Source: Thiomicrorhabdus xiamenensis
GTDB taxonomy: Bacteria; Pseudomonadota; Gammaproteobacteria; Thiomicrospirales; Thiomicrospiraceae
DNA length: 64,000 nt
Direction: 5' to 3'
Assembly: GCF_013282625.1 (NCBI RefSeq)
Contig: NZ_CP054020.1
Location: 1,798,001 to 1,862,000 of the forward strand
Position numbers and translations under genes: made by a program. Below, piece after piece: positions 1-64,000 of the stretch; position 1 is the first letter of the stretch; each line of letters begins with the position of its first letter. The notes under the pieces are model-generated. The model searched no databases and was not told where the DNA came from. It saw only the letters and a list, made by a program, of their open reading frames with translations.

Positions 1-543
1 ATCTTGCAAGCTTTGTACCACTTCCGGCAATTGCCGTTCGGCCATTTTTTTAATTTTTTGATAGAGATCAAATGCGGTATCGGTAAAAAGAATTTCAAAG
101 TTTTTTTGCGAAACGATGGGACCGGAATCCGCCCCCTGATCCATTTGAAAGAAAGTCAGCCCCGACGTTTTAAGCCCCAGAGCCTTGGCCCATATCAATG
201 GATGACGGCCACGGTTGCGGGGAATCAATGCCGGATGCGCACCAATGACTCCTTTCGGTGCCAGTTCCAGCAAAGGCTCTCTAATGAGCTGTGACCAACC
301 GAAACAGAAAATCACTTCCGGCTTCCGCTCAGAAATCCATTGCAAGATATCGTCTGAATTAATATTGTCGGTTGTGATCGCAGGAATGGCGTTGGCGTCC
401 GTCAGAGGAAGCAGATCGGCAAAATCGGAATACGCCTCCGGCCGACTGGTCGTAACCACGCCTGCGACCTCGGCTTGCATGGTCAGCAAAAGTTCTAGGC
501 AGTGCCTGGAAAAATCCACTGCGCCAATCAATACAATTCTCAC
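1..543 (-). CDS. Formyltransferase of the nonulosonic acid operon (3' end outside window)
   Basis: At least 181 codons, cut off by the window edge. The start is a GTG at 541-543, two bases after the neuC stop, with AAGGAG inside the last neuC codons as ribosome site. The translation begins MRIVLIGAVDFSRHC and has the Rossmann-like folate formyltransferase fold. Near residues 105-115 comes the HPALIPRNRGRHP block, matching the catalytic His and substrate loop of methionyl-tRNA formyltransferase and sugar N-formyltransferases. It is the last visible gene of an operon making a legionaminic-type sugar, so it probably formylates an amino group of that sugar instead of Met-tRNA; this role is inferred from context. 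A C-terminal domain, if any, lies outside the window. Confidence 0.8.
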   Translation of the reverse strand, partial: MRIVLIGAVDFSRHCLELLLTMQAEVAGVVTTSRPEAYSDFADLLPLTDANAIPAITTDNINSDDILQWISERKPEVIFCFGWSQLIREPLLELAPKGVIGAHPALIPRNRGRHPLIWAKALGLKTSGLTFFQMDQGADSGPIVSQKNFEILFTDTAFDLYQKIKKMAERQLPEVVQSLQD

Positions 544-545
544 GC

Positions 546-1733
546 CTACTCCTTAAAACATGATTCCGGCAGATCATAAAAGCGTTTTTTTAAAAGCCGG
601 CTTTTATCGTTTAAATTTACCTGAAGCAATTGAGCAACGATTTTTTCGGCAGCCCGCCCCTTCCCATACGGATTTTCCATGGCCCGAAGGCAGGAAAGAA
701 AACCTTCGGAAAGCGCCGTCTGTACCGCCGCCTGAATTTTTTCCCGCTCGCAATCGACTTGAAGTACATTCTCAGCCTGAATTCGACCGGCCTGGCGATC
801 GCCGATATTCACCACCGGCAGACGAAAACTGGCCGCCTCCAAAATACCGCTGGAAGAATTCCCCACCATCGCCGCTGAATGCTGCATCGCAGACATATAG
901 CCTTTCATGCCTAAACTCGATACCAGTTTGAATCTCTGCGGATAACGCTCAATGGCTGAAAGCAATCGCTTCTCGATTTGCTGTCCGCCGGTATCCGCAT
1001 TCGGTAGCGTCGCCAAAACCTGATAAGGTAATTCCTCCAAAGCGGAGACCACTTCGTCAGCCTGCGCTTCCGCTTCCTCATACGAGTCTAAAGTCACCGG
1101 ATGAAAAGTCACCAGTAAAACCGGTTGACTGAAATCCAGCCCGGTCTTTTGCTCCAGTTCCTGCCGACTCCAAGCGGAAAAACGCCTGAAGTTATCCAAC
1201 CCTATCGCCCCGACATTCCACACTCTATCCGGCGACTCTCCCATCTGCAGGACCCTCCGGCGATAGGCTTCATGGGCAACAAAATGCAGAGATGCCATTT
1301 TCGTGACACTGTGTCGTATCGCTTCATCAATCAGGCCAAAGGTCGCTTCCCCACCGTGCAGATGGGCAATAGGAATTTTATGGATCAAAGCACTGTTACA
1401 GGCAGGCAGTAACTCGAACCGGTCCCCCAGAACGACAAGGAGATCCGGCTTAAGCTTTTCAAAGAGCAGAGAAAATTTAACCATACCCGTTCCCATCGCC
1501 CGGCACAGGTCGGTTTCAGAGTCGCCGCTCACTTCCAGATCCACCGTTTCCAGCGGCTCGACCCGATCATCCTCAATCTGCTGCAGAGTGCGTCCCTGAG
1601 AAGGCATGAGGTGCGCACCGGTCGCGATCATAAACGGATCAAAATCCGTCTTCTGCAACTCGAGCCAGAGCGGCTTGAGCAAACCGTAATCAGCCCGGCT
1701 GGTCGTCAACAATGCAATGCGTTTACGACTCAC
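546..1733 (-). CDS. neuC: UDP-GlcNAc-type hydrolysing 2-epimerase NeuC/LegG
   Basis: 395 aa, the normal length for hydrolysing UDP-sugar 2-epimerases. The enzyme releases the nucleotide and inverts C2 to give the free manno-sugar used by NeuB. The protein opens MSRKRIALLTTSRADYGLL, typical of NeuC/LegG, and carries LVVLGDRFELL and HLHGGE near residues 100-128 and the GNSSSGILEA nucleotide-binding block near residue 292. It starts with GTG at 1731-1733, overlapping the neuB stop as GTGA, which implies translational coupling. With LegB, LegC and NeuD upstream, the substrate is more likely a 2,4-diacetamido-trideoxy sugar (LegG role) than plain UDP-GlcNAc; the substrate is inferred. Confidence 0.93.
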   Translation of the reverse strand: MSRKRIALLTTSRADYGLLKPLWLELQKTDFDPFMIATGAHLMPSQGRTLQQIEDDRVEPLETVDLEVSGDSETDLCRAMGTGMVKFSLLFEKLKPDLLVVLGDRFELLPACNSALIHKIPIAHLHGGEATFGLIDEAIRHSVTKMASLHFVAHEAYRRRVLQMGESPDRVWNVGAIGLDNFRRFSAWSRQELEQKTGLDFSQPVLLVTFHPVTLDSYEEAEAQADEVVSALEELPYQVLATLPNADTGGQQIEKRLLSAIERYPQRFKLVSSLGMKGYMSAMQHSAAMVGNSSSGILEAASFRLPVVNIGDRQAGRIQAENVLQVDCEREKIQAAVQTALSEGFLSCLRAMENPYGKGRAAEKIVAQLLQVNLNDKSRLLKKRFYDLPESCFKE

Positions 1734-2731
1734 AATTCAATTCCTTCGCCTGCGTGATAATCTTTTTGCGCAACCGCGTCCATCACCTTGTCCCAAGCCT
1801 GAGCAAATTCACCCGAAGAGGAACGTTTGATATCGCAATTGTCCGCAGAAAACGGTTCGCCGCTAGAAATCGGTCGCTTGGCGACAATGCGCTTACGGAC
1901 AATGGCGATGTTTGCCTGTTCGGATGCAGAAGGCTCCTTTAACCCGGAACCTAAAGCCTGTTCGACATGCCGAATAGCAGTGACCATGGCCTTCAATTCA
2001 TCCGGTTCCAAGCTGGCTTTGTGATCCGGACCGGGCATATGCTTATCCAGCGTAAAGTGTTTTTCGATCACGCGGGCGCCCAGCGCGACTGCAGCAATCG
2101 GCACTTCAATGCCTAAAGAATGATCTGACAGGCCGACCGGTAGATTCAAGGCCTGTTGCAAAGTCTGCATGGCCCGTAAATTAACGTCTGGGAAAGGGGT
2201 TGGATAGGCGGTATTGGCATGTAAAACACTCAATTTATCTGCTGCCAAACCCGCTTCAAGCAAGGTTTTAACGGCAAACGCAACTTCATCCAGGTCACTC
2301 ATGCCGGTCGAAAGAATCGTCGGCTGGTTCAACTTGGCGATTTGCCGCAGATAAGGTACTGAAAGCACTTCGCCTGATGGGATTTTCCAGCGTTTCATTC
2401 CCAAGCGATTCAATAATTCAACGCTTTCGGCATCGAAAGGCGTCGACATGAACTCAATATTTTTTTCAGCACAGTAATCGAGTAATTCACGATGAGCACT
2501 TTCATCAAGCTCCAAACGTTGCAGCATTGAAAACTGGCTCTCTTTGACACCGGTATTTTCGGTTTGATAAGCCGCCTGCTCGGCCGACTCAGTCACCAGA
2601 TTATGGGCTTTGAAGGTCTGGAACTTGACTGCATCCGCACCGGCCTCTACTGCAGCATCGACAAGTGCTTTGGCCGTCTCGAGAGAGCCGTTATGATTGA
2701 CGCCGGCTTCAGCAATAATAAACACGCTCAT
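1730..2731 (-). CDS. neuB: Sialic/legionaminic acid synthase NeuB (LegI)
   Basis: 333 aa. It condenses phosphoenolpyruvate with a manno-configured amino sugar to a nine-carbon nonulosonic acid. The N-terminal TIM barrel begins with FIIAEAGVNHNG and contains GADAVKFQTF, KIPSGE and the HS/EKHFT metal and substrate motifs (GLSDHSLG, VIEKHFTLDK). Residues of about 275-333 form the antifreeze-like SAF domain (IVRKRIVAKRPISSGEPF). The start ATG overlaps the upstream acetyltransferase stop (ATGA) and the end overlaps neuC. The operon context favours legionaminate (LegI) over N-acetylneuraminate; the sequence alone does not decide this. Confidence 0.95.
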   Translation of the reverse strand: MSVFIIAEAGVNHNGSLETAKALVDAAVEAGADAVKFQTFKAHNLVTESAEQAAYQTENTGVKESQFSMLQRLELDESAHRELLDYCAEKNIEFMSTPFDAESVELLNRLGMKRWKIPSGEVLSVPYLRQIAKLNQPTILSTGMSDLDEVAFAVKTLLEAGLAADKLSVLHANTAYPTPFPDVNLRAMQTLQQALNLPVGLSDHSLGIEVPIAAVALGARVIEKHFTLDKHMPGPDHKASLEPDELKAMVTAIRHVEQALGSGLKEPSASEQANIAIVRKRIVAKRPISSGEPFSADNCDIKRSSSGEFAQAWDKVMDAVAQKDYHAGEGIEL

Positions 2732-3357
2732 TTAATCGTTCCTGTATAAGTACCGGGCTCGGTAATATCTTTCAGGACCGTACTGTTGGCACCGATCACC
2801 ACCTTATCGGCCAGAGCAATCCCCTGTTTCAATACCGCTCCGCTGCCGATAAAACAGCTGTTTCCAAGTACGACGCCGCCATTTACTTTGGCTCCCGTGG
2901 CAATATGACAGTGGTCGCCGATAATGACATCATGCTCGATCAATGCCTGAGAATTGATAATGCTATTCGCCCCGACCTTTACATAGGCATTGACCAGTGC
3001 TTGATGCATTACAATGGTTCCCGAGCCTAATTCGGCGGAACTGGAAACATAGGCCGTTGGCGAGATAATCGTCGGCAGAATGGCGCCCAGTCTTTGCAGC
3101 TTTTCGAAAAGGGTCTGTCTTATTTTGGCGGACTTGATCTGGCCTACGGTAATCAGACAATGCGGGAATTGTTCGATCAATGCCGGCAGTTCGGAATCGA
3201 AACCAATAAGCGGATAAGGCGTTTTGCTGTCGGCCGTTGCACCGTCCGCTTCGACAACCCCCTGAACTTTATAAACGCCGTCGGCTTCAATCACATCAAT
3301 GCAACTGCGACAATGCCCCCCGCCGCCGATCAATAAAAGAGGCGTTCTATCACTCAC
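2728..3357 (-). CDS. NeuD/LegH-family sugar N-acetyltransferase
   Basis: 209 aa. The N-terminal half (LLLIGGGGHCRSCIDVIE) is the Rossmann-like nucleotide-sugar domain of the NeuD/PglD family. From about residue 95 a left-handed beta-helix of hexapeptide repeats follows, seen in the spaced I/V/G positions of SAELGSGTIVMHQ, GANSIINSQALIEHDVIIGDH and GNSCFIGSGAVLKQG. The His in EHDVIIGDH fits the catalytic base of this family. It should acetylate the 4-amino group made by the LegC aminotransferase. It overlaps legC by 8 bp and neuB by 4 bp. Assignment to the legionaminate path is by context. Confidence 0.9.
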   Translation of the reverse strand: MSDRTPLLLIGGGGHCRSCIDVIEADGVYKVQGVVEADGATADSKTPYPLIGFDSELPALIEQFPHCLITVGQIKSAKIRQTLFEKLQRLGAILPTIISPTAYVSSSAELGSGTIVMHQALVNAYVKVGANSIINSQALIEHDVIIGDHCHIATGAKVNGGVVLGNSCFIGSGAVLKQGIALADKVVIGANSTVLKDITEPGTYTGTIK

Positions 3358-4501
3358 GACAAAGAACCCCGCTCGGTAAATTCACCACTCTGGAAGCCAG
3401 ACTTTCAGTTATTGGCAAATCTGTTTTAAAAGAGTGACGATAGATATCCAACTGATGCATCGGCGTCCACAATGGGCGCGTCTGGATATCCTGGGCATTG
3501 GAGTCCGCCAAAAACGCCTGTGCTGACTCCGATTGATCGAATGTAATGGCATTCAGCCAGTAATTAGCTTGCGTATTGTCCGGTTCGACAAGAAAACCAA
3601 ATCCTCGACTGTCAGAAAATGCTCCCTGATAAAAGTCTGCCAGCTTGCGCTTTTCCTTCAGGAACTCCGGCAACTGCTGAAGCTGAGCTACCCCCAAAGC
3701 GGCATTCAAGTTCGGCATACGGAGGTTATAGGCGATTTCATCGTGTTCAAACAACCAGGCGTGCGGTTTTTTGGCCGTCGTACTGAGGTGCTTGGCCTCT
3801 TTTGCCAGGCGTTCATTGTCTGTTACCAGCATTCCTCCGCCGCCAGTGGTCAGAATTTTGTTGCCGTTAAAACTGAAAACGCCGATCTCGCCAAAAGTCC
3901 CGGTATGCTTGCCTTTATAAAATGACCCGAGACTCTCCGCCGCATCTTCAATCAAAGCAATGCCGTATTTCTGGCAGAGCATGGCGATAGCATCGATCTC
4001 ACACGCAAAACCCAAGGTATGCATAGGCACACAACCACGGATAGGTTTTCCGGAAGCTTTATGAATTAAATGGCCGTTTTTATGTTCGGTTTGCGTCGCC
4101 AGGAAGTCTTCCAAACCGCTGGCGCTCATCCCTAAGGAAGAACTGTCGACGTCCAGAAACAGCGGTTCGGCGCCAAGCATTGAAATCGCATTGGCGGTAG
4201 CGACAAAACTCAGAGACTGGGTCAAAACCAGATCTCCAGACTGAATACCGGCAACCCGCATCGCCAGCATCAGTCCAAGCGTTCCGTTGACCACCGCCAC
4301 CGCATATTTTGCTCCGGTAAATTGTGCTATTTGCCGCTCGAACTCATCAACATACTTACCAACCGAAGAAACAAAGGTCGAGTCAATGCAGTCGATCAGC
4401 TTGGTTTTTTCCTCGCCCTGAAAGCATGGCGCATGCAGAGGCACAAAACCATCGCCATAGTGGCTGCGCACGGTCTCGATAATCGAGGCAAACTCAGACA
4501 T
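3350..4501 (-). CDS. legC: LegC-type PLP aminotransferase (DegT/DnrJ/EryC1 family)
   Basis: 383 aa PLP-dependent sugar aminotransferase. It would transfer an amino group to the 4-keto sugar made by the neighbouring dehydratase. The fold-type-I signature is visible: ALIEDAAESLG (PLP-binding Asp near 186) and FSFNGNKILTTGGGG, where Lys215 is the expected Schiff-base lysine. The start VPLHAPCFQGEE is that of the LegC subgroup, not ArnB or PseC. It overlaps legB and the acetyltransferase by 8 bp on each side, so the five genes form one translationally coupled unit. Confidence 0.92.
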   Translation of the reverse strand: MSEFASIIETVRSHYGDGFVPLHAPCFQGEEKTKLIDCIDSTFVSSVGKYVDEFERQIAQFTGAKYAVAVVNGTLGLMLAMRVAGIQSGDLVLTQSLSFVATANAISMLGAEPLFLDVDSSSLGMSASGLEDFLATQTEHKNGHLIHKASGKPIRGCVPMHTLGFACEIDAIAMLCQKYGIALIEDAAESLGSFYKGKHTGTFGEIGVFSFNGNKILTTGGGGMLVTDNERLAKEAKHLSTTAKKPHAWLFEHDEIAYNLRMPNLNAALGVAQLQQLPEFLKEKRKLADFYQGAFSDSRGFGFLVEPDNTQANYWLNAITFDQSESAQAFLADSNAQDIQTRPLWTPMHQLDIYRHSFKTDLPITESLASRVVNLPSGVLCRE

Positions 4502-5489
4502 TATAAATATCCGCTTTATACTGTTTCAGGTTGTCGGGTTGTGTAAACCAATCGATGGTTTTTTGCAGACCGGAACGGATATCCTGTTGTGGGGTAAAAC
4601 CGGTCAGCTCTTTGATCAAGGTGTTATCGCACCACAGGCGGAAAACTTCGGAATCCTTCGGTCTCAAGCGCTGTTCATCGGTAACGAACTCGACGTCACT
4701 GCCCATCAGTTCCTTGATTAACAGCAAAGTATCCTGCACGGAAATTTCAAAATTGGAACCGATATTGACCGTCTGCCCAACCGTTTTGTCGGAAGCGGCA
4801 ATCGCCATCATGCCCTGACAGGTATCCGTGACATAATTAAAATCGCGTGTCGGAGAGGTATCGCCAAGCTGAATCTGTTTTTTGCCATTAGCAATCTGGG
4901 TGATAATCGTCGGGATAACCGCGCGTGCCGATTGTCTCGGGCCGTAGGTATTGAATGGACGCGCAATACAAACCGGTAACTCGAAGGCGTTGTAGTAGGA
5001 CATTGCCATCGAATCGGCACCGATCTTACTGGCGCTGTATGGAGACTGAGGCTGCAGAGGATGCTTCTCGTCAATCGGTACATATTGCGCAGTCCCATAA
5101 ACTTCCGATGTCGAGGTATGCATTAAGCGCTCGACACCGTTTTCGAGACACGCTTGGGCAATATTCAAAGTTCCGTTAATATTGGTTTCGACATAGGAAT
5201 TCGGTGCGACATAAGAATAGGGAATCGCAATCAAAGCCGCCAGATGAAATACGGTGTGACAATCTTTGGTAATCTGCTTACAGAAAAACGGATCGCGAAC
5301 ATCACCGCTCACCACCTCAATCTGATCCTTGTAAGGCGAATGGTCCAGCCAGCCCCAGCTGTTAAAAGAGTTATAGATGGCCAGAGCTCTCACCTTGGCC
5401 CCCGCTTGCACCAGCTGCTCGGTCAAGTGGGAGCCGATAAACCCGTCCGCACCTGTAATTAAAACCTGCTTCCCTTGCCAGTCGCTCAC
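4494..5489 (-). CDS. legB: NAD-dependent sugar-nucleotide 4,6-dehydratase LegB
   Basis: 331 aa extended SDR protein. The NAD-binding glycine motif is TGADGFIG (Gly13, 16, 19), the catalytic pair is Tyr151/Lys155 in YSASK, and THTSTSEVYG-type active-site residues precede it near 125-132. ARPFNTYGPRQ is also typical of sugar-nucleotide dehydratases. It would make the 4-keto-6-deoxy intermediate of a HexNAc nucleotide and so commit it to legionaminic acid synthesis. It is the first sugar gene of the operon and starts 12 bp after the lytic transglycosylase stop, so the operon may be read from further upstream. Whether the nucleotide is GDP or UDP cannot be told from sequence. Confidence 0.9.
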   Translation of the reverse strand: MSDWQGKQVLITGADGFIGSHLTEQLVQAGAKVRALAIYNSFNSWGWLDHSPYKDQIEVVSGDVRDPFFCKQITKDCHTVFHLAALIAIPYSYVAPNSYVETNINGTLNIAQACLENGVERLMHTSTSEVYGTAQYVPIDEKHPLQPQSPYSASKIGADSMAMSYYNAFELPVCIARPFNTYGPRQSARAVIPTIITQIANGKKQIQLGDTSPTRDFNYVTDTCQGMMAIAASDKTVGQTVNIGSNFEISVQDTLLLIKELMGSDVEFVTDEQRLRPKDSEVFRLWCDNTLIKELTGFTPQQDIRSGLQKTIDWFTQPDNLKQYKADIYNV

Positions 5490-5501
5490 ATCGCTGTCCT
5501 T

Positions 5502-6911
5502 CTATACTTGATTGTTTTTCTGTCGTGCCGATAACACCTTGTCCAGATACTGCCGTGCTTCTTCCGAAGTATGCTGATAGCGCAAAGTTTGGTACAGCTG
5601 CTGTGGCGAAAGCTGATTAATCTCCTCCATCGCCCGCTGCGGGTTATTGGCAAACAGTTTAAGCACCGTATTTAATCCAGCATTATAAGCAGATATCACT
5701 AGGAGTTCACGATTCTTGGGGTCTTTCACTTCTTTAAAATACAAATCATGTAAAAGCCCCAGATAAGCAGTACCGATACGGATATTATTCTGCTCGTCAA
5801 ACAACTCGGACTCGGTTGGCAACTGCATTTTGCCGTCGATCAACTCGTACACATCCCTGCCGGCCGAGCCGGCTTTGATCTGCATTAACCCGATCGCATT
5901 GGAGCGGCTTCGCGCCTTGGGGTTAAAGGCACTCTCAACCCGCATAATCGCCATTACCAGATCATAAGGCACCTTATAGCGCAAAGCATAATACTGCGCC
6001 CAGTTCCGGTAACGGTCAAGTCTGGCCATCTCATCGCGCGAGTTGAATTCTTCAGTAATTTTCGCCATCGGCGTATCGCTCAGAGGAATCTGAACATGCA
6101 GATACTTGTCCCCTTGATCGTCAACCCAGTAGGCATGTTCGGCCAACAGTATCTTGGCGTACTCATAAGCTTGTGCCGGATAGCGAATCGAGTGCTGCGA
6201 CTTATCCAGAATACGGTTGTAGTAATAAGGCTTAATGGATAAATCGAATTTCTGAACATTCTGCAGGTCACTGTCCCCTGCCGGATTTCCCGATAAAAGC
6301 AAATGGCTGATCGCCTTTTTCATTCTGGTCGTCGTTGCCAGCGCTTCGGGAAATTCAATAATAATCTCGTCGTCATATTCAACTGCTTCAATCCGATCTT
6401 CTTTAACGATCTCAGAATGGACCTGACTGGCGGTTTGTTCGGTATCGACGGTTGAAGACGAGCTTTTTGCCGAGGCAATAGCGGAATGGGTAGACGCCGG
6501 TTTTTCCACTGTCAATCCCGAAGCATTCTGCATCAAAGATAGAGACAGCCAGGGCCACAACGCCTGAGAAAAGCCCGTCTTCTCGGATAAGGCGACAGCA
6601 CTCTGTGTGGACAGTTCGTCGGTTTCATCGCTTTGAGAAAGCGTCTCGTTATTCAGGGACGGATAAGATGAATTTGATTTATGTCGCTCTTGAGGGAGTG
6701 CATTGGGCGTAACAAGATTTGCTTTCTGTGACGATACAGGGTCAACCGTGGAGGTATTAGAAAAAGTGCCGGCGACCGGAGCGCCAGAAAAATCGGAGGA
6801 ATGTCCTGCCTGCTGCAGCCAATTGTGCATGGAAGAAGCGTAAGAAGCCGTCAGCAGCAAAAAACCACCGACAGCCAGTAACCAGAAATTTGACGCTTTT
6901 GCCATGTTCAC
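5502..6911 (-). CDS. Membrane-anchored lytic transglycosylase (MltC-like), next to flgL
   Basis: 469 aa. The N-terminus has one hydrophobic segment (about residues 9-25, LLAVGGFLLLTASYAS) without lipobox, then a low-complexity linker rich in Ser/Thr/Gln to about 180. A region like the MltC N-terminal domain follows, then a C-terminal SLT domain from about 310: VPYDLVMAIMRVESAFNP with catalytic Glu326, AIGLMQI, and SAYNAGLNTV. It should cleave peptidoglycan glycan strands in the periplasm. It lies 45 bp downstream of flgL on the same strand, and the local FlgJ lacks a muramidase domain, so it may open the wall for the flagellar rod. That link is inference; general wall turnover is the alternative. 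Confidence 0.85.
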   Translation of the reverse strand: MNMAKASNFWLLAVGGFLLLTASYASSMHNWLQQAGHSSDFSGAPVAGTFSNTSTVDPVSSQKANLVTPNALPQERHKSNSSYPSLNNETLSQSDETDELSTQSAVALSEKTGFSQALWPWLSLSLMQNASGLTVEKPASTHSAIASAKSSSSTVDTEQTASQVHSEIVKEDRIEAVEYDDEIIIEFPEALATTTRMKKAISHLLLSGNPAGDSDLQNVQKFDLSIKPYYYNRILDKSQHSIRYPAQAYEYAKILLAEHAYWVDDQGDKYLHVQIPLSDTPMAKITEEFNSRDEMARLDRYRNWAQYYALRYKVPYDLVMAIMRVESAFNPKARSRSNAIGLMQIKAGSAGRDVYELIDGKMQLPTESELFDEQNNIRIGTAYLGLLHDLYFKEVKDPKNRELLVISAYNAGLNTVLKLFANNPQRAMEEINQLSPQQLYQTLRYQHTSEEARQYLDKVLSARQKNNQV

Positions 6912-6956
6912 AACCCCTCTACAGAATGGTTATGATTTCAGCAAAAGCTATACCAA

Positions 6957-7979
6957 TTATCTCAGATAATCAAATAACGACATGCCATTGACTTTAGTAA
7001 AGACCTGTTGCGCCATTTGCAGCGCATTTTGACTTTTCGTCAAATCCGTTACGCCTTGAACGACATCAGTCTCTTCTAGCTCCATTCGACGCTCTTCCAA
7101 AGAGAGCTTGAAGCTTTCGCCGGCATTATATTGGGTCTCAATACGGTTCTGACGACCACCGATCTCCGCTCTGACCGTGTTCAGTTGATCCAGAGAAGAG
7201 TCGATATCATTCACAACCGCTTCCGGAGGCGGATCTCCGGCAAGCAGGCTGTCTCTCAAAACAATCAGACTATTGAGGATATTCGCATCAACTCCGGCAG
7301 GTGTGGAATTTCCGTCGACCTGGAAAACTTTGCCACCGTTATCGGTAATTCGAACTCGTGCAGCATCCCCCTGATCGTCCGCTCCCAGACGGTTGTCATC
7401 GTCAAAACCGATTTGAACGAAACGGGCTCCGTAATTGGCCAGATTATATTCTGCTGCCTGCTCCGGTGTCGCTGCCGCCGCAACCCCTTGCGGACTGCCG
7501 ATATAAGCATAATATCCGGGGTTGTTCGGATCTTCGATAAATGCCGCCTGCTGGTTGACGCTGTTACCGGCAAAAAGCAATTCGCCGTCCGAATTCCGGT
7601 AATTCATCATGCTCAGCTGCTGTTTGATAATCTGATCAATTTCTTCTGCTGTCTGCTGACGGTTTTCCGCCGAATAGGTTCCGTTCAACATCTGAATCGA
7701 AAGTTCGCGAACACGCTGCAAAGATTCAATACTGTCGGTAATCGCAGTCTCTTCCTGAGCCAATTGATTTTTCGCATAAGCGCCATTTTCCGCGTACTGA
7801 TCAATGGTATTCATCGTACGGTTCAACGCATGCACCTGACTCAAGCCGACTGGATCGTCACTTGGCGCATTGATTTTTTTCCCTGTGCTCAACTGCAACT
7901 GTGCATCCAGGACATTTTGCTGATGATTCTGAATCGAATTTAGCCCCTGACTATGAAACAGGTTGGTTGAGATACGCAT
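6957..7979 (-). CDS. flgL: Flagellar hook-filament junction protein FlgL (HAP3)
   Basis: 340 aa. FlgL joins the hook to the flagellin filament outside the cell. The N-terminus MRISTNLFHSQGLNSIQNHQ is the conserved flagellin-like D0 helix of FlgL, followed by QLSTGKKINAPSDDPVG. The C-terminus (about 285-340) is the matching helix with amphipathic heptads (ESFKLSLEERRMELEETD). The middle carries the variable surface domain. It starts 4 bp after the flgK stop and is surely co-transcribed with it. No secretion signal peptide is expected, since export is by the flagellar type III system. Confidence 0.95.
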   Translation of the reverse strand: MRISTNLFHSQGLNSIQNHQQNVLDAQLQLSTGKKINAPSDDPVGLSQVHALNRTMNTIDQYAENGAYAKNQLAQEETAITDSIESLQRVRELSIQMLNGTYSAENRQQTAEEIDQIIKQQLSMMNYRNSDGELLFAGNSVNQQAAFIEDPNNPGYYAYIGSPQGVAAAATPEQAAEYNLANYGARFVQIGFDDDNRLGADDQGDAARVRITDNGGKVFQVDGNSTPAGVDANILNSLIVLRDSLLAGDPPPEAVVNDIDSSLDQLNTVRAEIGGRQNRIETQYNAGESFKLSLEERRMELEETDVVQGVTDLTKSQNALQMAQQVFTKVNGMSLFDYLR

Positions 7980-7983
7980 GATA

Positions 7984-9804
7984 CTATCCTCTTACTACAC
8001 TCAGCAGCGTCTGAAAAATCGACTGCGAAGTGGAAATAATCTGTGCCGACGCTTCATAGGCCTGCTGGAAACGGATCAAGTTCGCCGCTTCTTCATCAAG
8101 ACTGACCCCCGAGAGCGACTCGCGTTGATTCATAATCTGGTTGTACACATTCTGCTGCGCGGTCAATTGAATTTCCGTACCGCGGACATACATCCCGACG
8201 TTGGACGCCATACTCGAATAGCCGCCAAGAATATTCAGCGTAGCCTCGCCGTTTTCGTCGGAAAGCAGAATTTTCTGCGAAGCGAAGCTGGCCATGTTCG
8301 CCATATTGACATTATCACCGTAAGCGGCAGGTGCCGGCGTTTCATCGTCCAGACCTGCGACCCCGGTATCGACAGGAGACTGTCCTCGAGCAGCGACATC
8401 ATTCGGATTCTGCAAAATCGTGGTGAACTGTTCCAGCATCTCCTGATGAGGTTTAACTAAAAACTTATCGCCGTCGTTATTGGTTTGCCCGCTGAAATCG
8501 AATTCCAGTCCATCAACCTTGTAAACATCGCCATTCACGGCATCTGGCGTAATCTGTGCACCGGTTTTATAGTCAAAGAACTCGTAACCGGTTCCATTGG
8601 CGCGAATTTCGTAGTCACGTGCCTGCATCTGGCCTATTTCACTTAGAGCCTGCTGCAGATAAGCCTCTTTTTCGCCATAAGTATCCGGTTGAGTGGCTGC
8701 CGTATATGGAGGCGTACCGTTCAGCCCCGTCAGAGCCGTGGTGTCCGGATTAAACGTCACCGTTATTCCGCTACCGTCTTCAATATTTCCCTTGGCTGAC
8801 ATGGCTGTTGCCGACAAACTCTGAAAGAAATCCCCTCCGGCATCACCTTCCAGATCATACCCCTGATAATGCTGCCAATTAATGGCGGCGACGAAACCGT
8901 TAAGCGTCAAGCCCAATTCATTCTGAGCCTGATCCAATAGATTTTCACGCACATCCAGAACCGCACCCAATTGGCCACCGGAAATCCGGTCACTGATCAT
9001 CTGCTTCTGACCACCGATCGACATATAGATTTCCATCCGTCTGTCATCCTGATAAGGACTCAGGTCGGCCATAATATAGGTTTTATGGTTATCGGCCAAA
9101 AGCGGAAGATTGCCGGGAGAAGTGAAGATATCCAGACCGCCGTCTTCCTGAGGAAAAGTCTTGATATCGATATAACCGCTGAGTTCAAGGATTGCCTGAT
9201 CACGCTGATCAAGCAGATCGTTCGGCGGCTGCGTACCGGTATTCAACGCACGCTCGACTTCCTCGTTGATCTGCTGGATGGTGTCCAGACGATCGTTAAT
9301 TTCTGTCATTAGGCCACTGATTTGGCTATTAATCTGCTCCTCGGTATCATCCAGTACCGAAGCCAAATTTCCGATATGCGTTTCCAGATTCCCCGCTTCG
9401 TCCAGCAGCATCTGGCGACTGGTCTGCGAGGTCGGATTATTAGCGACATTCTGCAGGCCGTCAAAAAACCGCTGCATGAATTCCTGCACACCTTCATCGT
9501 TACTGGCGATCACCCCTTCAACCTGAGTAGCCAGTGAAAGCTGCTGATCGTAACGCTCGACAGCAGAATTACTGGAATTGAGTTGCGTCTGGATATAGTC
9601 GGATTGGATGCGCAGAATCGAATCTACCGTCGAACCACCACCGTTAAAGGAAGCACCTATCAGAGATGGCGTATTGCTACTGATTTCCGCTCTCTGACGA
9701 GAATAGCCTTCGGTCGAAACATTGGCGACGTTATGACTGGTGACGTCCAGAGCCTGTTTATAGGTATTGGCCGCCTGGGAACCTATCGTTAACATATCTG
9801 CCAT
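7984..9804 (-). CDS. flgK: Flagellar hook-associated protein FlgK (HAP1)
   Basis: 606 aa, within the usual FlgK range. The N-terminus has the axial motif around residues 10-45 (AANTYKQALDVTSHNVANVSTEGYSRQRAE) and the C-terminus has the paired helix ending SGVSLDEEAANLIRFQQAYE, the typical FlgK ending. It caps the hook and seats FlgL. It lies 76 bp after flgJ, with no clear sigma-54 or sigma-28 promoter in that gap, so it may be read through from the flgI promoter. Same strand as flgL, spacing 4 bp. Confidence 0.96.
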   Translation of the reverse strand: MADMLTIGSQAANTYKQALDVTSHNVANVSTEGYSRQRAEISSNTPSLIGASFNGGGSTVDSILRIQSDYIQTQLNSSNSAVERYDQQLSLATQVEGVIASNDEGVQEFMQRFFDGLQNVANNPTSQTSRQMLLDEAGNLETHIGNLASVLDDTEEQINSQISGLMTEINDRLDTIQQINEEVERALNTGTQPPNDLLDQRDQAILELSGYIDIKTFPQEDGGLDIFTSPGNLPLLADNHKTYIMADLSPYQDDRRMEIYMSIGGQKQMISDRISGGQLGAVLDVRENLLDQAQNELGLTLNGFVAAINWQHYQGYDLEGDAGGDFFQSLSATAMSAKGNIEDGSGITVTFNPDTTALTGLNGTPPYTAATQPDTYGEKEAYLQQALSEIGQMQARDYEIRANGTGYEFFDYKTGAQITPDAVNGDVYKVDGLEFDFSGQTNNDGDKFLVKPHQEMLEQFTTILQNPNDVAARGQSPVDTGVAGLDDETPAPAAYGDNVNMANMASFASQKILLSDENGEATLNILGGYSSMASNVGMYVRGTEIQLTAQQNVYNQIMNQRESLSGVSLDEEAANLIRFQQAYEASAQIISTSQSIFQTLLSVVRG

Positions 9805-9880
9805 AATTCTTCTCCAATACCTGCTTCCGTGGAAAAATTCATTCTAAACCAATCTTAGTGAAATCGATAAAGTCAGCGAT

Positions 9881-10333
9881 TTACAAGTTTCTCAATGCCA
9901 AAGCATTTTGCGTTGTAGGGGCTGCTGCCTGAGCTTTTTGCTCGCTCTTTTGCTCTTGCATCTGGTAATACGCTTCCGGCGTGTACACATTATCGATCTT
10001 CGGCGCCAGCTGCTCGACAATAGTATCGGCCAGTCCGAGAGAACCTTTAGCCGATAGCGACTGCGCCAACTGACTGTCATGCCAGTCTTTGAAAAAACCG
10101 CCCTGACCACCGTCAAGCCAACCGTCGTCAAAAGAAACCTTTCTCGCTTCTTTCATAATCTGTTGCAGAAACAAAGCCTCAAACTGCTCGGCAACCGGGC
10201 GCAAAGCCTCCTTCGGATCTTCCTGAGCCTGAGATTTCAAAGCATTTAACGACTTGGCATCCGCAACGTTCTGAGCTTGTTTTGCCGCCGCCTGCGAAGC
10301 GGATAGCGAATTTAATTCCAATCCTTCCATCAT
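9881..10333 (-). CDS. flgJ: FlgJ rod-capping protein, short form without muramidase domain
   Basis: 150 aa. Only the N-terminal rod-binding domain is present: LRPVAEQFEALFLQQIMKEAR, then SFDDGWLDGGQGGFFKDWHDSQLAQSLS and GLADTIVEQL. Gammaproteobacterial FlgJ of Salmonella or Vibrio type is about 310 aa or longer and carries a C-terminal peptidoglycan hydrolase domain; here the frame ends soon after the rod domain at a Gln/Ala-rich tail. It acts as scaffold for rod assembly in the periplasm. A separate hydrolase must then open the wall; the transglycosylase gene downstream of flgL is a candidate. The gene follows flgI by 14 bp. Confidence 0.92.
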   Translation of the reverse strand: MMEGLELNSLSASQAAAKQAQNVADAKSLNALKSQAQEDPKEALRPVAEQFEALFLQQIMKEARKVSFDDGWLDGGQGGFFKDWHDSQLAQSLSAKGSLGLADTIVEQLAPKIDNVYTPEAYYQMQEQKSEQKAQAAAPTTQNALALRNL

Positions 10334-10347
10334 CGTCCCCTCGGCAA

Positions 10348-11442
10348 TCAGATAATCATCAGTTCCGCTTTCAACGCGCCCGACTGTTTCAGCGCTTCGA
10401 GAATCGCGACCAGGTCACCCGGCGCTGCGCCGACTTTATTCACCGCCTGCACAATGTCATTCAGCGACACCCCTTTCGGAAACTGGAACATACGCCCCTC
10501 ACCCTGCTGAACATCAACGCCGGAATTAGGTGTCAACGCCGTGGCCCCGCCGGCAAAGGCATTTGGTTGGGAAACATCGATATCTTCGCTGATCTTAACC
10601 GTCAAACCGCCGTGGGTAACCGCGGCCGGACTGACGGTCACATGCTGCCCGATAACAACCGTACCGGTACGCGAGTTAACAATAATCCGCGCCGGCGCTT
10701 CACCAAGAACCACTTCCATATTTTCCAGCATGGATAAGAAAGCCACACGCTGGTTCGGGTTGCGAGGTGCCATCACTTCAACCGTCTCGGCGTCCAATGC
10801 CTTGGCGGTTCCACCACCCAACTGTTCATTAATGGTATTCACCAGATTAGTTGCCGTCGTAAAGTCGGCATTTTTCAGGTTCAGCTTAATCGTATTTCCG
10901 AGGTCAAAACCGGTATTGACGGTTCTCTCCACTGTCGCACCATTCGGAATGCGCCCGACACTAGGCACATTAATGGTAATGCGTGAACCGTCGGCACCGC
11001 TGGCATCCAGACCGCCCACAACGAGATTACCCTGCGCCAGAGCATAGACATTACCGTCCACCCCTTTCAACGGAGTCAACAAAAGTGTCCCACCGCGCAA
11101 GCTTTTCGCATTCCCTAAAGAAGACACGGTAATGTCGATTTTTTGACCCGACTTGGAAAACGCCGGCAAGTCGGCATGTACCGCAACTGCGGCAATATTT
11201 TTAGCGTTCGTTTTAACCCCGTTCGGAACCTTGATACCGAACTTATTCAACATACTCAGCAGGCTCTGTTCGGCGAACGGCGTTTTATCACCAGAGCCAT
11301 TCAGACCGACAACCAGACCATAACCGACCAACTGGTTGGAGCGTACTCCGGCAACATTGGCGATATCTTTCACCCTTTCCGCGTAACTTAAGGTGCTCCA
11401 CAACATCAACAGTGTCAGCAAAATGACGGTAATACGTGCCAT
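10348..11442 (-). CDS. flgI: Flagellar P-ring protein FlgI
   Basis: 364 aa, full length. An N-terminal signal peptide ([21 protein letters not shown], cleavage before ERV) directs it to the periplasm, where it forms the P ring around the rod in the peptidoglycan layer. The mature start [20 protein letters not shown] is the family signature, as is [16 protein letters not shown] near the C-terminus. A sigma-54 type promoter lies about 90 bp upstream, and a terminator stands between it and flgH, so flgI begins its own transcription unit (flgI-flgJ, perhaps flgKL). Its chaperone FlgA is encoded at about 20.5-21.2 kb. Confidence 0.97.
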
Positions 11443-11529
11443 ATGCCCCTCCTTTCAAACCTTTCCAGGCGTTTTAACGCAACCCGGAGAAAGCGTTATT
11501 AATTAAAAATCACAAGTTAACCTGAATAT

Positions 11530-11545
11530 AGCACTGTTTATGCCA
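11530..11545 (-). promoter_or_regulatory. Sigma-54 type promoter of flgI
   Basis: On the minus strand the sequence is TGGCATAAACAGTGCT. It has GG and GC elements ten bases apart and matches TGGCAcgNNNNtTGCT well. It lies about 90 bp before the flgI ATG. Same architecture as the sites before flgF and flgB. Confidence 0.72.
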
Positions 11546-11607
11546 AAGTTATTGCATGCAAGGATTGAAGAGAAGAAAGAGATAAGCTGTTGTACAGAAG
11601 AGAGACA

Positions 11608-11656
11608 CAAAAAGAAAAATGCTGATCCGCAAAAAGGAGATGAAAAACGGATCAGC
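11608..11656 (-). terminator. Terminator after flgH
   Basis: Inverted repeat GCTGATCCG (11621-11629) with CGGATCAGC (11648-11656), 9 bp stem and 18-base loop, followed on the minus strand by a T-rich run (11610-11619). It would end the flgFGH transcript before the flgI promoter. Confidence 0.65.
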
Positions 11657-11790
11657 GCAAAAGGAAAGCTTTTGCCAAAATTGGATTATAAAACCCTTTC
11701 GACCCAAAGCCCAGAGGATTTAGCGATTAAATCCCTTAAAATTCATAAATTTAAATCCATTCTCCGACAAAGAATGTTCAAACGATTCAA

Positions 11791-12516
11791 TTAAAACGGC
11801 CAGTATTTGCTTAACCACTCTGTTGCGGCGCCGGCTCTAGCCGTACTGCCTGCCATGCCGACGTCTTTGTATACCAAGCGTACATCGGCTACCTTAGTCG
11901 AAGAAATCGTATTATCCGGCTGAATATCTTCCGGACGGATAATTCCGGCAAACTGAACCACTTCGTCTCCATCATGAATCGTTAACCATTTTTCACCACG
12001 GATCATCAGATTCCCGTTCGGAATGACTTCAACAACTGTCACGGCGATCGATCCGCTTAAACTAGAGTTCTGTTTGACATCACTTTTACCCGAAAAAGCC
12101 CCTTTGGAACCGTAACCGATACCCAGACCAACAACAGGTGATGTCACCCCATCCACCACATCACCGGCAAACCCTTTAGGGCGCGTCACACTGATCGGAG
12201 AGTTAATGCCAAAATCCTGACTATTGGATTTATTGTATTTGGCCTCATCTTTCTTATTCGCAGAGATACTCTCATCCAGTGAGATCGTAATAATATCGCC
12301 GACCCGGTGTGCTCGCGAATCGTCAAACAGCGTCATGGCGCCAGTCTGATATAGTGAACCGTTATTCGGCTGCTTCTGCTGCGGAATATTCAACGGATAA
12401 GCCGGCTCGTAATTCAGCGTTTGATGACGCTCTGGTGTGGTACTGCCACAGCCGGTCAGCTGCACTGCCGCCAACAGGCTGACCACCATTAATGAAATTC
12501 GTTTGTTCAAAATCAT
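11791..12516 (-). CDS. flgH: Flagellar L-ring lipoprotein FlgH
   Basis: 241 aa from the ATG at 12514-12516, preceded by a strong GAGGAGGG site; an in-frame start five codons earlier lies inside that site and is unlikely. The signal sequence ends in a lipobox LTGC. Later motifs GSLYQTGAMTLFDDSRAHRVGDIITI and LMIRGEKWL are typical FlgH. It forms the L ring in the outer membrane. It follows flgG by about 37 bp and is the last gene of the flgFGH unit, since a terminator comes next. Confidence 0.95.
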   Translation of the reverse strand: MILNKRISLMVVSLLAAVQLTGCGSTTPERHQTLNYEPAYPLNIPQQKQPNNGSLYQTGAMTLFDDSRAHRVGDIITISLDESISANKKDEAKYNKSNSQDFGINSPISVTRPKGFAGDVVDGVTSPVVGLGIGYGSKGAFSGKSDVKQNSSLSGSIAVTVVEVIPNGNLMIRGEKWLTIHDGDEVVQFAGIIRPEDIQPDNTISSTKVADVRLVYKDVGMAGSTARAGAATEWLSKYWPF

Positions 12517-12553
12517 AATCCCTCCTCGCAAACCTGCTCAGTTATTATCGAGA

Positions 12554-13345
12554 TTAGGTGTTATTGTTCAGATACTGCATCATGCCATTGGCCGCAGAAA
12601 TCGCTTTCGAGTTCATCTCGTAAGTACGCTGCGCTTCAATCATTCCGATCAGCTCTTCTACCGTATTAACATTCGATGCTTCCAACGCCCCTTGCAGCAC
12701 GGAGCCCGCTTCTGCAGTTCCAGGGTTATTAATGTTCGGCGCACCGCTGGCAGTAGTTTCGCCATAGAAGTTTTTACCTAAAGACTCCAGACCGGCCGGA
12801 TTGATAAAGGTCGCCAGCTCAATCTGACCGACCTGCACCTGCTGAGTATTTCCCGGCTGGCTGACATACACCGCACCGTCGCTGGTGATAGAAATATCGG
12901 TCGCATCCTGCGGAATATTGATGTTCGGTTCCAGTAGATAACCGGATGAAGTGACAATATCGCCGTTCTGATTCACTTCAAACGAACCGTCACGTGTATA
13001 CATCAGGTTTCCATCTTGATCCAGAGCCTGAAAAAAGCCTTTTCCTTCAACCGCCATATCCAGCTGATTATCGGTCACCATCAAGTTCCCCTGGGTATGG
13101 ATTTTCTGGACACCAATTGCCTTGACCCCGGTACCCAACTGCAAACCGGACGGTAATGTATTCGCTTCGTCCTGCGTTGCCTGAGCGCCCGGTTGACGAA
13201 CATTCTGATAGATCAGATCATTAAATTCGGCACGCCCTGTTTTATAACCGTAAGTATTGGCATTGGCCAGGTTATTGGAGATCGCCGCCAGACGGAACTG
13301 CTGAGCTTCCAAACCGGTTTTAGCTACATAAAGTGCATTATTCAT
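12554..13345 (-). CDS. flgG: Distal rod protein FlgG
   Basis: 263 aa, the usual length. N-terminal axial motif LAAISNNLANANTYGYKTGRAEF and C-terminal EASNVNTVEELIGMIEAQRTYEMNSKAI are family hallmarks. It builds the distal rod that passes the P and L rings. It lies 21 bp after flgF and about 37 bp before flgH in the same unit. Confidence 0.97.
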   Translation of the reverse strand: MNNALYVAKTGLEAQQFRLAAISNNLANANTYGYKTGRAEFNDLIYQNVRQPGAQATQDEANTLPSGLQLGTGVKAIGVQKIHTQGNLMVTDNQLDMAVEGKGFFQALDQDGNLMYTRDGSFEVNQNGDIVTSSGYLLEPNINIPQDATDISITSDGAVYVSQPGNTQQVQVGQIELATFINPAGLESLGKNFYGETTASGAPNINNPGTAEAGSVLQGALEASNVNTVEELIGMIEAQRTYEMNSKAISAANGMMQYLNNNT

Positions 13346-13366
13346 AACAAAATCCCCTTAAATTCC

Positions 13367-14110
13367 TTAACGTACCGACAATAATGAGTCGGATTTTTGA
13401 GAGTGGGTTTTACTGGTCGCCATCATCTTGACTTGCAGTTCATATTTACGGGACAGTGAAATCATTTCCACCAGTGCTTCCGCAGTATTAACATTACTGG
13501 TTTCCAAAGCACCGCTGACAACCGAAATATTTGCCTGATCCAACTCGCCTGCATCCTCACGCAGACGGCTAAATCCATCCAATCCCTTATACAACTGTTT
13601 CTCGTCCGGCGCGACCAGACGCAGACGATCAAGAACAATCAACTGATTTCCCTGACCGTCGGCCGGAACAAAAGAAATCGTTCCATCGTCACCGACAGCA
13701 ATGCTTTTATACGGCGGCACATTAATCGGCACCCCCGCTTCGTTTAAAATCGGGTTTCCCTGCACATCGACCAGGTCACCGTTTTCTTTGACCTGCATAC
13801 TGGCCGTGCGGACAAAAGCCTCATCCCCTTTCGGAGTCTGGATGGCCATAAAGCCATCGGATTTTGTCACCACATCCAGATCTCGTCCGGTCACCTTTAT
13901 CGCTCCGGCAGAATAATCGGTTGCCGGTCTTTCATCCAGTGCATAGGTGCGCGTATGTTGACCCGGCCCTTCCATATGCTGGGCACGGAAAATATTGAAG
14001 TCTTTTTTGAATCCATCTGTTGATGCATTCGCAAGATTATTGGAATTATTGGCTTGTGCGAGCATTACCTCTTTGGCACCACTCATAGCAACATATAACA
14101 TCCGATCCAT
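13367..14110 (-). CDS. flgF: Proximal rod protein FlgF
   Basis: 247 aa. It opens MDRMLYVAMSGAKEVMLAQ, the typical FlgF start, with ANNSNNLANASTDGFKKD as rod motif, and ends with ETSNVNTAEALVEMISLSRKYE. It is part of the proximal rod in the periplasm. It is the first gene of its unit: a near-consensus sigma-54 promoter lies about 163 bp upstream and a terminator separates it from flgE. Confidence 0.96.
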   Translation of the reverse strand: MDRMLYVAMSGAKEVMLAQANNSNNLANASTDGFKKDFNIFRAQHMEGPGQHTRTYALDERPATDYSAGAIKVTGRDLDVVTKSDGFMAIQTPKGDEAFVRTASMQVKENGDLVDVQGNPILNEAGVPINVPPYKSIAVGDDGTISFVPADGQGNQLIVLDRLRLVAPDEKQLYKGLDGFSRLREDAGELDQANISVVSGALETSNVNTAEALVEMISLSRKYELQVKMMATSKTHSQKSDSLLSVR

Positions 14111-14272
14111 CTTTCGACTCCAATATGAAATTTGAAAAATTGAGGCGCGGTCGCCCGACGCCTCGAAACGATTTGCCTACTTCAAACCACAGTAATGCGA
14201 TTTACATAGGTCATTTATAAATTCCCTTGTGTGTTAGCGTTTTGACTAACTTTTTTGTTTCATGGAGTATTT

Positions 14273-14288
14273 AGCAGACACCGTGCCA
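14273..14288 (-). promoter_or_regulatory. Sigma-54 promoter of flgFGH
   Basis: Minus-strand TGGCACGGTGTCTGCT, differing from the TGGCACGNNNNTTGCT consensus at one position. It lies downstream of the flgE terminator and about 163 bp before the flgF ATG, leaving a long leader. Confidence 0.82.
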
Positions 14289-14355
14289 AAAAAATAGAAA
14301 ATAACTTAAAAAAAGCTAAAGTTTGTTAAGTTCCCGCCGATTAACTCAATACGGG

Positions 14356-14390
14356 AAAATAAAAAACCGGCAATAAATGCCGGTTTTTTT
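14356..14390 (-). terminator. Terminator after flgE
   Basis: Hairpin AACCGGCA/TGCCGGTT (about 14365-14384) with a T-rich tail on both strands; on the minus strand it follows flgE by 20-50 bp and closes the flgBCDE unit. Confidence 0.8.
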
Positions 14391-14409
14391 AGTTCACGAA
14401 AAAGCGTAA

Positions 14410-15843
14410 TTACAGGTTCAGAATAGTCTGTGTCAGCTGCTGTGAAGTCGAGATCACCTGAGCCGAAGCCTGGTAAGTACGTTGCGTCTGAATCATATTC
14501 ACCAGCTCACCGGCAACATCCACATTCGAATACTCCAAAGAACCGGCATTCACCGTACCCATCCCGTTACCCTGAGGGGTTGCCAGCTGGACGGCACCGG
14601 AAGCGAAGCTCTCGGCATAAGTCTGACCGCCTAGCTTTTCCATGGCGTTTTTATCGGCAAAGTTCGCGAGAGCCAACTGGGCAACCGGAACCGAACGACC
14701 GTTTGAGTAACGCGCTTCAATAACGCCGTCCAAACCGGTATTCAAACCAACAAGATCCCCTACCGCATAACCGTTCTGAGTGGTTCCTCGCTGGTTATAA
14801 GAACCGGCAAACTGAGTCATGGATTCGAAATCAACTGCAATCCCAAGAGGAATATCAATCGGCCCACCTAAAGGATCGCTGGCACCTGTCAAAGGATTGT
14901 CAATCACAAATTCCAGTAAAGGATCGGTTGAATCCGCGGCGGTAAGCGCAGCGTTACCAATATCCGCTTGTTCGAAGGCACCGATAAATCCGCCATTGGT
15001 ATCGAATCGCAACTCATAGATCTGACCCTGATCACCACCGGCTGTTGGCGTGTGTCCGGTATAGGTCACATTCCCCTGAGCATCCGTATCGGTAATAGTG
15101 TATTGGACAACCCATGAAGTGTATTTAGGATTGACGCCATCATTGACGACTTCATTTTTATAAAAGTTTGCATTCAGCGTATGCTCGCCACCCAAGCTAT
15201 CGAAAATCGTCATCGGGTAGAAGTAATCCGGAGCACCGTCATACGCATTGGCATTATCATCACCCGGAGCGGTTAACTGAGTTAAATCCGCCGTGACCGA
15301 AACACCGCTTTGATCGACATTGTTCGCCGCTTCGCCGTCCAGGTTAATGTCGTAATTCATTTCCGAGGTCGCTTTCGGAATTTTGTTCAACTCATCCAGA
15401 TCAATCGAGCTTAGAGCCGTACTGAAAACCGGATTCGCCTCAGTAGATCGGGTCTCATCCAACAGGAACCCCTGCACCTTATTCCCTTCCTGAGTTGTCA
15501 GAAATCCGTCTTTATCGAGTTTAAATGAACCGTTGCGAGTATAGACATTGTCATACTGCTGAGTCTGATCTTCCAAGACAAAGAACCCTTCGCCGTCAAT
15601 CGCCATATCCAGTTCACGACCGGTGTTATTAATGGTCCCCTGACCGAAATCCTGGGTGATCGACGCTACTCGCGTCCCGTTACCGGCAGAGTTCTGTGCG
15701 CCGGAAAACATATCCGCAAACTCGGTTCTGGAACTTTTGAAACCGACCGATTGCGAGTTGGCCAGGTTATTGGAAATGACGCCCAAACCGGTTGAAGCGG
15801 CATTAATCCCACTTAGTGCATTTAAATCGTATGCTGAACTCAT
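14410..15843 (-). CDS. flgE: Flagellar hook protein FlgE
   Basis: 477 aa. N-terminal axial motif NAASTGLGVISNNLANSQSVGFK and C-terminal GSLEYSNVDVAGELVNMIQTQRTYQASAQVIS frame a variable surface domain. The protein polymerises into the hook, the universal joint outside the cell. A 114 bp gap separates it from flgD; no convincing promoter was seen there, so it is probably read from the flgB promoter. A terminator follows it. Confidence 0.97.
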   Translation of the reverse strand: MSSAYDLNALSGINAASTGLGVISNNLANSQSVGFKSSRTEFADMFSGAQNSAGNGTRVASITQDFGQGTINNTGRELDMAIDGEGFFVLEDQTQQYDNVYTRNGSFKLDKDGFLTTQEGNKVQGFLLDETRSTEANPVFSTALSSIDLDELNKIPKATSEMNYDINLDGEAANNVDQSGVSVTADLTQLTAPGDDNANAYDGAPDYFYPMTIFDSLGGEHTLNANFYKNEVVNDGVNPKYTSWVVQYTITDTDAQGNVTYTGHTPTAGGDQGQIYELRFDTNGGFIGAFEQADIGNAALTAADSTDPLLEFVIDNPLTGASDPLGGPIDIPLGIAVDFESMTQFAGSYNQRGTTQNGYAVGDLVGLNTGLDGVIEARYSNGRSVPVAQLALANFADKNAMEKLGGQTYAESFASGAVQLATPQGNGMGTVNAGSLEYSNVDVAGELVNMIQTQRTYQASAQVISTSQQLTQTILNL

Positions 15844-15957
15844 AATATCCCTCCAATCTCCGATTTTCTAACCGGAAAAGTTGTGTGTTGTTAATCTGTA
15901 TTAAACGTATTGCATAAAATGAAGTAAAAATCTGTATATCGCCAAGTCTTGTGTCAC

Positions 15958-16650
15958 CTAACCCCCAATCTCGCGAACGGAATCCATTGAAACGCGCTCA
16001 CCGGTGGCAAGCGTCAGAGTCATGCTTCCATCGTCATTGATACTGACGGAACTCACCTGCGAAGCGACCACACTGTTGATCGACTCCAAGTCACCCTCCG
16101 CACTCGTCCCGTAAGCGGTTAAAGAGTAAACACCGCTTGGCATTTCATTCCCCTGATCGTCCAGCCCATCCCAGCTGACAACCTCTTCGCCGACGCCAAG
16201 AGAACCGAGTGAAATTTCTCGAACCATACCGTTATTGCTGGAAATCACCAGAGTCGCATCTTCCAAAGGTTCTTCCGGCGTCAGGCGGAACTGCGATGCA
16301 CTACCCGAGGTATGCGAAAAATCCTCGCCATCCACCTGAACGTTTTTACCGATCATGGTTGCGGCCTGCATCGTCTGCATCCCCTGAAAACTTTTGGTCA
16401 TCGCCATAATCGACTCGTTCATGCGGGTCGTCGCTTCCAACTGATTCATCTGCGTCAGATCGGTAACAAAGCTGGTCGGATCCATCGGCTTTGAAGGATC
16501 CTGATTTTGCAGCTGTGTGGTTAACAGACGAAGAAAATCTTCCTGCCCCATGACATTACTGGGAGCCGAAGTGGACGGATTCGAACTCTGCTGCATCGAT
16601 TTAACATAGTCGGTGCCTTCGGTCGTAATCATTGAACTGTAATCAGACAT
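15958..16650 (-). CDS. flgD: Hook-capping protein FlgD
   Basis: 230 aa. The signature near residues 37-65, QEDFLRLLTTQLQNQDPSKPMDP, is the conserved FlgD block, followed by the Ig-like/tudor part with GVYSLTAYG. FlgD caps the growing hook and is needed for FlgE assembly. It lies 22 bp after flgC in the flgBCDE unit. Confidence 0.96.
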   Translation of the reverse strand: MSDYSSMITTEGTDYVKSMQQSSNPSTSAPSNVMGQEDFLRLLTTQLQNQDPSKPMDPTSFVTDLTQMNQLEATTRMNESIMAMTKSFQGMQTMQAATMIGKNVQVDGEDFSHTSGSASQFRLTPEEPLEDATLVISSNNGMVREISLGSLGVGEEVVSWDGLDDQGNEMPSGVYSLTAYGTSAEGDLESINSVVASQVSSVSINDDGSMTLTLATGERVSMDSVREIGG

Positions 16651-16672
16651 GGTTCTGTCTCCTTAAAACGTG

Positions 16673-17083
16673 TTATTGACCCAGCTGAATCGTGCGTAAC
16701 AAAAGCTGTTTCGAGGTATTCATAACCTCAATATTGGTCTCATAGGAACGCGATGCGGACATCATGTTCGCCATTTCTTCAACAATATTGACATTCGGAC
16801 GGTAGATATAACCTTCGTCATTCGCCATTGGGTGATTCGGGTTGTATTCCATCTTCAGCGGCGCCTGATTCTCAACAATTTCCTTAACCCGAACCCCGGA
16901 TGCCGGTTGATTGATGCTGTCTTCAAGAATCGTCTGAAACACTGGCTGCTTGGAGCGATAAGTATCCTCAGCATTTGAGCTGACGCTATCGACGTTGGCC
17001 ATATTTGAGGCAACCGTATTCAAACGGACCGTCTGCGCATGCATCCCCGTTGCGGAAATATCTAAAACTTTAAATAAAGACAT
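16673..17083 (-). CDS. flgC: Proximal rod protein FlgC
   Basis: 136 aa. It begins MSLFKVLDISATGMHAQTVR with the rod motif LNTVASNMANVDSVSS, and ends with RPNVNIVEEMANMMSASRSYE, the FlgC signature. It is part of the rod next to the MS ring. The gap to flgB is 20 bp. Confidence 0.96.
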   Translation of the reverse strand: MSLFKVLDISATGMHAQTVRLNTVASNMANVDSVSSNAEDTYRSKQPVFQTILEDSINQPASGVRVKEIVENQAPLKMEYNPNHPMANDEGYIYRPNVNIVEEMANMMSASRSYETNIEVMNTSKQLLLRTIQLGQ

Positions 17084-17103
17084 GGTTCTCTCCTATCGGC
17101 CGA

Positions 17104-17502
17104 TTATTCGCCTTTGAGGGCGCCGCGAATACCGCTGATTTTGCTGTTAATAAATTCGAGCGTCGCCTGATGCTGCATGGCGTTTTCCATAAACTGCGCC
17201 TTTTCGACATGCTCTTCAACGGTATTACCATCCAAAGATGGCTGAGTCGGCATACGGTATTTCAAAAAATCGCTGGTACTTAACAGCGACTCCCCGCCCA
17301 GGTGTTGACCGCTGGTTTTACTCATTTGCAGAGACTGCGATGAAAAACGATCACTTTCCTGTTGCAAGGCCTGACGAAAATCTACATCGCGCGCTTTGAA
17401 GTTTGGCGTATCGGCATTCGCCAGATTGCTAGCCAATACTTCTCCGCGCAAAGTCCGGATTTGCAACGCCTTTTCATGGATACCGAAAATCGAATCCGCC
17501 AT
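17104..17502 (-). CDS. flgB: Proximal rod protein FlgB
   Basis: 132 aa from the ATG at 17500-17502 (MADSIFGIHEKALQIRT), which matches the family start and has GGGAG seven bases upstream; the frame is open 18 codons further up but that extension is not FlgB-like. The motif EVLASNLANADTPNFKARDVDF is diagnostic. First rod gene of flgBCDE, with a strong sigma-54 promoter about 94 bp upstream. Confidence 0.95.
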   Translation of the reverse strand: MADSIFGIHEKALQIRTLRGEVLASNLANADTPNFKARDVDFRQALQQESDRFSSQSLQMSKTSGQHLGGESLLSTSDFLKYRMPTQPSLDGNTVEEHVEKAQFMENAMQHQATLEFINSKISGIRGALKGE

Positions 17503-17595
17503 TTTGAACTCCCTAGCCAGCCCCCTTTCAGCTTGTGCCAAATAATCGGCACCCAAAGGATCACTGACGGTTAAATTACTTTCTAGTAGAGATTC

Positions 17596-17611
17596 AGCAA
17601 AGCCGATGCCA
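17596..17611 (-). promoter_or_regulatory. Sigma-54 promoter of flgBCDE
   Basis: Minus-strand TGGCATCGGCTTTGCT: both the TGGCA and TTGCT elements match the sigma-54 consensus with correct spacing. It lies between flgT and flgB, about 94 bp before the flgB ATG. Confidence 0.82.
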
Positions 17612-17677
17612 AAAAAGCGAAAAGAAATGTTTTTTTGAAAAAAAAAGCCTAAAGAAAGGAAGAAAGCGGCCGATAAC

Positions 17678-19243
17678 TCAAGTTAAGGAAAATAAGCGGA
17701 AAAATTTGCCGCCGTAAATTTTTTCACTATTAGGCAGCGGCAAATAAAAAATTGAGGGAAAACCGACAACAGAGTTGTGCCGGAAACTTACCAGGGACGG
17801 ATACGATCTCCGATCTGAACCAGGTTTTTCTGAGTGATCAATTCGGCTACCGCGAATTCGGAATGGATCGCGGTAATTTTGAGAAAGGCCCCCCGGCTGA
17901 TATTCAGAGCCAAGATCGCGTCCTGCAAAATTAACCGGCATATCGATTCGGTGGTAAACCGCCAGATCATCGCCGACTTTAACACCGACCTCCGGAGTCA
18001 AATACAAATAATATTTGCCGTCGCGAACATCAATGACTTCACTCTCGAAACGCTGACAATGTAAAAAGTTCAACACATTGTCAACTTCTTGACTTAACAG
18101 CGCATCAAAACCTTTACCGGTATCCGTAGCAAAGAAAGCATTGGTGGCAAACGGTCGCTCGCGGCCGACACGAACCTTGCCCTTGATATCAAAACCGGCT
18201 CGAGCCTGATGCACAATCTTCTTATTCAAAAGATCGACCAAATACCAATCCGCTTCGATATAGCGACCGTCATCGGAAATATCCAGATCGTAATGACGCT
18301 TTAGCTGGTTCTGCCAGCCGTTATCCTCAAGCACGGACCCCACTGAACGCAACACCGAAAGCAACAGATATTGCGCTCCGCTTGAACTGTATATTTCCTG
18401 CAGTAGCTGCGGATCCAGATTCGGAGAGATCTGTCTGTTTGGCTGAATATCTATAGCCCGATCTAATTTCCCCAGATTCTTCTGCCCTTCATTTAAAAGG
18501 CGGCGCTCTAATTCCAACTGATACCCGGATACCAGATTCCGGATATCCCGAGCCCCGGAAACATCCTTAACCGCCAGTGGAGCGACCAGTAAACGCGGGA
18601 AATATTTACGCCCGTTCAAATCAGGACAAAGACCTCGCTCGGAACTTAGGCAAACCTCAACTTCAACTTCGTAATTCAGAGGCTCCGGCTTGGCTCGTCC
18701 ATAGAGATCTTCCGGGTCTTCCAAGCCCCCTTTGAGCAGAGTGTAGCTTTTGACATGACTGTTACTGACAAAACGGGAAGTTTCCAGCGTCAATTGCTGA
18801 TTCTGCATAGTGATATCACTGCCGACTTTCACATCGCGCTGCATGGAAGCATTCTTTAACGCATCCCGGATCGCCATTTTTTTGGCAAATTCCAAATCCA
18901 CTCCGTCGGTCGACGCACGTCCTTTGACAAGCAGACATTCAGATAACGCCTTTGAAGACGCATCATTGAAGAGATTCTGTTTCTTTTCCACCGCTCGCGC
19001 CCCCGGAACACACTCCCCTCGTTCATTACGTTGATACTGGACACCGGGAAGACATTCTGTTTGTGACGGAGATTGCGACGCGGAAGAAACTCGCAGCTCA
19101 TCAAGCCAGGATCCGCTATCCGCACTCGCCGAAGAAATGAAAAACGCGGTGAGTAAAAGCGCACTAAAAAAACGATTGACCAGGTTAAACACAAAACCGC
19201 TCCACGGACCTGTTTTCCAAATGACTGATAGGTGGTTTACCAT
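17678..19243 (-). CDS. flgT: Flagellar H-ring protein FlgT, 3' end frameshifted
   Basis: The open frame gives 521 aa. A signal peptide (FFSALLLTAFFISSASA, about residues 26-42) leads into a FlgT N-terminal domain (about 90-215; LEFAKKMAIRDALKNAS), a TolB-like middle domain (about 220-395) and the start of a C-terminal domain (VGDDLAVYHRIDMPVN). After about residue 455 the frame turns into sequence unlike FlgT. The next frame supplies the proper ending, FLKITAIHSEFAVAELITQK... to a stop at 17788-17790. Removing one base from the C6 run at 17889-17894 joins the two and gives about 484 aa. FlgT forms the H ring around the basal body in Vibrio-type polar flagella. It lies 45 bp after cheV. Confidence 0.82.
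   Translation of the reverse strand: MVNHLSVIWKTGPWSGFVFNLVNRFFSALLLTAFFISSASADSGSWLDELRVSSASQSPSQTECLPGVQYQRNERGECVPGARAVEKKQNLFNDASSKALSECLLVKGRASTDGVDLEFAKKMAIRDALKNASMQRDVKVGSDITMQNQQLTLETSRFVSNSHVKSYTLLKGGLEDPEDLYGRAKPEPLNYEVEVEVCLSSERGLCPDLNGRKYFPRLLVAPLAVKDVSGARDIRNLVSGYQLELERRLLNEGQKNLGKLDRAIDIQPNRQISPNLDPQLLQEIYSSSGAQYLLLSVLRSVGSVLEDNGWQNQLKRHYDLDISDDGRYIEADWYLVDLLNKKIVHQARAGFDIKGKVRVGRERPFATNAFFATDTGKGFDALLSQEVDNVLNFLHCQRFESEVIDVRDGKYYLYLTPEVGVKVGDDLAVYHRIDMPVNFAGRDLGSEYQPGGLSQNYRDPFRIRGSRIDHSEKPGSDRRSYPSLVSFRHNSVVGFPSIFYLPLPNSEKIYGGKFFRLFSLT
17889..17894 (-). other. Homopolymer at the flgT frameshift
   Basis: Run of six C on the plus strand (six G in the coding strand). The two FlgT reading frames meet here; five or eight G would keep them in one frame. 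Either an assembly error, a true mutation or a slippage site. Confidence 0.7.
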
Positions 19244-19288
19244 CTGTAATACTCCGATTACTACCTGTTACGGCCTGTTATGGCCTTC

Positions 19289-20263
19289 TTAACCCGTCTT
19301 TTCACTTCCGGAGGCAGTAACCTCATCGATGCGCGAGACAATAACGCGCGCCAATTGATCGGAATGCCACTTGGAGATAAAGGTATTGGCCCCGACTTTC
19401 TCGGTCAACTTATCGTTAAAGCCGCCGCTCAATGAGGAATTCAAAACCACATACAAATCTTTCAAGCGGTCATCCTTGCGAATGCTTGAGGTAAGCGTAT
19501 AACCATCCATTTCCGGCATTTCGATATCGGAAATTACCATCAGAACTCGCTCGCTGACCGGTAATGCCATCCCCTGATCCGCTTCATCGGCCCATTTTCT
19601 CAAGAGCTCAAGCGCTTTCTTACCGTTATTGACAATCTTATTGGCGATGCCCATATGATCGAGAATATTCTTAAGCTGCGAACGAGCCACCGCGGAGTCA
19701 TCGGCACCCAAAACAAAAAAGTTTCGTCCCTTGGTTTTTGCCAGATTTCGATCGATATAATCATCGGAAAGATCGGTTCGATTGCCAGATACCTCGACCA
19801 GAACCTTTTCGACATCAACAATCTCGACCAACTGATCCTGTGCACGGGTAATACCGGTTAAGTAATTTACGTTCTGCAGAGTTTCCGGAGGCGGCAAGAT
19901 ATCTTCCCAGCGCAGATGCACGATGCGATCGACATCTTCAACCAGAAAGCCCTGAACCGAACTGTTAAATTCGGTCACAATCGTCAAGCTTTCAGAATAT
20001 TTTTGCGGATCGATCGGCTCCAGATCCAGAGCTTTCGCCAGATCAATCATCGGCATGGTCTGACCACGAATATCCGCCACCCCGACAATTCTCGAATCCG
20101 CTTTAGGAACAGGGGAAATCTGCGGCGTACGAATGACTTCGCGCACCTTAAACACATTTATGCCAAAAAGCTGCGCTCCGCGAATCGTGAAAAGCAGCAA
20201 TTCCATGCGATTCATGCCTGCCAAAGAAGTACGTTGATCGACCCCTTTTAGAAAATTAGCCAT
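19289..20263 (-). CDS. cheV: Chemotaxis coupling protein CheV
   Basis: 324 aa. An N-terminal CheW-like domain (about 20-160; FGINVFKVREVI, GVADIRGQTMPMIDL) joins a C-terminal receiver domain (about 182-315) with the acidic pair at 188-189, phosphoacceptor Asp246 in VISDIEMPEMDGY and a conserved Lys in FISKW. CheV couples chemoreceptors to CheA and allows adaptation by phosphorylation. It is divergent from flgA, the order known from Vibrio and Pseudomonas (flgNMA / cheV). No CheR gene follows here; flgT does. Confidence 0.95.
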   Translation of the reverse strand: MANFLKGVDQRTSLAGMNRMELLLFTIRGAQLFGINVFKVREVIRTPQISPVPKADSRIVGVADIRGQTMPMIDLAKALDLEPIDPQKYSESLTIVTEFNSSVQGFLVEDVDRIVHLRWEDILPPPETLQNVNYLTGITRAQDQLVEIVDVEKVLVEVSGNRTDLSDDYIDRNLAKTKGRNFFVLGADDSAVARSQLKNILDHMGIANKIVNNGKKALELLRKWADEADQGMALPVSERVLMVISDIEMPEMDGYTLTSSIRKDDRLKDLYVVLNSSLSGGFNDKLTEKVGANTFISKWHSDQLARVIVSRIDEVTASGSEKTG

Positions 20264-20488
20264 GAATTTCTCCTTGTTATTCTTGAAAGACGGTACGCTT
20301 GGCCGCCTTGATCGGGATTCATTTCCCTACAATAGATATGAGTTTACTGTATTGCACACGCATTTAAAGAGAAAACTCTGCGTCTGCATTCCCGAACCCT
20401 TCGGCCTCCGCTTGCTTATAGACCTTCAAATCGGCACAATGAAACCAGCTTGCAATCAATTCCGTTAAAAAAGTTTTCGAAACGACCT

Positions 20489-21226
20489 ATGCCTTTTACC
20501 GCCAATCAAATCCGCATTTCTTTTTCCAGACGGCTTTTCCTTGCCGTATCCGGTCTAATAATGCTCTTTGCCTTGGCCCCGGAAGCGCGAGCCACGGAGC
20601 AATATCAGTCTGTCGATGAGATTCACCAACGGGTTCTGGAACACATAAAGCAAAAAGCTAACCAAAAAATATTAGAACCGACATTTAAAATTCGCGAACT
20701 GAGCAAAACCCTTAAATTGGGCAAGTGTCAGACCGCCTTGAAAATCTCTGACAGAAACCCGAACGACTATGTCGGACGCATGACCATAGGCGTCGGCTGC
20801 GAAACCCCGAAATGGCAAGTATACATACCCGCTGAAGTGGACGGTAAAGTACGCGTTGTAATGACGACGCAGGCGCTATTAAAGAAAACCACTATTTCCG
20901 CCGATAAAGTGAAAGAGGTTCTGATCCCATACCGCAAGGCACCGCGCCAGAGCCTGCAAAATATCGATACGGCAATCGGAATGCGAACCAAACGCCCGAT
21001 CGGCGCAGGGCAAATTTTAAAAGCCAGAGATCTGCAACCGCCCTATCTGGTTTTTAAAAAACACAAAGTCAATATCGTAACCTACATTGGCAATATCGAA
21101 GTTAAAACCACAGGGATTGCACAAGCCGATGCCGTCAAAAACGAACAGGTGGCCGTCAAAAATTCGGCATCCGGAAAAGTCGTAAAGGGCATAGTTATTG
21201 CTCCCAACACCGTATACATTCCTTGA
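20489..21226 (+). CDS. flgA: P-ring assembly chaperone FlgA
   Basis: 245 aa from the ATG at 20489; a TTG 13 codons upstream (20450) is possible, but neither has a clean ribosome site. The signal peptide (FLAVSGLIMLFALAPEARA) fits the ATG start better. The C-terminal half carries the SAF-like FlgA domain (residues about 125-245; RPIGAGQILKARDLQPP, ending GKVVKGIVIAPNTVYIP). It is the periplasmic chaperone for FlgI. It is divergent from cheV, with flgM and flgN about 200 bp downstream. Confidence 0.92.
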   Translation: MPFTANQIRISFSRRLFLAVSGLIMLFALAPEARATEQYQSVDEIHQRVLEHIKQKANQKILEPTFKIRELSKTLKLGKCQTALKISDRNPNDYVGRMTIGVGCETPKWQVYIPAEVDGKVRVVMTTQALLKKTTISADKVKEVLIPYRKAPRQSLQNIDTAIGMRTKRPIGAGQILKARDLQPPYLVFKKHKVNIVTYIGNIEVKTTGIAQADAVKNEQVAVKNSASGKVVKGIVIAPNTVYIP

Positions 21227-21252
21227 ATGTGTCTAAGCAGATGAAATTTATA

Positions 21253-21281
21253 AAATTAATCGCTAGAATAACGATTAATTT
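21253..21281. repeat. Inverted repeat between flgA and flgM
   Basis: AAATTAATCG (21253-21262) and CGATTAATTT (21272-21281) form a perfect 10 bp AT-rich inverted repeat with a 9-base spacer. No T run follows, so it is more likely an operator or a weak hairpin than a terminator. Confidence 0.4.
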
Positions 21282-21333
21282 GACTTAAATCCCCGGCAAG
21301 GGATAAAGAGTAAAAAAAATTTATTTTTTTTTC

Positions 21334-21360
21334 TAAAGTTATTTCAGACGTAGCCGTTAT
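21334..21360 (+). promoter_or_regulatory. Sigma-28 (FliA) promoter of flgMN
   Basis: TAAAG at 21334 and GCCGTTAT at 21353-21360 with the exact 15-base spacing after TAAA, matching TAAA-N15-GCCGATAA in 11 of 12 positions. It lies about 65 bp before the flgM ATG, the place where FliA-dependent flgM promoters occur. Confidence 0.82.
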
Positions 21361-21425
21361 AAGAATTAACGAAATAAGATATTTGTCTAATTTTTAGACT
21401 CTTATAAAGATATAGAGGCAGAAAA

Positions 21426-21743
21426 ATGGATATTAAAACAATAAACACCCCCGCTGTAAGCGGTCGCAGCAACAGCGACCCCGGCAAGCCAGTGGCTGGG
21501 GATGCGGCTACAGCGAAACCTTCCGTATCGGATGAGTCCGGCAATAACATCGATAAAGTTACCTTGACCGAAATGCAGGGGAAGCTACGAGCGTTAGAGC
21601 AAAAAACGCAAAGCATCAATAATGAACGTGAAGAGCGTATCGCACAGATCCGCGAAGCCATTAACAATGGCTCATATCAGGTTAATTCGGAAAAAGTTGC
21701 CGAAAAACTGATGCAGACTGAAATACTGCTTTCGCGAGTTTAA
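21426..21743 (+). CDS. flgM: Anti-sigma-28 factor FlgM
   Basis: 105 aa, mostly disordered N-terminal half and a helical C-terminal half ending REAINNGSYQVNSEKVAEKLMQTE, the FlgM signature that binds FliA. It holds sigma-28 inactive until the hook is complete and is then exported. It starts after its own sigma-28 promoter, giving the usual feedback loop, and lies 12 bp before flgN. Confidence 0.93.
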   Translation: MDIKTINTPAVSGRSNSDPGKPVAGDAATAKPSVSDESGNNIDKVTLTEMQGKLRALEQKTQSINNEREERIAQIREAINNGSYQVNSEKVAEKLMQTEILLSRV

Positions 21744-21755
21744 GGACGTCAAATC

Positions 21756-22250
21756 GTGTCCGACGCCAATCAAGCCAATAAGAATGCGCTAAAAATCATC
21801 GAACTGCTGTCACCGGTAGTCGATGATTTTTTTATTTGCCTGGAAAAAGAATCTTCCGCCATCTCGAATGGCACAGTAGACATGCTGGAAGAGATGACCG
21901 AAGGCAAACAGCGCTCGGCCTTGAACCTTGAAAAAGCAACACAAATGGCGCAAAACTACCTGCAAAACACAGATCACACACTGGAGCAGTTGCTCGCGTC
22001 CGAAACCGCAAGGGACACTCTCTCCCTTGAACAAACAATTTCAGAACAACTGCATGCACTGACAGCTAAAATTCGCCAATGCTATGACCTTAACCAGGCT
22101 AACGGGATCGCCATTCAAGCACTGAAAAACATCAATCAGCACACCTTGAACCTGATCACCGGCAAGGAAAAAGAAGTTAAACTCTACGGTTCCAGCGGCG
22201 CCGCTTCTTCCTCAGGAAAAGGGCCTGGATCTCACCTCGGCAAAGCATAA
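21756..22250 (+). CDS. flgN: Flagellar export chaperone FlgN
   Basis: 164 aa, largely helical with heptads. FlgN is the chaperone for FlgK and FlgL. Sequence identity is low in this family, but size, helical pattern (LEKESSAISNGTVDMLEEM; a tail ending in Gly/Ser-rich sequence) and position directly behind flgM support the call. The gene starts with GTG at 21756 and has AAGGA upstream. Flanks: flgM 12 bp before, a PilZ gene 221 bp after. Confidence 0.85.
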   Translation: MSDANQANKNALKIIELLSPVVDDFFICLEKESSAISNGTVDMLEEMTEGKQRSALNLEKATQMAQNYLQNTDHTLEQLLASETARDTLSLEQTISEQLHALTAKIRQCYDLNQANGIAIQALKNINQHTLNLITGKEKEVKLYGSSGAASSSGKGPGSHLGKA

Positions 22251-22291
22251 CCCTCTCTCCTTTTAAAGATTCTAAAAACCCAGGTCCATTC

Positions 22292-22307
22292 TGGCTTATT
22301 TTCTGCT
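22292..22307 (+). promoter_or_regulatory. Possible sigma-54 promoter of the PilZ gene
   Basis: TGGCTTATTTTCTGCT has the GG and GC elements ten bases apart and TGGC / TGCT ends, but departs from consensus at the middle positions. It lies 165 bp before the PilZ ATG, at a distance like that of the flgF site. Confidence 0.4.
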
Positions 22308-22471
22308 TTCTCTAACCAAGCTCTCTGATGAGATTCACGTCATATACCCGCCACATGTATTCGCGGGAAAACTGGGCGAAATCAAGTTAGACGGTTTTTT
22401 CTGTTCTATCACTTTGGCTTAGAGCGTAAAAACACTACACTTTAACGACCGGAATCTGGAAACAAATTATT

Positions 22472-23065
22472 ATGAGTATTGGACAAAGATCATATTTCCG
22501 CATTGATGTAATGATGCGTTGCAGCTATCGAATCGTCAAATCCACAGATATTGAAGACACGCCTCTGCCTGAAAACAGAGACAACAGTTATATCGAAAGC
22601 TATATGATGCAGGATCTTATCGAACTGGATAAGCACATCAATGATGCAATCGTTAAAATCAACGAACGCAGCTCTCTGCTAGCGACTGCTTTAAATGCTC
22701 TTAACAGCAAAATTAATTTTTTAATGGATACGGTTGATACGTCGCAGATTATCAAAGCGATTCCGCACCGCCCGGTCAATCTGAGCGGCAACGGCATTGC
22801 ATTTGATATAGAAGAGGACATCGATATCGATGATAAGATTGATTTGCTGATGCAGCCTTTGGAAAATGAAGCGCCGATCTTGGTTCGAAGCAGCGTGGTC
22901 AATATTCAACCGAAAGAATTTGGGGCTATTAGCCGCGTCGCCCTGACTTATGACGATTTAAGCGAAGAAGATCGTCGTAAACTGATCTTCTTTATCCAAG
23001 CCAAAGAGATCGAACTGGCACAAAAAGAAAGAAGAAACCCGACCGATCAAAACGGCCTGATTTAA
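22472..23065 (+). CDS. PilZ-domain protein with a long helical insertion
   Basis: 197 aa. Both c-di-GMP motifs are visible: RSYFR (Arg6, Arg10, RxxxR) and NLSGNG (residues 103-108, N/DxSxxG). In ordinary PilZ domains these are about 30 residues apart; here about 90 residues of mostly helical sequence (40-95, ELDKHINDAIVKINERSS) separate them. That recalls oligomeric PilZ proteins with long helices between strands, such as the Xanthomonas type. A soluble protein, no signal peptide. Set among flagellar genes, it may act as a motor brake or regulator responding to c-di-GMP; this is inference. It converges with the next gene, 2 bp apart. Confidence 0.82.
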   Translation: MSIGQRSYFRIDVMMRCSYRIVKSTDIEDTPLPENRDNSYIESYMMQDLIELDKHINDAIVKINERSSLLATALNALNSKINFLMDTVDTSQIIKAIPHRPVNLSGNGIAFDIEEDIDIDDKIDLLMQPLENEAPILVRSSVVNIQPKEFGAISRVALTYDDLSEEDRRKLIFFIQAKEIELAQKERRNPTDQNGLI

Positions 23066-23067
23066 AT

Positions 23068-23373
23068 CTAGGGATAAGTGTAACGCTTATCCTCACCACC
23101 TTGGCCAACCTTCTCTTTCGACTTTTTCTGCTGTTCCATCTGTTTATCCAGGCTTTTCACCTTGCGCTCGAGAAGATACACCCGGTTCATCCCCTGTTCA
23201 AACTGCTGCTGTTGCTCAGCCTGACTGCGAGAAACCTGTTTCACCGTTTTGTCCTGCTTGCTGACTTTGGATTCCAGCACGCGCACACGAGTGCTGATGC
23301 TGGCCGCCGCCGCGACACCTTCAAACAAAATCAAGGCACCCAGCACCACAATTTGCAGTTGCCGTTTACTCAT
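23068..23373 (-). CDS. Unrecognised small membrane/coiled-coil protein near flgP
   Basis: 101 aa from the ATG at 23373 (MSKRQLQIVVLGALILFEGV); ten more codons upstream are open. One hydrophobic N-terminal segment (about 7-25), ending VAAAASI, is a signal anchor or signal peptide. The rest (30-90) is charged and Gln-rich with heptads (RVRVLESKVSKQDKTVKQV), so a coiled coil is likely; it ends KRYTYP. I recognise no family. It lies 51 bp downstream of flgP on the same strand and may be part of the outer flagellar envelope machinery. Confidence 0.7.
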   Translation of the reverse strand: MSKRQLQIVVLGALILFEGVAAAASISTRVRVLESKVSKQDKTVKQVSRSQAEQQQQFEQGMNRVYLLERKVKSLDKQMEQQKKSKEKVGQGGEDKRYTYP

Positions 23374-23424
23374 AACGTTTCTCTCTACAATGCGCGCATT
23401 CAAGCGCGATTAACATCCTGGAAT

Positions 23425-24024
23425 TTACTGATAAGACTGAATCCGGTAAGCCGCTTCCGGCTCACGGGCCGAGACCTCATCACCGGTATAAACAAAGGCC
23501 TTTTCGAAGAATGCTTTATCGACATAAACTTCCAGAACGGTTTCATAGTTGTTGTCCGCCATTGGCGTGACACTCACTACTCTCGCTCCACGAACCACGG
23601 CATTAATGCGGGCACGGAAAGAGTCATTTTTGGCCGTCAACGTTGAAATCGAAGTGTTACTGTCAATTTTAATCCCGGAAAGCTGTTCGGCCAGAGAACG
23701 GTACGCATCCAATTTCGATGCACGGATGGCCATCAATCGTCGCTGACCCGTCGTATAAGCCGCAAACGTACTTTCGGCACCATAACCGATACCGGTAATT
23801 TTGATCAGCTCAGATTTATCTTTCTTCACGGCTGCTTTCTCAGATTCATCGTTCTGAACAATCTGCTGATAGATCTTTTGATGAACTGGAGCTGGTTCAC
23901 TTTGCTGAGTTCCCTGCTGATCGCAGCAGTCATTTCCTTGCGTGTAATTTGGTGTCGCGCTACATCCGCTCATTGCGGCAATGGACAATGCCACCGCGCT
24001 AGCCAAAAGATGTGACTTCTTCAT
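23425..24024 (-). CDS. flgP: Outer-membrane lipoprotein FlgP (LPP20 family)
   Basis: 199 aa. Signal peptide with lipobox MSGC (lipidated Cys21), then a Gln/Asp-rich linker, then an LPP20-type domain: RLMAIRASKLDAYRSLAEQL near 95-114 and a C-terminal half with VVRGARVVSVTPM. FlgP is an outer-membrane component of the H ring or basal disk in Vibrio and Campylobacter and is needed for strong motility. With flgT in the same locus the call is well supported. Three unrecognised envelope genes flank it on the same strand. Confidence 0.88.
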   Translation of the reverse strand: MKKSHLLASAVALSIAAMSGCSATPNYTQGNDCCDQQGTQQSEPAPVHQKIYQQIVQNDESEKAAVKKDKSELIKITGIGYGAESTFAAYTTGQRRLMAIRASKLDAYRSLAEQLSGIKIDSNTSISTLTAKNDSFRARINAVVRGARVVSVTPMADNNYETVLEVYVDKAFFEKAFVYTGDEVSAREPEAAYRIQSYQ

Positions 24025-24112
24025 TTTAAGTCTCCTTGTTATTATCGCTTTGTCTCAAGCGTCTAATATTATTAACGGCCGAACCGTCGAATTATTTACT
24101 ACTTTTTTTAAA

Positions 24113-24343
24113 TTATTGCTCTTGCAGATAAATCACTTTTCCAGCTTCTTCTGAATACAATCGGTTACTGTCGCGATAGTATTCAGGCACAACCATATAG
24201 CTGCCACGATCCTTTTCGAATCCGAGCTGATCGACCATTTTCTGCGAAGTTTCCTTGACCCAGGGAACCGGTTTCTGACTGCAGCCCGATACGAGCAACA
24301 CCACCCAAAACAAGAACCCGACAAGTATAAAATTACGTTGCAT
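24113..24343 (-). CDS. Small lipoprotein of unknown function
   Basis: 76 aa. Hydrophobic leader ending in lipobox VSGC (Cys21), then a short polar mature part of about 55 residues (SQKPVPWVKETSQKMVDQL, with YMVVPEYYRD). No family recognised. It sits between flgP (88 bp away) and the large coiled-coil protein (26 bp away), all minus strand, so an operon is likely. By location it may join the flagellar outer-membrane rings, but nothing in the sequence proves that. Confidence 0.72.
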   Translation of the reverse strand: MQRNFILVGFLFWVVLLVSGCSQKPVPWVKETSQKMVDQLGFEKDRGSYMVVPEYYRDSNRLYSEEAGKVIYLQEQ

Positions 24344-24369
24344 AAGCCTGCCTTTCTACACCCGTAACA

Positions 24370-25548
24370 CTATGGGTAAGAATCACCAACACCTTGATCA
24401 TAAAACATACCGTCAGGCGTTTGGTAACGGTACTGACTTTCCTGTTCGGCTTTCTGCTTCGCCTCTTCGGCGGACTTTTCCGCGGCTTCCAGACGACGCT
24501 TCTCTTCCAACAATTTCAGTTTTTCGACACTCTTAACCGAGTGCAATACATCCTGCTGTTTTTGCTGCATGGCTTTAAGCTGTTTTTTGACTTCATCCAG
24601 AGCTCGCTGGGTTTTAATCAGACGGTAATTAATGGAATCGATCTTCTTCACAACCTTAGGATCGATCTCTGCGGATGCAACGACGGATGAAACAACCGGT
24701 GAAGCAACCTGCGGCACCGTCACTTTTTCAGTTTCAATCGGCTCAGGTGATGGTTCTAGCGTTTTTTGGGAGTCAACATTGAGCGCTCCCCCTTGCATTT
24801 TCAAAACATCTCCCGCCATCTGCTCAATCTGAAAATTGACGGCATCCAGTTTTTTCTCGACTGAATCCAAATTATCCTTAAGCCCGATGGTCGCGCTGAT
24901 ATTCTGTTCACTACTGACCTTGATCGACTCAATCATGGTCTGGGTTTCTTCGCTAACCCCTGCGTGCGAGGCCGCCATAGCACTCCAAACACCGATACCG
25001 ATTGCAGTTAAAACCAGCACAACCGTCGAAGCGCCAAAAATAATGATTAGTTTTTTTAGGGAATCCATCTCTGCCACCGTTAATTGTGATTTGGCCTGAT
25101 TATTTTTTGAGGCGCGTTTCTTAAGTACCGCTTCGAAGTCTTCATCTTCCAAAGGGGACTCAACGCTATCCGAGGATTTGGTATCGGCTTGCACCGCTTC
25201 TTTTAAAGCGGCTGCGCCAGCAACAGCAGCTCCGACTGCCGCGACATCTTCTGCATCTAAAGCGGCTTCTTCGGGAGCGGAAGCTTCCGGCTCCTCCGGT
25301 TGCTGTTCACTTGATTCAGGTTTATTGTCTTCGACGACATCCGGCTCGGAAGCCTCTTCTTCAGAACGATCGGGTTCCTCTTCAGGAAGCGATTCAGGGG
25401 CCTGTGGCTGAGGGGTAGGAACCTCGGCCGACTCGAGATCATTATCAATATCTTCCAAATCGGTATTTGCATCCAATTCTGCTTCATCCAATAAAGCATC
25501 GATACTGTCTAGATCATTTGGATCAATTACATCATCCGGGGTTGCCAC
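24370..25548 (-). CDS. Acidic membrane-anchored coiled-coil protein, unknown
   Basis: 392 aa. Three parts: a strongly acidic, Pro/Ser/Glu-rich cytoplasmic N-terminus (1-150) with an Ala-rich stretch near 98-118; one transmembrane segment near 165-188 (LIIIFGASTVVLVLTAIGIG); and a periplasmic part with heptad patterns (195-245 and 300-375; KQLKAMQQKQQDVLHSVKSV) ending in GDSYP. I recognise no family. It is 26 bp upstream of the small lipoprotein and near flgP. The architecture of cytoplasmic tail, one membrane helix and periplasmic rod suggests a scaffold. A polar-flagellum role is a guess from position. Confidence 0.75.
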   Translation of the reverse strand: MATPDDVIDPNDLDSIDALLDEAELDANTDLEDIDNDLESAEVPTPQPQAPESLPEEEPDRSEEEASEPDVVEDNKPESSEQQPEEPEASAPEEAALDAEDVAAVGAAVAGAAALKEAVQADTKSSDSVESPLEDEDFEAVLKKRASKNNQAKSQLTVAEMDSLKKLIIIFGASTVVLVLTAIGIGVWSAMAASHAGVSEETQTMIESIKVSSEQNISATIGLKDNLDSVEKKLDAVNFQIEQMAGDVLKMQGGALNVDSQKTLEPSPEPIETEKVTVPQVASPVVSSVVASAEIDPKVVKKIDSINYRLIKTQRALDEVKKQLKAMQQKQQDVLHSVKSVEKLKLLEEKRRLEAAEKSAEEAKQKAEQESQYRYQTPDGMFYDQGVGDSYP

Positions 25549-25619
25549 AGATACATCCTTAGGTTGTTAAGTCCGAAAAAACGCTGGCCTGCCACACAAT
25601 ATGGCTTGCCAACAGTTTA

Positions 25620-27062
25620 TTAATCGGTCACAACAGGCGTAACTTTAGCTGCGTCGAGTAAATAAACGGAGGGCAAGAGGTAAAATTGTCCGGAAAGCCG
25701 AGTCTCGACCTGACCGACAGAGGTATTGATTAACCAGTTTTGCTGATCAAACCGCTCTGAAAGGGTCAAAATCTCGATTGCCGCAGTACCTAAAGCATAA
25801 AAAATGCCAGTTTCTGCTTCCGGGCGGAAGTTGACTGATTGCTGATAAGCGTCATAAAGATAGGTGGGTAAAAACGCATAGGTTTTTTGCCATGAGGTTT
25901 GGTAAAGACTCAAGTCAGTCAGTTTCGGGGCTTGTGGTGAAAACCACAGATGGCGAGTATCGGAGAGCTGATAAAGATCCAGAAACGGAGAGACTTGAAC
26001 GGCATCTTTAGAAGGCAGCAGACTGACCACGACATCGAAATCCTTTCGTGATCGAGGCACATACTCGATCGAGCGGCGGATCTGCTTACGCAATACTGCC
26101 GCACGAGTTTTCGACTCGCGGATGCCCAAACCTTCTTCAATGCTATCATCCAGACTTTTCTCGACGATCTGGGTATCAAACGGAACAGGATTGGCAGATT
26201 GCGCATTCAGAACGGCAAACTCATCCACCAATCCCATCGCCTTATCGCCATCCTTCACCAACATCAGAGCGCCTCTGTGGAAGTTCTCATGAATGTGATT
26301 CACCAACTTTGACAATCCGCCGGATCGTCCCGGTGACAGCGACTTCTCATTGGAAAAATAATGCAGCGGCGCATCATTCAAGTAAAGTGTCGGGATTCCG
26401 GTCTGTAGATCGTGCCATGCCTCGATATTAAGCTTTTTCAGAGGCCCGATTATCAGATCGGGCTGATAATGCTTCAGCCGCTCCCACAGGGAAAACAAGC
26501 TGCCGTACTCTTCCGTGTCGAAACGTACCAACTGCCCTTTGTAGCCCAGACGCTGCAAAGCCTGCTCCATTCCTTGAAGAATTCGCGACCCGGCTCGTCG
26601 ATAGTCTCCGCTCATCGGTAACACCAGCGCAATCGTCGCATCCGGGTTTTGCAGATCAAATTCAAAAGAACTCCCCTGCAACCCCAAAAATTCAAATAGG
26701 CTTGGCATTCCTTTTTCACGTTTCAGATAGCGCTTTAGCTGCTCGACACGGGCTTCGTATATCGGCAAAACACCTGCGTTTTCCAGTTGCTCCACATACT
26801 GCCGTAATGATTTGATATCACCGTTTTTGATCGCCAATTCGGCCCGCAGGATAAGAATCTCTTGGTCAATCTGTTGCAGCTGGCTCTGCATCGCTTCTGG
26901 GCTTTGCTCTGCTTTCGCCTCATTGTGCTGCGACTTTTTCTCAGAGGAAGAATCGGAACCGAAACCGAACAGTTCTCCCAAACTAAAGGCAAAAGTTGCC
27001 GATGAGTAACTTAAACTCAAAGACAAGACCAGCAGCCAACTTTTACGCTTCAATTTCATCAT
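25620..27062 (-). CDS. LpoA-like periplasmic penicillin-binding protein activator
   Basis: 480 aa. Signal peptide (LLVLSLSLSYSSATFA), a Gln/Glu-rich helical N-terminal part (45-120), then a periplasmic-binding-protein fold starting ATIALVLPMSGDYRRAGSRILQGMEQAL near residue 142, as in the C-terminal domain of LpoA, the outer-membrane activator of PBP1A. Unlike LpoA there is no lipobox cysteine, so it would be soluble in the periplasm, and it is shorter than the roughly 600-700 aa enterobacterial protein. A branched-chain amino-acid binding protein without transporter is the alternative. It is 71 bp upstream of the acidic coiled-coil gene, on the same strand. Confidence 0.68.
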   Translation of the reverse strand: MMKLKRKSWLLVLSLSLSYSSATFAFSLGELFGFGSDSSSEKKSQHNEAKAEQSPEAMQSQLQQIDQEILILRAELAIKNGDIKSLRQYVEQLENAGVLPIYEARVEQLKRYLKREKGMPSLFEFLGLQGSSFEFDLQNPDATIALVLPMSGDYRRAGSRILQGMEQALQRLGYKGQLVRFDTEEYGSLFSLWERLKHYQPDLIIGPLKKLNIEAWHDLQTGIPTLYLNDAPLHYFSNEKSLSPGRSGGLSKLVNHIHENFHRGALMLVKDGDKAMGLVDEFAVLNAQSANPVPFDTQIVEKSLDDSIEEGLGIRESKTRAAVLRKQIRRSIEYVPRSRKDFDVVVSLLPSKDAVQVSPFLDLYQLSDTRHLWFSPQAPKLTDLSLYQTSWQKTYAFLPTYLYDAYQQSVNFRPEAETGIFYALGTAAIEILTLSERFDQQNWLINTSVGQVETRLSGQFYLLPSVYLLDAAKVTPVVTD

Positions 27063-27094
27063 CTTTCCAGCTCCGATACCTTATCCCAATGCAC

Positions 27095-29722
27095 TTAAGC
27101 TAAAGACTTGCTCGCAATTTCATATACATCTTTGGAAACATTATCTCGATCGAGGATACGCTGTAAAGCCGCACGCATCAACTTCTGACGCTCAGCATCG
27201 TAGCGTTTCCAGTGCGTGAAAGGCCCGAGCAATCGAGCGGCAATCTGTGGGTTTAACTCATCGACTTTGATAATCTGCTCAGCCACCATCTGATAGCCGG
27301 CTCCGTCCGCACGATGGAACCCGACCAGATTCAGACGCGCGAAAACGCCCAGAAGACTACGAACCCTGTTTGGATTCGTCAATGAGAAGTCCGGGTGCGA
27401 CAACAGGCTCTGTGCTTTTTCCAGCGCCGTCTCGTTTTGTGTTTCGGCTTGCATGGCAAACCATTTATCAATCACCAGATTATCCCCTCGCCATCTTTGG
27501 TAGAAATCCTGCAATGCCTGATCCGTTTGCGAATGACCTTGATGAAGCATGATTTTCATCGCTGCAAGCACATCGGTCATATTATGCTGAGCACGATACT
27601 GCTCAAACACGCGTTCCTGATGTTGCGCAAGACAACCAAGGTACGCCAGCGCAACATTTTTAAGCATACGCTCGGCTATCTGTCGTTTATCATAACGGTA
27701 TTCGGAATCATCCTGCATGCGTAAGTAGGTGTTGCGCCATTCATCCTGCAGCGCTTGCGCCAGGCCATTTTTAAGCCAATTATGCGCTTGGTGAATCGCA
27801 TCCACATCAACCTCTCGGTACTGCTCACCGATATAACCTAACTCAGGCAACGTCAGACTCATCGCTACCAGCGCCGGATCCAGAGAATGATCAAGCAACA
27901 GCTTCTCGGCAGTATCGACAAGCAACTGCGGAACAGCGTACTCTTCGACCGATTTCAAAGCCGCTACCTTGGCCTGTACCGTTCTTAACAACAAAGTCTG
28001 CATCGCCTCCCAACGGACAAAACTGTCTTCATCGGCAGAAGCCAGCAGCGCTAACTCCTGATCGCTGTAATCGTAACTCAGTTTCACCGGCGCAGAGAAC
28101 CCGCGCAAAAGCGACAATATGGGCTGAGTCTGCACGCCGTTAAAAACGAACTGCTGCTGCGCTTTCGTCATTTTCAAGACCGCATTGGTCTCACTGCGCA
28201 ATTCAACCGTCTGCAAATGGCTTTCAATCGGCTGCAGTTGCAAAGAATGACCTTCGGAATTCAACATCCCGAAACCGATCGGTATCAACAACGGCTTGAA
28301 ATCTTCTGTCTCGGGTAAACTCTGCTCGCAGTTCACCGTTAAAGTCTGCATCTGAGCATCATACTCACTCTCGATCTTCAGAACAGGCGTACCCGACTGG
28401 ACGTACCAGTTATGCATCTGCTGCAGATCCACACCGTTGGCATCCGCCATGGCGTTACGGAAATCTTGAACAGTGACCGCCTGACCATCATGACGCTCGA
28501 AATACAGATCCATACCTTTACGGAAACCGCCTTCACCAAGCAGCGTATGATACAAGCGAACTACTTCCGCTCCTTTTTCATACACCGTCATGGTATAGAA
28601 GTTATTCATTTCAATATAAGACTGCGGCTGGATCGGATGCGACATGGGTCCGGCATCTTCAGGAAACTGATTGGAGCGCAATCGCTTAACATCTTCAATT
28701 CGTTTGACCGCCGGGGAGAGCATATCCGCGGTAAACTCCTGATCACGGAAAACCGTCAAGCCCTCTTTCAAAGTCAACTGAAACCAATCGCGACAGGTGA
28801 CACGGTTTCCGGTCCAGTTATGAAAATATTCGTGGCCGATCACCGCTTCGATTCCCTCGTAATCGACGTCAGTTGCACTCTCCGGCTTGGCAAGAACAAA
28901 TTTGGAGTTAAAAACATTCAACCCCTTGTTCTCCATCGCGCCCATATTAAAATCGTCCACCGCGACAATCATATAGATATCCAAATCGTAGATCAGTCCG
29001 AAACGGCTCTCATCCCACGCCATAGAGCGCTTAAGCGATTCCATCGCATGCTCGCACTTATCGATATTGCGTGGTTCGACATAGATTTCCAAAGCAACAT
29101 CCCGCCCGTCTTGTGTACGGAAAGTATCGGAAATTTTTTCCAGATTACCGGCAACTAACGCAAACAGATAGCACGGTTTTTTGAAAGGATCCTGCCACAC
29201 TGCGTAATGTTGCCCGTTAGGTAAATCACCGGACTCGGTTAGATTACCGTTAGCCAAAAGGTAGCGATTTTGCGATTTATCGGCAACCACCTTGGTCGTA
29301 AAGACACTTAACACATCGGGACGATCAAAGAAGTATGTGATTTTCCTAAAGCCTTCCGCCTCGCACTGGGTGCAATAATTACCGCTCGTCCGATACAGAC
29401 CTTCCAATGCGGTATTTTTCTCCGGGTTAATCCGGGTCACAATTTCCAGTTCAAACTGTTCCTTATCGGTTGAAAGGCTCAGTCCGGTTTCTTCAACTCG
29501 ACATTGGGAGGTAACATCTTCGCCATCCAAATGCACCGAGAGTAAATCCAAACTCTCACCATCAAGCCACAGATCGCCAGCGCGCAAACGCCCTATCTGC
29601 ATACGATTGGTTACCTGCGTCGCTTCTGGCTGAAGCAGAAACTCAAGAAACACCGAATCAACGGTGAATGCAGGCGTTTGATAGTCTTTGAGATAATTTA
29701 CTTTCGGAGCACTCTTTGTCAT
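27095..29722 (-). CDS. pepN: Aminopeptidase N
   Basis: 875 aa from ATG 29720-29722 (MTKSAPKVNYLKDY), with AAGG upstream; the open frame runs 17 codons further, into the pal terminator. M1 family zinc metallopeptidase: GAMENKGLNVFN is the substrate exopeptidase motif and HEYFHNWTGNRVTCRDWFQL contains the HExxH zinc site with the distant Glu in LKEGLTVFRDQEF. It cleaves N-terminal residues from peptides in the cytoplasm. Length matches the monomeric gammaproteobacterial PepN. It lies downstream of pal but behind a strong terminator. Confidence 0.97.
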   Translation of the reverse strand: MTKSAPKVNYLKDYQTPAFTVDSVFLEFLLQPEATQVTNRMQIGRLRAGDLWLDGESLDLLSVHLDGEDVTSQCRVEETGLSLSTDKEQFELEIVTRINPEKNTALEGLYRTSGNYCTQCEAEGFRKITYFFDRPDVLSVFTTKVVADKSQNRYLLANGNLTESGDLPNGQHYAVWQDPFKKPCYLFALVAGNLEKISDTFRTQDGRDVALEIYVEPRNIDKCEHAMESLKRSMAWDESRFGLIYDLDIYMIVAVDDFNMGAMENKGLNVFNSKFVLAKPESATDVDYEGIEAVIGHEYFHNWTGNRVTCRDWFQLTLKEGLTVFRDQEFTADMLSPAVKRIEDVKRLRSNQFPEDAGPMSHPIQPQSYIEMNNFYTMTVYEKGAEVVRLYHTLLGEGGFRKGMDLYFERHDGQAVTVQDFRNAMADANGVDLQQMHNWYVQSGTPVLKIESEYDAQMQTLTVNCEQSLPETEDFKPLLIPIGFGMLNSEGHSLQLQPIESHLQTVELRSETNAVLKMTKAQQQFVFNGVQTQPILSLLRGFSAPVKLSYDYSDQELALLASADEDSFVRWEAMQTLLLRTVQAKVAALKSVEEYAVPQLLVDTAEKLLLDHSLDPALVAMSLTLPELGYIGEQYREVDVDAIHQAHNWLKNGLAQALQDEWRNTYLRMQDDSEYRYDKRQIAERMLKNVALAYLGCLAQHQERVFEQYRAQHNMTDVLAAMKIMLHQGHSQTDQALQDFYQRWRGDNLVIDKWFAMQAETQNETALEKAQSLLSHPDFSLTNPNRVRSLLGVFARLNLVGFHRADGAGYQMVAEQIIKVDELNPQIAARLLGPFTHWKRYDAERQKLMRAALQRILDRDNVSKDVYEIASKSLA

Positions 29723-29749
29723 AGAAAACCTTAAGAAAATGGAGTTACA

Positions 29750-29785
29750 AAAAAACCCCTCTTTTACAGTCAAAGAGGGGTTTTA
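29750..29785 (-). terminator. Terminator after pal
   Basis: 13 bp stem: AAAACCCCTCTTT (29752-29764) with AAAGAGGGGTTTT (29772-29784), loop of 7, T run on both strands. It ends the pal transcript on the minus strand, before pepN. Confidence 0.88.
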
Positions 29786-29821
29786 TTACAAGTTTGGCTG
29801 ATATTTTAGCGCGAAAACGAA

Positions 29822-30370
29822 TTAATAATTAAATTCCGCACGACGGTTTTTCGACCATGACGCTTCTGAATGGCCTTCGTCAACCGGCATATCTTCACCA
29901 AAGCTTATAACATTAATACGGTTTGCACTGACCCCTTCGGCCATAATCGCATTTTTAACCGACAAAGCACGGCGTTCACCAAGCGCAAGGTTATATTCAC
30001 GAGAACCACGCTCGTCACAGTGCCCTGCGATTGTCAGCTTGGCTTGTGGATTCTGACTCAAGTATTCAGCGTTCATTTTGATAATGTCATAATATTCGGT
30101 ACCAATGTCCGAACGGTCATATTCAAAATAAATCACTTTACCGCTCAATAGCGCCTTCATCTGTTCCGGCGTCAGTGCTTTTTTGCCTGCGTCAAGATCG
30201 GTTGCACCGCTCTGAGCGCCTTGATCGGCAGCACTTTGAGTTGTTGAAGCGGCACCATCAGCTTTAGGCTCACTGTATTGGTAATTATCGTTCACTTCCG
30301 GTGTGGCACTACAGCCGATCAAAGCTGAGCCCATCAAGGCCGTGGCAAAAAGTTTAGCGTATTTCTTCAT
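29822..30370 (-). CDS. pal: Peptidoglycan-associated lipoprotein Pal
   Basis: 182 aa. Signal peptide with lipobox LIGC (Cys20), a linker of about 50 residues, and an OmpA-like domain from about 80: VIYFEYDRSDI, LTIAGHCDERGSREYNLALGERRA (peptidoglycan meso-DAP binding) and VISFGEDMPV. It anchors the outer membrane to peptidoglycan in the Tol-Pal system. No tolB or ybgF gene is adjacent, which is unusual for gammaproteobacteria. A -10-like element TATAGT lies at 30437-30442 on the minus strand, and a perfect FNR box lies about 145 bp upstream of the start. Confidence 0.95.
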   Translation of the reverse strand: MKKYAKLFATALMGSALIGCSATPEVNDNYQYSEPKADGAASTTQSAADQGAQSGATDLDAGKKALTPEQMKALLSGKVIYFEYDRSDIGTEYYDIIKMNAEYLSQNPQAKLTIAGHCDERGSREYNLALGERRALSVKNAIMAEGVSANRINVISFGEDMPVDEGHSEASWSKNRRAEFNY

Positions 30371-30513
30371 TATTCAGAACCCCTTTAAAAATATAACGTT
30401 AACAGTTAACTATCCAGTGATTATCAGTTATTCGACACTATACCGCATTAAACTTTAAAAAATAAGCGTCTTAGCGCAAACAGCGCAACAGAAAAAAAGA
30501 CAGTTTTAACTAC

Positions 30514-30527
30514 TTGATATAAATCAA
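30514..30527. promoter_or_regulatory. FNR/ANR box
   Basis: TTGATATAAATCAA matches the FNR consensus TTGAT-N4-ATCAA exactly, and the palindrome extends by one pair (C...G). It lies about 145 bp before pal (minus) and about 330 bp past the fnr stop. With the site at -41.5 a plus-strand start near 30562 would be placed behind TAAAGA (30551); the pal -10 would put it near -90. The target is unknown. Confidence 0.7.
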
Positions 30528-30693
30528 GTTAATGCCGCAGAGCCTAGTCATAAAGAAAACTACAGGTAAAATTTATCTACCTATTTTGCTAAGATGGTTG
30601 AAAATTTAGAATTTGTGCTAGAGAAGCAAAGATACAAGCTGGAGATTAAAAATCATCCACAAGCATACTGACAAAAAAGACAAAAGTATCAGA

Positions 30694-30720
30694 CAAAAAA
30701 ATCCCGGCAGATTTGCCGGG
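30694..30720 (-). terminator. Terminator downstream of fnr
   Basis: CCCGGCAG-ATT-TGCCGGG hairpin (30703-30720), followed on the minus strand by a run of seven T (30694-30700). It ends transcripts coming from fnr, some 135 bp past its stop. Confidence 0.85.
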
Positions 30721-30733
30721 TAAGCGGGCTACA

Positions 30734-30880
30734 TTATGAAAAACCGTTGAGAAAACCTTTCAAACACTCAACGCCTTCACAATCCTTATTAGAACATAAA
30801 ACAGCCATGCTTTCTTGTTCTGAATCAACTTCAATTACCAAATGAAAAGCGGAATTACGCCGTTGCTTTGCATGAATCAC
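30734..30880 (-). CDS. Possible small Cys-containing protein after fnr
   Basis: From GTG at 30878-30880 (overlapping the end of fnr in another frame) the minus strand is open for 48 codons to TAA at 30734; TTG at 30841 and ATG at 30808 are alternative starts (35 or 24 codons). The translation reads as ordinary protein, e.g. AFHLVIEVDSEQESMAVLC, with three cysteines (the last in CEGVECLKG). It ends just before the fnr terminator, so it would share the fnr mRNA. No good ribosome site was seen for any start. It may be a real small protein, a remnant, or chance. Confidence 0.3.
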   Translation of the reverse strand: MIHAKQRRNSAFHLVIEVDSEQESMAVLCSNKDCEGVECLKGFLNGFS

Positions 30881-31601
30881 AGCTTGAGTGCACGCCGGCG
30901 ATATGCATCAGACGCTGCATATCATGAATCATGACTTCTTTCTTCTTCCAGGTAACGATATTTTCTGCATGAAATTTAGCGAGAATGCGAGATACCGTCT
31001 CTGGCGTTAATCCCAAATACACGGCCACATCACGATGCAGAATGCTTAATCTGAATTCATCACTGGCATAACCACGGTTACGGTAACGCTCGGACATATT
31101 CCAAACAAACTGAGCAACCCTTTGATCTGCATTGCGGCGAATCAAGAGTTCCGAATGCATTCGACCATCCAGAACTTCTTTACTGATTGCATTAAGCATC
31201 TGTTGGTTCAGATTCGGAATCGATTCAGTCAGTTCGGTGAATTTTTCAAAAGGAAGGGTACAAACACTGGTGGTATCAAGCGCGACAGCACTATATTGAT
31301 GCTGTTTACTGCCCAAAGCATCGATTCCGAGAACATCGCCCGGCAGGTAGAAGCCGTGTACAATCTCTTCACCGCTATCCGTGAACGAATAAAGCTTTAT
31401 CACTCCGGCTCGTATCGCAAACAGTGCGCTGAACTTATCACTGGCTTCAAAGAGATGCTGACCTTTCTTTAAAGGTGAGCGTCTGTCCACAATATCATCC
31501 AAACGATCTACGTCTTCGCGGCGCAAACCAGTAGGGAAACACACTTTTTGCAAACCGCAGTTTTTGCAGCTGACATTAAAGGCTGACTTAACTTCTTTCA
31601 T
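30855..31601 (-). CDS. fnr: FNR/ANR-type oxygen-sensing transcription regulator
   Basis: 248 aa CRP/FNR family. The [4Fe-4S] ligands are all present: Cys12, Cys15 and Cys21 in the N-terminal CKNCGLQKVC block and Cys114 in TTSVCTLP. The cyclic-nucleotide-like beta-roll covers about 40-150. The helix-turn-helix near 195-215 (DVAVYLGLTPETVSRILAKF) has the Glu-x-x-Ser-Arg contact residues that read TTGAT half sites. It controls genes at low oxygen from the cytoplasm. A sigma-70 promoter lies about 85-110 bp upstream. The short C-terminal tail adds two more cysteines (SCDSC), which is not usual. Confidence 0.95.
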   Translation of the reverse strand: MKEVKSAFNVSCKNCGLQKVCFPTGLRREDVDRLDDIVDRRSPLKKGQHLFEASDKFSALFAIRAGVIKLYSFTDSGEEIVHGFYLPGDVLGIDALGSKQHQYSAVALDTTSVCTLPFEKFTELTESIPNLNQQMLNAISKEVLDGRMHSELLIRRNADQRVAQFVWNMSERYRNRGYASDEFRLSILHRDVAVYLGLTPETVSRILAKFHAENIVTWKKKEVMIHDMQRLMHIAGVHSSCDSCKATA

Positions 31602-31625
31602 AGAACCGTCTACTTAATTGTCCTT

Positions 31626-31640
31626 AATCAAGTTTTGATT
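31626..31640. repeat. Palindrome AATCAA-N3-TTGATT upstream of fnr
   Basis: Perfect 6 bp inverted repeat with 3-base centre, about 25-39 bp before the fnr ATG and downstream of its promoter. The half sites face opposite to an FNR box, so it is probably another operator or chance. Confidence 0.35.
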
Positions 31641-31684
31641 GTATCCCTTTTAAAAATACGAATCACTAAAAAAATTATATGATT

Positions 31685-31713
31685 ATTCTATATACACATA
31701 AATACTTACTCAA
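31685..31713 (-). promoter_or_regulatory. Sigma-70 promoter of fnr
   Basis: Minus-strand -35 TTGAGT (31708-31713) and -10 TAGAAT (31685-31690) with 17-base spacing. Transcription would start near 31678, giving a leader of about 77 bases. Confidence 0.6.
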
Positions 31714-31839
31714 GACTTTATTCATAGTTCTTAAGGAATTTATATTATAAAAAGGTAATGTGACTATTTTTTAATCAGCAGTTTAACACCCTTGTAATTT
31801 CCTGCGTTTAAAGCACTTATTTCATAATTACTCACAAAG

Positions 31840-31858
31840 TTATCCACAGTTTCTGTGG
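31840..31858. promoter_or_regulatory. DnaA-box-like site in an inverted repeat
   Basis: TTATCCACA (31840-31848) matches the DnaA box consensus TTATNCACA. It overlaps a perfect inverted repeat CCACAG-TTT-CTGTGG (31844-31858). No dnaA, gidA or other origin gene is nearby, so this may be a DnaA-titration or regulatory site, or chance. Confidence 0.4.
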
Positions 31859-32132
31859 AAAAACACACAAGTCCCCCACCACCAGCCCATTTTCCGAACA
31901 CAAAAAACATTCCCTTTATTTTCAATAACTTATATAACAAAAATAAAACCTGTTTCGAGCCAATACTAAATAAAACACCTCCTTGTCAAGTCAATACAAA
32001 AATTTTATTCACTTTTATTTTTGTCAAGAGTTAAAAGATTTTTTTCAGGCAAAAATTCTCTCAAATGACGCTTATGTTAAAATTGGGCAAACAGTAACAT
32101 CGGATAAACTTTTTTAATAAAGGATTAAGGAA

Positions 32133-33332
32133 ATGGCAAAATTTCTGGCAATCGGGAATGCCGTACTGGATACAATTTTTACCGTTGAGCAACACCCTAA
32201 AGAGGATCAGGAGATCCGAGCCATTAGTCGAGAAAACAGAGTCGGCGGCAATGTAAACAACATGCTTTACGTCCTTAACCAACTCGGTCACGAAGCGGCA
32301 ATTTGCTCAACAAGCGCAACCGATACGGAATCAAAACAGCTCATCACAGGGATGCAGGAGCGCGGCATTGACTGCACACATATCCAAAAGTTTATTCAAG
32401 GCAGTACGCCAAACTCCATCGTGACTCTTAACGCCCATAATGGTAGCCGCACAATCGTCCACTATCGCGATCTGCCGGAAGTCAGCTTTGATTTTTTTGC
32501 CAAAATCGAAATCGAAGAGTATGACTGGATTCACTTTGAAGGACGCAATGTCGATAATCTGCAAGGAATGCTCAATATCAGTAAAACCTTCCTTGATAAT
32601 CAACCGATCTCAATGGAAGTAGAAAAACCGCGCGAAAATATTGAATCGCTTTTCCATCAAGCCAACCTGATTATCTTTTCGCATCACTATGCTGGAGCCA
32701 AAGGCTTCAACAACGGTGAAGAGTTGCTGAACGACATTGCCAAGTTGGCTCCAAACAGTCAGCTGGTCTGTACTTGGGGTGCCAAAGGTGTCTGGTATAA
32801 AGCGCTCAACGCGAAAGTCGAACACCTGCCGGCATTGCCGGTCAACCCGGTTGTCGATACCCTTGGCGCCGGGGATACATTTAATGCAGGTTTACTAAGT
32901 AAGCTATCCGAAGGCGCGTCCCTGTCCGAGGCATGCGAATTTGCCAACCATCTGGCCGCGCAGAAAATTCAGAAGATGGGACTGGATGATATCCTAAACG
33001 CCAAACCGGAAAACCAACCGATTGCCAATATTAAACAGCTGAGCAAAGCCAAAGCGACGGTGATCGACTTAAATAACCGCGGCGGCGTTATTCTCATTAA
33101 GCAGGATGAAGAAGTTCGCGCCTACGAAAATAATTGCCCGCATCAGAATGTGCCTCTTAACGAAGCCTACAAAATAGATGTAAACCCTTTTGATCAAACC
33201 ATGAAGTGTTCGGTACACGACGCCTTCTTTAAAATTGACGACGGCGAATGCGTAGAAGGCCCTTGCTGGGGGGAGCATCTAACGCCCGTCAGCATCCGCA
33301 TGGATGATCAAGGGGATATTTACTTGGTATAG
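32133..33332 (+). CDS. PfkB-family sugar kinase fused to a Rieske [2Fe-2S] domain
   Basis: 399 aa. Residues 1-290 form a ribokinase/PfkB kinase: AIGNAVLDTIFTVEQHP start, NRVGGNVNNMLYVLNQLG (sugar-binding Gly pair) and DTLGAGDTFNAG with catalytic Asp248. It resembles ketohexokinase-like members. After a linker, residues of about 305-399 form a Rieske ferredoxin-like domain with the cluster ligands Cys335/His337 (CPH) and Cys359/His362 (CSVH). A sugar kinase joined to a Rieske cluster is not a usual architecture; the cluster may sense redox or transfer electrons. Substrate unknown. The start has AAGGA upstream. It is a single-gene unit with its own terminator. Confidence 0.85.
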   Translation: MAKFLAIGNAVLDTIFTVEQHPKEDQEIRAISRENRVGGNVNNMLYVLNQLGHEAAICSTSATDTESKQLITGMQERGIDCTHIQKFIQGSTPNSIVTLNAHNGSRTIVHYRDLPEVSFDFFAKIEIEEYDWIHFEGRNVDNLQGMLNISKTFLDNQPISMEVEKPRENIESLFHQANLIIFSHHYAGAKGFNNGEELLNDIAKLAPNSQLVCTWGAKGVWYKALNAKVEHLPALPVNPVVDTLGAGDTFNAGLLSKLSEGASLSEACEFANHLAAQKIQKMGLDDILNAKPENQPIANIKQLSKAKATVIDLNNRGGVILIKQDEEVRAYENNCPHQNVPLNEAYKIDVNPFDQTMKCSVHDAFFKIDDGECVEGPCWGEHLTPVSIRMDDQGDIYLV

Positions 33333-33336
33333 AATT

Positions 33337-33368
33337 AAAAAAGGCTCACAATTGTGAGCCTTTTTTTA
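33337..33368. terminator. Bidirectional terminator between the kinase-Rieske gene and rlmB
   Basis: Perfect palindrome AAAAAAGGCTCAC-AATT-GTGAGCCTTTTTT, with T runs on both strands. It serves the plus-strand kinase gene and the minus-strand rlmB. Confidence 0.92.
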
Positions 33369-33380
33369 ACTTGGACATTT

Positions 33381-34112
33381 TTATAAATTTCTCTGTCGGA
33401 AAGCTTCGTAAAGCGTCACCCCTGTGGCAACGGAGACATTCAAACTCTCAACACTCCCCACCATTGGAATGGCCGCCAGATGGTCGCACGCCTCACGCGT
33501 CAGACGTCGCAACCCAGTTCCTTCCGCCCCCATCACAATTCCGATCGCCCCCGAGAAATCCTGCTGATAAATGGTCTTGTCAGTCTCACCCGCCAAACCG
33601 ATCATCCACATACCATTCTGCTGCAACTCTTTCATGCTGCGCACCAGATTCGTGACCACAACCAGCTTAACGGTATCCGCCGCACCACAGGCCACTTTTC
33701 GCACTGTCGCATTAACCCCGACAGACTGGTTTTTAGGAATGATGACAGCATCAACCCCAACAGCGTCAGCGGTGCGCAGAATCGCGCCTAAATTATGCGG
33801 GTCCTGAACTTCGTCCAGAAAAACAAACAGCGGATTAGCCGTTTCTTCGGCGATTTTCAGCAGATCCGCTTCGCTCAAATCTTTCTGCTTTTCAACCATG
33901 GCCATGACACCCTGGTGATTGCCATCGATCTTGGCAAAAACGGATTTATTAACCAACTCGACCTGCAGGTCCAAAGAACGCGCCTGATCCAGTAGTGCCT
34001 GTTGACGTGGATTCAAACGCCCTTTCAGAAAAGAGATGCTGAAAACCGACTGCGGAGCCTGCTTGATAAAGCGTTCAATCGCATGAATGCCGAAAATCAA
34101 CTGTTGCTTCAC
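33381..34112 (-). CDS. rlmB: 23S rRNA (guanosine-2'-O-)-methyltransferase RlmB
   Basis: 243 aa SPOUT methyltransferase. The N-terminal RNA-binding domain begins IFGIHAIERF; the three SpoU motifs are DPHNLGAILRTADAVG (motif 1, about 121-136), IGIVMGAEGTGLRRL (motif 2, about 190) and MVGSVESLNVSVATGVTLYE (motif 3). It methylates G2251 of the 23S rRNA P loop using S-adenosylmethionine. It overlaps the rnr stop by 4 bp; the rnr-rlmB pair is the standard gammaproteobacterial order. Confidence 0.96.
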   Translation of the reverse strand: MKQQLIFGIHAIERFIKQAPQSVFSISFLKGRLNPRQQALLDQARSLDLQVELVNKSVFAKIDGNHQGVMAMVEKQKDLSEADLLKIAEETANPLFVFLDEVQDPHNLGAILRTADAVGVDAVIIPKNQSVGVNATVRKVACGAADTVKLVVVTNLVRSMKELQQNGMWMIGLAGETDKTIYQQDFSGAIGIVMGAEGTGLRRLTREACDHLAAIPMVGSVESLNVSVATGVTLYEAFRQRNL

Positions 34113-36463
34113 GATTTCGCCTTCGGCTTGGAAGATTTACCTCCACTACGCTTCTTGCGATAGTAGCGTTTCTTACGTGGCTTTTTCTTAGCGCCATTAT
34201 CGTCTTGTGATTCGCCTTCGGCCGGAGCAGAATCCTCACGAACCTCTTCGGATTCGCCGGTATCCTCGGATTCCGTCAGGCTCTCGATAAAACGCAAATC
34301 TACTTTGCGCTCATCAAGGTTAACCTGAGCAACCTGAACCTTTATGCGATCACCTAAACGGTAAACTTTACCTGTACGCTCCCCTTTTAGGCAGTGACGG
34401 GCGTTATCGTAATGGAAGTAGTCGTCACCCAACTCGGTAATGTGCACCAAGCCTTCAACATACAGAGGATCCATTTCAACAAACAGACCGAAGTTGGTTG
34501 CAGCAGTGATCACCGCTTCATACTCTTCACCCAGTCGGTGAGAAAGGAATTCGCACTTCAAGAAGGTTTCTGCATCACGGGTTGCATCGTCTGCACGACG
34601 TTCAGTATCCGAACAGTGCTGCCCCATCTCCACCATTTTGGCATCATCATAGATAAAGTCCGAAATGGGCTGCTTACTCCAAACATGACGGATTGCACGA
34701 TGTACCAACAGATCCGGATAACGTCGAATCGGTGAAGTAAAGTGCGTATAGTTCTCATAATTCAGACCAAAGTGACCTTTGTTTTCAGGGTGGTACACAG
34801 CCTGATTCATCGAACGCAGCATAACCGTCTGCACCAGATGTTTGTACGGCTTATCCTCTACCTGAGCGGCAACTTCAGCAAAATCCTGAGCGGTTGGCGT
34901 ATCGCCACCGTTTAAGGTCAAACCAAAGTCCGCCAGGAAAGTGCGCAGGTTCTGCAAGCGGTCTTCCATCGGCGATTCGTGAACACGATACACGATCGGC
35001 ATTTTGTGCCATTTCAGGAAACGCGCCGTAGCCACGTTTGCCATCAACATACATTCTTCGATCAGTTTATGAGCGTCATTGCGCACGACCGGAACAATCT
35101 CTTTGATCTTACGCTCGTCATCAAACACAATGCGCGTTTCAGTAGTATCAAACTCCAGCGCACCGCGTTCTTCACGAGCCTTCTGCAGAACCTTGAACAA
35201 TTCGTATAGCGTATCGACGTTTTCGATCTGCTCGGAATACTCTGAACGCAGCGGAGAATTGGCATCGGTAACCATTTCGTTAACCTGAGTATAGGTTAAA
35301 CGCGCCTTGGAGTTCATTACTGCCTGATAGAACTGAGTACGTTCAAGCTTACCGCTCTCGTCAATCGCCATATCAGCAACCATACAAAGACGGTCAACAT
35401 GAGGATTCAATGAACATAGCCCGTCGGAAAGCTTGGACGGCAGCATCGGAACCACGCGCTGCGGGAAATAAACCGAGTTTCCGCGCTTGAGCGCTTCCTT
35501 ATCCAACTCGGTTCCAGGCTTAACATAATGCGATACGTCGGCAATGGCGACGATAAGCTTCCAGCCGTTCTTGCGACGCTTGGCAAACACCGCATCATCG
35601 AAATCTTTCGTATCCGCGCCGTCAATCGTCACCAGCTGCAGATTACGGAGATCCTTACGTCCTTCCAGATCCGCTTCAGTCACCTCGTCACCGATCTGAT
35701 CCAGCTCGGCAATCAGGGCGTCCGACCAGCTATTCGGAATTCCGTGGGCGTGAATTGCCGAATCGATTTCCATCCCCGGAGCCATATAATCCCCGACGAC
35801 TTCAACCACTTTCCCGATCGGGCCGGAACGTGCCGACGGCTGATGCAGAATTTCAACCAGAACAATCTGATCTTCCTTCGCATCCATCAAACCATCCTGC
35901 GGAATGAATACATCCTGCGCAATGCGATTATTATCCGGACGTACCCAAGCCATACCGTCTTCCAGACTCAAGCGTCCCAGAAGCTGGGCGGTACAGTGTT
36001 CGGTTACCTCAACGATAATACCTTCCTGACGTCCACGACGATCCTCTCCGACAACCGACGCGATAACGCGATCGCCATGCAGGATTTTATGCATCTCTTT
36101 TTCGGACAGGAACAGGTCCTTGCCGCCCTCATCGGGAACAACAAAACCGAAACCGTCCGGGTGGCCAAGAACGCGACCTTTAATCAGATCCATCTTCTTC
36201 AGCAGACCGAAAGCACCGCGGCGGTTTCGGATCAACTGGCCGTCACGCACCATCGCTTTCAGACGGCGCGACAAAGCTTCATAGCGTTCTTCGTCATCCT
36301 CGTCGACATTTACCGCTTTGGCTACTTCAAACAGGCGCAAAGGTTTCTGTAACTCTTCCAGCGTCTGCAAAATAAATTCACGGCTAGGGATTGGATTGTC
36401 GTACTTTTCTGCCTCACGCGTTGCATGAGGATCGTTAAGGTCTGTTTGTTTTTCAGTAGTCAC
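34109..36463 (-). CDS. rnr: Ribonuclease R
   Basis: 784 aa. N-terminal helix-turn-helix region (SREFILQTLEELQKPL), cold-shock domains, the RNB catalytic domain with DGADTKDFDDAVFAKR (metal-binding aspartates) and PMLPSKLSDGLCSLNP, and a C-terminal S1 domain (about 625-710; YEAVITAATNFGLFVEMD). It ends in a Lys/Arg-rich tail, as in E. coli RNase R. A 3'-5' exoribonuclease that degrades structured RNA. Forms an operon with rlmB. Confidence 0.97.
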   Translation of the reverse strand: MTTEKQTDLNDPHATREAEKYDNPIPSREFILQTLEELQKPLRLFEVAKAVNVDEDDEERYEALSRRLKAMVRDGQLIRNRRGAFGLLKKMDLIKGRVLGHPDGFGFVVPDEGGKDLFLSEKEMHKILHGDRVIASVVGEDRRGRQEGIIVEVTEHCTAQLLGRLSLEDGMAWVRPDNNRIAQDVFIPQDGLMDAKEDQIVLVEILHQPSARSGPIGKVVEVVGDYMAPGMEIDSAIHAHGIPNSWSDALIAELDQIGDEVTEADLEGRKDLRNLQLVTIDGADTKDFDDAVFAKRRKNGWKLIVAIADVSHYVKPGTELDKEALKRGNSVYFPQRVVPMLPSKLSDGLCSLNPHVDRLCMVADMAIDESGKLERTQFYQAVMNSKARLTYTQVNEMVTDANSPLRSEYSEQIENVDTLYELFKVLQKAREERGALEFDTTETRIVFDDERKIKEIVPVVRNDAHKLIEECMLMANVATARFLKWHKMPIVYRVHESPMEDRLQNLRTFLADFGLTLNGGDTPTAQDFAEVAAQVEDKPYKHLVQTVMLRSMNQAVYHPENKGHFGLNYENYTHFTSPIRRYPDLLVHRAIRHVWSKQPISDFIYDDAKMVEMGQHCSDTERRADDATRDAETFLKCEFLSHRLGEEYEAVITAATNFGLFVEMDPLYVEGLVHITELGDDYFHYDNARHCLKGERTGKVYRLGDRIKVQVAQVNLDERKVDLRFIESLTESEDTGESEEVREDSAPAEGESQDDNGAKKKPRKKRYYRKKRSGGKSSKPKAKS

Positions 36464-36778
36464 TGTTTACCATCTAATCTAATTTGGATTCCACGATCTG
36501 CAGAACCCCTATTCAAACAAGGCTCCCGAGGCTTTTAACAGCGGAATCGTCTGCAAAATTTGGGCCATTATAACAAAAGAAATTGACCGGTTCCGTTAAA
36601 GACGTAACTCAGATAAAAAAGTCAAATTGAAAACCGATTCTCACCCTCTTCCTCCCCCTTTTCCAGCCATTGAAAAAACGTCACTCCCAAGCTTTACCAA
36701 GGCGATAAAAAAGGCGGCTGTATTGTGCACACAACCACCCTCTCACAACATCCATCATTATGCTTGATGAATAAACGC
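36464..36778. other. Intergenic region upstream of rnr
   Basis: 315 bp. It holds the terminator of the flavoprotein gene (36705-36739) and presumably the rnr promoter, for which no convincing -35/-10 pair stood out. No gene seen. Confidence 0.5.
36705..36739 (-). terminator. Terminator after the flavoprotein gene
   Basis: GGCGGCTGT (36713-36721) pairs with ACAACCACC (36731-36739) over 9 bp with two G-U pairs, and a T run follows on the minus strand (36705-36712). Confidence 0.65.
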
Positions 36779-38203
36779 TTAACCTTCTAATGCAGACAAC
36801 TCAGCCTCCATCCAATCAGTGTCTTGCGGATAAAGTTTATGCGCCAACTCTCTTAATGCCGACTGCAGAGCCTCCTCCAAAACCGGGTGATAGAAAGGCA
36901 TTCGCAACAGATCCATAACCGTCAACTTCTGCTCAATCATCCACGCCAGAAGATGCGCCATATGTTCACCTTCAAACAAAAACAACTCTGCACCCAACAA
37001 CTGTTTGCTTTCCTTATCCGCAAACAGCGAAATCGCACCTTTATCTTGCCCAATAACAATCGCTCGGCCGTTAGCACAGTTCAATTTAAAGGTTACCACC
37101 TCGATTTTATCCGCATCGAGTTCCGTGTAACGCTGGCCAACCAGCCCGATTTGCGGATCGGTAAAAGCGACCCCTAAACTGGTTTTACGCGCATAGGCCG
37201 AAATCTGCGGATAGGAGACGGCATTAAGCACTGCCATACGCCCTTCATCTCCCGCTTCATGCAGAATCTGACGGTAACCGTTCACATCTCCGGCAATAAA
37301 AATCGGCTTGTCCTCGATCTGCGAAGTATGCAGGTTAAAGTTCGGCATACCACGCCCATCCAACTCGACACCCGCAGCCGCCAGATTCAAGTTGTCGATA
37401 TTCGGACGACGGCCAAGCGACGCGAAAACCGCATCGACATACACTTTTTCCTCGCCGATCTGTACCTCGACTTCCTCCGGATTATCCGGGTTCAGACGCA
37501 AATTCGCGGCAACCCCCAAATGCACCGGAAACTCTTTGGAAAACTCGGCAACCGCCTCTTCTACCACCTCAGGTACACTGAGTCCACCCAAGGTATTGAG
37601 CATCTCGACACCGACCACCTCAATACCTAAACGAGCCAGAGCCTGCCCTAACTCCAATCCGATAACACCAAGACCAATTACTGCAATACGCTTTGGAAGC
37701 GTTTCGAGCTCAAAAATCTCGTCACTGGTCATAAGCTTATCACCCAGCTCTTTCCACGGAGTAGGCACAACCGGACGAGAACCGTTAGCGATAATAATGC
37801 GCTCCGCTTCAATCACTTCGTCATTCACTTTGAGCTGATTCGGAGCCACAAATTCTGCATAACCTTCAATCAGCTGCCCAGGGGCAAGCGTATCCGTCGA
37901 GCCGGATTTCACTCCACCGGTAAAACGATCACGCAAAGCACGAACTCTTTGCATGACCTTAACCAGATCGACTTCCTGCTGTTCGGCATTCTCAATGCCG
38001 ATTTCCGCCATATGATGACGCTGGTGATAATGATTCGCCGTATGAATCAGAGCTTTCGAAGGCATACAACCAACGCGGGCACAGGTCGTTCCGTAAGGCC
38101 CGCCCTGAATCATGACAAAATCTTCGTTGCGCTTCTTTAAATAAGAGAGTGCCGTCAAACCGGAAGTTCCCGCGCCGATAATCGCGTATTTCACCTTTCG
38201 CAT
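36779..38203 (-). CDS. Dihydrolipoyl-dehydrogenase-type FAD disulfide oxidoreductase
   Basis: 474 aa from ATG 38201-38203 (MRKVKYAIIGAGTSG), with GGAG upstream. FAD-binding GAGTSG, redox-active cysteine pair in TTCARVGCMPSKALIH (CxxxxC), NAD-binding GLGVIGLELGQALARLG near 175-190, second FAD motif PIFIAGDVNG near 312 and the C-terminal dimer motif with catalytic His (FYHPVLEEAL). No lipoyl or 2-oxoacid dehydrogenase genes are adjacent, so whether it acts in such a complex, as a mercuric-reductase-like enzyme or on another disulfide is open. It is a single-gene unit closed by a terminator. Confidence 0.88.
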   Translation of the reverse strand: MRKVKYAIIGAGTSGLTALSYLKKRNEDFVMIQGGPYGTTCARVGCMPSKALIHTANHYHQRHHMAEIGIENAEQQEVDLVKVMQRVRALRDRFTGGVKSGSTDTLAPGQLIEGYAEFVAPNQLKVNDEVIEAERIIIANGSRPVVPTPWKELGDKLMTSDEIFELETLPKRIAVIGLGVIGLELGQALARLGIEVVGVEMLNTLGGLSVPEVVEEAVAEFSKEFPVHLGVAANLRLNPDNPEEVEVQIGEEKVYVDAVFASLGRRPNIDNLNLAAAGVELDGRGMPNFNLHTSQIEDKPIFIAGDVNGYRQILHEAGDEGRMAVLNAVSYPQISAYARKTSLGVAFTDPQIGLVGQRYTELDADKIEVVTFKLNCANGRAIVIGQDKGAISLFADKESKQLLGAELFLFEGEHMAHLLAWMIEQKLTVMDLLRMPFYHPVLEEALQSALRELAHKLYPQDTDWMEAELSALEG

Positions 38204-38324
38204 AATTTTCTCCAATACACACAAGCAAACAGTACTCTCTTATATTAGTTAAAATCCATATTTAAAAGTTGAACCAGCACAAGTATTCATCTGAAATCAA
38301 AAAAACAGCGCAAAGCAATTTTGA

Positions 38325-40073
38325 ATGACTAAAATAGGTGCTGGACTCACAAGGATTGTATTCAGGTATATGGCAGGAATCCGCTTACCGACTAAAAGGC
38401 CTCTGCACAGAGCATTGCTTGTCTTCAGTGTATTCTGTTTCAGTGCCTGCGGCCTCACTCTCAGCCCGTCGGCAGCCTCGCAGGAAGCGATTCTGTCGGA
38501 TAAGACTCGTACTGGCGATTCAATCAATCAACGCATCAACAGCCAGTTTATCGGCGATCTCGAAGAGATTCGCAAACGCCGGATACTGCGCGTTCTGGTC
38601 AGCTACAATCGAACCAACTTTTTCCATACCGATAAAGGCCCGCGCGGAATCGAATATGAATTGATGGCCGCTTATGAAAAATACCTCAACCGCGGACCGC
38701 GAAAAGAACGCTTCAAAACGCATCTGGTTTTTCTGACACGCCCTTTCAACCAACTGATTAATGCACTGACACTCGGCGAAGGCGACATTGTCGCATCCGG
38801 CTTAACCATTACGCCGGAACGTAAACAACTGGTCGACTTCACTGCCCCCTACATCAGAAACGTCAATGAAATTCTGGTTTCCTACAAGGGTGCAAAGCCG
38901 ATAACCCGCATTGAAGAACTGGCCGGTGAACAGATCATTGTCGTTGCCAACAGCAGCTATATCGTGCAATTGCAACAGATCAATCTGGCGCTGGGCGGCC
39001 TCGGACTGGAAAGCATGGAAATCATTCAGGCCAACGAACTGCTCGAAGCCGAAGATATTCTGGAAATGGTCAATGCAGGTCTGTTCCATTACACGATTGT
39101 CGACAGCCATATTGCCAACATCTACAGCTCCGCCTACAAAAATATCATCGTGCATGACGACTTCATTCTGCGTAACGGCGGCGAAATCGCTTGGGCAATC
39201 AACAAAAACCTGCCTAAATTCAAAGCTTCGCTGAACGATTTCATTGAAAACTATGCCCGCCAGGGCCGCTATCTGGGCAATGTCCTGTATCGTCGATACT
39301 TCGAAAACACCGCCTGGATCCAGCACCCTTTGGATTTTACCGCACTGGATAGAACCCCTTGCCTGCAGTATTACTTTGAAAAATACGCCCAGTTTTACGA
39401 TTTCGACTGGTACCTGATCGCCGCTCAAGCCTATAAAGAATCCAAATTCGACCAGAAACTGGTCAGCCGGCGCGGCGCTTACGGCGTCATGCAGATCAAG
39501 CCCAGTACCGCCAATTCCAAGCACGTACGCATCGCCAACATCAAAACTGACATGGAAAACAACATCCATGCAGGGATTCGCTACCTGGCCTCCCTGCGCG
39601 ACTATTACTTCGATAAACCGGAATACGCTCCCGAAGATGTCATCAACTTCTCACTCGCCGCTTATAACGCCGGCCCAGGGCGAGTTCGCCAATTACAACG
39701 CATTGCCAAAAGAAAAGGACTTGACCCTTATAAGTGGTTCTACAATGTGGAAACCATCGCTCGTAACGAAATCGGACTGGAAACCGTCAACTACGTCACC
39801 TTCATTCAAAAGACTAAAGAAGCACTCAAACTGGCGACCCAGCTGGAAAAAGAGAAAAGGCTGTTAAAACAGCAACATCTGAATGAATTAAACCCGGAAA
39901 ACAGCAATTCTCCGGGTCCTGTCGATGATGATTTGCGATTGGATTATTCGCCGTTCGACGAAACTGATGACTCCGGCGAGGAGCAGGAGAAGAATGAGGG
40001 CGATGAAGATATCACGCCCGCCGTGTCAAATCAGCCTGCACCAGCCATAGAACCTAAAACCCCACCCCGTTAG
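38325..40073 (+). CDS. mltF: MltF-type lytic transglycosylase with solute-binding domain
   Basis: 582 aa from ATG 38325; ATG 38370 is an alternative and neither has a strong ribosome site. Hydrophobic leader near 27-45 with FSAC, a borderline lipobox. Residues of about 85-325 form a family-3 solute-binding domain (RRILRVLVSYNRTNFF, GEGDIVASGLTITPERKQ); about 350-500 form the SLT domain with catalytic Glu372 in AYKESKFDQ and RGAYGVMQIKPSTA, AYNAGPGRV. The tail is Pro/Asp/Glu-rich, as in some MltF. It cuts peptidoglycan at the outer membrane, regulated by ligands of the binding domain. It converges with thiI; a short hairpin without T run lies at 40075-40089. Confidence 0.9.
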   Translation: MTKIGAGLTRIVFRYMAGIRLPTKRPLHRALLVFSVFCFSACGLTLSPSAASQEAILSDKTRTGDSINQRINSQFIGDLEEIRKRRILRVLVSYNRTNFFHTDKGPRGIEYELMAAYEKYLNRGPRKERFKTHLVFLTRPFNQLINALTLGEGDIVASGLTITPERKQLVDFTAPYIRNVNEILVSYKGAKPITRIEELAGEQIIVVANSSYIVQLQQINLALGGLGLESMEIIQANELLEAEDILEMVNAGLFHYTIVDSHIANIYSSAYKNIIVHDDFILRNGGEIAWAINKNLPKFKASLNDFIENYARQGRYLGNVLYRRYFENTAWIQHPLDFTALDRTPCLQYYFEKYAQFYDFDWYLIAAQAYKESKFDQKLVSRRGAYGVMQIKPSTANSKHVRIANIKTDMENNIHAGIRYLASLRDYYFDKPEYAPEDVINFSLAAYNAGPGRVRQLQRIAKRKGLDPYKWFYNVETIARNEIGLETVNYVTFIQKTKEALKLATQLEKEKRLLKQQHLNELNPENSNSPGPVDDDLRLDYSPFDETDDSGEEQEKNEGDEDITPAVSNQPAPAIEPKTPPR

Positions 40074-40094
40074 CCCGGCGTTATGCCGGAATAA

Positions 40095-41537
40095 TTAAGA
40101 CTGTGGGCGGTAGACGCGCACGTTGTCAAACCCTTCATCCCGAAGATACTGTGCATGCAGCTGGCTCATCACCCCTTTATCACAATACAACAGATACTGT
40201 TTATCCTGATCCAGACTCTTGAACTCACGCCCCAGCACATTAAACGGCATCGTAATATGTTCAAGCCCAAGTGGTCGTGCCTTACGCTCTTCGTCACGAC
40301 GAATATCAATCAGCACCGCATCGCCGACCTCATTCAACACTTCTACCGCCTGCGTCTGATTGACATCTTCGATAATCTGATCGACATTCAAATACTGAGC
40401 ATCCTCAACCGCTTTATCCAAAACCGCCAAATCGAAATGACTCTCTTCGCGCTTGGCGCGTTCGAATGAACCGCTGGTGACCGGGTTGCGAGAAATCACT
40501 CCACAATACTCCGGCATCGACTCGGCAAATTCACGGGTTCCGATCTTATCGGCAATAGCCATAATTTCCGGTTTATCCATGACCGCCAGAGGGCGCAGTA
40601 CCAGTTTATTGCTCGCTTCATCGATAATTGCCAAGTTTCGTAGCGTCTGACTACTGACTTGAGCGACGCTTTCTCCGGTAACCAACGCATCGATCCCCAT
40701 ATTGTGCGCTACCTGTTCAGCAGCCTTGATCATCAGACGCTTGAGCATCACGCCCATATAACTTTCATGCGAAGCACGGAAAATCTCGTCCACGACACCG
40801 TCAAAAGGCACTGAAACAAATTTCACACGATGCGATGCGCCAAATTTATTCCACAGATAAAGCGCCACTTGCTTTACACCGATTTCGTGCGCAGCACCGC
40901 CAAGATTAAAGAAGATAAAGTGCGTCTTAAGACCGCGCTTCATGGTTAAGTAGCTGGCAACGGTGGAATCAAAACCGCCGGACATCAGTGAAAGAACTTC
41001 ACCTTGCCCCCCCATTGGAAAACCGCCAAGTCCGTCAAAACGACCGGTTACCACATTTAGAATTTTATCGTGCAGATCAAGCTTCACCGTGACATCGGCA
41101 TTTTTCAGATCGACACCGGCACTCTCACCAAGCTGAAACAGGCGACTACCTACATAACGCTCGATCTCATTCGAGTTAACCGCATGGTTACCGGCACGCT
41201 TTACGCGAACCACAAAACGCTTACCGCGAATTTTATCGGCAAAAAACTCAACCGCCTTATCGGCGATTAAATCCAGGTCGTCGCCGGTTTCAAAAGCTTC
41301 AACTTCCCAAAACTGCTGAACCCCCGGTGTACGTTGCAGCAGACTGCGTACCGCCAGATGCATTTCACTATCGCAATACACCTCGATCTTATCGTGAAAA
41401 CGGCGTACCCGACTTTCGCCTTCAATGCGTCCCAGCAAACGCTTTAAATTATCGGTCAACATCATAATCATACGCTTTTTAACCGGCGCGCCCTTGACCA
41501 TAATTTCCGGGAAAAACTTAACAATAAATTTCATCAA
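40095..41537 (-). CDS. thiI: tRNA 4-thiouridine synthetase ThiI with rhodanese domain
   Basis: 480 aa. N-terminal ferredoxin-like and THUMP domains (about 1-165), PP-loop ATPase motif SLMSGGFDSTVASY near 183, and a C-terminal rhodanese domain (about 395-480) with the active cysteine in LYCDKGVMS. The rhodanese extension is the gammaproteobacterial form, which transfers sulfur from IscS to tRNA U8 and also serves thiamine thiazole synthesis. No riboswitch was seen around it. Confidence 0.95.
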   Translation of the reverse strand: MMKFIVKFFPEIMVKGAPVKKRMIMMLTDNLKRLLGRIEGESRVRRFHDKIEVYCDSEMHLAVRSLLQRTPGVQQFWEVEAFETGDDLDLIADKAVEFFADKIRGKRFVVRVKRAGNHAVNSNEIERYVGSRLFQLGESAGVDLKNADVTVKLDLHDKILNVVTGRFDGLGGFPMGGQGEVLSLMSGGFDSTVASYLTMKRGLKTHFIFFNLGGAAHEIGVKQVALYLWNKFGASHRVKFVSVPFDGVVDEIFRASHESYMGVMLKRLMIKAAEQVAHNMGIDALVTGESVAQVSSQTLRNLAIIDEASNKLVLRPLAVMDKPEIMAIADKIGTREFAESMPEYCGVISRNPVTSGSFERAKREESHFDLAVLDKAVEDAQYLNVDQIIEDVNQTQAVEVLNEVGDAVLIDIRRDEERKARPLGLEHITMPFNVLGREFKSLDQDKQYLLYCDKGVMSQLHAQYLRDEGFDNVRVYRPQS

Positions 41538-41720
41538 ATTAACTCAATACTACTTTTTTGAAAAGGCGATACAATCAGGCGTCACAAAAGGATATCGACT
41601 CTTATCGAAGGATCTCTCAACCCGACGACAGATCTTTATAAACAAGGACTCAGAACCGCCAAATTAAAACAATTTCGCTATTTTACCCTATCCTGTGCGC
41701 CACGTCTGAGAAGGCGTTCA

Positions 41721-41743
41721 CAACCCTGTTACAACAAGGGTTG
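41721..41743. repeat. Inverted repeat upstream of fbp
   Basis: CAACCCT (41721-41727) and AGGGTTG (41737-41743), 7 bp arms with a 9-base centre, about 36 bp upstream of the fbp -35. No T run follows, so an operator is more likely than a terminator. It could be a regulator site for fbp. Confidence 0.4.
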
Positions 41744-41778
41744 CAAATACGTAAGCACAGTAACAGCAGGTAAAAGGT

Positions 41779-41808
41779 TTGCGAATTTTTCGGCCGGCAT
41801 GGTATGAT
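41779..41808 (+). promoter_or_regulatory. Promoter of fbp
   Basis: -35 TTGCGA (41779-41784) and extended -10 TGGTATGAT (41800-41808), spacing 18. Start near 41815, 35 bp before the ATG. Confidence 0.6.
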
Positions 41809-41849
41809 TAGCGGAATTTGTAATTTCAATTTAAACAGCGAGAAACTCG

Positions 41850-42821
41850 ATGAAAAGACTTGATCAAGTATTGGCTGCGGACAAAGTTCCAGCGGAATTA
41901 GAACTGGTTATCAATGATGTAATTGTTGCGTGTAAAGATATCGCATACAAGCTACGTCAAGGTGAACTGGCTGGTATTCTAGGCGCAACCGAAGATGAAA
42001 ACGTTCAAGGTGAAACACAAAAGAAACTAGACGTTATCTCTAACGATCTGCTTAAAGATATGCTTGTTTCCAACCCTTTCGTTCGCGGAATCGGTTCTGA
42101 AGAAGAAGACTACACTGTTGCAGGTTCTGCAGAAGGTAAATACCTGGTAACTTTCGATCCACTAGACGGTTCTTCAAACATCGACGTAAACCTTTCTGTT
42201 GGTACCATCTTCTCTATTCTTGAAGCACAAGACGATCGCTCAGGCGACCAGCAAGAAGTTTTCCTACAGAACGGTCGCAAGCAGGTTGCTGCCGGTTACG
42301 TTCTATACGGACCTTCTGCACTGCTTGTCATGACAACCGGTAACGGTGTTAACATCTTCACTCTAGATACGACTGTTGGTGAGTTCGTTCTTACCAAGTC
42401 AGGCATCCAGATCCCTGAAGACACTGCAGAATTCGCAATCAACATGTCTAACCAGCGTTTCTGGGAACCAGAAATGAAGCAGTACATCGATGACTGCCTT
42501 AAAGGTGAAGAAGGTCCTCTAGGCAAGCGCTACAACATGCGTTGGGTTGCTTCCATGGTTGCTGAAGTACACCGTATCCTTATGCGCGGCGGTATCTTCA
42601 TGTACCCTTGGGATAACCGTGATCCGTCTAAAGCCGGTAAACTTCGTCTAATGTACGAAGGAAACCCTATGTCTATGATCGTTGAACAGGCCGGTGGTGC
42701 ATCTTCAACAGGTCGTATGGACATCATGGACGTTCAGCCTGAAGGTATTCATGACCGCGTTCCAGTTGTTCTTGGTTCTAAGAACGAAGTGGCTAAGGTT
42801 GTTGGCTACCACAACAAATAA
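41850..42821 (+). CDS. fbp: Class I fructose-1,6-bisphosphatase
   Basis: 323 aa. Metal and substrate motifs GSEEED near residue 82 and FDPLDGSSNIDVN near 105-117, and the C-terminal MYEGNPMSMIVEQAGG are those of class I FBPase. It removes the 1-phosphate of fructose-1,6-bisphosphate in gluconeogenesis and in the Calvin cycle. Codon choice is strongly biased (many CTT/CTA and GGT codons), suggesting high expression, in line with an autotrophic host. Single gene behind its own promoter and before its own terminator. Confidence 0.97.
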   Translation: MKRLDQVLAADKVPAELELVINDVIVACKDIAYKLRQGELAGILGATEDENVQGETQKKLDVISNDLLKDMLVSNPFVRGIGSEEEDYTVAGSAEGKYLVTFDPLDGSSNIDVNLSVGTIFSILEAQDDRSGDQQEVFLQNGRKQVAAGYVLYGPSALLVMTTGNGVNIFTLDTTVGEFVLTKSGIQIPEDTAEFAINMSNQRFWEPEMKQYIDDCLKGEEGPLGKRYNMRWVASMVAEVHRILMRGGIFMYPWDNRDPSKAGKLRLMYEGNPMSMIVEQAGGASSTGRMDIMDVQPEGIHDRVPVVLGSKNEVAKVVGYHNK

Positions 42822-42844
42822 TCGAATTTTCACTTGATTCGACT

Positions 42845-42869
42845 AACACCCGCTCAATGCGGGTGTTTT
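42845..42869 (+). terminator. Terminator after fbp
   Basis: AACACCCGC-TCAAT-GCGGGTGTT hairpin (42845-42867) followed by a short T run, 24 bp after the fbp stop. Confidence 0.75.
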
Positions 42870-42902
42870 ACGTTAAAACACTTAATTTAAGGAAGTTACA
42901 CT

Positions 42903-43436
42903 ATGGGTTATGCAGCAGTTCCTGCCGGTAAAGACGTCCCTAACGACGTTAACGTAATCATTGAAATCCCGGCTTTCGCTCCACCGATCAAATACGAAGT
43001 GGACAAAGATACCGATCTTGTCTGGGTTGACCGTCTTCAAGGCTCCACTCTTTCCTACCCGGCTAACTACGGTTACATCAACGACACCCTTTCCGATGAC
43101 GGTGATCCGGTTGACGTTCTGGTTGTCACACCGCACCCGCTTATGATCGGTTCAGTTATCCGCTGTCGCCCGATCGGTATTTTCAAAATGACCGATGACG
43201 GTGGTGAAGATGCCAAAGTAGTCGCAGTACCAGTCGACAAACTTTCTCCGATCTACTCAAACATCGAAAAAGTCGAAGATATTCCGCTTCTTAAGGAGCA
43301 GATCGAACACTTCTTCAGCCACTATAAAGACCTGGAACCAGGAAAATGGGTTAAGGTTGACGGTTGGGGCGATGTTGAAGCTGCCCGCCAGGAAATCCTG
43401 AACGGAGTAGAAACTTACAACGCGAAAAAAGCGTAA
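42903..43436 (+). CDS. ppa: Soluble inorganic pyrophosphatase (family I)
   Basis: 177 aa hexameric type. Key motifs are [16 protein letters not shown], the signature DGDPVDVLV (metal-binding aspartates near residue 66) and [17 protein letters not shown]. It hydrolyses pyrophosphate and pulls biosynthetic reactions forward. The start follows AAGGAAG. It lies between fbp and ppc with terminators on both sides, so it has its own transcript or is read through from fbp. Codon bias again suggests high expression. Confidence 0.97.
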
Positions 43437-43457
43437 GTTTCCCGTTTTAGATTGCAG

Positions 43458-43490
43458 AAAATGCCGGAATCATTCCGGCATTTTTTATTT
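43458..43490 (+). terminator. Terminator after ppa
   Basis: AATGCCGGAAT-C-ATTCCGGCATT (43460-43482) with a T run to 43490; 22 bp past the ppa stop. Confidence 0.88.
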
Positions 43491-43621
43491 TAATACTGCC
43501 TCACCGCCCGACACATTTCTTCCATTTTTACCCCCGCTCAACGACGGCACTCCCCCTTCTCCGTTAATAAACCGATTTTCAAGGCATTTGATTGTGCATC
43601 AAGGCAATCATAAAAAAATTC

Positions 43622-43630
43622 TGCTATAAT
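43622..43630 (+). promoter_or_regulatory. Extended -10 promoter of ppc
   Basis: TGCTATAAT: a perfect TATAAT with the TG extension, 38 bp before the ppc ATG. No good -35 is seen at 17 bp, which extended -10 promoters can tolerate. Confidence 0.6.
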
Positions 43631-43667
43631 ATTCGCTAATTTTGTTTTGAATAAATTGAGAAGACAT

Positions 43668-46454
43668 ATGGCAGAAAATCGTGACAAACAGCTACGAGCG
43701 CGAGTGAAGCTTCTTGGGAATATTCTTGGTAAAGTCATTGAGAATCAAGTCGGCAAGGAAACTTACAACGCGGTAGAAAAATTACGCAAAGGCTACATCC
43801 AGCTTCAAAAAGAAGACGATCCAAATCTTCGTCAAGAACTCACGACATTCATCCAATCTCAAACCTCAGAACAGCTCAATCTTATTATTCGTGCCTTCAA
43901 TGTGTATTTCAGTTTGGTTAACCTGGCTGAAGAAGAGCATCAATACCATGAACGCCAAAGCCAGCTTAGATCCGACGGTCCTCTTTGGCCCGGCTCGGTA
44001 CTGAACACCATTGAAGAATTCAAGGAACAAGGATTAAGCGGCAGCCAAGTACAAACACTGCTTAGCAAACTGAACTACATCCCGGTTTTCACTGCGCACC
44101 CGACAGAATCGAAACGTCGCTCCGTGATGGACAACCTGCGCCGCATCTTCCTTGATATCAGCGCACTTAACGAAGCGGAAAACTACAACAACGGCTACGT
44201 AATTGACACACTACATCAACAGCTTGAATCCCAGATTCAGGTACTTTGGCAGACCGACGAAGTTCGCCGCCAAAAGCCGACCGTAGAAGACGAAATCCGT
44301 AACGGTATCTACTATTTCCGTCAATCGCTGTTTGATGCGGTTCCGAACGTTTATCGTTATATGGACCGCGCTCTGGCCAAGCATTACCCGGACGACAAAA
44401 TTGAAACGCCTAACTTCCTGACCTTCGGCTCATGGATCGGTGGTGACCGCGACGGTAACCCGTTCGTCACCCACGACACGACCATTCACGCCCTGCTGCT
44501 ACAAAGCCGCGCGGTGATGTACGAATACCAGAAGCGCGTTTTTGATCTGAGCTCCAAACTGACTCATTCAAAACACCTGTGCCATATCTCGCAAGAGGTT
44601 GTTAACCGCGCCGCTATCGTCGATACGGACCTGATCAAATCGGTTTTCAATAGCCGTCCGGAACGTTTCAGAGACGAACCTTACCGTCGTTTCCTATATT
44701 TGATTCACGGCAAACTGAAACACAATCTGGAACATATCGAAGCGCAGCTTAACGGCGAACCTTTCGACAAGAGTCCTTTCGCTTATGACTCCGAAGACGA
44801 CTTCCTGAACGACCTGCAGATCATCTTTGATTCACTGTGCGGTCACGGCGATAAAAATGTTGCCGAAGCCGAATTGCTTGACCTTATCCGTCTGGTAAAA
44901 ACCTTCGGTTTCTATCTGATGCGCCTGGATATCCGTCAGGAATCTACGGTACATACCGAAGCGGTTGCCGATCTGCTGCAACACCTGAATATCGACTATA
45001 ACGCCCTTAGCGAACAAGAACGAATTGACGTTCTGGCAAACCATGTCGCTTCGGCAACCGTAATCGATACCCAGCACCTTGATCTGCAGGACATGACCCG
45101 AGAAGTACTCGAAGTCTTCAATGTCATGCGCCAAATGCGCCAGGAAATCAGTCCGAAAGCGTTTAACAACTACGTTATCTCCATGACACATGAAGCAAGT
45201 CATATCATGGAAGTCTTGTTCCTGGCTCACCAGGCCGGACTTGCCGGTTATAACGCAGGTCAGGCCTATTGCGATATCCGCATCAGCCCGCTATTCGAGA
45301 CCATTGTTGACCTTGAGCACATTGTTCCGGTCACTAAAGCGCTGTTCGATAACAACACCTATAAAGAGCTGCTGGCGGCATCCGGCAACCAGCAGGAAAT
45401 CATGCTTGGTTATTCGGATTCGGCCAAAGACGGCGGAAACCTGTCTTCAGCTTGGAGCCTATACCAGGCACAGCAACAAATTATGAAACTGGCCGACGCC
45501 AACGGTATCGATTGCCGTCTATTCCACGGACGAGGCGGAACTCTGGCTCGTGGGGGCGGCCCGACGCACCACGCAATCCTGTCACAGCCGACAGGAACCG
45601 TACGCGGTTCGATTAAATTCACCGAACAAGGTGAAGTTCTATCGTACAAATACAGCAATGCTGAAACCGCTATGTACGAACTATCGCTGGGCGTAACGGG
45701 ATTGATGAAAGCCAGTCAGAACCTGGTTAAACCGGTCACTGCGGACAACAGCAAGTATCTGGATATCATGCAGCAGCTAGCTAAAGATGGGGAAGCCTGC
45801 TACCGTGAACTGACCGATCATACCGACGGTTTCTTCACGTTCTTCTACGAGGCTACTCCGGTTACCGAAATCGGTCTTCTGAATATCGGTTCCCGCCCGT
45901 CACACCGTAAAAAAGGCAATCTGTCGAAATCTTCGATTCGCGCCATTCCTTGGATTTTCGGATGGGCTCAGGCTCGTCTGACCTTCCCGGCCTGGCAGGG
46001 AACCGGGTTTGCTATCGACCAATGGATCAACCAGCACGGCGAAGAAGAGCTCAAAGCCATGTATAAAGAGTGGCCTTTCTTCCGCGCTCAAATGAGCAAT
46101 ATCCAAATGGCTCTGTCAAAAACCAACCTGGTGATCGGTAAGGAATACAGCAAACTCGGCAGCGATCAGGAAATTGCGCAAAATATCTACAACCAGATCG
46201 CCACAGAGCATACACGTGCCTGTAAACGTATTCTGGAGATCAGCGAAAACGAATACCTGATGGCGGACAACCCGACCATCGCGCTTTCGTTGAAACGCCG
46301 CAATCCATATCTGGTGCCTCTGAACAATATCCAGATCGAGATTTTGCGTCGTTATAAAGACGAATCGCTAAGCGATGAAGATCGCAATATCTGGCTGACG
46401 CCGCTATTAAACAGCATCAATGCTATTGCGGCCGGTATGCGCAACACCGGTTAA
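43668..46454 (+). CDS. ppc: Phosphoenolpyruvate carboxylase
   Basis: 928 aa from ATG 43668 (MAENRDKQLRARVKLLGN), with GAGAAG upstream; a TTG seven codons earlier is less likely. Catalytic His in VFTAHPTESKRRS (near 145), Lys/Arg motif SDSAKDGGNLSSAW and the glycine loop FHGRGGTLARGGGPTH. It carboxylates PEP to oxaloacetate to refill the TCA cycle, an important anaplerotic route in autotrophs. A tetramer of normal bacterial length. Own promoter and strong terminator. Confidence 0.98.
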   Translation: MAENRDKQLRARVKLLGNILGKVIENQVGKETYNAVEKLRKGYIQLQKEDDPNLRQELTTFIQSQTSEQLNLIIRAFNVYFSLVNLAEEEHQYHERQSQLRSDGPLWPGSVLNTIEEFKEQGLSGSQVQTLLSKLNYIPVFTAHPTESKRRSVMDNLRRIFLDISALNEAENYNNGYVIDTLHQQLESQIQVLWQTDEVRRQKPTVEDEIRNGIYYFRQSLFDAVPNVYRYMDRALAKHYPDDKIETPNFLTFGSWIGGDRDGNPFVTHDTTIHALLLQSRAVMYEYQKRVFDLSSKLTHSKHLCHISQEVVNRAAIVDTDLIKSVFNSRPERFRDEPYRRFLYLIHGKLKHNLEHIEAQLNGEPFDKSPFAYDSEDDFLNDLQIIFDSLCGHGDKNVAEAELLDLIRLVKTFGFYLMRLDIRQESTVHTEAVADLLQHLNIDYNALSEQERIDVLANHVASATVIDTQHLDLQDMTREVLEVFNVMRQMRQEISPKAFNNYVISMTHEASHIMEVLFLAHQAGLAGYNAGQAYCDIRISPLFETIVDLEHIVPVTKALFDNNTYKELLAASGNQQEIMLGYSDSAKDGGNLSSAWSLYQAQQQIMKLADANGIDCRLFHGRGGTLARGGGPTHHAILSQPTGTVRGSIKFTEQGEVLSYKYSNAETAMYELSLGVTGLMKASQNLVKPVTADNSKYLDIMQQLAKDGEACYRELTDHTDGFFTFFYEATPVTEIGLLNIGSRPSHRKKGNLSKSSIRAIPWIFGWAQARLTFPAWQGTGFAIDQWINQHGEEELKAMYKEWPFFRAQMSNIQMALSKTNLVIGKEYSKLGSDQEIAQNIYNQIATEHTRACKRILEISENEYLMADNPTIALSLKRRNPYLVPLNNIQIEILRRYKDESLSDEDRNIWLTPLLNSINAIAAGMRNTG

Positions 46455-46476
46455 AACCGAGCGCTATCGCAAATAA

Positions 46477-46516
46477 AAACGCCGGGGTTAAAATATTAAT
46501 CCCGGCGTTTTTTGCT
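46477..46516 (+). terminator. Terminator after ppc
   Basis: AAACGCCGGG (46477-46486) with CCCGGCGTTT (46501-46510), and an inner TTAA pair, followed by a T run. Confidence 0.88.
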
Positions 46517-46672
46517 TTTTGGGACAGGCTGACTGACAATCAGTCGAAGATTATGTCAGGATTGTCATCCCATACTTCGAAAAAACCCAGTATAATAATC
46601 GCCTTATATTTGCCATTTAACTCGGCCAAAAGCCATTAACATCTATTCAGTTCAAGTAACAACGAGAGAACT

Positions 46673-47065
46673 ATGCAAATTACCTTACTTAAATCCAAAC
46701 TGCATCGAGTTACCACAACACACTCCGAGTTGGACTACGAGGGATCATGCGCGATTGACGGCCATTTAATGAAGATGGCAAACATTCGTGAATACGAACA
46801 GATTCAGATATACAACGTCAACAATGGCGAGCGTTTTACTACCTACGCCATTCTTGCCGAAGAACACAGCGGTATCATTTCGGTCAACGGTGCAGCCGCA
46901 CACAAAGCTTCACCGGGCGATCTGCTGATTATCGCAACCTATGCGACCATGAGCGAAAAAGACGCCGATAAATTCAAACCGCAGATGGTTTATTTTGACG
47001 AGAACAATCAAGTCACACGGACATCGAACGCCATTCCGGTACAACTGGCTGAAAAAGCAAGCTGA
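46673..47065 (+). CDS. panD: Aspartate 1-decarboxylase (pyruvoyl type)
   Basis: 130 aa proenzyme. The self-cleavage site is in YEGSC near residues 22-26, with the Ser becoming the pyruvoyl group; [21 protein letters not shown] is the family core. It makes beta-alanine for pantothenate. The partner genes panB and panC lie 2.5-3.7 kb away on the other strand, separated by motAB. It converges with motB. Confidence 0.96.
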
Positions 47066-47077
47066 TTTCTTCTGTAA

Positions 47078-47104
47078 ACAGGTGAATCCTCCGGACTCAC
47101 CTGT
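47078..47104. terminator. Hairpin between panD and motB
   Basis: ACAGGTGA (47078-47085) pairs with TCACCTGT (47097-47104), and TCC/GGA extends the stem inside. It overlaps the motB stop and lacks a clear T run, so a weak shared terminator at best. Confidence 0.35.
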
Positions 47105-47870
47105 CCTCACCCAAAACCGGTAAAGTCGGGCGATTTCTTTTCGCAACCAAGACCTCTACGCGTCGGTTTTTTGCAAACGCCTCTTCCGTATTACGCACAT
47201 CAATAGGCTGAGTATCCGCCACCCCGACCGCCATACCTTGAGACGGTTCAATACTGCCGTCACGGATCAATTGCGTAATGACCGATGATGCACGTGCGCT
47301 GGAAAGCTCCCAGTTAGAACAGAAACGACCGCCGACAACCGGACGACTGTCGGTATGCCCGACAACTTTCACGATCAGATCGGATTTATGCAGAGATTGC
47401 AGCTTGCGCAACAGAACCATAAAGCGCGGCTTAAGCTCGGCCTTCCCGGGGTCAAAAGCAATCTGCTCCGGAAAGACCAGCTTTACTTCCTTACTGACTT
47501 CATCATACTCAACGGAAATCGCTCCTTCGCCAGAACCGGCAAAACGGTTACTGAGCTCTTTATAGAGCTGCATCATTTCCCGATTGACCATCTCGTTTAA
47601 AGCCAGTTTATGCTTAAGTTCCTCTATGACCAGAGGGTCGGCCTCAATCTCTTTCTGCACCGACTGGAAAAAAGCCTCCTGCTCCGGCGTCAACTCACTC
47701 CCCTGCCCGAGGGTCTCATTAAAGGATTTAACGATCGCTTCGTATTTCGAAATATCCACCGAAGACATGGCAAACAGAAGGACAAACAACGCCATCAACA
47801 GCGACATCAGGTCGGCAAAAGTCGCCATCCATTGCGGACTGCCGCCTTTTTTATTACTCACCCGACTCAT
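47097..47870 (-). CDS. motB: Flagellar motor stator protein MotB/PomB
   Basis: 257 aa. One N-terminal transmembrane helix with the ion-binding Asp20 in WMATFADLMSLLMALFVLLF, a plug and linker with Glu-rich helices (45-110), then an OmpA-like peptidoglycan-binding domain with VVGHTDSRPVVGG. It anchors the stator to the wall. The helix resembles PomB-like sequences, but proton or sodium use cannot be settled by reading. The motA stop overlaps its start by 17 bp. Confidence 0.95.
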   Translation of the reverse strand: MSRVSNKKGGSPQWMATFADLMSLLMALFVLLFAMSSVDISKYEAIVKSFNETLGQGSELTPEQEAFFQSVQKEIEADPLVIEELKHKLALNEMVNREMMQLYKELSNRFAGSGEGAISVEYDEVSKEVKLVFPEQIAFDPGKAELKPRFMVLLRKLQSLHKSDLIVKVVGHTDSRPVVGGRFCSNWELSSARASSVITQLIRDGSIEPSQGMAVGVADTQPIDVRNTEEAFAKNRRVEVLVAKRNRPTLPVLGEDR

Positions 47871-48636
47871 CCTTCGCTTTAGGATTAACCGTTCCCTGAA
47901 GGTACGGCTCCAGAAGATCGCGCATGACCGCAGGATTATGGCCGCGGGCGATACTACCGACCGCCTCGATAATCATGGCCTGACGGTAGGTTTCGTTTTT
48001 CGCCCAGGACTCGATCTTATCGGCAATCGGCAACGCCAGAAGATTGGCAATCATCGCACCATACAAGGTGGTCAGCATCGCCACTGCCATAGCCGGTCCA
48101 ATCGAAGAAGGATCATCCAGATTAGAGAGCATCTGTACCAGTCCGACCAGTGTACCGATCATGCCGAAAGCCGGCGCCGCCTCACCGATGGATCGAAAAA
48201 CACCGGCACTGGTTTCCGCTTTATCGGTCAATAACTTGGTCTGTTCGTGCAGACTCTGACTAACCAGCTCGGCTGAATAACCGTCAACCAGCATACGCAC
48301 ACCGTTTTGATAAAAACGATTACCTACCTCGTAATCTTCCATCGCCAAAGTCCCTTTGGCGCGAACCAAGCGTATCAACTCTTCGGTAATATCAACCAGC
48401 TCGTTGAGATCGGTTTTCTCTTTATTCACCTTAAGAACGTCAAAAGACATTCCGATCGCGCTGAAAGAATTGGCCAAAGAATAACGAATCATGGTCGCAG
48501 CGGCCGTACCTCCGACAACAATCATCATGCCGGGAATATTAAAAAAGACGCCAAGTGAAACACCTTCCCCCATGGACATGGCAACAAGAACGATGGTAAT
48601 CCCGGCCAATAGACCAATCAGAGTGGAGTAACTCAT
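47854..48636 (-). CDS. motA: Flagellar motor stator protein MotA/PomA
   Basis: 260 aa with four hydrophobic segments (about 3-20, 30-50, 150-172, 180-205). IPGMMIVVGGTAAATMIRYSL and PAFGMIGTLVGLVQMLSNLDDPSSIGPAMAVAMLTT match the PomA/MotA signature, including the conserved prolines of the fourth region. Forms the ion channel of the stator with MotB. Downstream of panC by 81 bp, in which a hairpin lies. Confidence 0.95.
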   Translation of the reverse strand: MSYSTLIGLLAGITIVLVAMSMGEGVSLGVFFNIPGMMIVVGGTAAATMIRYSLANSFSAIGMSFDVLKVNKEKTDLNELVDITEELIRLVRAKGTLAMEDYEVGNRFYQNGVRMLVDGYSAELVSQSLHEQTKLLTDKAETSAGVFRSIGEAAPAFGMIGTLVGLVQMLSNLDDPSSIGPAMAVAMLTTLYGAMIANLLALPIADKIESWAKNETYRQAMIIEAVGSIARGHNPAVMRDLLEPYLQGTVNPKAKDESGE

Positions 48637-48663
48637 AATAAGAAAGACTCTTGATAACGTTTG

Positions 48664-48689
48664 ACGCCCGAAACATGACTCGGGCGCTT
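48664..48689 (-). terminator. Hairpin between panC and motA
   Basis: CGCCCGA (48665-48671) and TCGGGCG (48680-48686), loop of 8. No T run on the minus strand, so termination would be weak; it may attenuate read-through from panC into motAB. Confidence 0.4.
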
Positions 48690-48717
48690 AATTTAGAATG
48701 GAAATTATTTTTGGATA

Positions 48718-49575
48718 CTAGCCAAGAGAAAGCAATATATTATCCAATAAGCGCGTTTCTCCCAATCTTGCAACGGCAAGGATGACAAACGCCTGATCCT
48801 GATCACTCGATTCAAGAAGCGTCTCAGGATGACGGATTTCAATATAATCAACTGTATCAAAACCGGCCGCCAGAACCGCTTCCTGTGCCGCATGACGCAG
48901 ATCGGCAAAGTTACGATTACCGGATTCCAGCGCCAATGCGACGTCCATCAAAGCCACTTGAAGCTTCGGCGCGACCTGCAATTGGTGATCGGTCAGATAT
49001 TGATTGCGCGAACTTAGCGCCAAGCCGTCAGCATTGCGCGCAATCGGCGCCGCAACAATTTTAACCGGCAAAGCCAAATCCTCGACCATCGCCTGGATTA
49101 CTTTTAACTGCTGATAGTCCTTTTGACCGAAAACCGCCAAGTCCGGCTGAACCATATTAAACAACTTCAGCACCACAGTGGAAACACCGTCAAAATGTCC
49201 GGGACGACTAGCCCCTTCCAACAAACCGGTTAATGCTTGTGAAACAAGCACTTTAGTCTGGTGCTCCTGACCATGCGGATACATCTCCTGCACACTCGGG
49301 AAAAACATCAGGTCCGCCTGTGCTTCGGCCAGTTTCTGACGATCTTCCTCAAAAGTCCGCGGGTAGCACTCAAAATCCTCATCCGGACCGAACTGCAGCG
49401 GATTGACAAAAACGCTGCACACAACCTTATCCGCTTTCTGTTTAGCCAGTTCGATCAAACTCAAATGACCGGCATGCAGGTTTCCCATCGTCGGTACAAA
49501 TCCGACAGTCAAACCCTGGCGTTTCCACTCTTTAATCTGGGCACGCAGTTTACTTAAAGTCTCAACAACTCTCAC
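48718..49575 (-). CDS. panC: Pantothenate synthetase
   Basis: 285 aa from GTG 49573-49575, with GAGAGA upstream; an in-frame TTG seven codons earlier overlaps the panB stop and is less likely. Signature VGFVPTMGNLHAGHLSLIE near 30 and the ATP motif SSRNQYLT near 180. It ligates pantoate with beta-alanine. Second gene after panB; beta-alanine comes from panD nearby. Confidence 0.96.
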   Translation of the reverse strand: MRVVETLSKLRAQIKEWKRQGLTVGFVPTMGNLHAGHLSLIELAKQKADKVVCSVFVNPLQFGPDEDFECYPRTFEEDRQKLAEAQADLMFFPSVQEMYPHGQEHQTKVLVSQALTGLLEGASRPGHFDGVSTVVLKLFNMVQPDLAVFGQKDYQQLKVIQAMVEDLALPVKIVAAPIARNADGLALSSRNQYLTDHQLQVAPKLQVALMDVALALESGNRNFADLRHAAQEAVLAAGFDTVDYIEIRHPETLLESSDQDQAFVILAVARLGETRLLDNILLSLG

Positions 49576-49592
49576 GATATTTCTCTCTCGAA

Positions 49593-50387
49593 TCAAGGGG
49601 CTATCAAATGTTCTTGCGCAGGGAACGCCTGCGACTTAACCTCGGAAACATAACTCTCGATCGCTTCTTGAATCGAAGCGCTCTGCTGCAGATAATTCTT
49701 ACTGAATTTCGGCGCTCTGCCCAGAGTCACCCCGAGAATGTCATGCCATACCAGAACTTGACCCGATGTGTGCACGCCGGAACCGATACCGATCACCGGA
49801 ATCTTAAGCTGCAAGGTAATCTCTTGCGCCAAAGTCGCCGGCACACATTCAAGCACCAGCATATCCGCTCCGGCATTCTGCAAATCGGCGGCATCCTGCA
49901 TCAGTTTCTGCGCCGATTTTGCATCCTTGCCATTGACCTTGTAACCGTACTTTTCAACCGACTGAGGTAACAAACCTAAATGGCCGCAAACCGGAATGCC
50001 AATATCGGAAAGCGCTCTGACGGCAGGTAGCGCTCGCGCGCCACCCTCCAGTTTAACCATATTCGCCCCGCCCTCCTTCATCAGCTGAGCGGCCGAGGAC
50101 AATGCCAGCTCTACCGTGGCATCACTCATAAACGGAAGATCGGCAATACAGTAAGCGGAATGATTGGTTCTTTGCACCATTTGCGTGTGGTAGACCATCT
50201 GCTCGATAGTGACCGGCAAAGTTGTTTTATGCCCTTGAACGACCATCCCCAGGGAGTCACCGACCAGAATGACATCAACCCCGGACTGCGCTGCCCAATG
50301 AGCCTGAGAAGCGTCGTATGCCGTCAAACATGCGATCTTTTCTCCCTGGGAATACATTTTTTGCAGATCTGATAAGTTTTTGCACAT
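49593..50387 (-). CDS. panB: 3-methyl-2-oxobutanoate hydroxymethyltransferase
   Basis: 264 aa. [20 protein letters not shown] and [17 protein letters not shown] are the metal and ketoacid binding motifs, with [11 protein letters not shown] later. It transfers a hydroxymethyl group from methylene-tetrahydrofolate to ketoisovalerate in the first pantothenate step. It lies 107 bp after folK. A small hairpin (ACCGC/GCGGT, 50446-50459) lies in that gap. Confidence 0.97.
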
Positions 50388-50494
50388 GGTGTTAACCTAC
50401 GGTGATTTGAAGCGATAATAAAAGGGAATGGAGAGGGCATAATTTACCGCAAAAGCGGTCTTAAGAAAACTGACCGGACCAAGAAAAGAATAAT

Positions 50495-50974
50495 CTAAAT
50501 CGTTCTTAGGAAACTGTCCTGCAGGCCCGCGATCAACTCTTCCACCTTGTCGCGCCCCGGAACAAGAATACCCGGTGCAATTTCCGCCAATGGAACGAGA
50601 ACAAAGTCACGCAAATGCATTTGCGAATGCGGAATCTGCAAATGCTCGCTTTGTAACTGCAAATCATCATAAAGCAGAATATCCAGATCGATAGTTCGCT
50701 CACCCCAGTGACGTTTTTTGACGCGCCCCTGCTCGATCTCCAGCCTCTGTAGCTGCTGCAACAGTTCATCCGGCGCTAGCTGAGTTTCCAGCAAGCACAC
50801 CGCATTCACATAATCCGGCTGATCTTGAGGCCCTAAAGGGCTCGAGGTATAAAGCGCCGAGCTTTTTATTACCCGACTTTGAGGCAGACTATCCAGAGCG
50901 CGCAGTGCCGCTCGAATCTGTTCGGCGGGCTGATCTAGATTCGCCCCCAAACCAAGAAAAACACGATGAGCCAT
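50495..50974 (-). CDS. folK: HPPK, 6-hydroxymethyl-dihydropterin pyrophosphokinase
   Basis: 159 aa. FLGLGANLDQPAEQIRAAL at the start and the signature WGERTIDLDILLYDD near 90-104 with the magnesium aspartates. It attaches pyrophosphate to the pterin in folate synthesis. It follows pcnB by 10 bp, the classical pcnB-folK-panB-panC order of gammaproteobacteria. Confidence 0.96.
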   Translation of the reverse strand: MAHRVFLGLGANLDQPAEQIRAALRALDSLPQSRVIKSSALYTSSPLGPQDQPDYVNAVCLLETQLAPDELLQQLQRLEIEQGRVKKRHWGERTIDLDILLYDDLQLQSEHLQIPHSQMHLRDFVLVPLAEIAPGILVPGRDKVEELIAGLQDSFLRTI

Positions 50975-50984
50975 CCATCACGCC

Positions 50985-52430
50985 TTAAGAGCTTGTATCT
51001 TCATGACCGCTCTCAACCTTATCCGCATTCTGGCTACGTTTGCGGTAAAAATTTCGGTTACGACGTCGCGGGCGACGCTTGCGCTGCGGCTTCAAATTGG
51101 AGACAAACGCCACTCGCTCAACCGGAGTTTTTTCCTGATATTCCGTCCACCATTCGAAAAGATGTTCCTGATCGGTTTCCCCGGCAGCAACACGAATACC
51201 CAGAAAATCATATGCCGCCCGGAAACGCGGATGTTCAAGAAGCGCCTGAGCACGCTCCCCACTACGTTTCGGCAAACGGTACTGCAACCCCCAGATCTCG
51301 CGAATCTGCGCCGTAAAACGCTTCGGAATAGCGGTATTGGCAATCTGCTTTTCAATGACTTCGTTCGCGGCGGCAAACAGCGCATTCTGATGCACCATTC
51401 CTTCGTCTAGCAATTCCTGCTTTCTCTGAACCATCGGCTCCCACAACATGGCGGCAAACAGAAAGGACGGGTTGACCGATTTTCCGCTGCGGATTCGCGC
51501 ATCCGTACTCTTTAAAGCCTCAATGACCAGCATACGCGGAAAACCTTCCACTTCCTGTTTCAAAATCGCATCCGTCTGCGGAAAGAGGTGCTCAAATAGG
51601 TGATAGTGACGCAGTTTTTCGAATACCTGCAAAGCCACACCGCTATGGAACAGCTTCAACACTTCTTCGAACATACGGGCATTGGAAACATCCAAAAGAA
51701 GGTGCGCCAGAGCAGGAATTGGTTTCTCGGTTTTCGGCTCGATCTGAAAACCGAGCTTGGCGGCAAAACGCACAGCGCGAATCAAACGAACCGGATCTTC
51801 ACGGTAACGCGTTTCCGGATCGCCGATCAGACGTAAAACGCCATCATCAATATCATCTACCCCTTGCCGGGTATAATCCAGAATAGAGAAATCATTAATG
51901 CTGTAGTACAGCGCATTAACGGTAAAATCACGACGCCATGCATCTTCATCGATCGTGCCGTAGATATTGTCTTGCAGCAATCTTCCGCTCTCATCGACTT
52001 CGCGCTTCTGAGCAAACTTTTTACGCCCGAAAAATTTATTATCGCGCGGTTGACTGACACTCTGCCCACGGAAAGTCGCGACCTCAATCACAACCCGACC
52101 GAAGCGAACATGCGCCAGACGGAAGCGGCGCCCGATCAAGCGACAGCGCTTATGAAAAACTTTTTTAATCTGTTCTGGTTCGGCGCTGGTTACCACATCG
52201 AAATCTTTCGGCTCCAAACCCAGCAAAAGATCGCGCACGCAGCCGCCGACCAGGTAAGCATCATAACCGGCGCGCTTAAGAGAATAGAGTACATCCAGCG
52301 CCGCTTTCTCGATTTCTCTCCGGGAAATATCATGCTCATCTCTGGTAATGACAAGAGGAGAATGATCGTCTGAACTTGAGGCGTTAGAGCCGGTAAAAAA
52401 GGCACTGATTTTTCGAATAAAACTCTGCAT
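50985..52430 (-). CDS. pcnB: Poly(A) polymerase I
   Basis: 481 aa. Nucleotidyltransferase head: YLVGGCVRDLLLGLEPKDFDVVTSA near 55-80 (GG...DxD), then RRFRLAHVRFG and RRDFTVNALYYSI, and the RNA-binding C-terminal half. It ends in an Arg-rich tail (about 445-470), as in E. coli PAP I. These motifs separate it from CCA-adding enzymes, which lack the long basic tail. It adds 3' poly(A) tails that speed RNA decay. Confidence 0.93.
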   Translation of the reverse strand: MQSFIRKISAFFTGSNASSSDDHSPLVITRDEHDISRREIEKAALDVLYSLKRAGYDAYLVGGCVRDLLLGLEPKDFDVVTSAEPEQIKKVFHKRCRLIGRRFRLAHVRFGRVVIEVATFRGQSVSQPRDNKFFGRKKFAQKREVDESGRLLQDNIYGTIDEDAWRRDFTVNALYYSINDFSILDYTRQGVDDIDDGVLRLIGDPETRYREDPVRLIRAVRFAAKLGFQIEPKTEKPIPALAHLLLDVSNARMFEEVLKLFHSGVALQVFEKLRHYHLFEHLFPQTDAILKQEVEGFPRMLVIEALKSTDARIRSGKSVNPSFLFAAMLWEPMVQRKQELLDEGMVHQNALFAAANEVIEKQIANTAIPKRFTAQIREIWGLQYRLPKRSGERAQALLEHPRFRAAYDFLGIRVAAGETDQEHLFEWWTEYQEKTPVERVAFVSNLKPQRKRRPRRRNRNFYRKRSQNADKVESGHEDTSS

Positions 52431-52671
52431 AGATTGTGATTTAATATCTCTGAAACGCTGCCTGCTGACCGCTAAACTAATTGCACTGTAAACTAGGTTC
52501 AGTTTAAAAGTGATGAAACTTTAAGAAAGTCATAAAAAATTTTTCCCATTTTAACGCCTTTTGCCCAGACTGCAACGCAAGTACTCGATTTTCCGCCTGC
52601 TTTCCAGCCTTTGCAAGCACACTTTAATCAAAAACGACTACCATCCACTCGACAGACCAGGAACCCGGCAA

Positions 52672-53139
52672 ATGACCCCAAACGGAAAAACTGCAAAAAT
52701 CCCGCACCCGATCTGGTCTTACGGACTGGTTTTTTCCCAGTTCGCACTGATCGCCCTACTGACTTATTTAAGCTTTCCCTGGTCGCTCGATTACTGGGTA
52801 CTCGTCATCCAAAGCGCCGCCATCTTTCTGGGCCTATGGGCACTTAAAAGCATGCATCTGGGGCATTTCAATATCATCCCCGACCCCATGCCGGAAATAG
52901 ATTTGGTGACGACAGGTCCGTACCGTTTTATCCGTCATCCGATGTACGCCAGTATTCTTTATTTTTTTGCGCCGGTTGCAATAAGCGAAAACCGTGCAGC
53001 TATCTGGGTACCGTTTCTGTTACTGGCCTTAACCTTGATCCTCAAACTCTCTTACGAAGAAGCCCTTCTTAAACGCAAACTGCAAGATTATGCACTTTAT
53101 CAAGAGAAAACCTGCAGACTGCTTCCCTATCTTTTTTGA
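52672..53139 (+). CDS. Small membrane methyltransferase (ICMT/PEMT-like)
   Basis: 155 aa from ATG 52672, with AGGA upstream; the frame is open 37 codons further but with no ribosome site. About four hydrophobic segments and the signature LVTTGPYRFIRHPMYASIL, followed by EEALLKRKLQDYALYQEKTCR, mark the isoprenylcysteine carboxyl-methyltransferase-like family of bacteria. The usual bacterial substrate is unknown. It stands alone between pcnB (divergent) and trpS. Confidence 0.85.
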   Translation: MTPNGKTAKIPHPIWSYGLVFSQFALIALLTYLSFPWSLDYWVLVIQSAAIFLGLWALKSMHLGHFNIIPDPMPEIDLVTTGPYRFIRHPMYASILYFFAPVAISENRAAIWVPFLLLALTLILKLSYEEALLKRKLQDYALYQEKTCRLLPYLF

Positions 53140-53251
53140 ACCGTTCACCCCTCTGGCGATTCTGCCTTAAACGTGCGAAAATACTTCGCTATTTAAATTA
53201 TTTTCTGCCGGCTGCGGCATCGATCAACCCCAACAAAAGTTTAGACGAACC

Positions 53252-54259
53252 ATGACAGCAAAACCGACTCTTTTTAGCGGAATCCAGCCTTCCGGCGACC
53301 TGATGATTGGCAACTATATCGGCTCAATTAAAAACTGGGTCAAAATGCAGGACGACTACAACTGCCTGTTTTCCCTGGTCAATATGCACGCCATTACGGT
53401 AGAGCAGAGCCCTATCGACCTTAAAAACCGTAGCCTGGACTTTGTTGCATGGTATCTGGCATCCGGAATCGATCCGGACAAAAGCACGGTATTTATTCAA
53501 TCGCACGTCCCGGAACACGCTGAACTGTCGTGGATCCTGAACTGTTATACCTATATGGGCGAGTTGAACCGCATGACGCAGTTCAAAGATAAATCTGCGA
53601 AACACTCTCAGAACATCAATGTCGGGCTTTTCGACTACCCGGTTCTGATGGCTGCTGATATCCTGCTCTATCAAACCGAAATGGTTCCAGTCGGAGCAGA
53701 TCAGAAACAGCATCTGGAATTAACCCGAGATCTGGCCATTCGTCTGAACAATAAATTCGAGCGCGAAATATTTAAAGTACCGGAACCTTTCATTCCACCA
53801 GCGACTTCCGGCGGTCGAATTATGAGCCTGCAGGATCCGACCTCGAAAATGTCGAAATCGGACGAAAATAAGGACAACTTCATCGCGCTGGCCGATGACC
53901 CGAAAAAAATCCTTAAAAAATTCAAAAAAGCGGTTACCGATTCCGGCTCCGAAATTTACTACGATGTGGAAAACAAACCGGGCGTTTCCAACCTGCTGAC
54001 CATCTACTCGGTGATCAGCGGCAAATCAATCGACGAAGTGGTCAAACACTTCGAAGGCAAAATGTACGGCCACCTGAAAGTCGAACTGGGTGAACTGGTA
54101 GCCGACTATCTGTCGCCGATACAGGAACGCTTCAAGCAGATTCGCGGAGACGAAGCAGAGCTTAAAGCGATTCTTGCCGACGGTGCTAAAAGCGCTCGCT
54201 CGCAAGCACAAAAAACGTTGCAAGACTTCCAGGAAACAATCGGTTTCGTTCTTCCATAA
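53252..54259 (+). CDS. trpS: Tryptophanyl-tRNA synthetase
   Basis: 335 aa class Ic synthetase. HIGH-like motif [13 protein letters not shown] near 12-22 and KMSKS as SKMSKSDEN near 200, with [15 protein letters not shown] between. Charges tRNA-Trp. A terminator follows. Confidence 0.97.
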
Positions 54260-54274
54260 AACAATCCCGATATC

Positions 54275-54302
54275 AAAAGAGGGCAATCCGCCCTCTTTTT
54301 AT
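54275..54302 (+). terminator. Terminator after trpS
   Basis: AAAAGAGGGC (54275-54284) with GCCCTCTTTT (54290-54299), loop of 5 and T run, starting about 15 bp after the trpS stop. Confidence 0.88.
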
Positions 54303-54488
54303 CTATTCATAAAGCATTCAAATAATACTTTTTCTCAAACTTTCCAAGCATCAATAACCGCACTAAACTCAGATCCTCTGCTTTTAGGCCTTGAATCATC
54401 GCCATTATTCCTGTTAATAGACCATTTACCTACAGATAACAGCGCAGCCGCAAAAAAAATACCCCAACAAGCTCGCTGGCCCGCGTAA

Positions 54489-54502
54489 AATAAGTACTTA
54501 TT
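54489..54502. repeat. 14 bp palindrome upstream of the chemoreceptor
   Basis: AATAAGTACTTATT is a perfect palindrome about 80 bp before the chemoreceptor start. It could be an operator; no matching -35/-10 pair is certain near it. Confidence 0.3.
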
Positions 54503-54580
54503 CGTATTTCTATTACACTTCAGGCTCCCCTATTATTTATGGGGTATATACAAAACAAGCCTGCTGAGAGGATGTCAAGC

Positions 54581-57022
54581 ATGGAAAAAGGCAACACCGG
54601 AAAGTCCATTAAACTTCTCCTGACGATCTATACGATCCTGTTTTTAGCGATCAATATCATCGGAGTCTCTATCTATATCGCTGTTGATAAACAATACAAC
54701 ACCGAACTGCAAACCCTTCAATCCGATATTCAGGAAAAACGCACCATCTTCCATGAAATCGATGCCCAGCTCGGTTACGGACAATTCATTCACAACTTTA
54801 AGAACTTCATCCTGCGCGGCGACAGTGATTACCGTACCTCCAGCTACCTGGAAGCATTCAACCAAAACGTTCAAAACATTAATCAGGCACTCGATAACTA
54901 CAAAAAACTTGGCGACCTTTCAGCCGTAGAGACGCAATCTATTGAGACCATCCGTAATACCGTCAATGAATTCTCACAGAAAGCGCAAGTTGTCATGGAG
55001 TTGAAACAACAGGGAGCACCGGCCGATTATATTGACAGTCAGGTGGTTGTCGATGACCGCCCTGCGATCAAAGCCAAAGCGGACTGGTTTGAATATATCG
55101 AAACCACCAGTAATGACCGAATTATTCAACTGAACCAGGAAAGCGCCACTTTTCGCATGACCGAATTACTTACCTTCGTCATTATTCTTGTCCTGATCAA
55201 CTTCTTGGCTATAGAGCTACTGGTTCGACAGCGACTGGTTAAGCCGATTGTAGCTTTGCGCGACAGCATTCTTACCGCCTTCCCGGACGAAGAAGGTATG
55301 AATCTGGATGCGGTAATGCCGGAAACCGGATCGGCGGAAACCCATAAACTCGGGCAATATATCAACTGCATGATCCGTGCAATCCGCTGCAACATGAACA
55401 AAGCGGAAATCATCACCCACGTCGTCGACCAGAGTACCTCGAATATTATGATCGCGGACGAAGATCTCAATATTACCTATATGAACGAGTCGATCTTAAA
55501 CACGCTGAAAAACGTTGAAGCAGACATTCAGAAAATGCTGCCACACTTCAAGGCCGATGATTTGATCGGTAAAAACATCGACATTTTCCACGTAAATCCG
55601 GTGCATCAGCGTAAATTATTGAAAGAACTGAAAGACACCTATATCGCCGACCTCGCGCTTGGCGAACTCCACCTGAAAATCATTGTTAACCCGATCTGGA
55701 ACATTGACGGTTCTCGTGAAGGCTTTGTTACCGAATGGAAAGACGTCACTCAAGAAGCGAAGATGGCCGAAATGCAATCCAAGGTCGAAACCAACCTGAA
55801 AACCATGGTCGAGAAAGCTGCTAAAGGCCATATCGGCGAACAGATCGATGTCAGCGTTCTCGACGGTTTCATTTATGATCTGGGTGAACAGATCAATCAT
55901 ATGTCCAGCGCCATTGCCACAGCCAACCACAATATTGCCGATGCGATTCACGCTTTGGCGGACAGCGATTTGACCCATCGAGTGCAAGGCGAATTCGAAG
56001 GCGGCCTTGGCGAGATAAAAGACGCCATTAACAGCTCGCTGGACAACCTGTCGCAAACACTGGCAGAGGTCAACCATGTTGTACACGGCATCGCCGAAGA
56101 CATGAGAGCAACATCCGTCCGCAATGAAAACCTCTCTGGACGCATCCAGCAGCAAGCGGCGTCGATCGAACAGACCGCCGCAACAATGGAAGAGATGACC
56201 TCCACAATCCGCAACAACGCTTCAAATGCCCAACAGGCCGACCAACTAACTGAAAAAGCCTCGCAAAAAACTCAGCAAGGGGCCGCAATCATGGCGCAAA
56301 CCATCGAAGCGATGCAACAGATCAAAACTTCTTCGGAACAGATCGAACAAATCATCGGACTTATCGACTCCATCGCCTTCCAGACCAACTTACTGGCCCT
56401 GAATGCGGCTGTAGAAGCCGCGCGAGCAGGTGAACACGGCCGAGGATTTGCCGTCGTAGCCGGTGAAGTTCGCGCACTGGCAGGAAAATCCGCCGATGCT
56501 GCCAAAGAAATCAAAGGCCTGATCGATCGCTCGGTTGACAAAATTCAACAGGGAACCGAACTGGCGCAAAACTCTGGAGAATCGCTCAATGAAATCAATG
56601 ACGCAATTCAACAGGTTACCAGCATTGTCGCAGAAATCGCCGCTTCATCGAATGAACAGGCTCAAGGTGTCGAACAATTGAATCAGGCGATCGCCTCACT
56701 GGACAGCAACACTCAAGAGAATGCCGTTCTCGTCGAAGACTCGGCCCGAAGTGTCGCCGCAATCGAGCAGCAAACATCCGGGCTGGTTGAACGCATGCAG
56801 CAATTTAAAATCTCGGCCGAATTCACCGAACAAGCCAGAAGAAATTCGCAAAAGCCTCACGGAAACCAAACTGCTGCGATCGCAACAAACCCGAGCAAGG
56901 CGACAAAGATCGAAAAACCCAAACCGCAAACTCAACCGACCAGTGAAAATTCGGCGTCCAAATCGGAAATTATTAGCCCGCTCAAAAAGAATACGACCGA
57001 CGAAAGTTGGGAAGAATTCTAA
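54581..57022 (+). CDS. Methyl-accepting chemotaxis protein with PAS domain
   Basis: 813 aa from ATG 54581, nine bases after GAGAGG; ATG 54572 is too close to that site. TM1 about 12-35, a periplasmic helical sensor domain to about 195, TM2 about 200-220, HAMP-like linker, PAS domain about 280-400 ([31 protein letters not shown]), a second linker and a long signalling domain. The hairpin tip reads ...[20 protein letters not shown] (near 600-620). It relays ligand or redox signals to CheA. No ligand can be named. The C-terminal tail is Ser/Pro/Lys-rich and lacks a CheR-binding pentapeptide. Confidence 0.92.
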
Positions 57023-57045
57023 ATCCAAACCTGCCAATACAAACT

Positions 57046-57073
57046 AAAGGCCCGCATAATGCGGGCTTTTTTA
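57046..57073 (+). terminator. Terminator after the chemoreceptor
   Basis: GCCCGC-ATAAT-GCGGGC (57050-57066) with a run of T after it, about 25 bp past the stop. Confidence 0.82.
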
Positions 57074-57205
57074 TACATTAGCATTGCGTAATATAGAAGC
57101 AGACAATAGAGGAGAAATTATTTTTATTTTAATTTCGTGGCAAAGATAAGTACTCTTAATACATGGTTATAAGCCATATTCCGCAATAGCATCAGAGGTA
57201 TCATT

Positions 57206-57574
57206 ATGAAAACTACCACTTTAATTGCATCCGGCGCTTTGATCGCGTCCATCTTCTCCGCCCCAATTGCCAGTGCACAAACAACGCCTTCAACCAAACA
57301 AATCAGTTGCGAACTCATGAAAGTCGTTGCACAAGACGTAATCAGTTCCCGACAAGAAGGCCTGGTAATGACCGCTGTCGGCAACCGCTTACTTGAGCAA
57401 GGCTGGGAATACAAACAAGCCAACAGCATCGCCTACCAATATTTACAAAAAGCCTACCAAGTTCCTGTTCAACTTGATGATGAATCCAAACAGCACGTTA
57501 TTCAGCAGTTCAGCAATCAGGCATATGAAGAATGCCTATGCAACTGGAGCGCTAAACCACAACAGGGAATCTAA
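57206..57574 (+). CDS. Secreted small protein, unknown
   Basis: 122 aa. Signal peptide (MKTTTLIASGALIASIFSAPIASA, 24 residues, cut before QTT), then a mature domain of about 98 residues, mostly helical, with Cys residues near 35 and in ECLCNW near the end. No family recognised. It stands alone, between two terminators, with GAGG upstream of the start. Confidence 0.7.
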   Translation: MKTTTLIASGALIASIFSAPIASAQTTPSTKQISCELMKVVAQDVISSRQEGLVMTAVGNRLLEQGWEYKQANSIAYQYLQKAYQVPVQLDDESKQHVIQQFSNQAYEECLCNWSAKPQQGI

Positions 57575-57611
57575 ACTGCACAACAAACCGACTTATGACA
57601 TTAAATAAAAA

Positions 57612-57647
57612 AACCCAGTAGCCAAAAACTACTGGGTTATTTTTTTG
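57612..57647 (+). terminator. Terminator after the secreted protein
   Basis: AACCCAGTAG with CTACTGGGTT (57612-57638), loop of 7, followed by ATTTTTTT. The complementary A run gives it a tail on the minus strand as well. Confidence 0.88.
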
Positions 57648-57671
57648 CCACCGATAAAACAGTGTAAAAGC

Positions 57672-57701
57672 AAAAAACCCCGTCAGTGAACACTAACGAG
57701 G
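57672..57701 (-). terminator. Terminator of tRNA-Arg
   Basis: On the minus strand CCTCGTTAGTG pairs with CACTGACGGGG over 11 bp with two G-U pairs, followed by TTTTTT. It lies 12-40 bp after the tRNA 3' end. Confidence 0.82.
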
Positions 57702-57712
57702 CTTTGAAATAA

Positions 57713-57789
57713 TGGCGCGCCCGAAGGGAGTCGAACCCCTAACCGCTCGGTTCGTAGCCGAGTACTCTATCCAGTTGAGCTACGGGCGC
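57713..57789 (-). tRNA. tRNA-Arg (anticodon ACG)
   Basis: 77 nt including an encoded CCA. The 7 bp acceptor stem GCGCCCG/CGGGCGC, D arm GTAGCTCAACTGGATAGAGTAC, anticodon arm CTCGG-CTACGAA-CCGAG with ACG at the centre, and T arm GGGGTTCGACTCCC fold perfectly. The A34 is normally edited to inosine so that it reads CGU, CGC and CGA. A single-gene unit with tandem promoters upstream and a terminator downstream. Confidence 0.97.
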
Positions 57790-57799
57790 TTTGTTTGTG

Positions 57800-57911
57800 G
57801 CGCGTATTATAGTTATCAACTTTATCTGTGTCAAATAAAATTTAAACTTTTTTGCGCTAGGCTTGCTTGTTCCATACGGTTCATCGCTTGCCTGTTGAGC
57901 GCGTATTATAG
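57800..57911. repeat. Direct repeat GCGCGTATTATAG in the tRNA promoters
   Basis: Two identical 13 bp copies at 57800-57812 and 57899-57911; each covers the -10 and discriminator of a tRNA-Arg promoter on the minus strand. Confidence 0.8.
57806..57834 (-). promoter_or_regulatory. Proximal promoter of tRNA-Arg
   Basis: Minus-strand TTGACA (57829-57834) and TATAAT (57806-57811) with exactly 17 bases between: full consensus. A GC-rich discriminator (ACGCGCC) follows, as in stable RNA promoters. Confidence 0.9.
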
Positions 57912-57932
57912 GGGCTAAAAAACGCCTGTCAA
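57905..57932 (-). promoter_or_regulatory. Distal promoter of tRNA-Arg
   Basis: A second full-consensus pair on the minus strand, TTGACA (57927-57932) and TATAAT (57905-57910), spacing 16, about 99 bp upstream of the first. It shares the element CTATAATACGCGC with the proximal promoter. Confidence 0.82.
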
Positions 57933-58221
57933 CTCTTTTGCGGCGATTTTTGAAAACTTTCACCAACAGCAATTCAATGTACGAAAACACACCAATTCTC
58001 ACCTCTGTCAAACTTACCCTACACGGCTTGAAAAGAAAATTAAAAGCGTCTCCTGTTACTCAGGCTTGTTTAAGAAAACCTGTCCTAATTTTCATCTAAA
58101 TAGTTGATTTTAAGCAGGCAATACGAAATTGACAGTATCCTAGGCTTATGAAATCATAGTTGTAAGCAGAATTTACTTGGCATTACTCCTAAGCTGCCTT
58201 CATCATTTTAAGGATCATGCA

Positions 58222-58734
58222 GTGGCGATATTTTTTTCTTACCTCCTTAAAACAGACCTTAATCGGCGGAAATTATTCTCTGCTTTGGTTGGCATTCTTT
58301 CATTGAGCCTGCTCTTGAATGCCCAAACCTCTGCCGCGGCCGATGCCACCGTCTCCGTTATCGTCCACTACCCGAATGGCCATGTCGTCGAATATCAGCA
58401 GCAAAATGCCTACAGCCCGGAAATGATCGATAAAATATTCACCTCCAAATTGCGAAGCTGGCCCAACGGCTTGCCGATACAAGCCTTTATCCTTCCTGTA
58501 AACAACCCCGTTCACAGAGAATTTGTTCACAAATACCTGAATACCAACGTTTACCAGATTCAACGAATCTGGAATAGGCTGATTTTCAGCGGTCGCGGTA
58601 TCGCTCCGATAGAACTCCAAAATGAAGAAGAGATGATCCAAAACGTTTATAAAACCCCTGGTGCAGTTGGCTACATTGCAACACGAAACCTTTATCGACT
58701 CTCACAAACATCTATTCTAAAGGAGAGCAAATAA
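58222..58734 (+). CDS. PstS-like periplasmic substrate-binding protein
   Basis: 170 aa from GTG 58222, seven bases after AAGGA; a TTG 15 codons earlier lacks a site. Signal peptide near 20-42 (FSALVGILSLSLLLNAQTSAAA). The mature part has the short PBP-like fold of phosphate-binding protein homologues: KIFTSKLRSWPNGLPI, then HREFVHKYL, WNRLIFSGRGIAP and the loop TPGAVGYIATRN. No ABC permease or ATPase is nearby; instead a porin and a hybrid kinase follow (1 bp overlap with the porin). It may bind an anion and signal to the kinase; ligand unknown. Confidence 0.78.
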   Translation: MAIFFSYLLKTDLNRRKLFSALVGILSLSLLLNAQTSAAADATVSVIVHYPNGHVVEYQQQNAYSPEMIDKIFTSKLRSWPNGLPIQAFILPVNNPVHREFVHKYLNTNVYQIQRIWNRLIFSGRGIAPIELQNEEEMIQNVYKTPGAVGYIATRNLYRLSQTSILKESK

Positions 58735-59942
58735 TGTTCCCGGCCATGCATCTCCGAAACCGTTTCGGCAAACCCGTCAGCAAACTTTTCTACGCCATGA
58801 TTCTAGCCTCAACACTGGCAGTATCTCCTGCAAGCGCAGAAGTGCAAGCCAACGCTTTTATCTCTCAGGGGTTCATCAAATCGTATGACAGTCCGTTTTT
58901 AACCAAGGACTCGGAAAAAGGCTCCCTCAAACTAAATGAAATTGGCTTAAACCTGAACTGGATTTACAACTCCGACTGGCGTTTCAGCGGCCAACTTCTC
59001 TCACAGACTTTCGGCGATATCTATGAAGGCGAACCCAAGATCGATTACCTTCTTGCCGATTATCTGATTTTTGACAATGGACTCAATAGCGCAGGCATTC
59101 GTGCCGGACGCGTCAAAACCCCTTATGGACTGTACAATGATTCGCGTGATTACCCTTCATCTCGGCCGGGGATATTTTTACCAAGCGCCATCTATTTCGA
59201 AGGACTGCGTGACTTCATGGTGTCCACCGACGGCGTCAACCTCTATTCAACCCACTTTCTTTCCGGAGGAACCTTGGAAGTTGATGCCTATTATGGTGAA
59301 AAATCAACTTCTGACGATTCATTAGAACTCTACCTTCTAAAAGGGATCGATAACCGAGGTGACATCAACCGTATGAGAAAATACGGACTCAACCTTTATT
59401 TTGAGCCGAACGCTCTTCCAAACCTGCACTTTAATTACAGTTATATGAATGCTGAACCCATGATCGATCTTGACCCAGCTGTCACAAGCCTTATTAGCAA
59501 TGCTCGATATACTGTGGGTCTACATATGCTTTCCGCCCAGTATCAGTATAAGAATCATATTTTCAGTTCCGAATACCTGGATATCCAAACCCATACGGAT
59601 ATCGAATACACTTTCCAGCCCTCTGACAATATCGACACCAAAGGCCATGCTTACTATTTCCAGTGGCAATGGCTTCCGTTACCGAGTCTGGAAACCTGGA
59701 TCCGTTACTCTTACTACTTGGGAAACAACGACAAAAGAGATGAAGACAATCTGCGCGGTTACAGCAAGGTCTCGACCTTGGCATTACGCTGGCATATTCT
59801 TCCGGAGTTAAACTTCACTGCGCAATACGATCATCGCCAAGGGCACGCGAATATTCCGATCTTCCCGGATTATGACGACAATGAAATGGATAAACACTGG
59901 TCAGTGCTGTCGGGTCAGTTAAACTATCACAAACAGTTCTAA
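58734..59942 (+). CDS. Outer-membrane beta-barrel porin-like protein
   Basis: 402 aa. Signal peptide (LFYAMILASTLAVSPASA), then a chain of alternating polar and aromatic residues typical of transmembrane strands (e.g. LNLNWIYNSDWRFSGQLLSQ, AYYFQWQWLPLPSLETWIRY) and a last strand ending in aromatic Phe (LNYHKQF), the BAM recognition signal. RAGRVKTPYGLYND resembles phosphate-selective and other porin families. It starts in TAATG with the binding-protein stop, so the two are coupled. Specificity cannot be told. Confidence 0.8.
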   Translation: MFPAMHLRNRFGKPVSKLFYAMILASTLAVSPASAEVQANAFISQGFIKSYDSPFLTKDSEKGSLKLNEIGLNLNWIYNSDWRFSGQLLSQTFGDIYEGEPKIDYLLADYLIFDNGLNSAGIRAGRVKTPYGLYNDSRDYPSSRPGIFLPSAIYFEGLRDFMVSTDGVNLYSTHFLSGGTLEVDAYYGEKSTSDDSLELYLLKGIDNRGDINRMRKYGLNLYFEPNALPNLHFNYSYMNAEPMIDLDPAVTSLISNARYTVGLHMLSAQYQYKNHIFSSEYLDIQTHTDIEYTFQPSDNIDTKGHAYYFQWQWLPLPSLETWIRYSYYLGNNDKRDEDNLRGYSKVSTLALRWHILPELNFTAQYDHRQGHANIPIFPDYDDNEMDKHWSVLSGQLNYHKQF

Positions 59943-59965
59943 CCTCATCAAGGACCTGACCCCCT

Positions 59966-62900
59966 ATGAAGGCACAAAAGATCCATACCGCAACTTTGAG
60001 TTTACAGGCCGTTTCGGTATTGATTTTTGCCTTGTTTGTCTGGATATTGGGAGAAAACCTCTCAACTCTGTCCGAGGAAATCAAATGGATCGAGAGTTCT
60101 AAAGACGCCATCAATATCATAGAAACGACCAATCAATTAAGCGAAGAGGACAACCTCGGTTACCGACTGATTAATGGTGAAAGCCGTTACTTTAGCGCTT
60201 GGCAGGCTTCACAAAAAAAAACCGATGCCTTAATGACGAATTTCCTCGGAAGCACTCCGCTCTTCGAGATTCCCGGACTTGAAATCGCCTGGACAAACTT
60301 TAAAGACAAACGTCAGGTAATCGAGAATTGCGCCAGCGGGAAAAGCTGTTATTACTCTCCCTACGAAGGCGAAGAGATCCCACCTCTTGAACTCCAGAAC
60401 ATCCTAATCAATGCCAAGAAAAAGCTTTTTAACAGCCATTACTTCAATAACAACATCAGTGCATTAAGCGAGTTTGCCTGGCAGTTTAAAATCTGGAACA
60501 GTCGCTACCGCAGACTTTTAAGCATGCTGGAAATTTATGCCGAAAAGCCAAGCCCACAGCTGCGTAAACACATACTCGACATCAGCCTGATTATGGAAAA
60601 AAACGGGCTGCAACTGGACGCCGACCAAAATCTCTTCCAAACCTACCCGCTGATTTTCGAAAAGCTTGGAACAATCGCTAAAGACTACCAGCAAATCACG
60701 ATCGATTATCTTCGCCCCCTGCATCAGTCGGGAAATAAACTCGTCAAACTCGAACATCTTCCGGACAGCAGTCACAATACGATTATCGAACACTCCAATG
60801 CGATGCAGAGTTTGGTTTATGAAACCATTATGCAAGAAGTGAACAAGCTTTATCACACCCGCTTCAACAACATCCTGTTTAAGTCCTTACTGATGCTGTT
60901 CGGCTTTATCGCCCTGATCGTACTGATTCGTCTGGTAAAAATTTCAGCACTCGAACCACTACGCCAGAATGAAGCCATTCTTGAAAATGCCGCCGCCGGA
61001 ATTATCCAAATCAATGCACAAGGCGTGGTGACCCGTGTTAACCGCTCTGCCGAGGAGATGTTCGGTTATTCGGGCCAAGAGATGATCGGCAATAATATCG
61101 AAATCATTATGCCCCCTTCTTATGCCAACCACCATCAGGAGTACATTAACCGCTATCTTCAAAACGGCCACGGTCATATCATCAATCAGGGCGAGCGCGA
61201 GGTTGAAGGGCTGCGCAAAAACGGCACCACTTTTCCGCTTGCGCTGGCCGTATCGGAAATTAAATTACAAAACGATTCGGAATTTATCGGCATTTTGACC
61301 GATCTCACCGAGCGCAACGAAGCCCGAGACGCAGCGCAATTAAGAAACAAACTGCTGGACGCCTTAAAAACCGCCACCGAAGCTTCCGTAGCGACGCAAG
61401 ACGGAGAAAACAAAGTCTGGGACAAGCTTCTTAAAGTCATCCTCGGCATCACCGGCAGCGAATCCGGATTTATTGCTGAAGTCGTCTATAAGGACGACAA
61501 TCACCAGCGTTGCCTTAAAATGCATGCCATGAGCAATCTAGCCTGGGATAAAGAGTCCCAGTATATGTACGATCAGTTTAAACAATCACAAGAATCATTT
61601 TGCTCACCGGATACTCTGATCGGAGAAGTGCTCTATAAAGAGCACATGATCATCAACAATAATATGGAAAATGATCCCCGTTCGCAGAAAACGCCAAACG
61701 GCCACCCCAAACTTAAACGCTTTATCTGCATTCCGATCAAAAAAGGCAACCAACTCATTGGGATTTACGCTTTGGCTAATGCGAGAACGTCTTACAACGA
61801 GAAAGTTGTCGAGTTGCTTGAACCGTTCCATAGCACTTGTCTGGTCATGTTTACCGGCATGCATGAAGCTGAAATTCGTAAACAGCTGATGGAAGAATTG
61901 CATACCGCAACCCAGGAAGCCATTAGCGCCAAGGAACAGGCCGAAGCTGCTGCAGAGACCAAAGCGATATTTTTGGCCAATATGAGTCACGAAATCCGCA
62001 CACCAATGAACGCAATTATCGGTATGGCTTATCTCGCCCTGAGAACCAAGCTTGATCCGCGGCAAAAATATTATGTCGAGCGAATCCATTCGGCCGGCGA
62101 ATCGCTTTTAAAAATCATTAACGACATTCTGGATTTTTCGAAAGTCGAAGCCGGCAAGATGGAAATCGAATCCATCCCTATGAAACTCGAAGAAGTACTA
62201 GGGAACTCGGCCAGCCTGCTGGCGGAAACCATCCAGCAACGCCCTTTGGAACTTTTGGTGGAGATTAAATCCAAAGATGTTCTCGGTAACGCCGGCTGGG
62301 TTTTGTGCGACCCGCTGCGTCTTGAGCAAGTCATTAACAACCTGCTGTCCAATGCTTTGAAATTTACCGAAGAAGGCTATGTCAAACTGAGTATCGACGG
62401 TAAGTTCACCGGAAAAAGCATCCAGGTGCATATCGAGGTTCAAGATACCGGTATAGGCATGACTCAAGACCAGGTCGCAAACCTGTTCCAGCAATTCAGT
62501 CAGGCGGATGGTTCAACAACCCGAAAATACGGCGGTACAGGGCTTGGGCTGGCAATTTCGCAAAAAATCATCAACCTTCTTGACGGAACAATCCGCGTCA
62601 AAAGCGAAAAAGACAAAGGATCGACATTTTATTTTGACCTGGATCTGCCAGTCGCGCCTCAACGTCGTGATCCAACACAAATCAAAGAAAACCTCAAAGC
62701 GCTGATTGTCGACGACGTGAAAATTGCTCAGGAAACCCTCGGTAACCTGCTTAAAATCTACGGCCTGCAGATCACCAGCTGTTCAGATGTTGATGAAGCT
62801 CAGAAAGTGGTCTGTACCAAGGAGTTCGACCTGATTTTCATTGATATGGTCATGCCTGAAAAAGACGGTGAAGAGTTTATCAAATTCATCAGGCAGAACT

Positions 62901-64000
62901 GCCCCGCTCAGCTGCCTAAATGCATCCTTGTCTCCGCCTACGATCAAGAATCGATGGCCGAACTGGGTAACCGGTACGAGATTCCGGATGTCCTGAGCAA
63001 ACCGGTATTACCGAAACATATCGAACAACTTCTGGCGCAGCACTTCCCTCATCTGCGCAGCACTTTAAAACTGGAGACGACAAACGGTCAAATCGAACAA
63101 AGTATGGATCTGAACGTCTCAGGAATGAAAATATTGCTGGCGGAGGATAATCTTTTAAACCAGCAGATTGCGGTTGAGTTAATGGAATCCAAAGGCGCCC
63201 AGGTAACCGTGGTCAATAACGGCCTGGAAGCCGTCAACGAATTGCAGGCCAAAGGACCCGATTTCTACGAGATGGTATTTATGGATGTGCAAATGCCCGA
63301 AATGGACGGCCACACCGCAACCAAAACTATTCGCAAGGATCCTCAATTCAGCAAATTGCCGATTATCGCCATGACAGCACATGCACTTGAAGAGGAGCGT
63401 CAACAATCCTTTGCCAGCGGCATGAACGGCCATTTAAGCAAACCGGTTGACCCGCAGGAACTTTACCGGATTCTGGGCAAATATTACCACGGTGACGACT
63501 CTACTTTTGCCGACTCAAACGTCCCCGACAACAAAGAGATCATTCATCCGCACAAAGGTCAGGCTTTCAAATGGGTCAATCTTGACGACGGCCTGCGCAT
63601 GGCCGGTGGCTCGGAAAAACTGTACCACTCAATTCTTGAACAGTATGTGGATAAATACCAAAATCTGCCGGAGAATTTCCTTCAGCTTCAGAAAGAAAAC
63701 AACTATCCGGAAATGTTACGCCTGATTCACTCCTTTAAGGGAATCAGCGCAACGGTTGGCGCGCAGGAACTTTCCGCACACAGCGCTGAGCTGGAAAACT
63801 TCCTGAAAGAGCATGAACAAGACTGGACGACAAATCAGAGCGAACTTGAAGAACGCTTAACCACGCTGGAAAATGCCCGTCAGGCAGCCTTTGAAGAACT
63901 CTCCGTGTATGTACAGACCGTAAACGAAGAAGCCACGGAAGCACATTCTGCGGCACCGGCATCAGTTGACACCAGCGAACATCAAGATAAGCTGAGTCAG
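59966..64000 (+). CDS. Hybrid sensor histidine kinase, PAS-GAF-HK-REC-REC-Hpt (3' end outside window)
   Basis: At least 1345 codons, open to the window end. AAGGA lies upstream of ATG 59966. TM1 about 10-30, a helical periplasmic domain of about 270 residues, TM2 about 305-325, PAS about 330-445 ([18 protein letters not shown]), GAF about 470-640, HisKA with His675 ([16 protein letters not shown]), HATPase with DTGIGM and [15 protein letters not shown], receiver 1 with Asp960 ([10 protein letters not shown]), receiver 2 with Asp1107 ([10 protein letters not shown]) and Hpt with His1255 (HSFKG). A full phosphorelay in one chain. It lies 23 bp after the porin, in one operon with the PstS-like protein. 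The output regulator is not in the window. Confidence 0.92.

Follow-up and report, generated by a model that had tools for sequence, protein, structure and literature searches.

A sugar kinase of the ketohexokinase (KHK) group is joined in a single reading frame to a Rieske iron-sulfur domain in the window analysed here, a stretch of 64,000 nucleotides from the single-contig 2.59 Mb genome of Thiomicrorhabdus xiamenensis, a bacterium with genes for CO2 fixation. The fusion recurs throughout the sampled genomes of the family, and in other Gammaproteobacteria homologous kinase and Rieske genes often lie side by side. Each half is of a known kind; what looks new is that the two are combined, that the combination recurs and that it is tied to RuBisCO-bearing genomes. 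Searches of open-access literature turned up no account of a Rieske domain in a PfkB or KHK protein.

The fusion gene and its conservation

The gene for the fusion protein, here called P0001, occupies positions 32133 to 33332 on the + strand, as do all of its parts given below, and runs from an ATG at 32133 to a TAG stop ending at 33332, encoding 399 aa. Residues 1 to 286 (32133-32990) form a PfkB kinase domain (Pfam PF00294, E 5.3e-36) and residues 295 to 379 (33015-33269) a Rieske [2Fe-2S] domain (PF00355, E 4.1e-12), both matches lying above the curated cut-offs of Pfam. An earlier note on this DNA had given the frame and its coordinates, the GAGD loop with Asp248 and the ligand pairs Cys335/His337 and Cys359/His362, all of which were confirmed on the sequence. 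Its statement that the frame holds no internal start was mistaken, as an ATG at codon 282 (32976) and a GTG at codon 310 (33060) lie in frame near the junction. The ATG is not conserved, because just two of the 23 sequences in alignment A1, those of the window and of its 98% relative, have Met at codon 282, and an internal start giving a separate Rieske protein was rejected on this ground, although both codons are present.

All 62 sampled genomes of the window's family, spread over seven genera, carry the fusion protein, and in 60 of them, single-contig and draft assemblies alike, it is uninterrupted over both domains, which bears out the earlier description of one protein. The version in G388 (L188:1444-2547) ends after 367 aa, a little past the second ligand pair, and lacks the extra cysteines described below; the one in G402 comes from a draft contig and is broken within the kinase half. 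Both halves are also encoded in 23 named public records, of which one (L022) is interrupted, and by its named relatives, at 58-98% identity, the window's genome falls in the Thiomicrorhabdus/Thiomicrospira/Hydrogenovibrio group. Across the 23 family members that were aligned, neither the four Rieske ligands nor the two extra cysteines vary. Since 62 of 62 family genomes carry the fusion, chance or assembly error is excluded, and with it the sequencing error joining two genes that the earlier note had named as its refutation; the uninterrupted frames and the 23 public records leave an artefact of sequencing or assembly with a negligible probability.

The kinase half

Judged on solved structures only, the kinase half lies nearer to KHK than to other PfkB enzymes. 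Its ten best sequence matches in the PDB (phmmer) are all named ketohexokinase, human and mouse by title, with E-values from 2.5e-51 to 8.4e-48, and the next group, a different sugar kinase, follows at E 5.9e-12. The predicted model of P0001 (mean pLDDT 89.4, pTM 0.76) places it likewise: the 21 best Foldseek matches are all ketohexokinase, with TM-scores by target of 0.87-0.93 and identities of 34-37%, and sulfofructose kinase comes next at 22%.

Human KHK, as described in an excerpt of PMC2651755, contacts all five fructose hydroxyls through Asp15, Gly41, Asn42, Asn45 and Asp258. On alignment, Asp15 corresponds to Asp13 of P0001 (32169-32171), Gly41, Asn42 and Asn45 to Gly39, Asn40 and Asn43 (32247-32261), and Asp258 to Asp248, which from the alignment and the same excerpt is taken as the catalytic residue and stands within the GAGD motif formed by residues 245 to 248 (32865-32876). 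These five positions are kept in 122, 122, 122, 121 and 122 of 123 homologues, the departures amounting to one gap per column and one Thr at position 43. P0001 combines the PfkB/ribokinase fold, GAGD loop and catalytic Asp with all five fructose contacts, and by sequence and predicted fold its kinase half belongs to the ketohexokinase group. The earlier wording, a sugar or nucleoside kinase, can be sharpened accordingly. Ribokinase and nucleoside kinase were rejected as assignments; KHK is closer among solved structures, and the NCBIfam matches of P0001 to ribokinase and nucleoside kinase fall far below their cut-offs.

The Rieske half

Two predicted ligand pairs, Cys335-Pro-His337 (33135-33143) and Cys359-x-x-His362 (33207-33218), give the Rieske half the CxH and CxxH motifs of its class. 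Comparison of homologues reveals a further conserved pair of cysteines, Cys373-x4-Cys378 (33249-33266), within the motif GxCxxGPC. All 59 Rieske sequences that are fused to a kinase or adjacent to one show both the CxH...CxxH pattern and GxCxxGPC, and GxCxxGPC is present in 84 of 86 when stand-alone genes are counted; because the stand-alone relatives share it, the extra pair is a trait of this Rieske group and not of the fusion. No PDB sequence match of the Rieske half was found up to E 0.1. A model of residues 288-399 (pLDDT 85.7) shows the Rieske fold, and all 50 of the PDB matches listed for it are Rieske proteins or Rieske-containing enzymes by title.

By Pfam the window's genome contains one other Rieske gene, which is of the bc1 type (L187, beside a cytochrome b gene; names by reading). 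The Rieske domain and its ligands are shared with P0001, but the cluster loops of the bc1-type protein read CTHLGC and CPCHGS, with two further cysteines, against CPHQNV and CSVHDA in P0001. The second cysteines of bc1/b6f-type cluster loops form a disulfide, and P0001 has no second cysteine in either loop.

Small stand-alone Rieske proteins with GxCxxGPC and no evident partner are widespread, an example being L025:5983-6312 of Marinomonas ushuaiensis. Rieske genes of the same group were found at 42 loci that are not beside a KHK gene, in many contexts, and in a poorly resolved tree the kinase-linked and other Rieske genes are mixed, with 21 changes between the two states. At one of these loci (L190:905-2236, G493) the Rieske gene starts 9 bases behind an adenosine-kinase-like PfkB gene, and dksA-like and gluQ-like genes follow (names by reading); this is the only one of the 42 with a second type of PfkB gene beside the Rieske gene, as searched by motif within four genes.

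Kinase and Rieske as separate genes

The distribution of the kinase was followed in 369 sampled Gammaproteobacteria spread over families, using a cut-off of E 8.9e-39. A KHK-like kinase was present in 102 of these genomes, leaving 267 others, and outside the class the best match reached at most 80.7 bits among 398 sampled genomes of the phylum. Gene neighbourhoods were compared at 100 kinase loci, one from each of these genomes except the window's and G192, with as much as 6 kb of flanking sequence in each direction. At seven loci kinase and Rieske domain are fused: two belong to the window's family, three to family f158, and one each to G146 and G055. A further 31 have an adjacent Rieske gene, 60 have no Rieske neighbour within the stretch and two end too soon to tell.

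The 31 adjacent cases, 29 with complete Rieske genes and two cut by a contig end, are spread over 21 family codes, and these homologous stand-alone genes agree with the earlier suggestion that the Rieske domain was joined by gene fusion. The kinase comes first in 28 of the 29 pairs that are complete, and the Rieske gene in the remaining one. Among the 28, 19 overlap (14 of them by four bases) and nine lie 0-21 bases apart, distances that take the start codon nearest the kinase stop as the Rieske start, a choice favouring short values. No column of the kinase alignment separates the 38 coupled kinases from the 60 uncoupled ones.

On a quick tree of 109 kinases, in which 40 of 106 inner branches are open and L133 and L143 are counted as uncoupled, the coupled state needs 19 changes and the fused state three, of which the starred branches force at least two; these counts cannot separate gain of the fusion from its loss.

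Co-occurrence, carbon fixation and sucrose

Genomes were searched for the Rieske group with a profile of 24 sequences, half of them kinase-linked and half not, some of which came from the sampled genomes. Comparing 80 random genomes of the 102 with the kinase and 80 random genomes of the 267 others, the group was found at E 1e-10 in 47 and 28, respectively (odds ratio 2.6, Fisher p 0.004, ignoring kinship), and at E 1e-20 in 46 and 25. A less even comparison, with Rieske relatives in 55 of 102 genomes against 45 of 267, had given a stronger enrichment than this test, which replaces it. Where both partners exist they are fused in eight genomes, adjacent in 24 and apart in 15, so that they stand together in 32 of 47. 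At E 1e-10 the group is missing from 33 of the 80 kinase genomes, and there the kinase must work without it. The kinase and the Rieske group are only moderately tied by presence and mostly lie side by side where both exist.

The association with RuBisCO is more pronounced. At E 1e-20, RuBisCO (PF00016) was found in 94 of the 102 genomes with the kinase and in 88 of the other 267, an odds ratio of 24 that ignores kinship, and at E 1e-100 in 90 of 102 against 79 of 267; within the window's family it occurs in 59 of 62 genomes. Sucrose-phosphate synthase scores above its cut-off in 60 of 102 kinase genomes against 30 of 267 others, again ignoring kinship, and within RuBisCO-bearing genomes in 56 of 94 with the kinase against 25 of 88 others. 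This enzyme is present in 27 of the 62 family genomes, all of which carry the fusion, and in the window's genome a separate PfkB kinase gene (L183) lies beside it; for both reasons the fusion is not the kinase of a sucrose operon. L183 shares the PfkB family with P0001 but is a separate gene without a Rieske domain, and its best NCBIfam match, fructokinase, is below the cut-off. By reading, the third PfkB match of this genome resembles ThiD. A general role in salvaging fructose from sucrose would fit the association but is not favoured, given the 27 of 62 and L183; some link to sucrose may nonetheless exist. The link of the kinase to carbon fixation is stronger than its link to sucrose.

Gene neighbourhood

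In the window, the fusion gene lies between a divergent gene for an Fnr-type regulator (30855-31601, - strand) and a converging SpoU methylase gene (33381-34112, - strand). With what we take to be the Fnr box consensus, a scan upstream of 21 members returned no excess of Fnr-like boxes (12 of 21 against 51% of shuffles, at two mismatches or fewer), so that control by the divergent neighbour is not supported. A near-perfect inverted repeat with runs of A and T lies at about 33337-33367, between the fusion and the converging gene; the terminator scan behind the fusion gene reported none. Further off, the window holds genes for fructose-1,6-bisphosphatase, inorganic pyrophosphatase and PEP carboxylase in a row (41850-46454), 8.5 kb downstream of the fusion, and at 546-4501, near flagellar genes, genes for a UDP-GlcNAc 2-epimerase, NeuB and a DegT-type aminotransferase of the nonulosonic acid type.

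A gene for a flavoprotein of the dihydrolipoyl dehydrogenase type (36779-38224, - strand; NCBIfam NF004939, 585 bits) lies 3.4 kb downstream of the fusion; it is read from the opposite strand, and two further genes intervene. Members of its BLAST cluster turn up at 16 loci, of which 15 belong to the window's family.

Across the 100 kinase loci, one BLAST cluster of large proteins is encoded directly upstream of the kinase and on the same strand in 17, with 12 of the 17 proteins measuring 1322-1881 aa, and in one more locus it stands two places upstream. According to Pfam, three of three such proteins contain cyclic-nucleotide domains (two stretches each) and rhodanese, and two of three an FGE-sulfatase domain; the examples L110:6878-11932, L125:6947-12103 and L142:6893-12370 also appear by reading to contain coiled coil. 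In four loci without a kinase gene, a protein of this cyclic-nucleotide/rhodanese type, recognised by BLAST clustering and by reading of its start, is encoded directly before the Rieske gene. Among kinases that have no Rieske neighbour, a recurring order is small zinc-ribbon membrane protein, kinase and pentapeptide-repeat protein (names by reading), seen with the kinase near position 6000 in L070, L072, L079, L080, L098, L108 and L136. A ThiO-like oxidase follows the kinase in eight loci, none of which has a Rieske neighbour.

Proposed role and rival explanations

We tentatively favour, at somewhat less than an even chance, a ketohexokinase whose activity or partner follows the state of a [2Fe-2S] cluster. 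The kinase half would phosphorylate a free ketose with ATP, by homology at C1; sequence suggests the conversion of fructose into fructose 1-phosphate, or a closely related reaction, as the candidate. The Rieske half would bind its cluster through Cys335, His337, Cys359 and His362 and take or give one electron, and the redox state or intactness of the cluster could then set the activity of the kinase, or its partner. Phosphorylation of free ketose would in this way follow the supply of electrons in a CO2-fixing cell, and in bacteria with the two-gene form the same pair would presumably act as a complex. The broader proposition, that in autotrophic Gammaproteobacteria an on-board Rieske cluster serves as a redox valve for the phosphorylation of ketoses, the parts being encoded by neighbouring genes in many lineages and fused repeatedly, is possible but doubtful.

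Redox control is favoured by the adjacency of the genes in many families, the repeated change to or from fusion, the conservation across the whole sampled family and the invariant ligands. The same idea in the earlier note is weakened by the 60 of 100 kinase loci that have no Rieske neighbour, by the 33 of 80 kinase genomes that do not contain the group and by the failure of any kinase residue to separate coupled from uncoupled kinases; it remains the favoured mechanism. Rieske relatives also occur in many other contexts, four of them directly behind a cyclic-nucleotide/rhodanese-type protein, which argues in the same direction, as do the moderate enrichment of the group in kinase genomes, the mixing of kinase-linked and other Rieske genes in their tree and the lack of an excess of Fnr-like boxes. 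A further argument against redox control comes from plants, where, according to an excerpt of PMC4036507, autotrophic growth can do without the redox activity of a PfkB-type protein and of its partner, a thioredoxin. The results for and against together give redox control the chance stated above and leave the rest to three other explanations.

The Rieske half could instead be an electron carrier on board, a ferredoxin for another enzyme whose fusion merely keeps two activities together and leaves the kinase unregulated. The modelled domain resembles the Rieske ferredoxins of oxygenases (3gce, TM-score 0.77 by query and 0.82 by target), the Rieske group is common in genomes without the kinase (28 of 80) and the flavoprotein encoded at 36779-38224 (- strand) is a possible electron donor. 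Yet no oxidoreductase is found among the nameable recurring neighbours directly beside the kinase-Rieske pair, and a carrier would gain little from its tie to the kinase, though the fusion has been gained or lost on no fewer than two occasions. We regard this explanation as somewhat unlikely. A role in signalling, in which kinase and Rieske protein form the effector end of a module, the large cyclic-nucleotide/rhodanese/FGE-sulfatase protein is its input and the kinase may be a ligand-binding switch, would account for the 17 of 100 loci where that protein stands directly upstream on the same strand and for the four loci where one of its type precedes the Rieske gene without a kinase. At the 25 loci of the window's family, however, no such large protein is encoded within six genes of the fusion, and the catalytic Asp is kept in 122 of 123 homologues; both facts sit poorly with a signalling role, which must be judged improbable.

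The two halves might also have no functional link at all, adjacent genes having occasionally been fused by chance and the fusion tolerated. Close or overlapping genes fuse easily, and many genomes have just one member of the pair or hold both at separate places. Such indifference is hard to reconcile with a fusion found in 62 of 62 genomes over seven genera, with ligands invariant in 23 of 23 aligned members, and with partners that stand together in 32 of the 47 genomes possessing both and adjoin each other in 21 family codes; the explanation is accordingly an unlikely one.

Relation to known systems

Human and mouse KHK are the best match of P0001 in sequence and fold over residues 3 to 287 and share with it the fructose contacts and the GAGD motif. 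They are about 36% identical to P0001 and contain no Rieske domain, whereas P0001 is bacterial and belongs to a group in which such a domain is fused or adjoining. The Rieske ferredoxins of ring-hydroxylating oxygenases (BphA3, 3gce) and NirD-like subunits share the fold and the CxH...CxxH ligands of the other half, as fold matches at 13-21% identity, but the GxCxxGPC pair is an addition of the P0001 group; NirD and HcaC are weak NCBIfam matches of P0001 below their cut-offs, and neither an oxygenase nor a nitrite reductase gene was noticed next to the fusion.

The pairing of a PfkB-type protein with a redox partner has a parallel in plastid FLN1 and thioredoxin z, as an excerpt of PMC4036507 describes. 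Unlike P0001, that pair uses thiol chemistry, is encoded by two genes and is part of the plastid RNA polymerase.

Significance

A sugar kinase bearing an iron-sulfur domain for electron transfer would tie carbon flow to electron flow in a new manner. We know of no sugar kinase that is switched by an iron-sulfur cluster, and this would be the first if the proposal is true. That the kinase tracks RuBisCO across Gammaproteobacteria suggests that the carbon metabolism of autotrophs contains a step not yet assigned, as regards both the source of the free ketose and the reason for its phosphorylation. Autotrophs that carry the two parts as a single fused gene make the coupling of kinase and Rieske domain directly testable, and in these bacteria the phosphorylation of sugar may be tied to the redox state of the cell.
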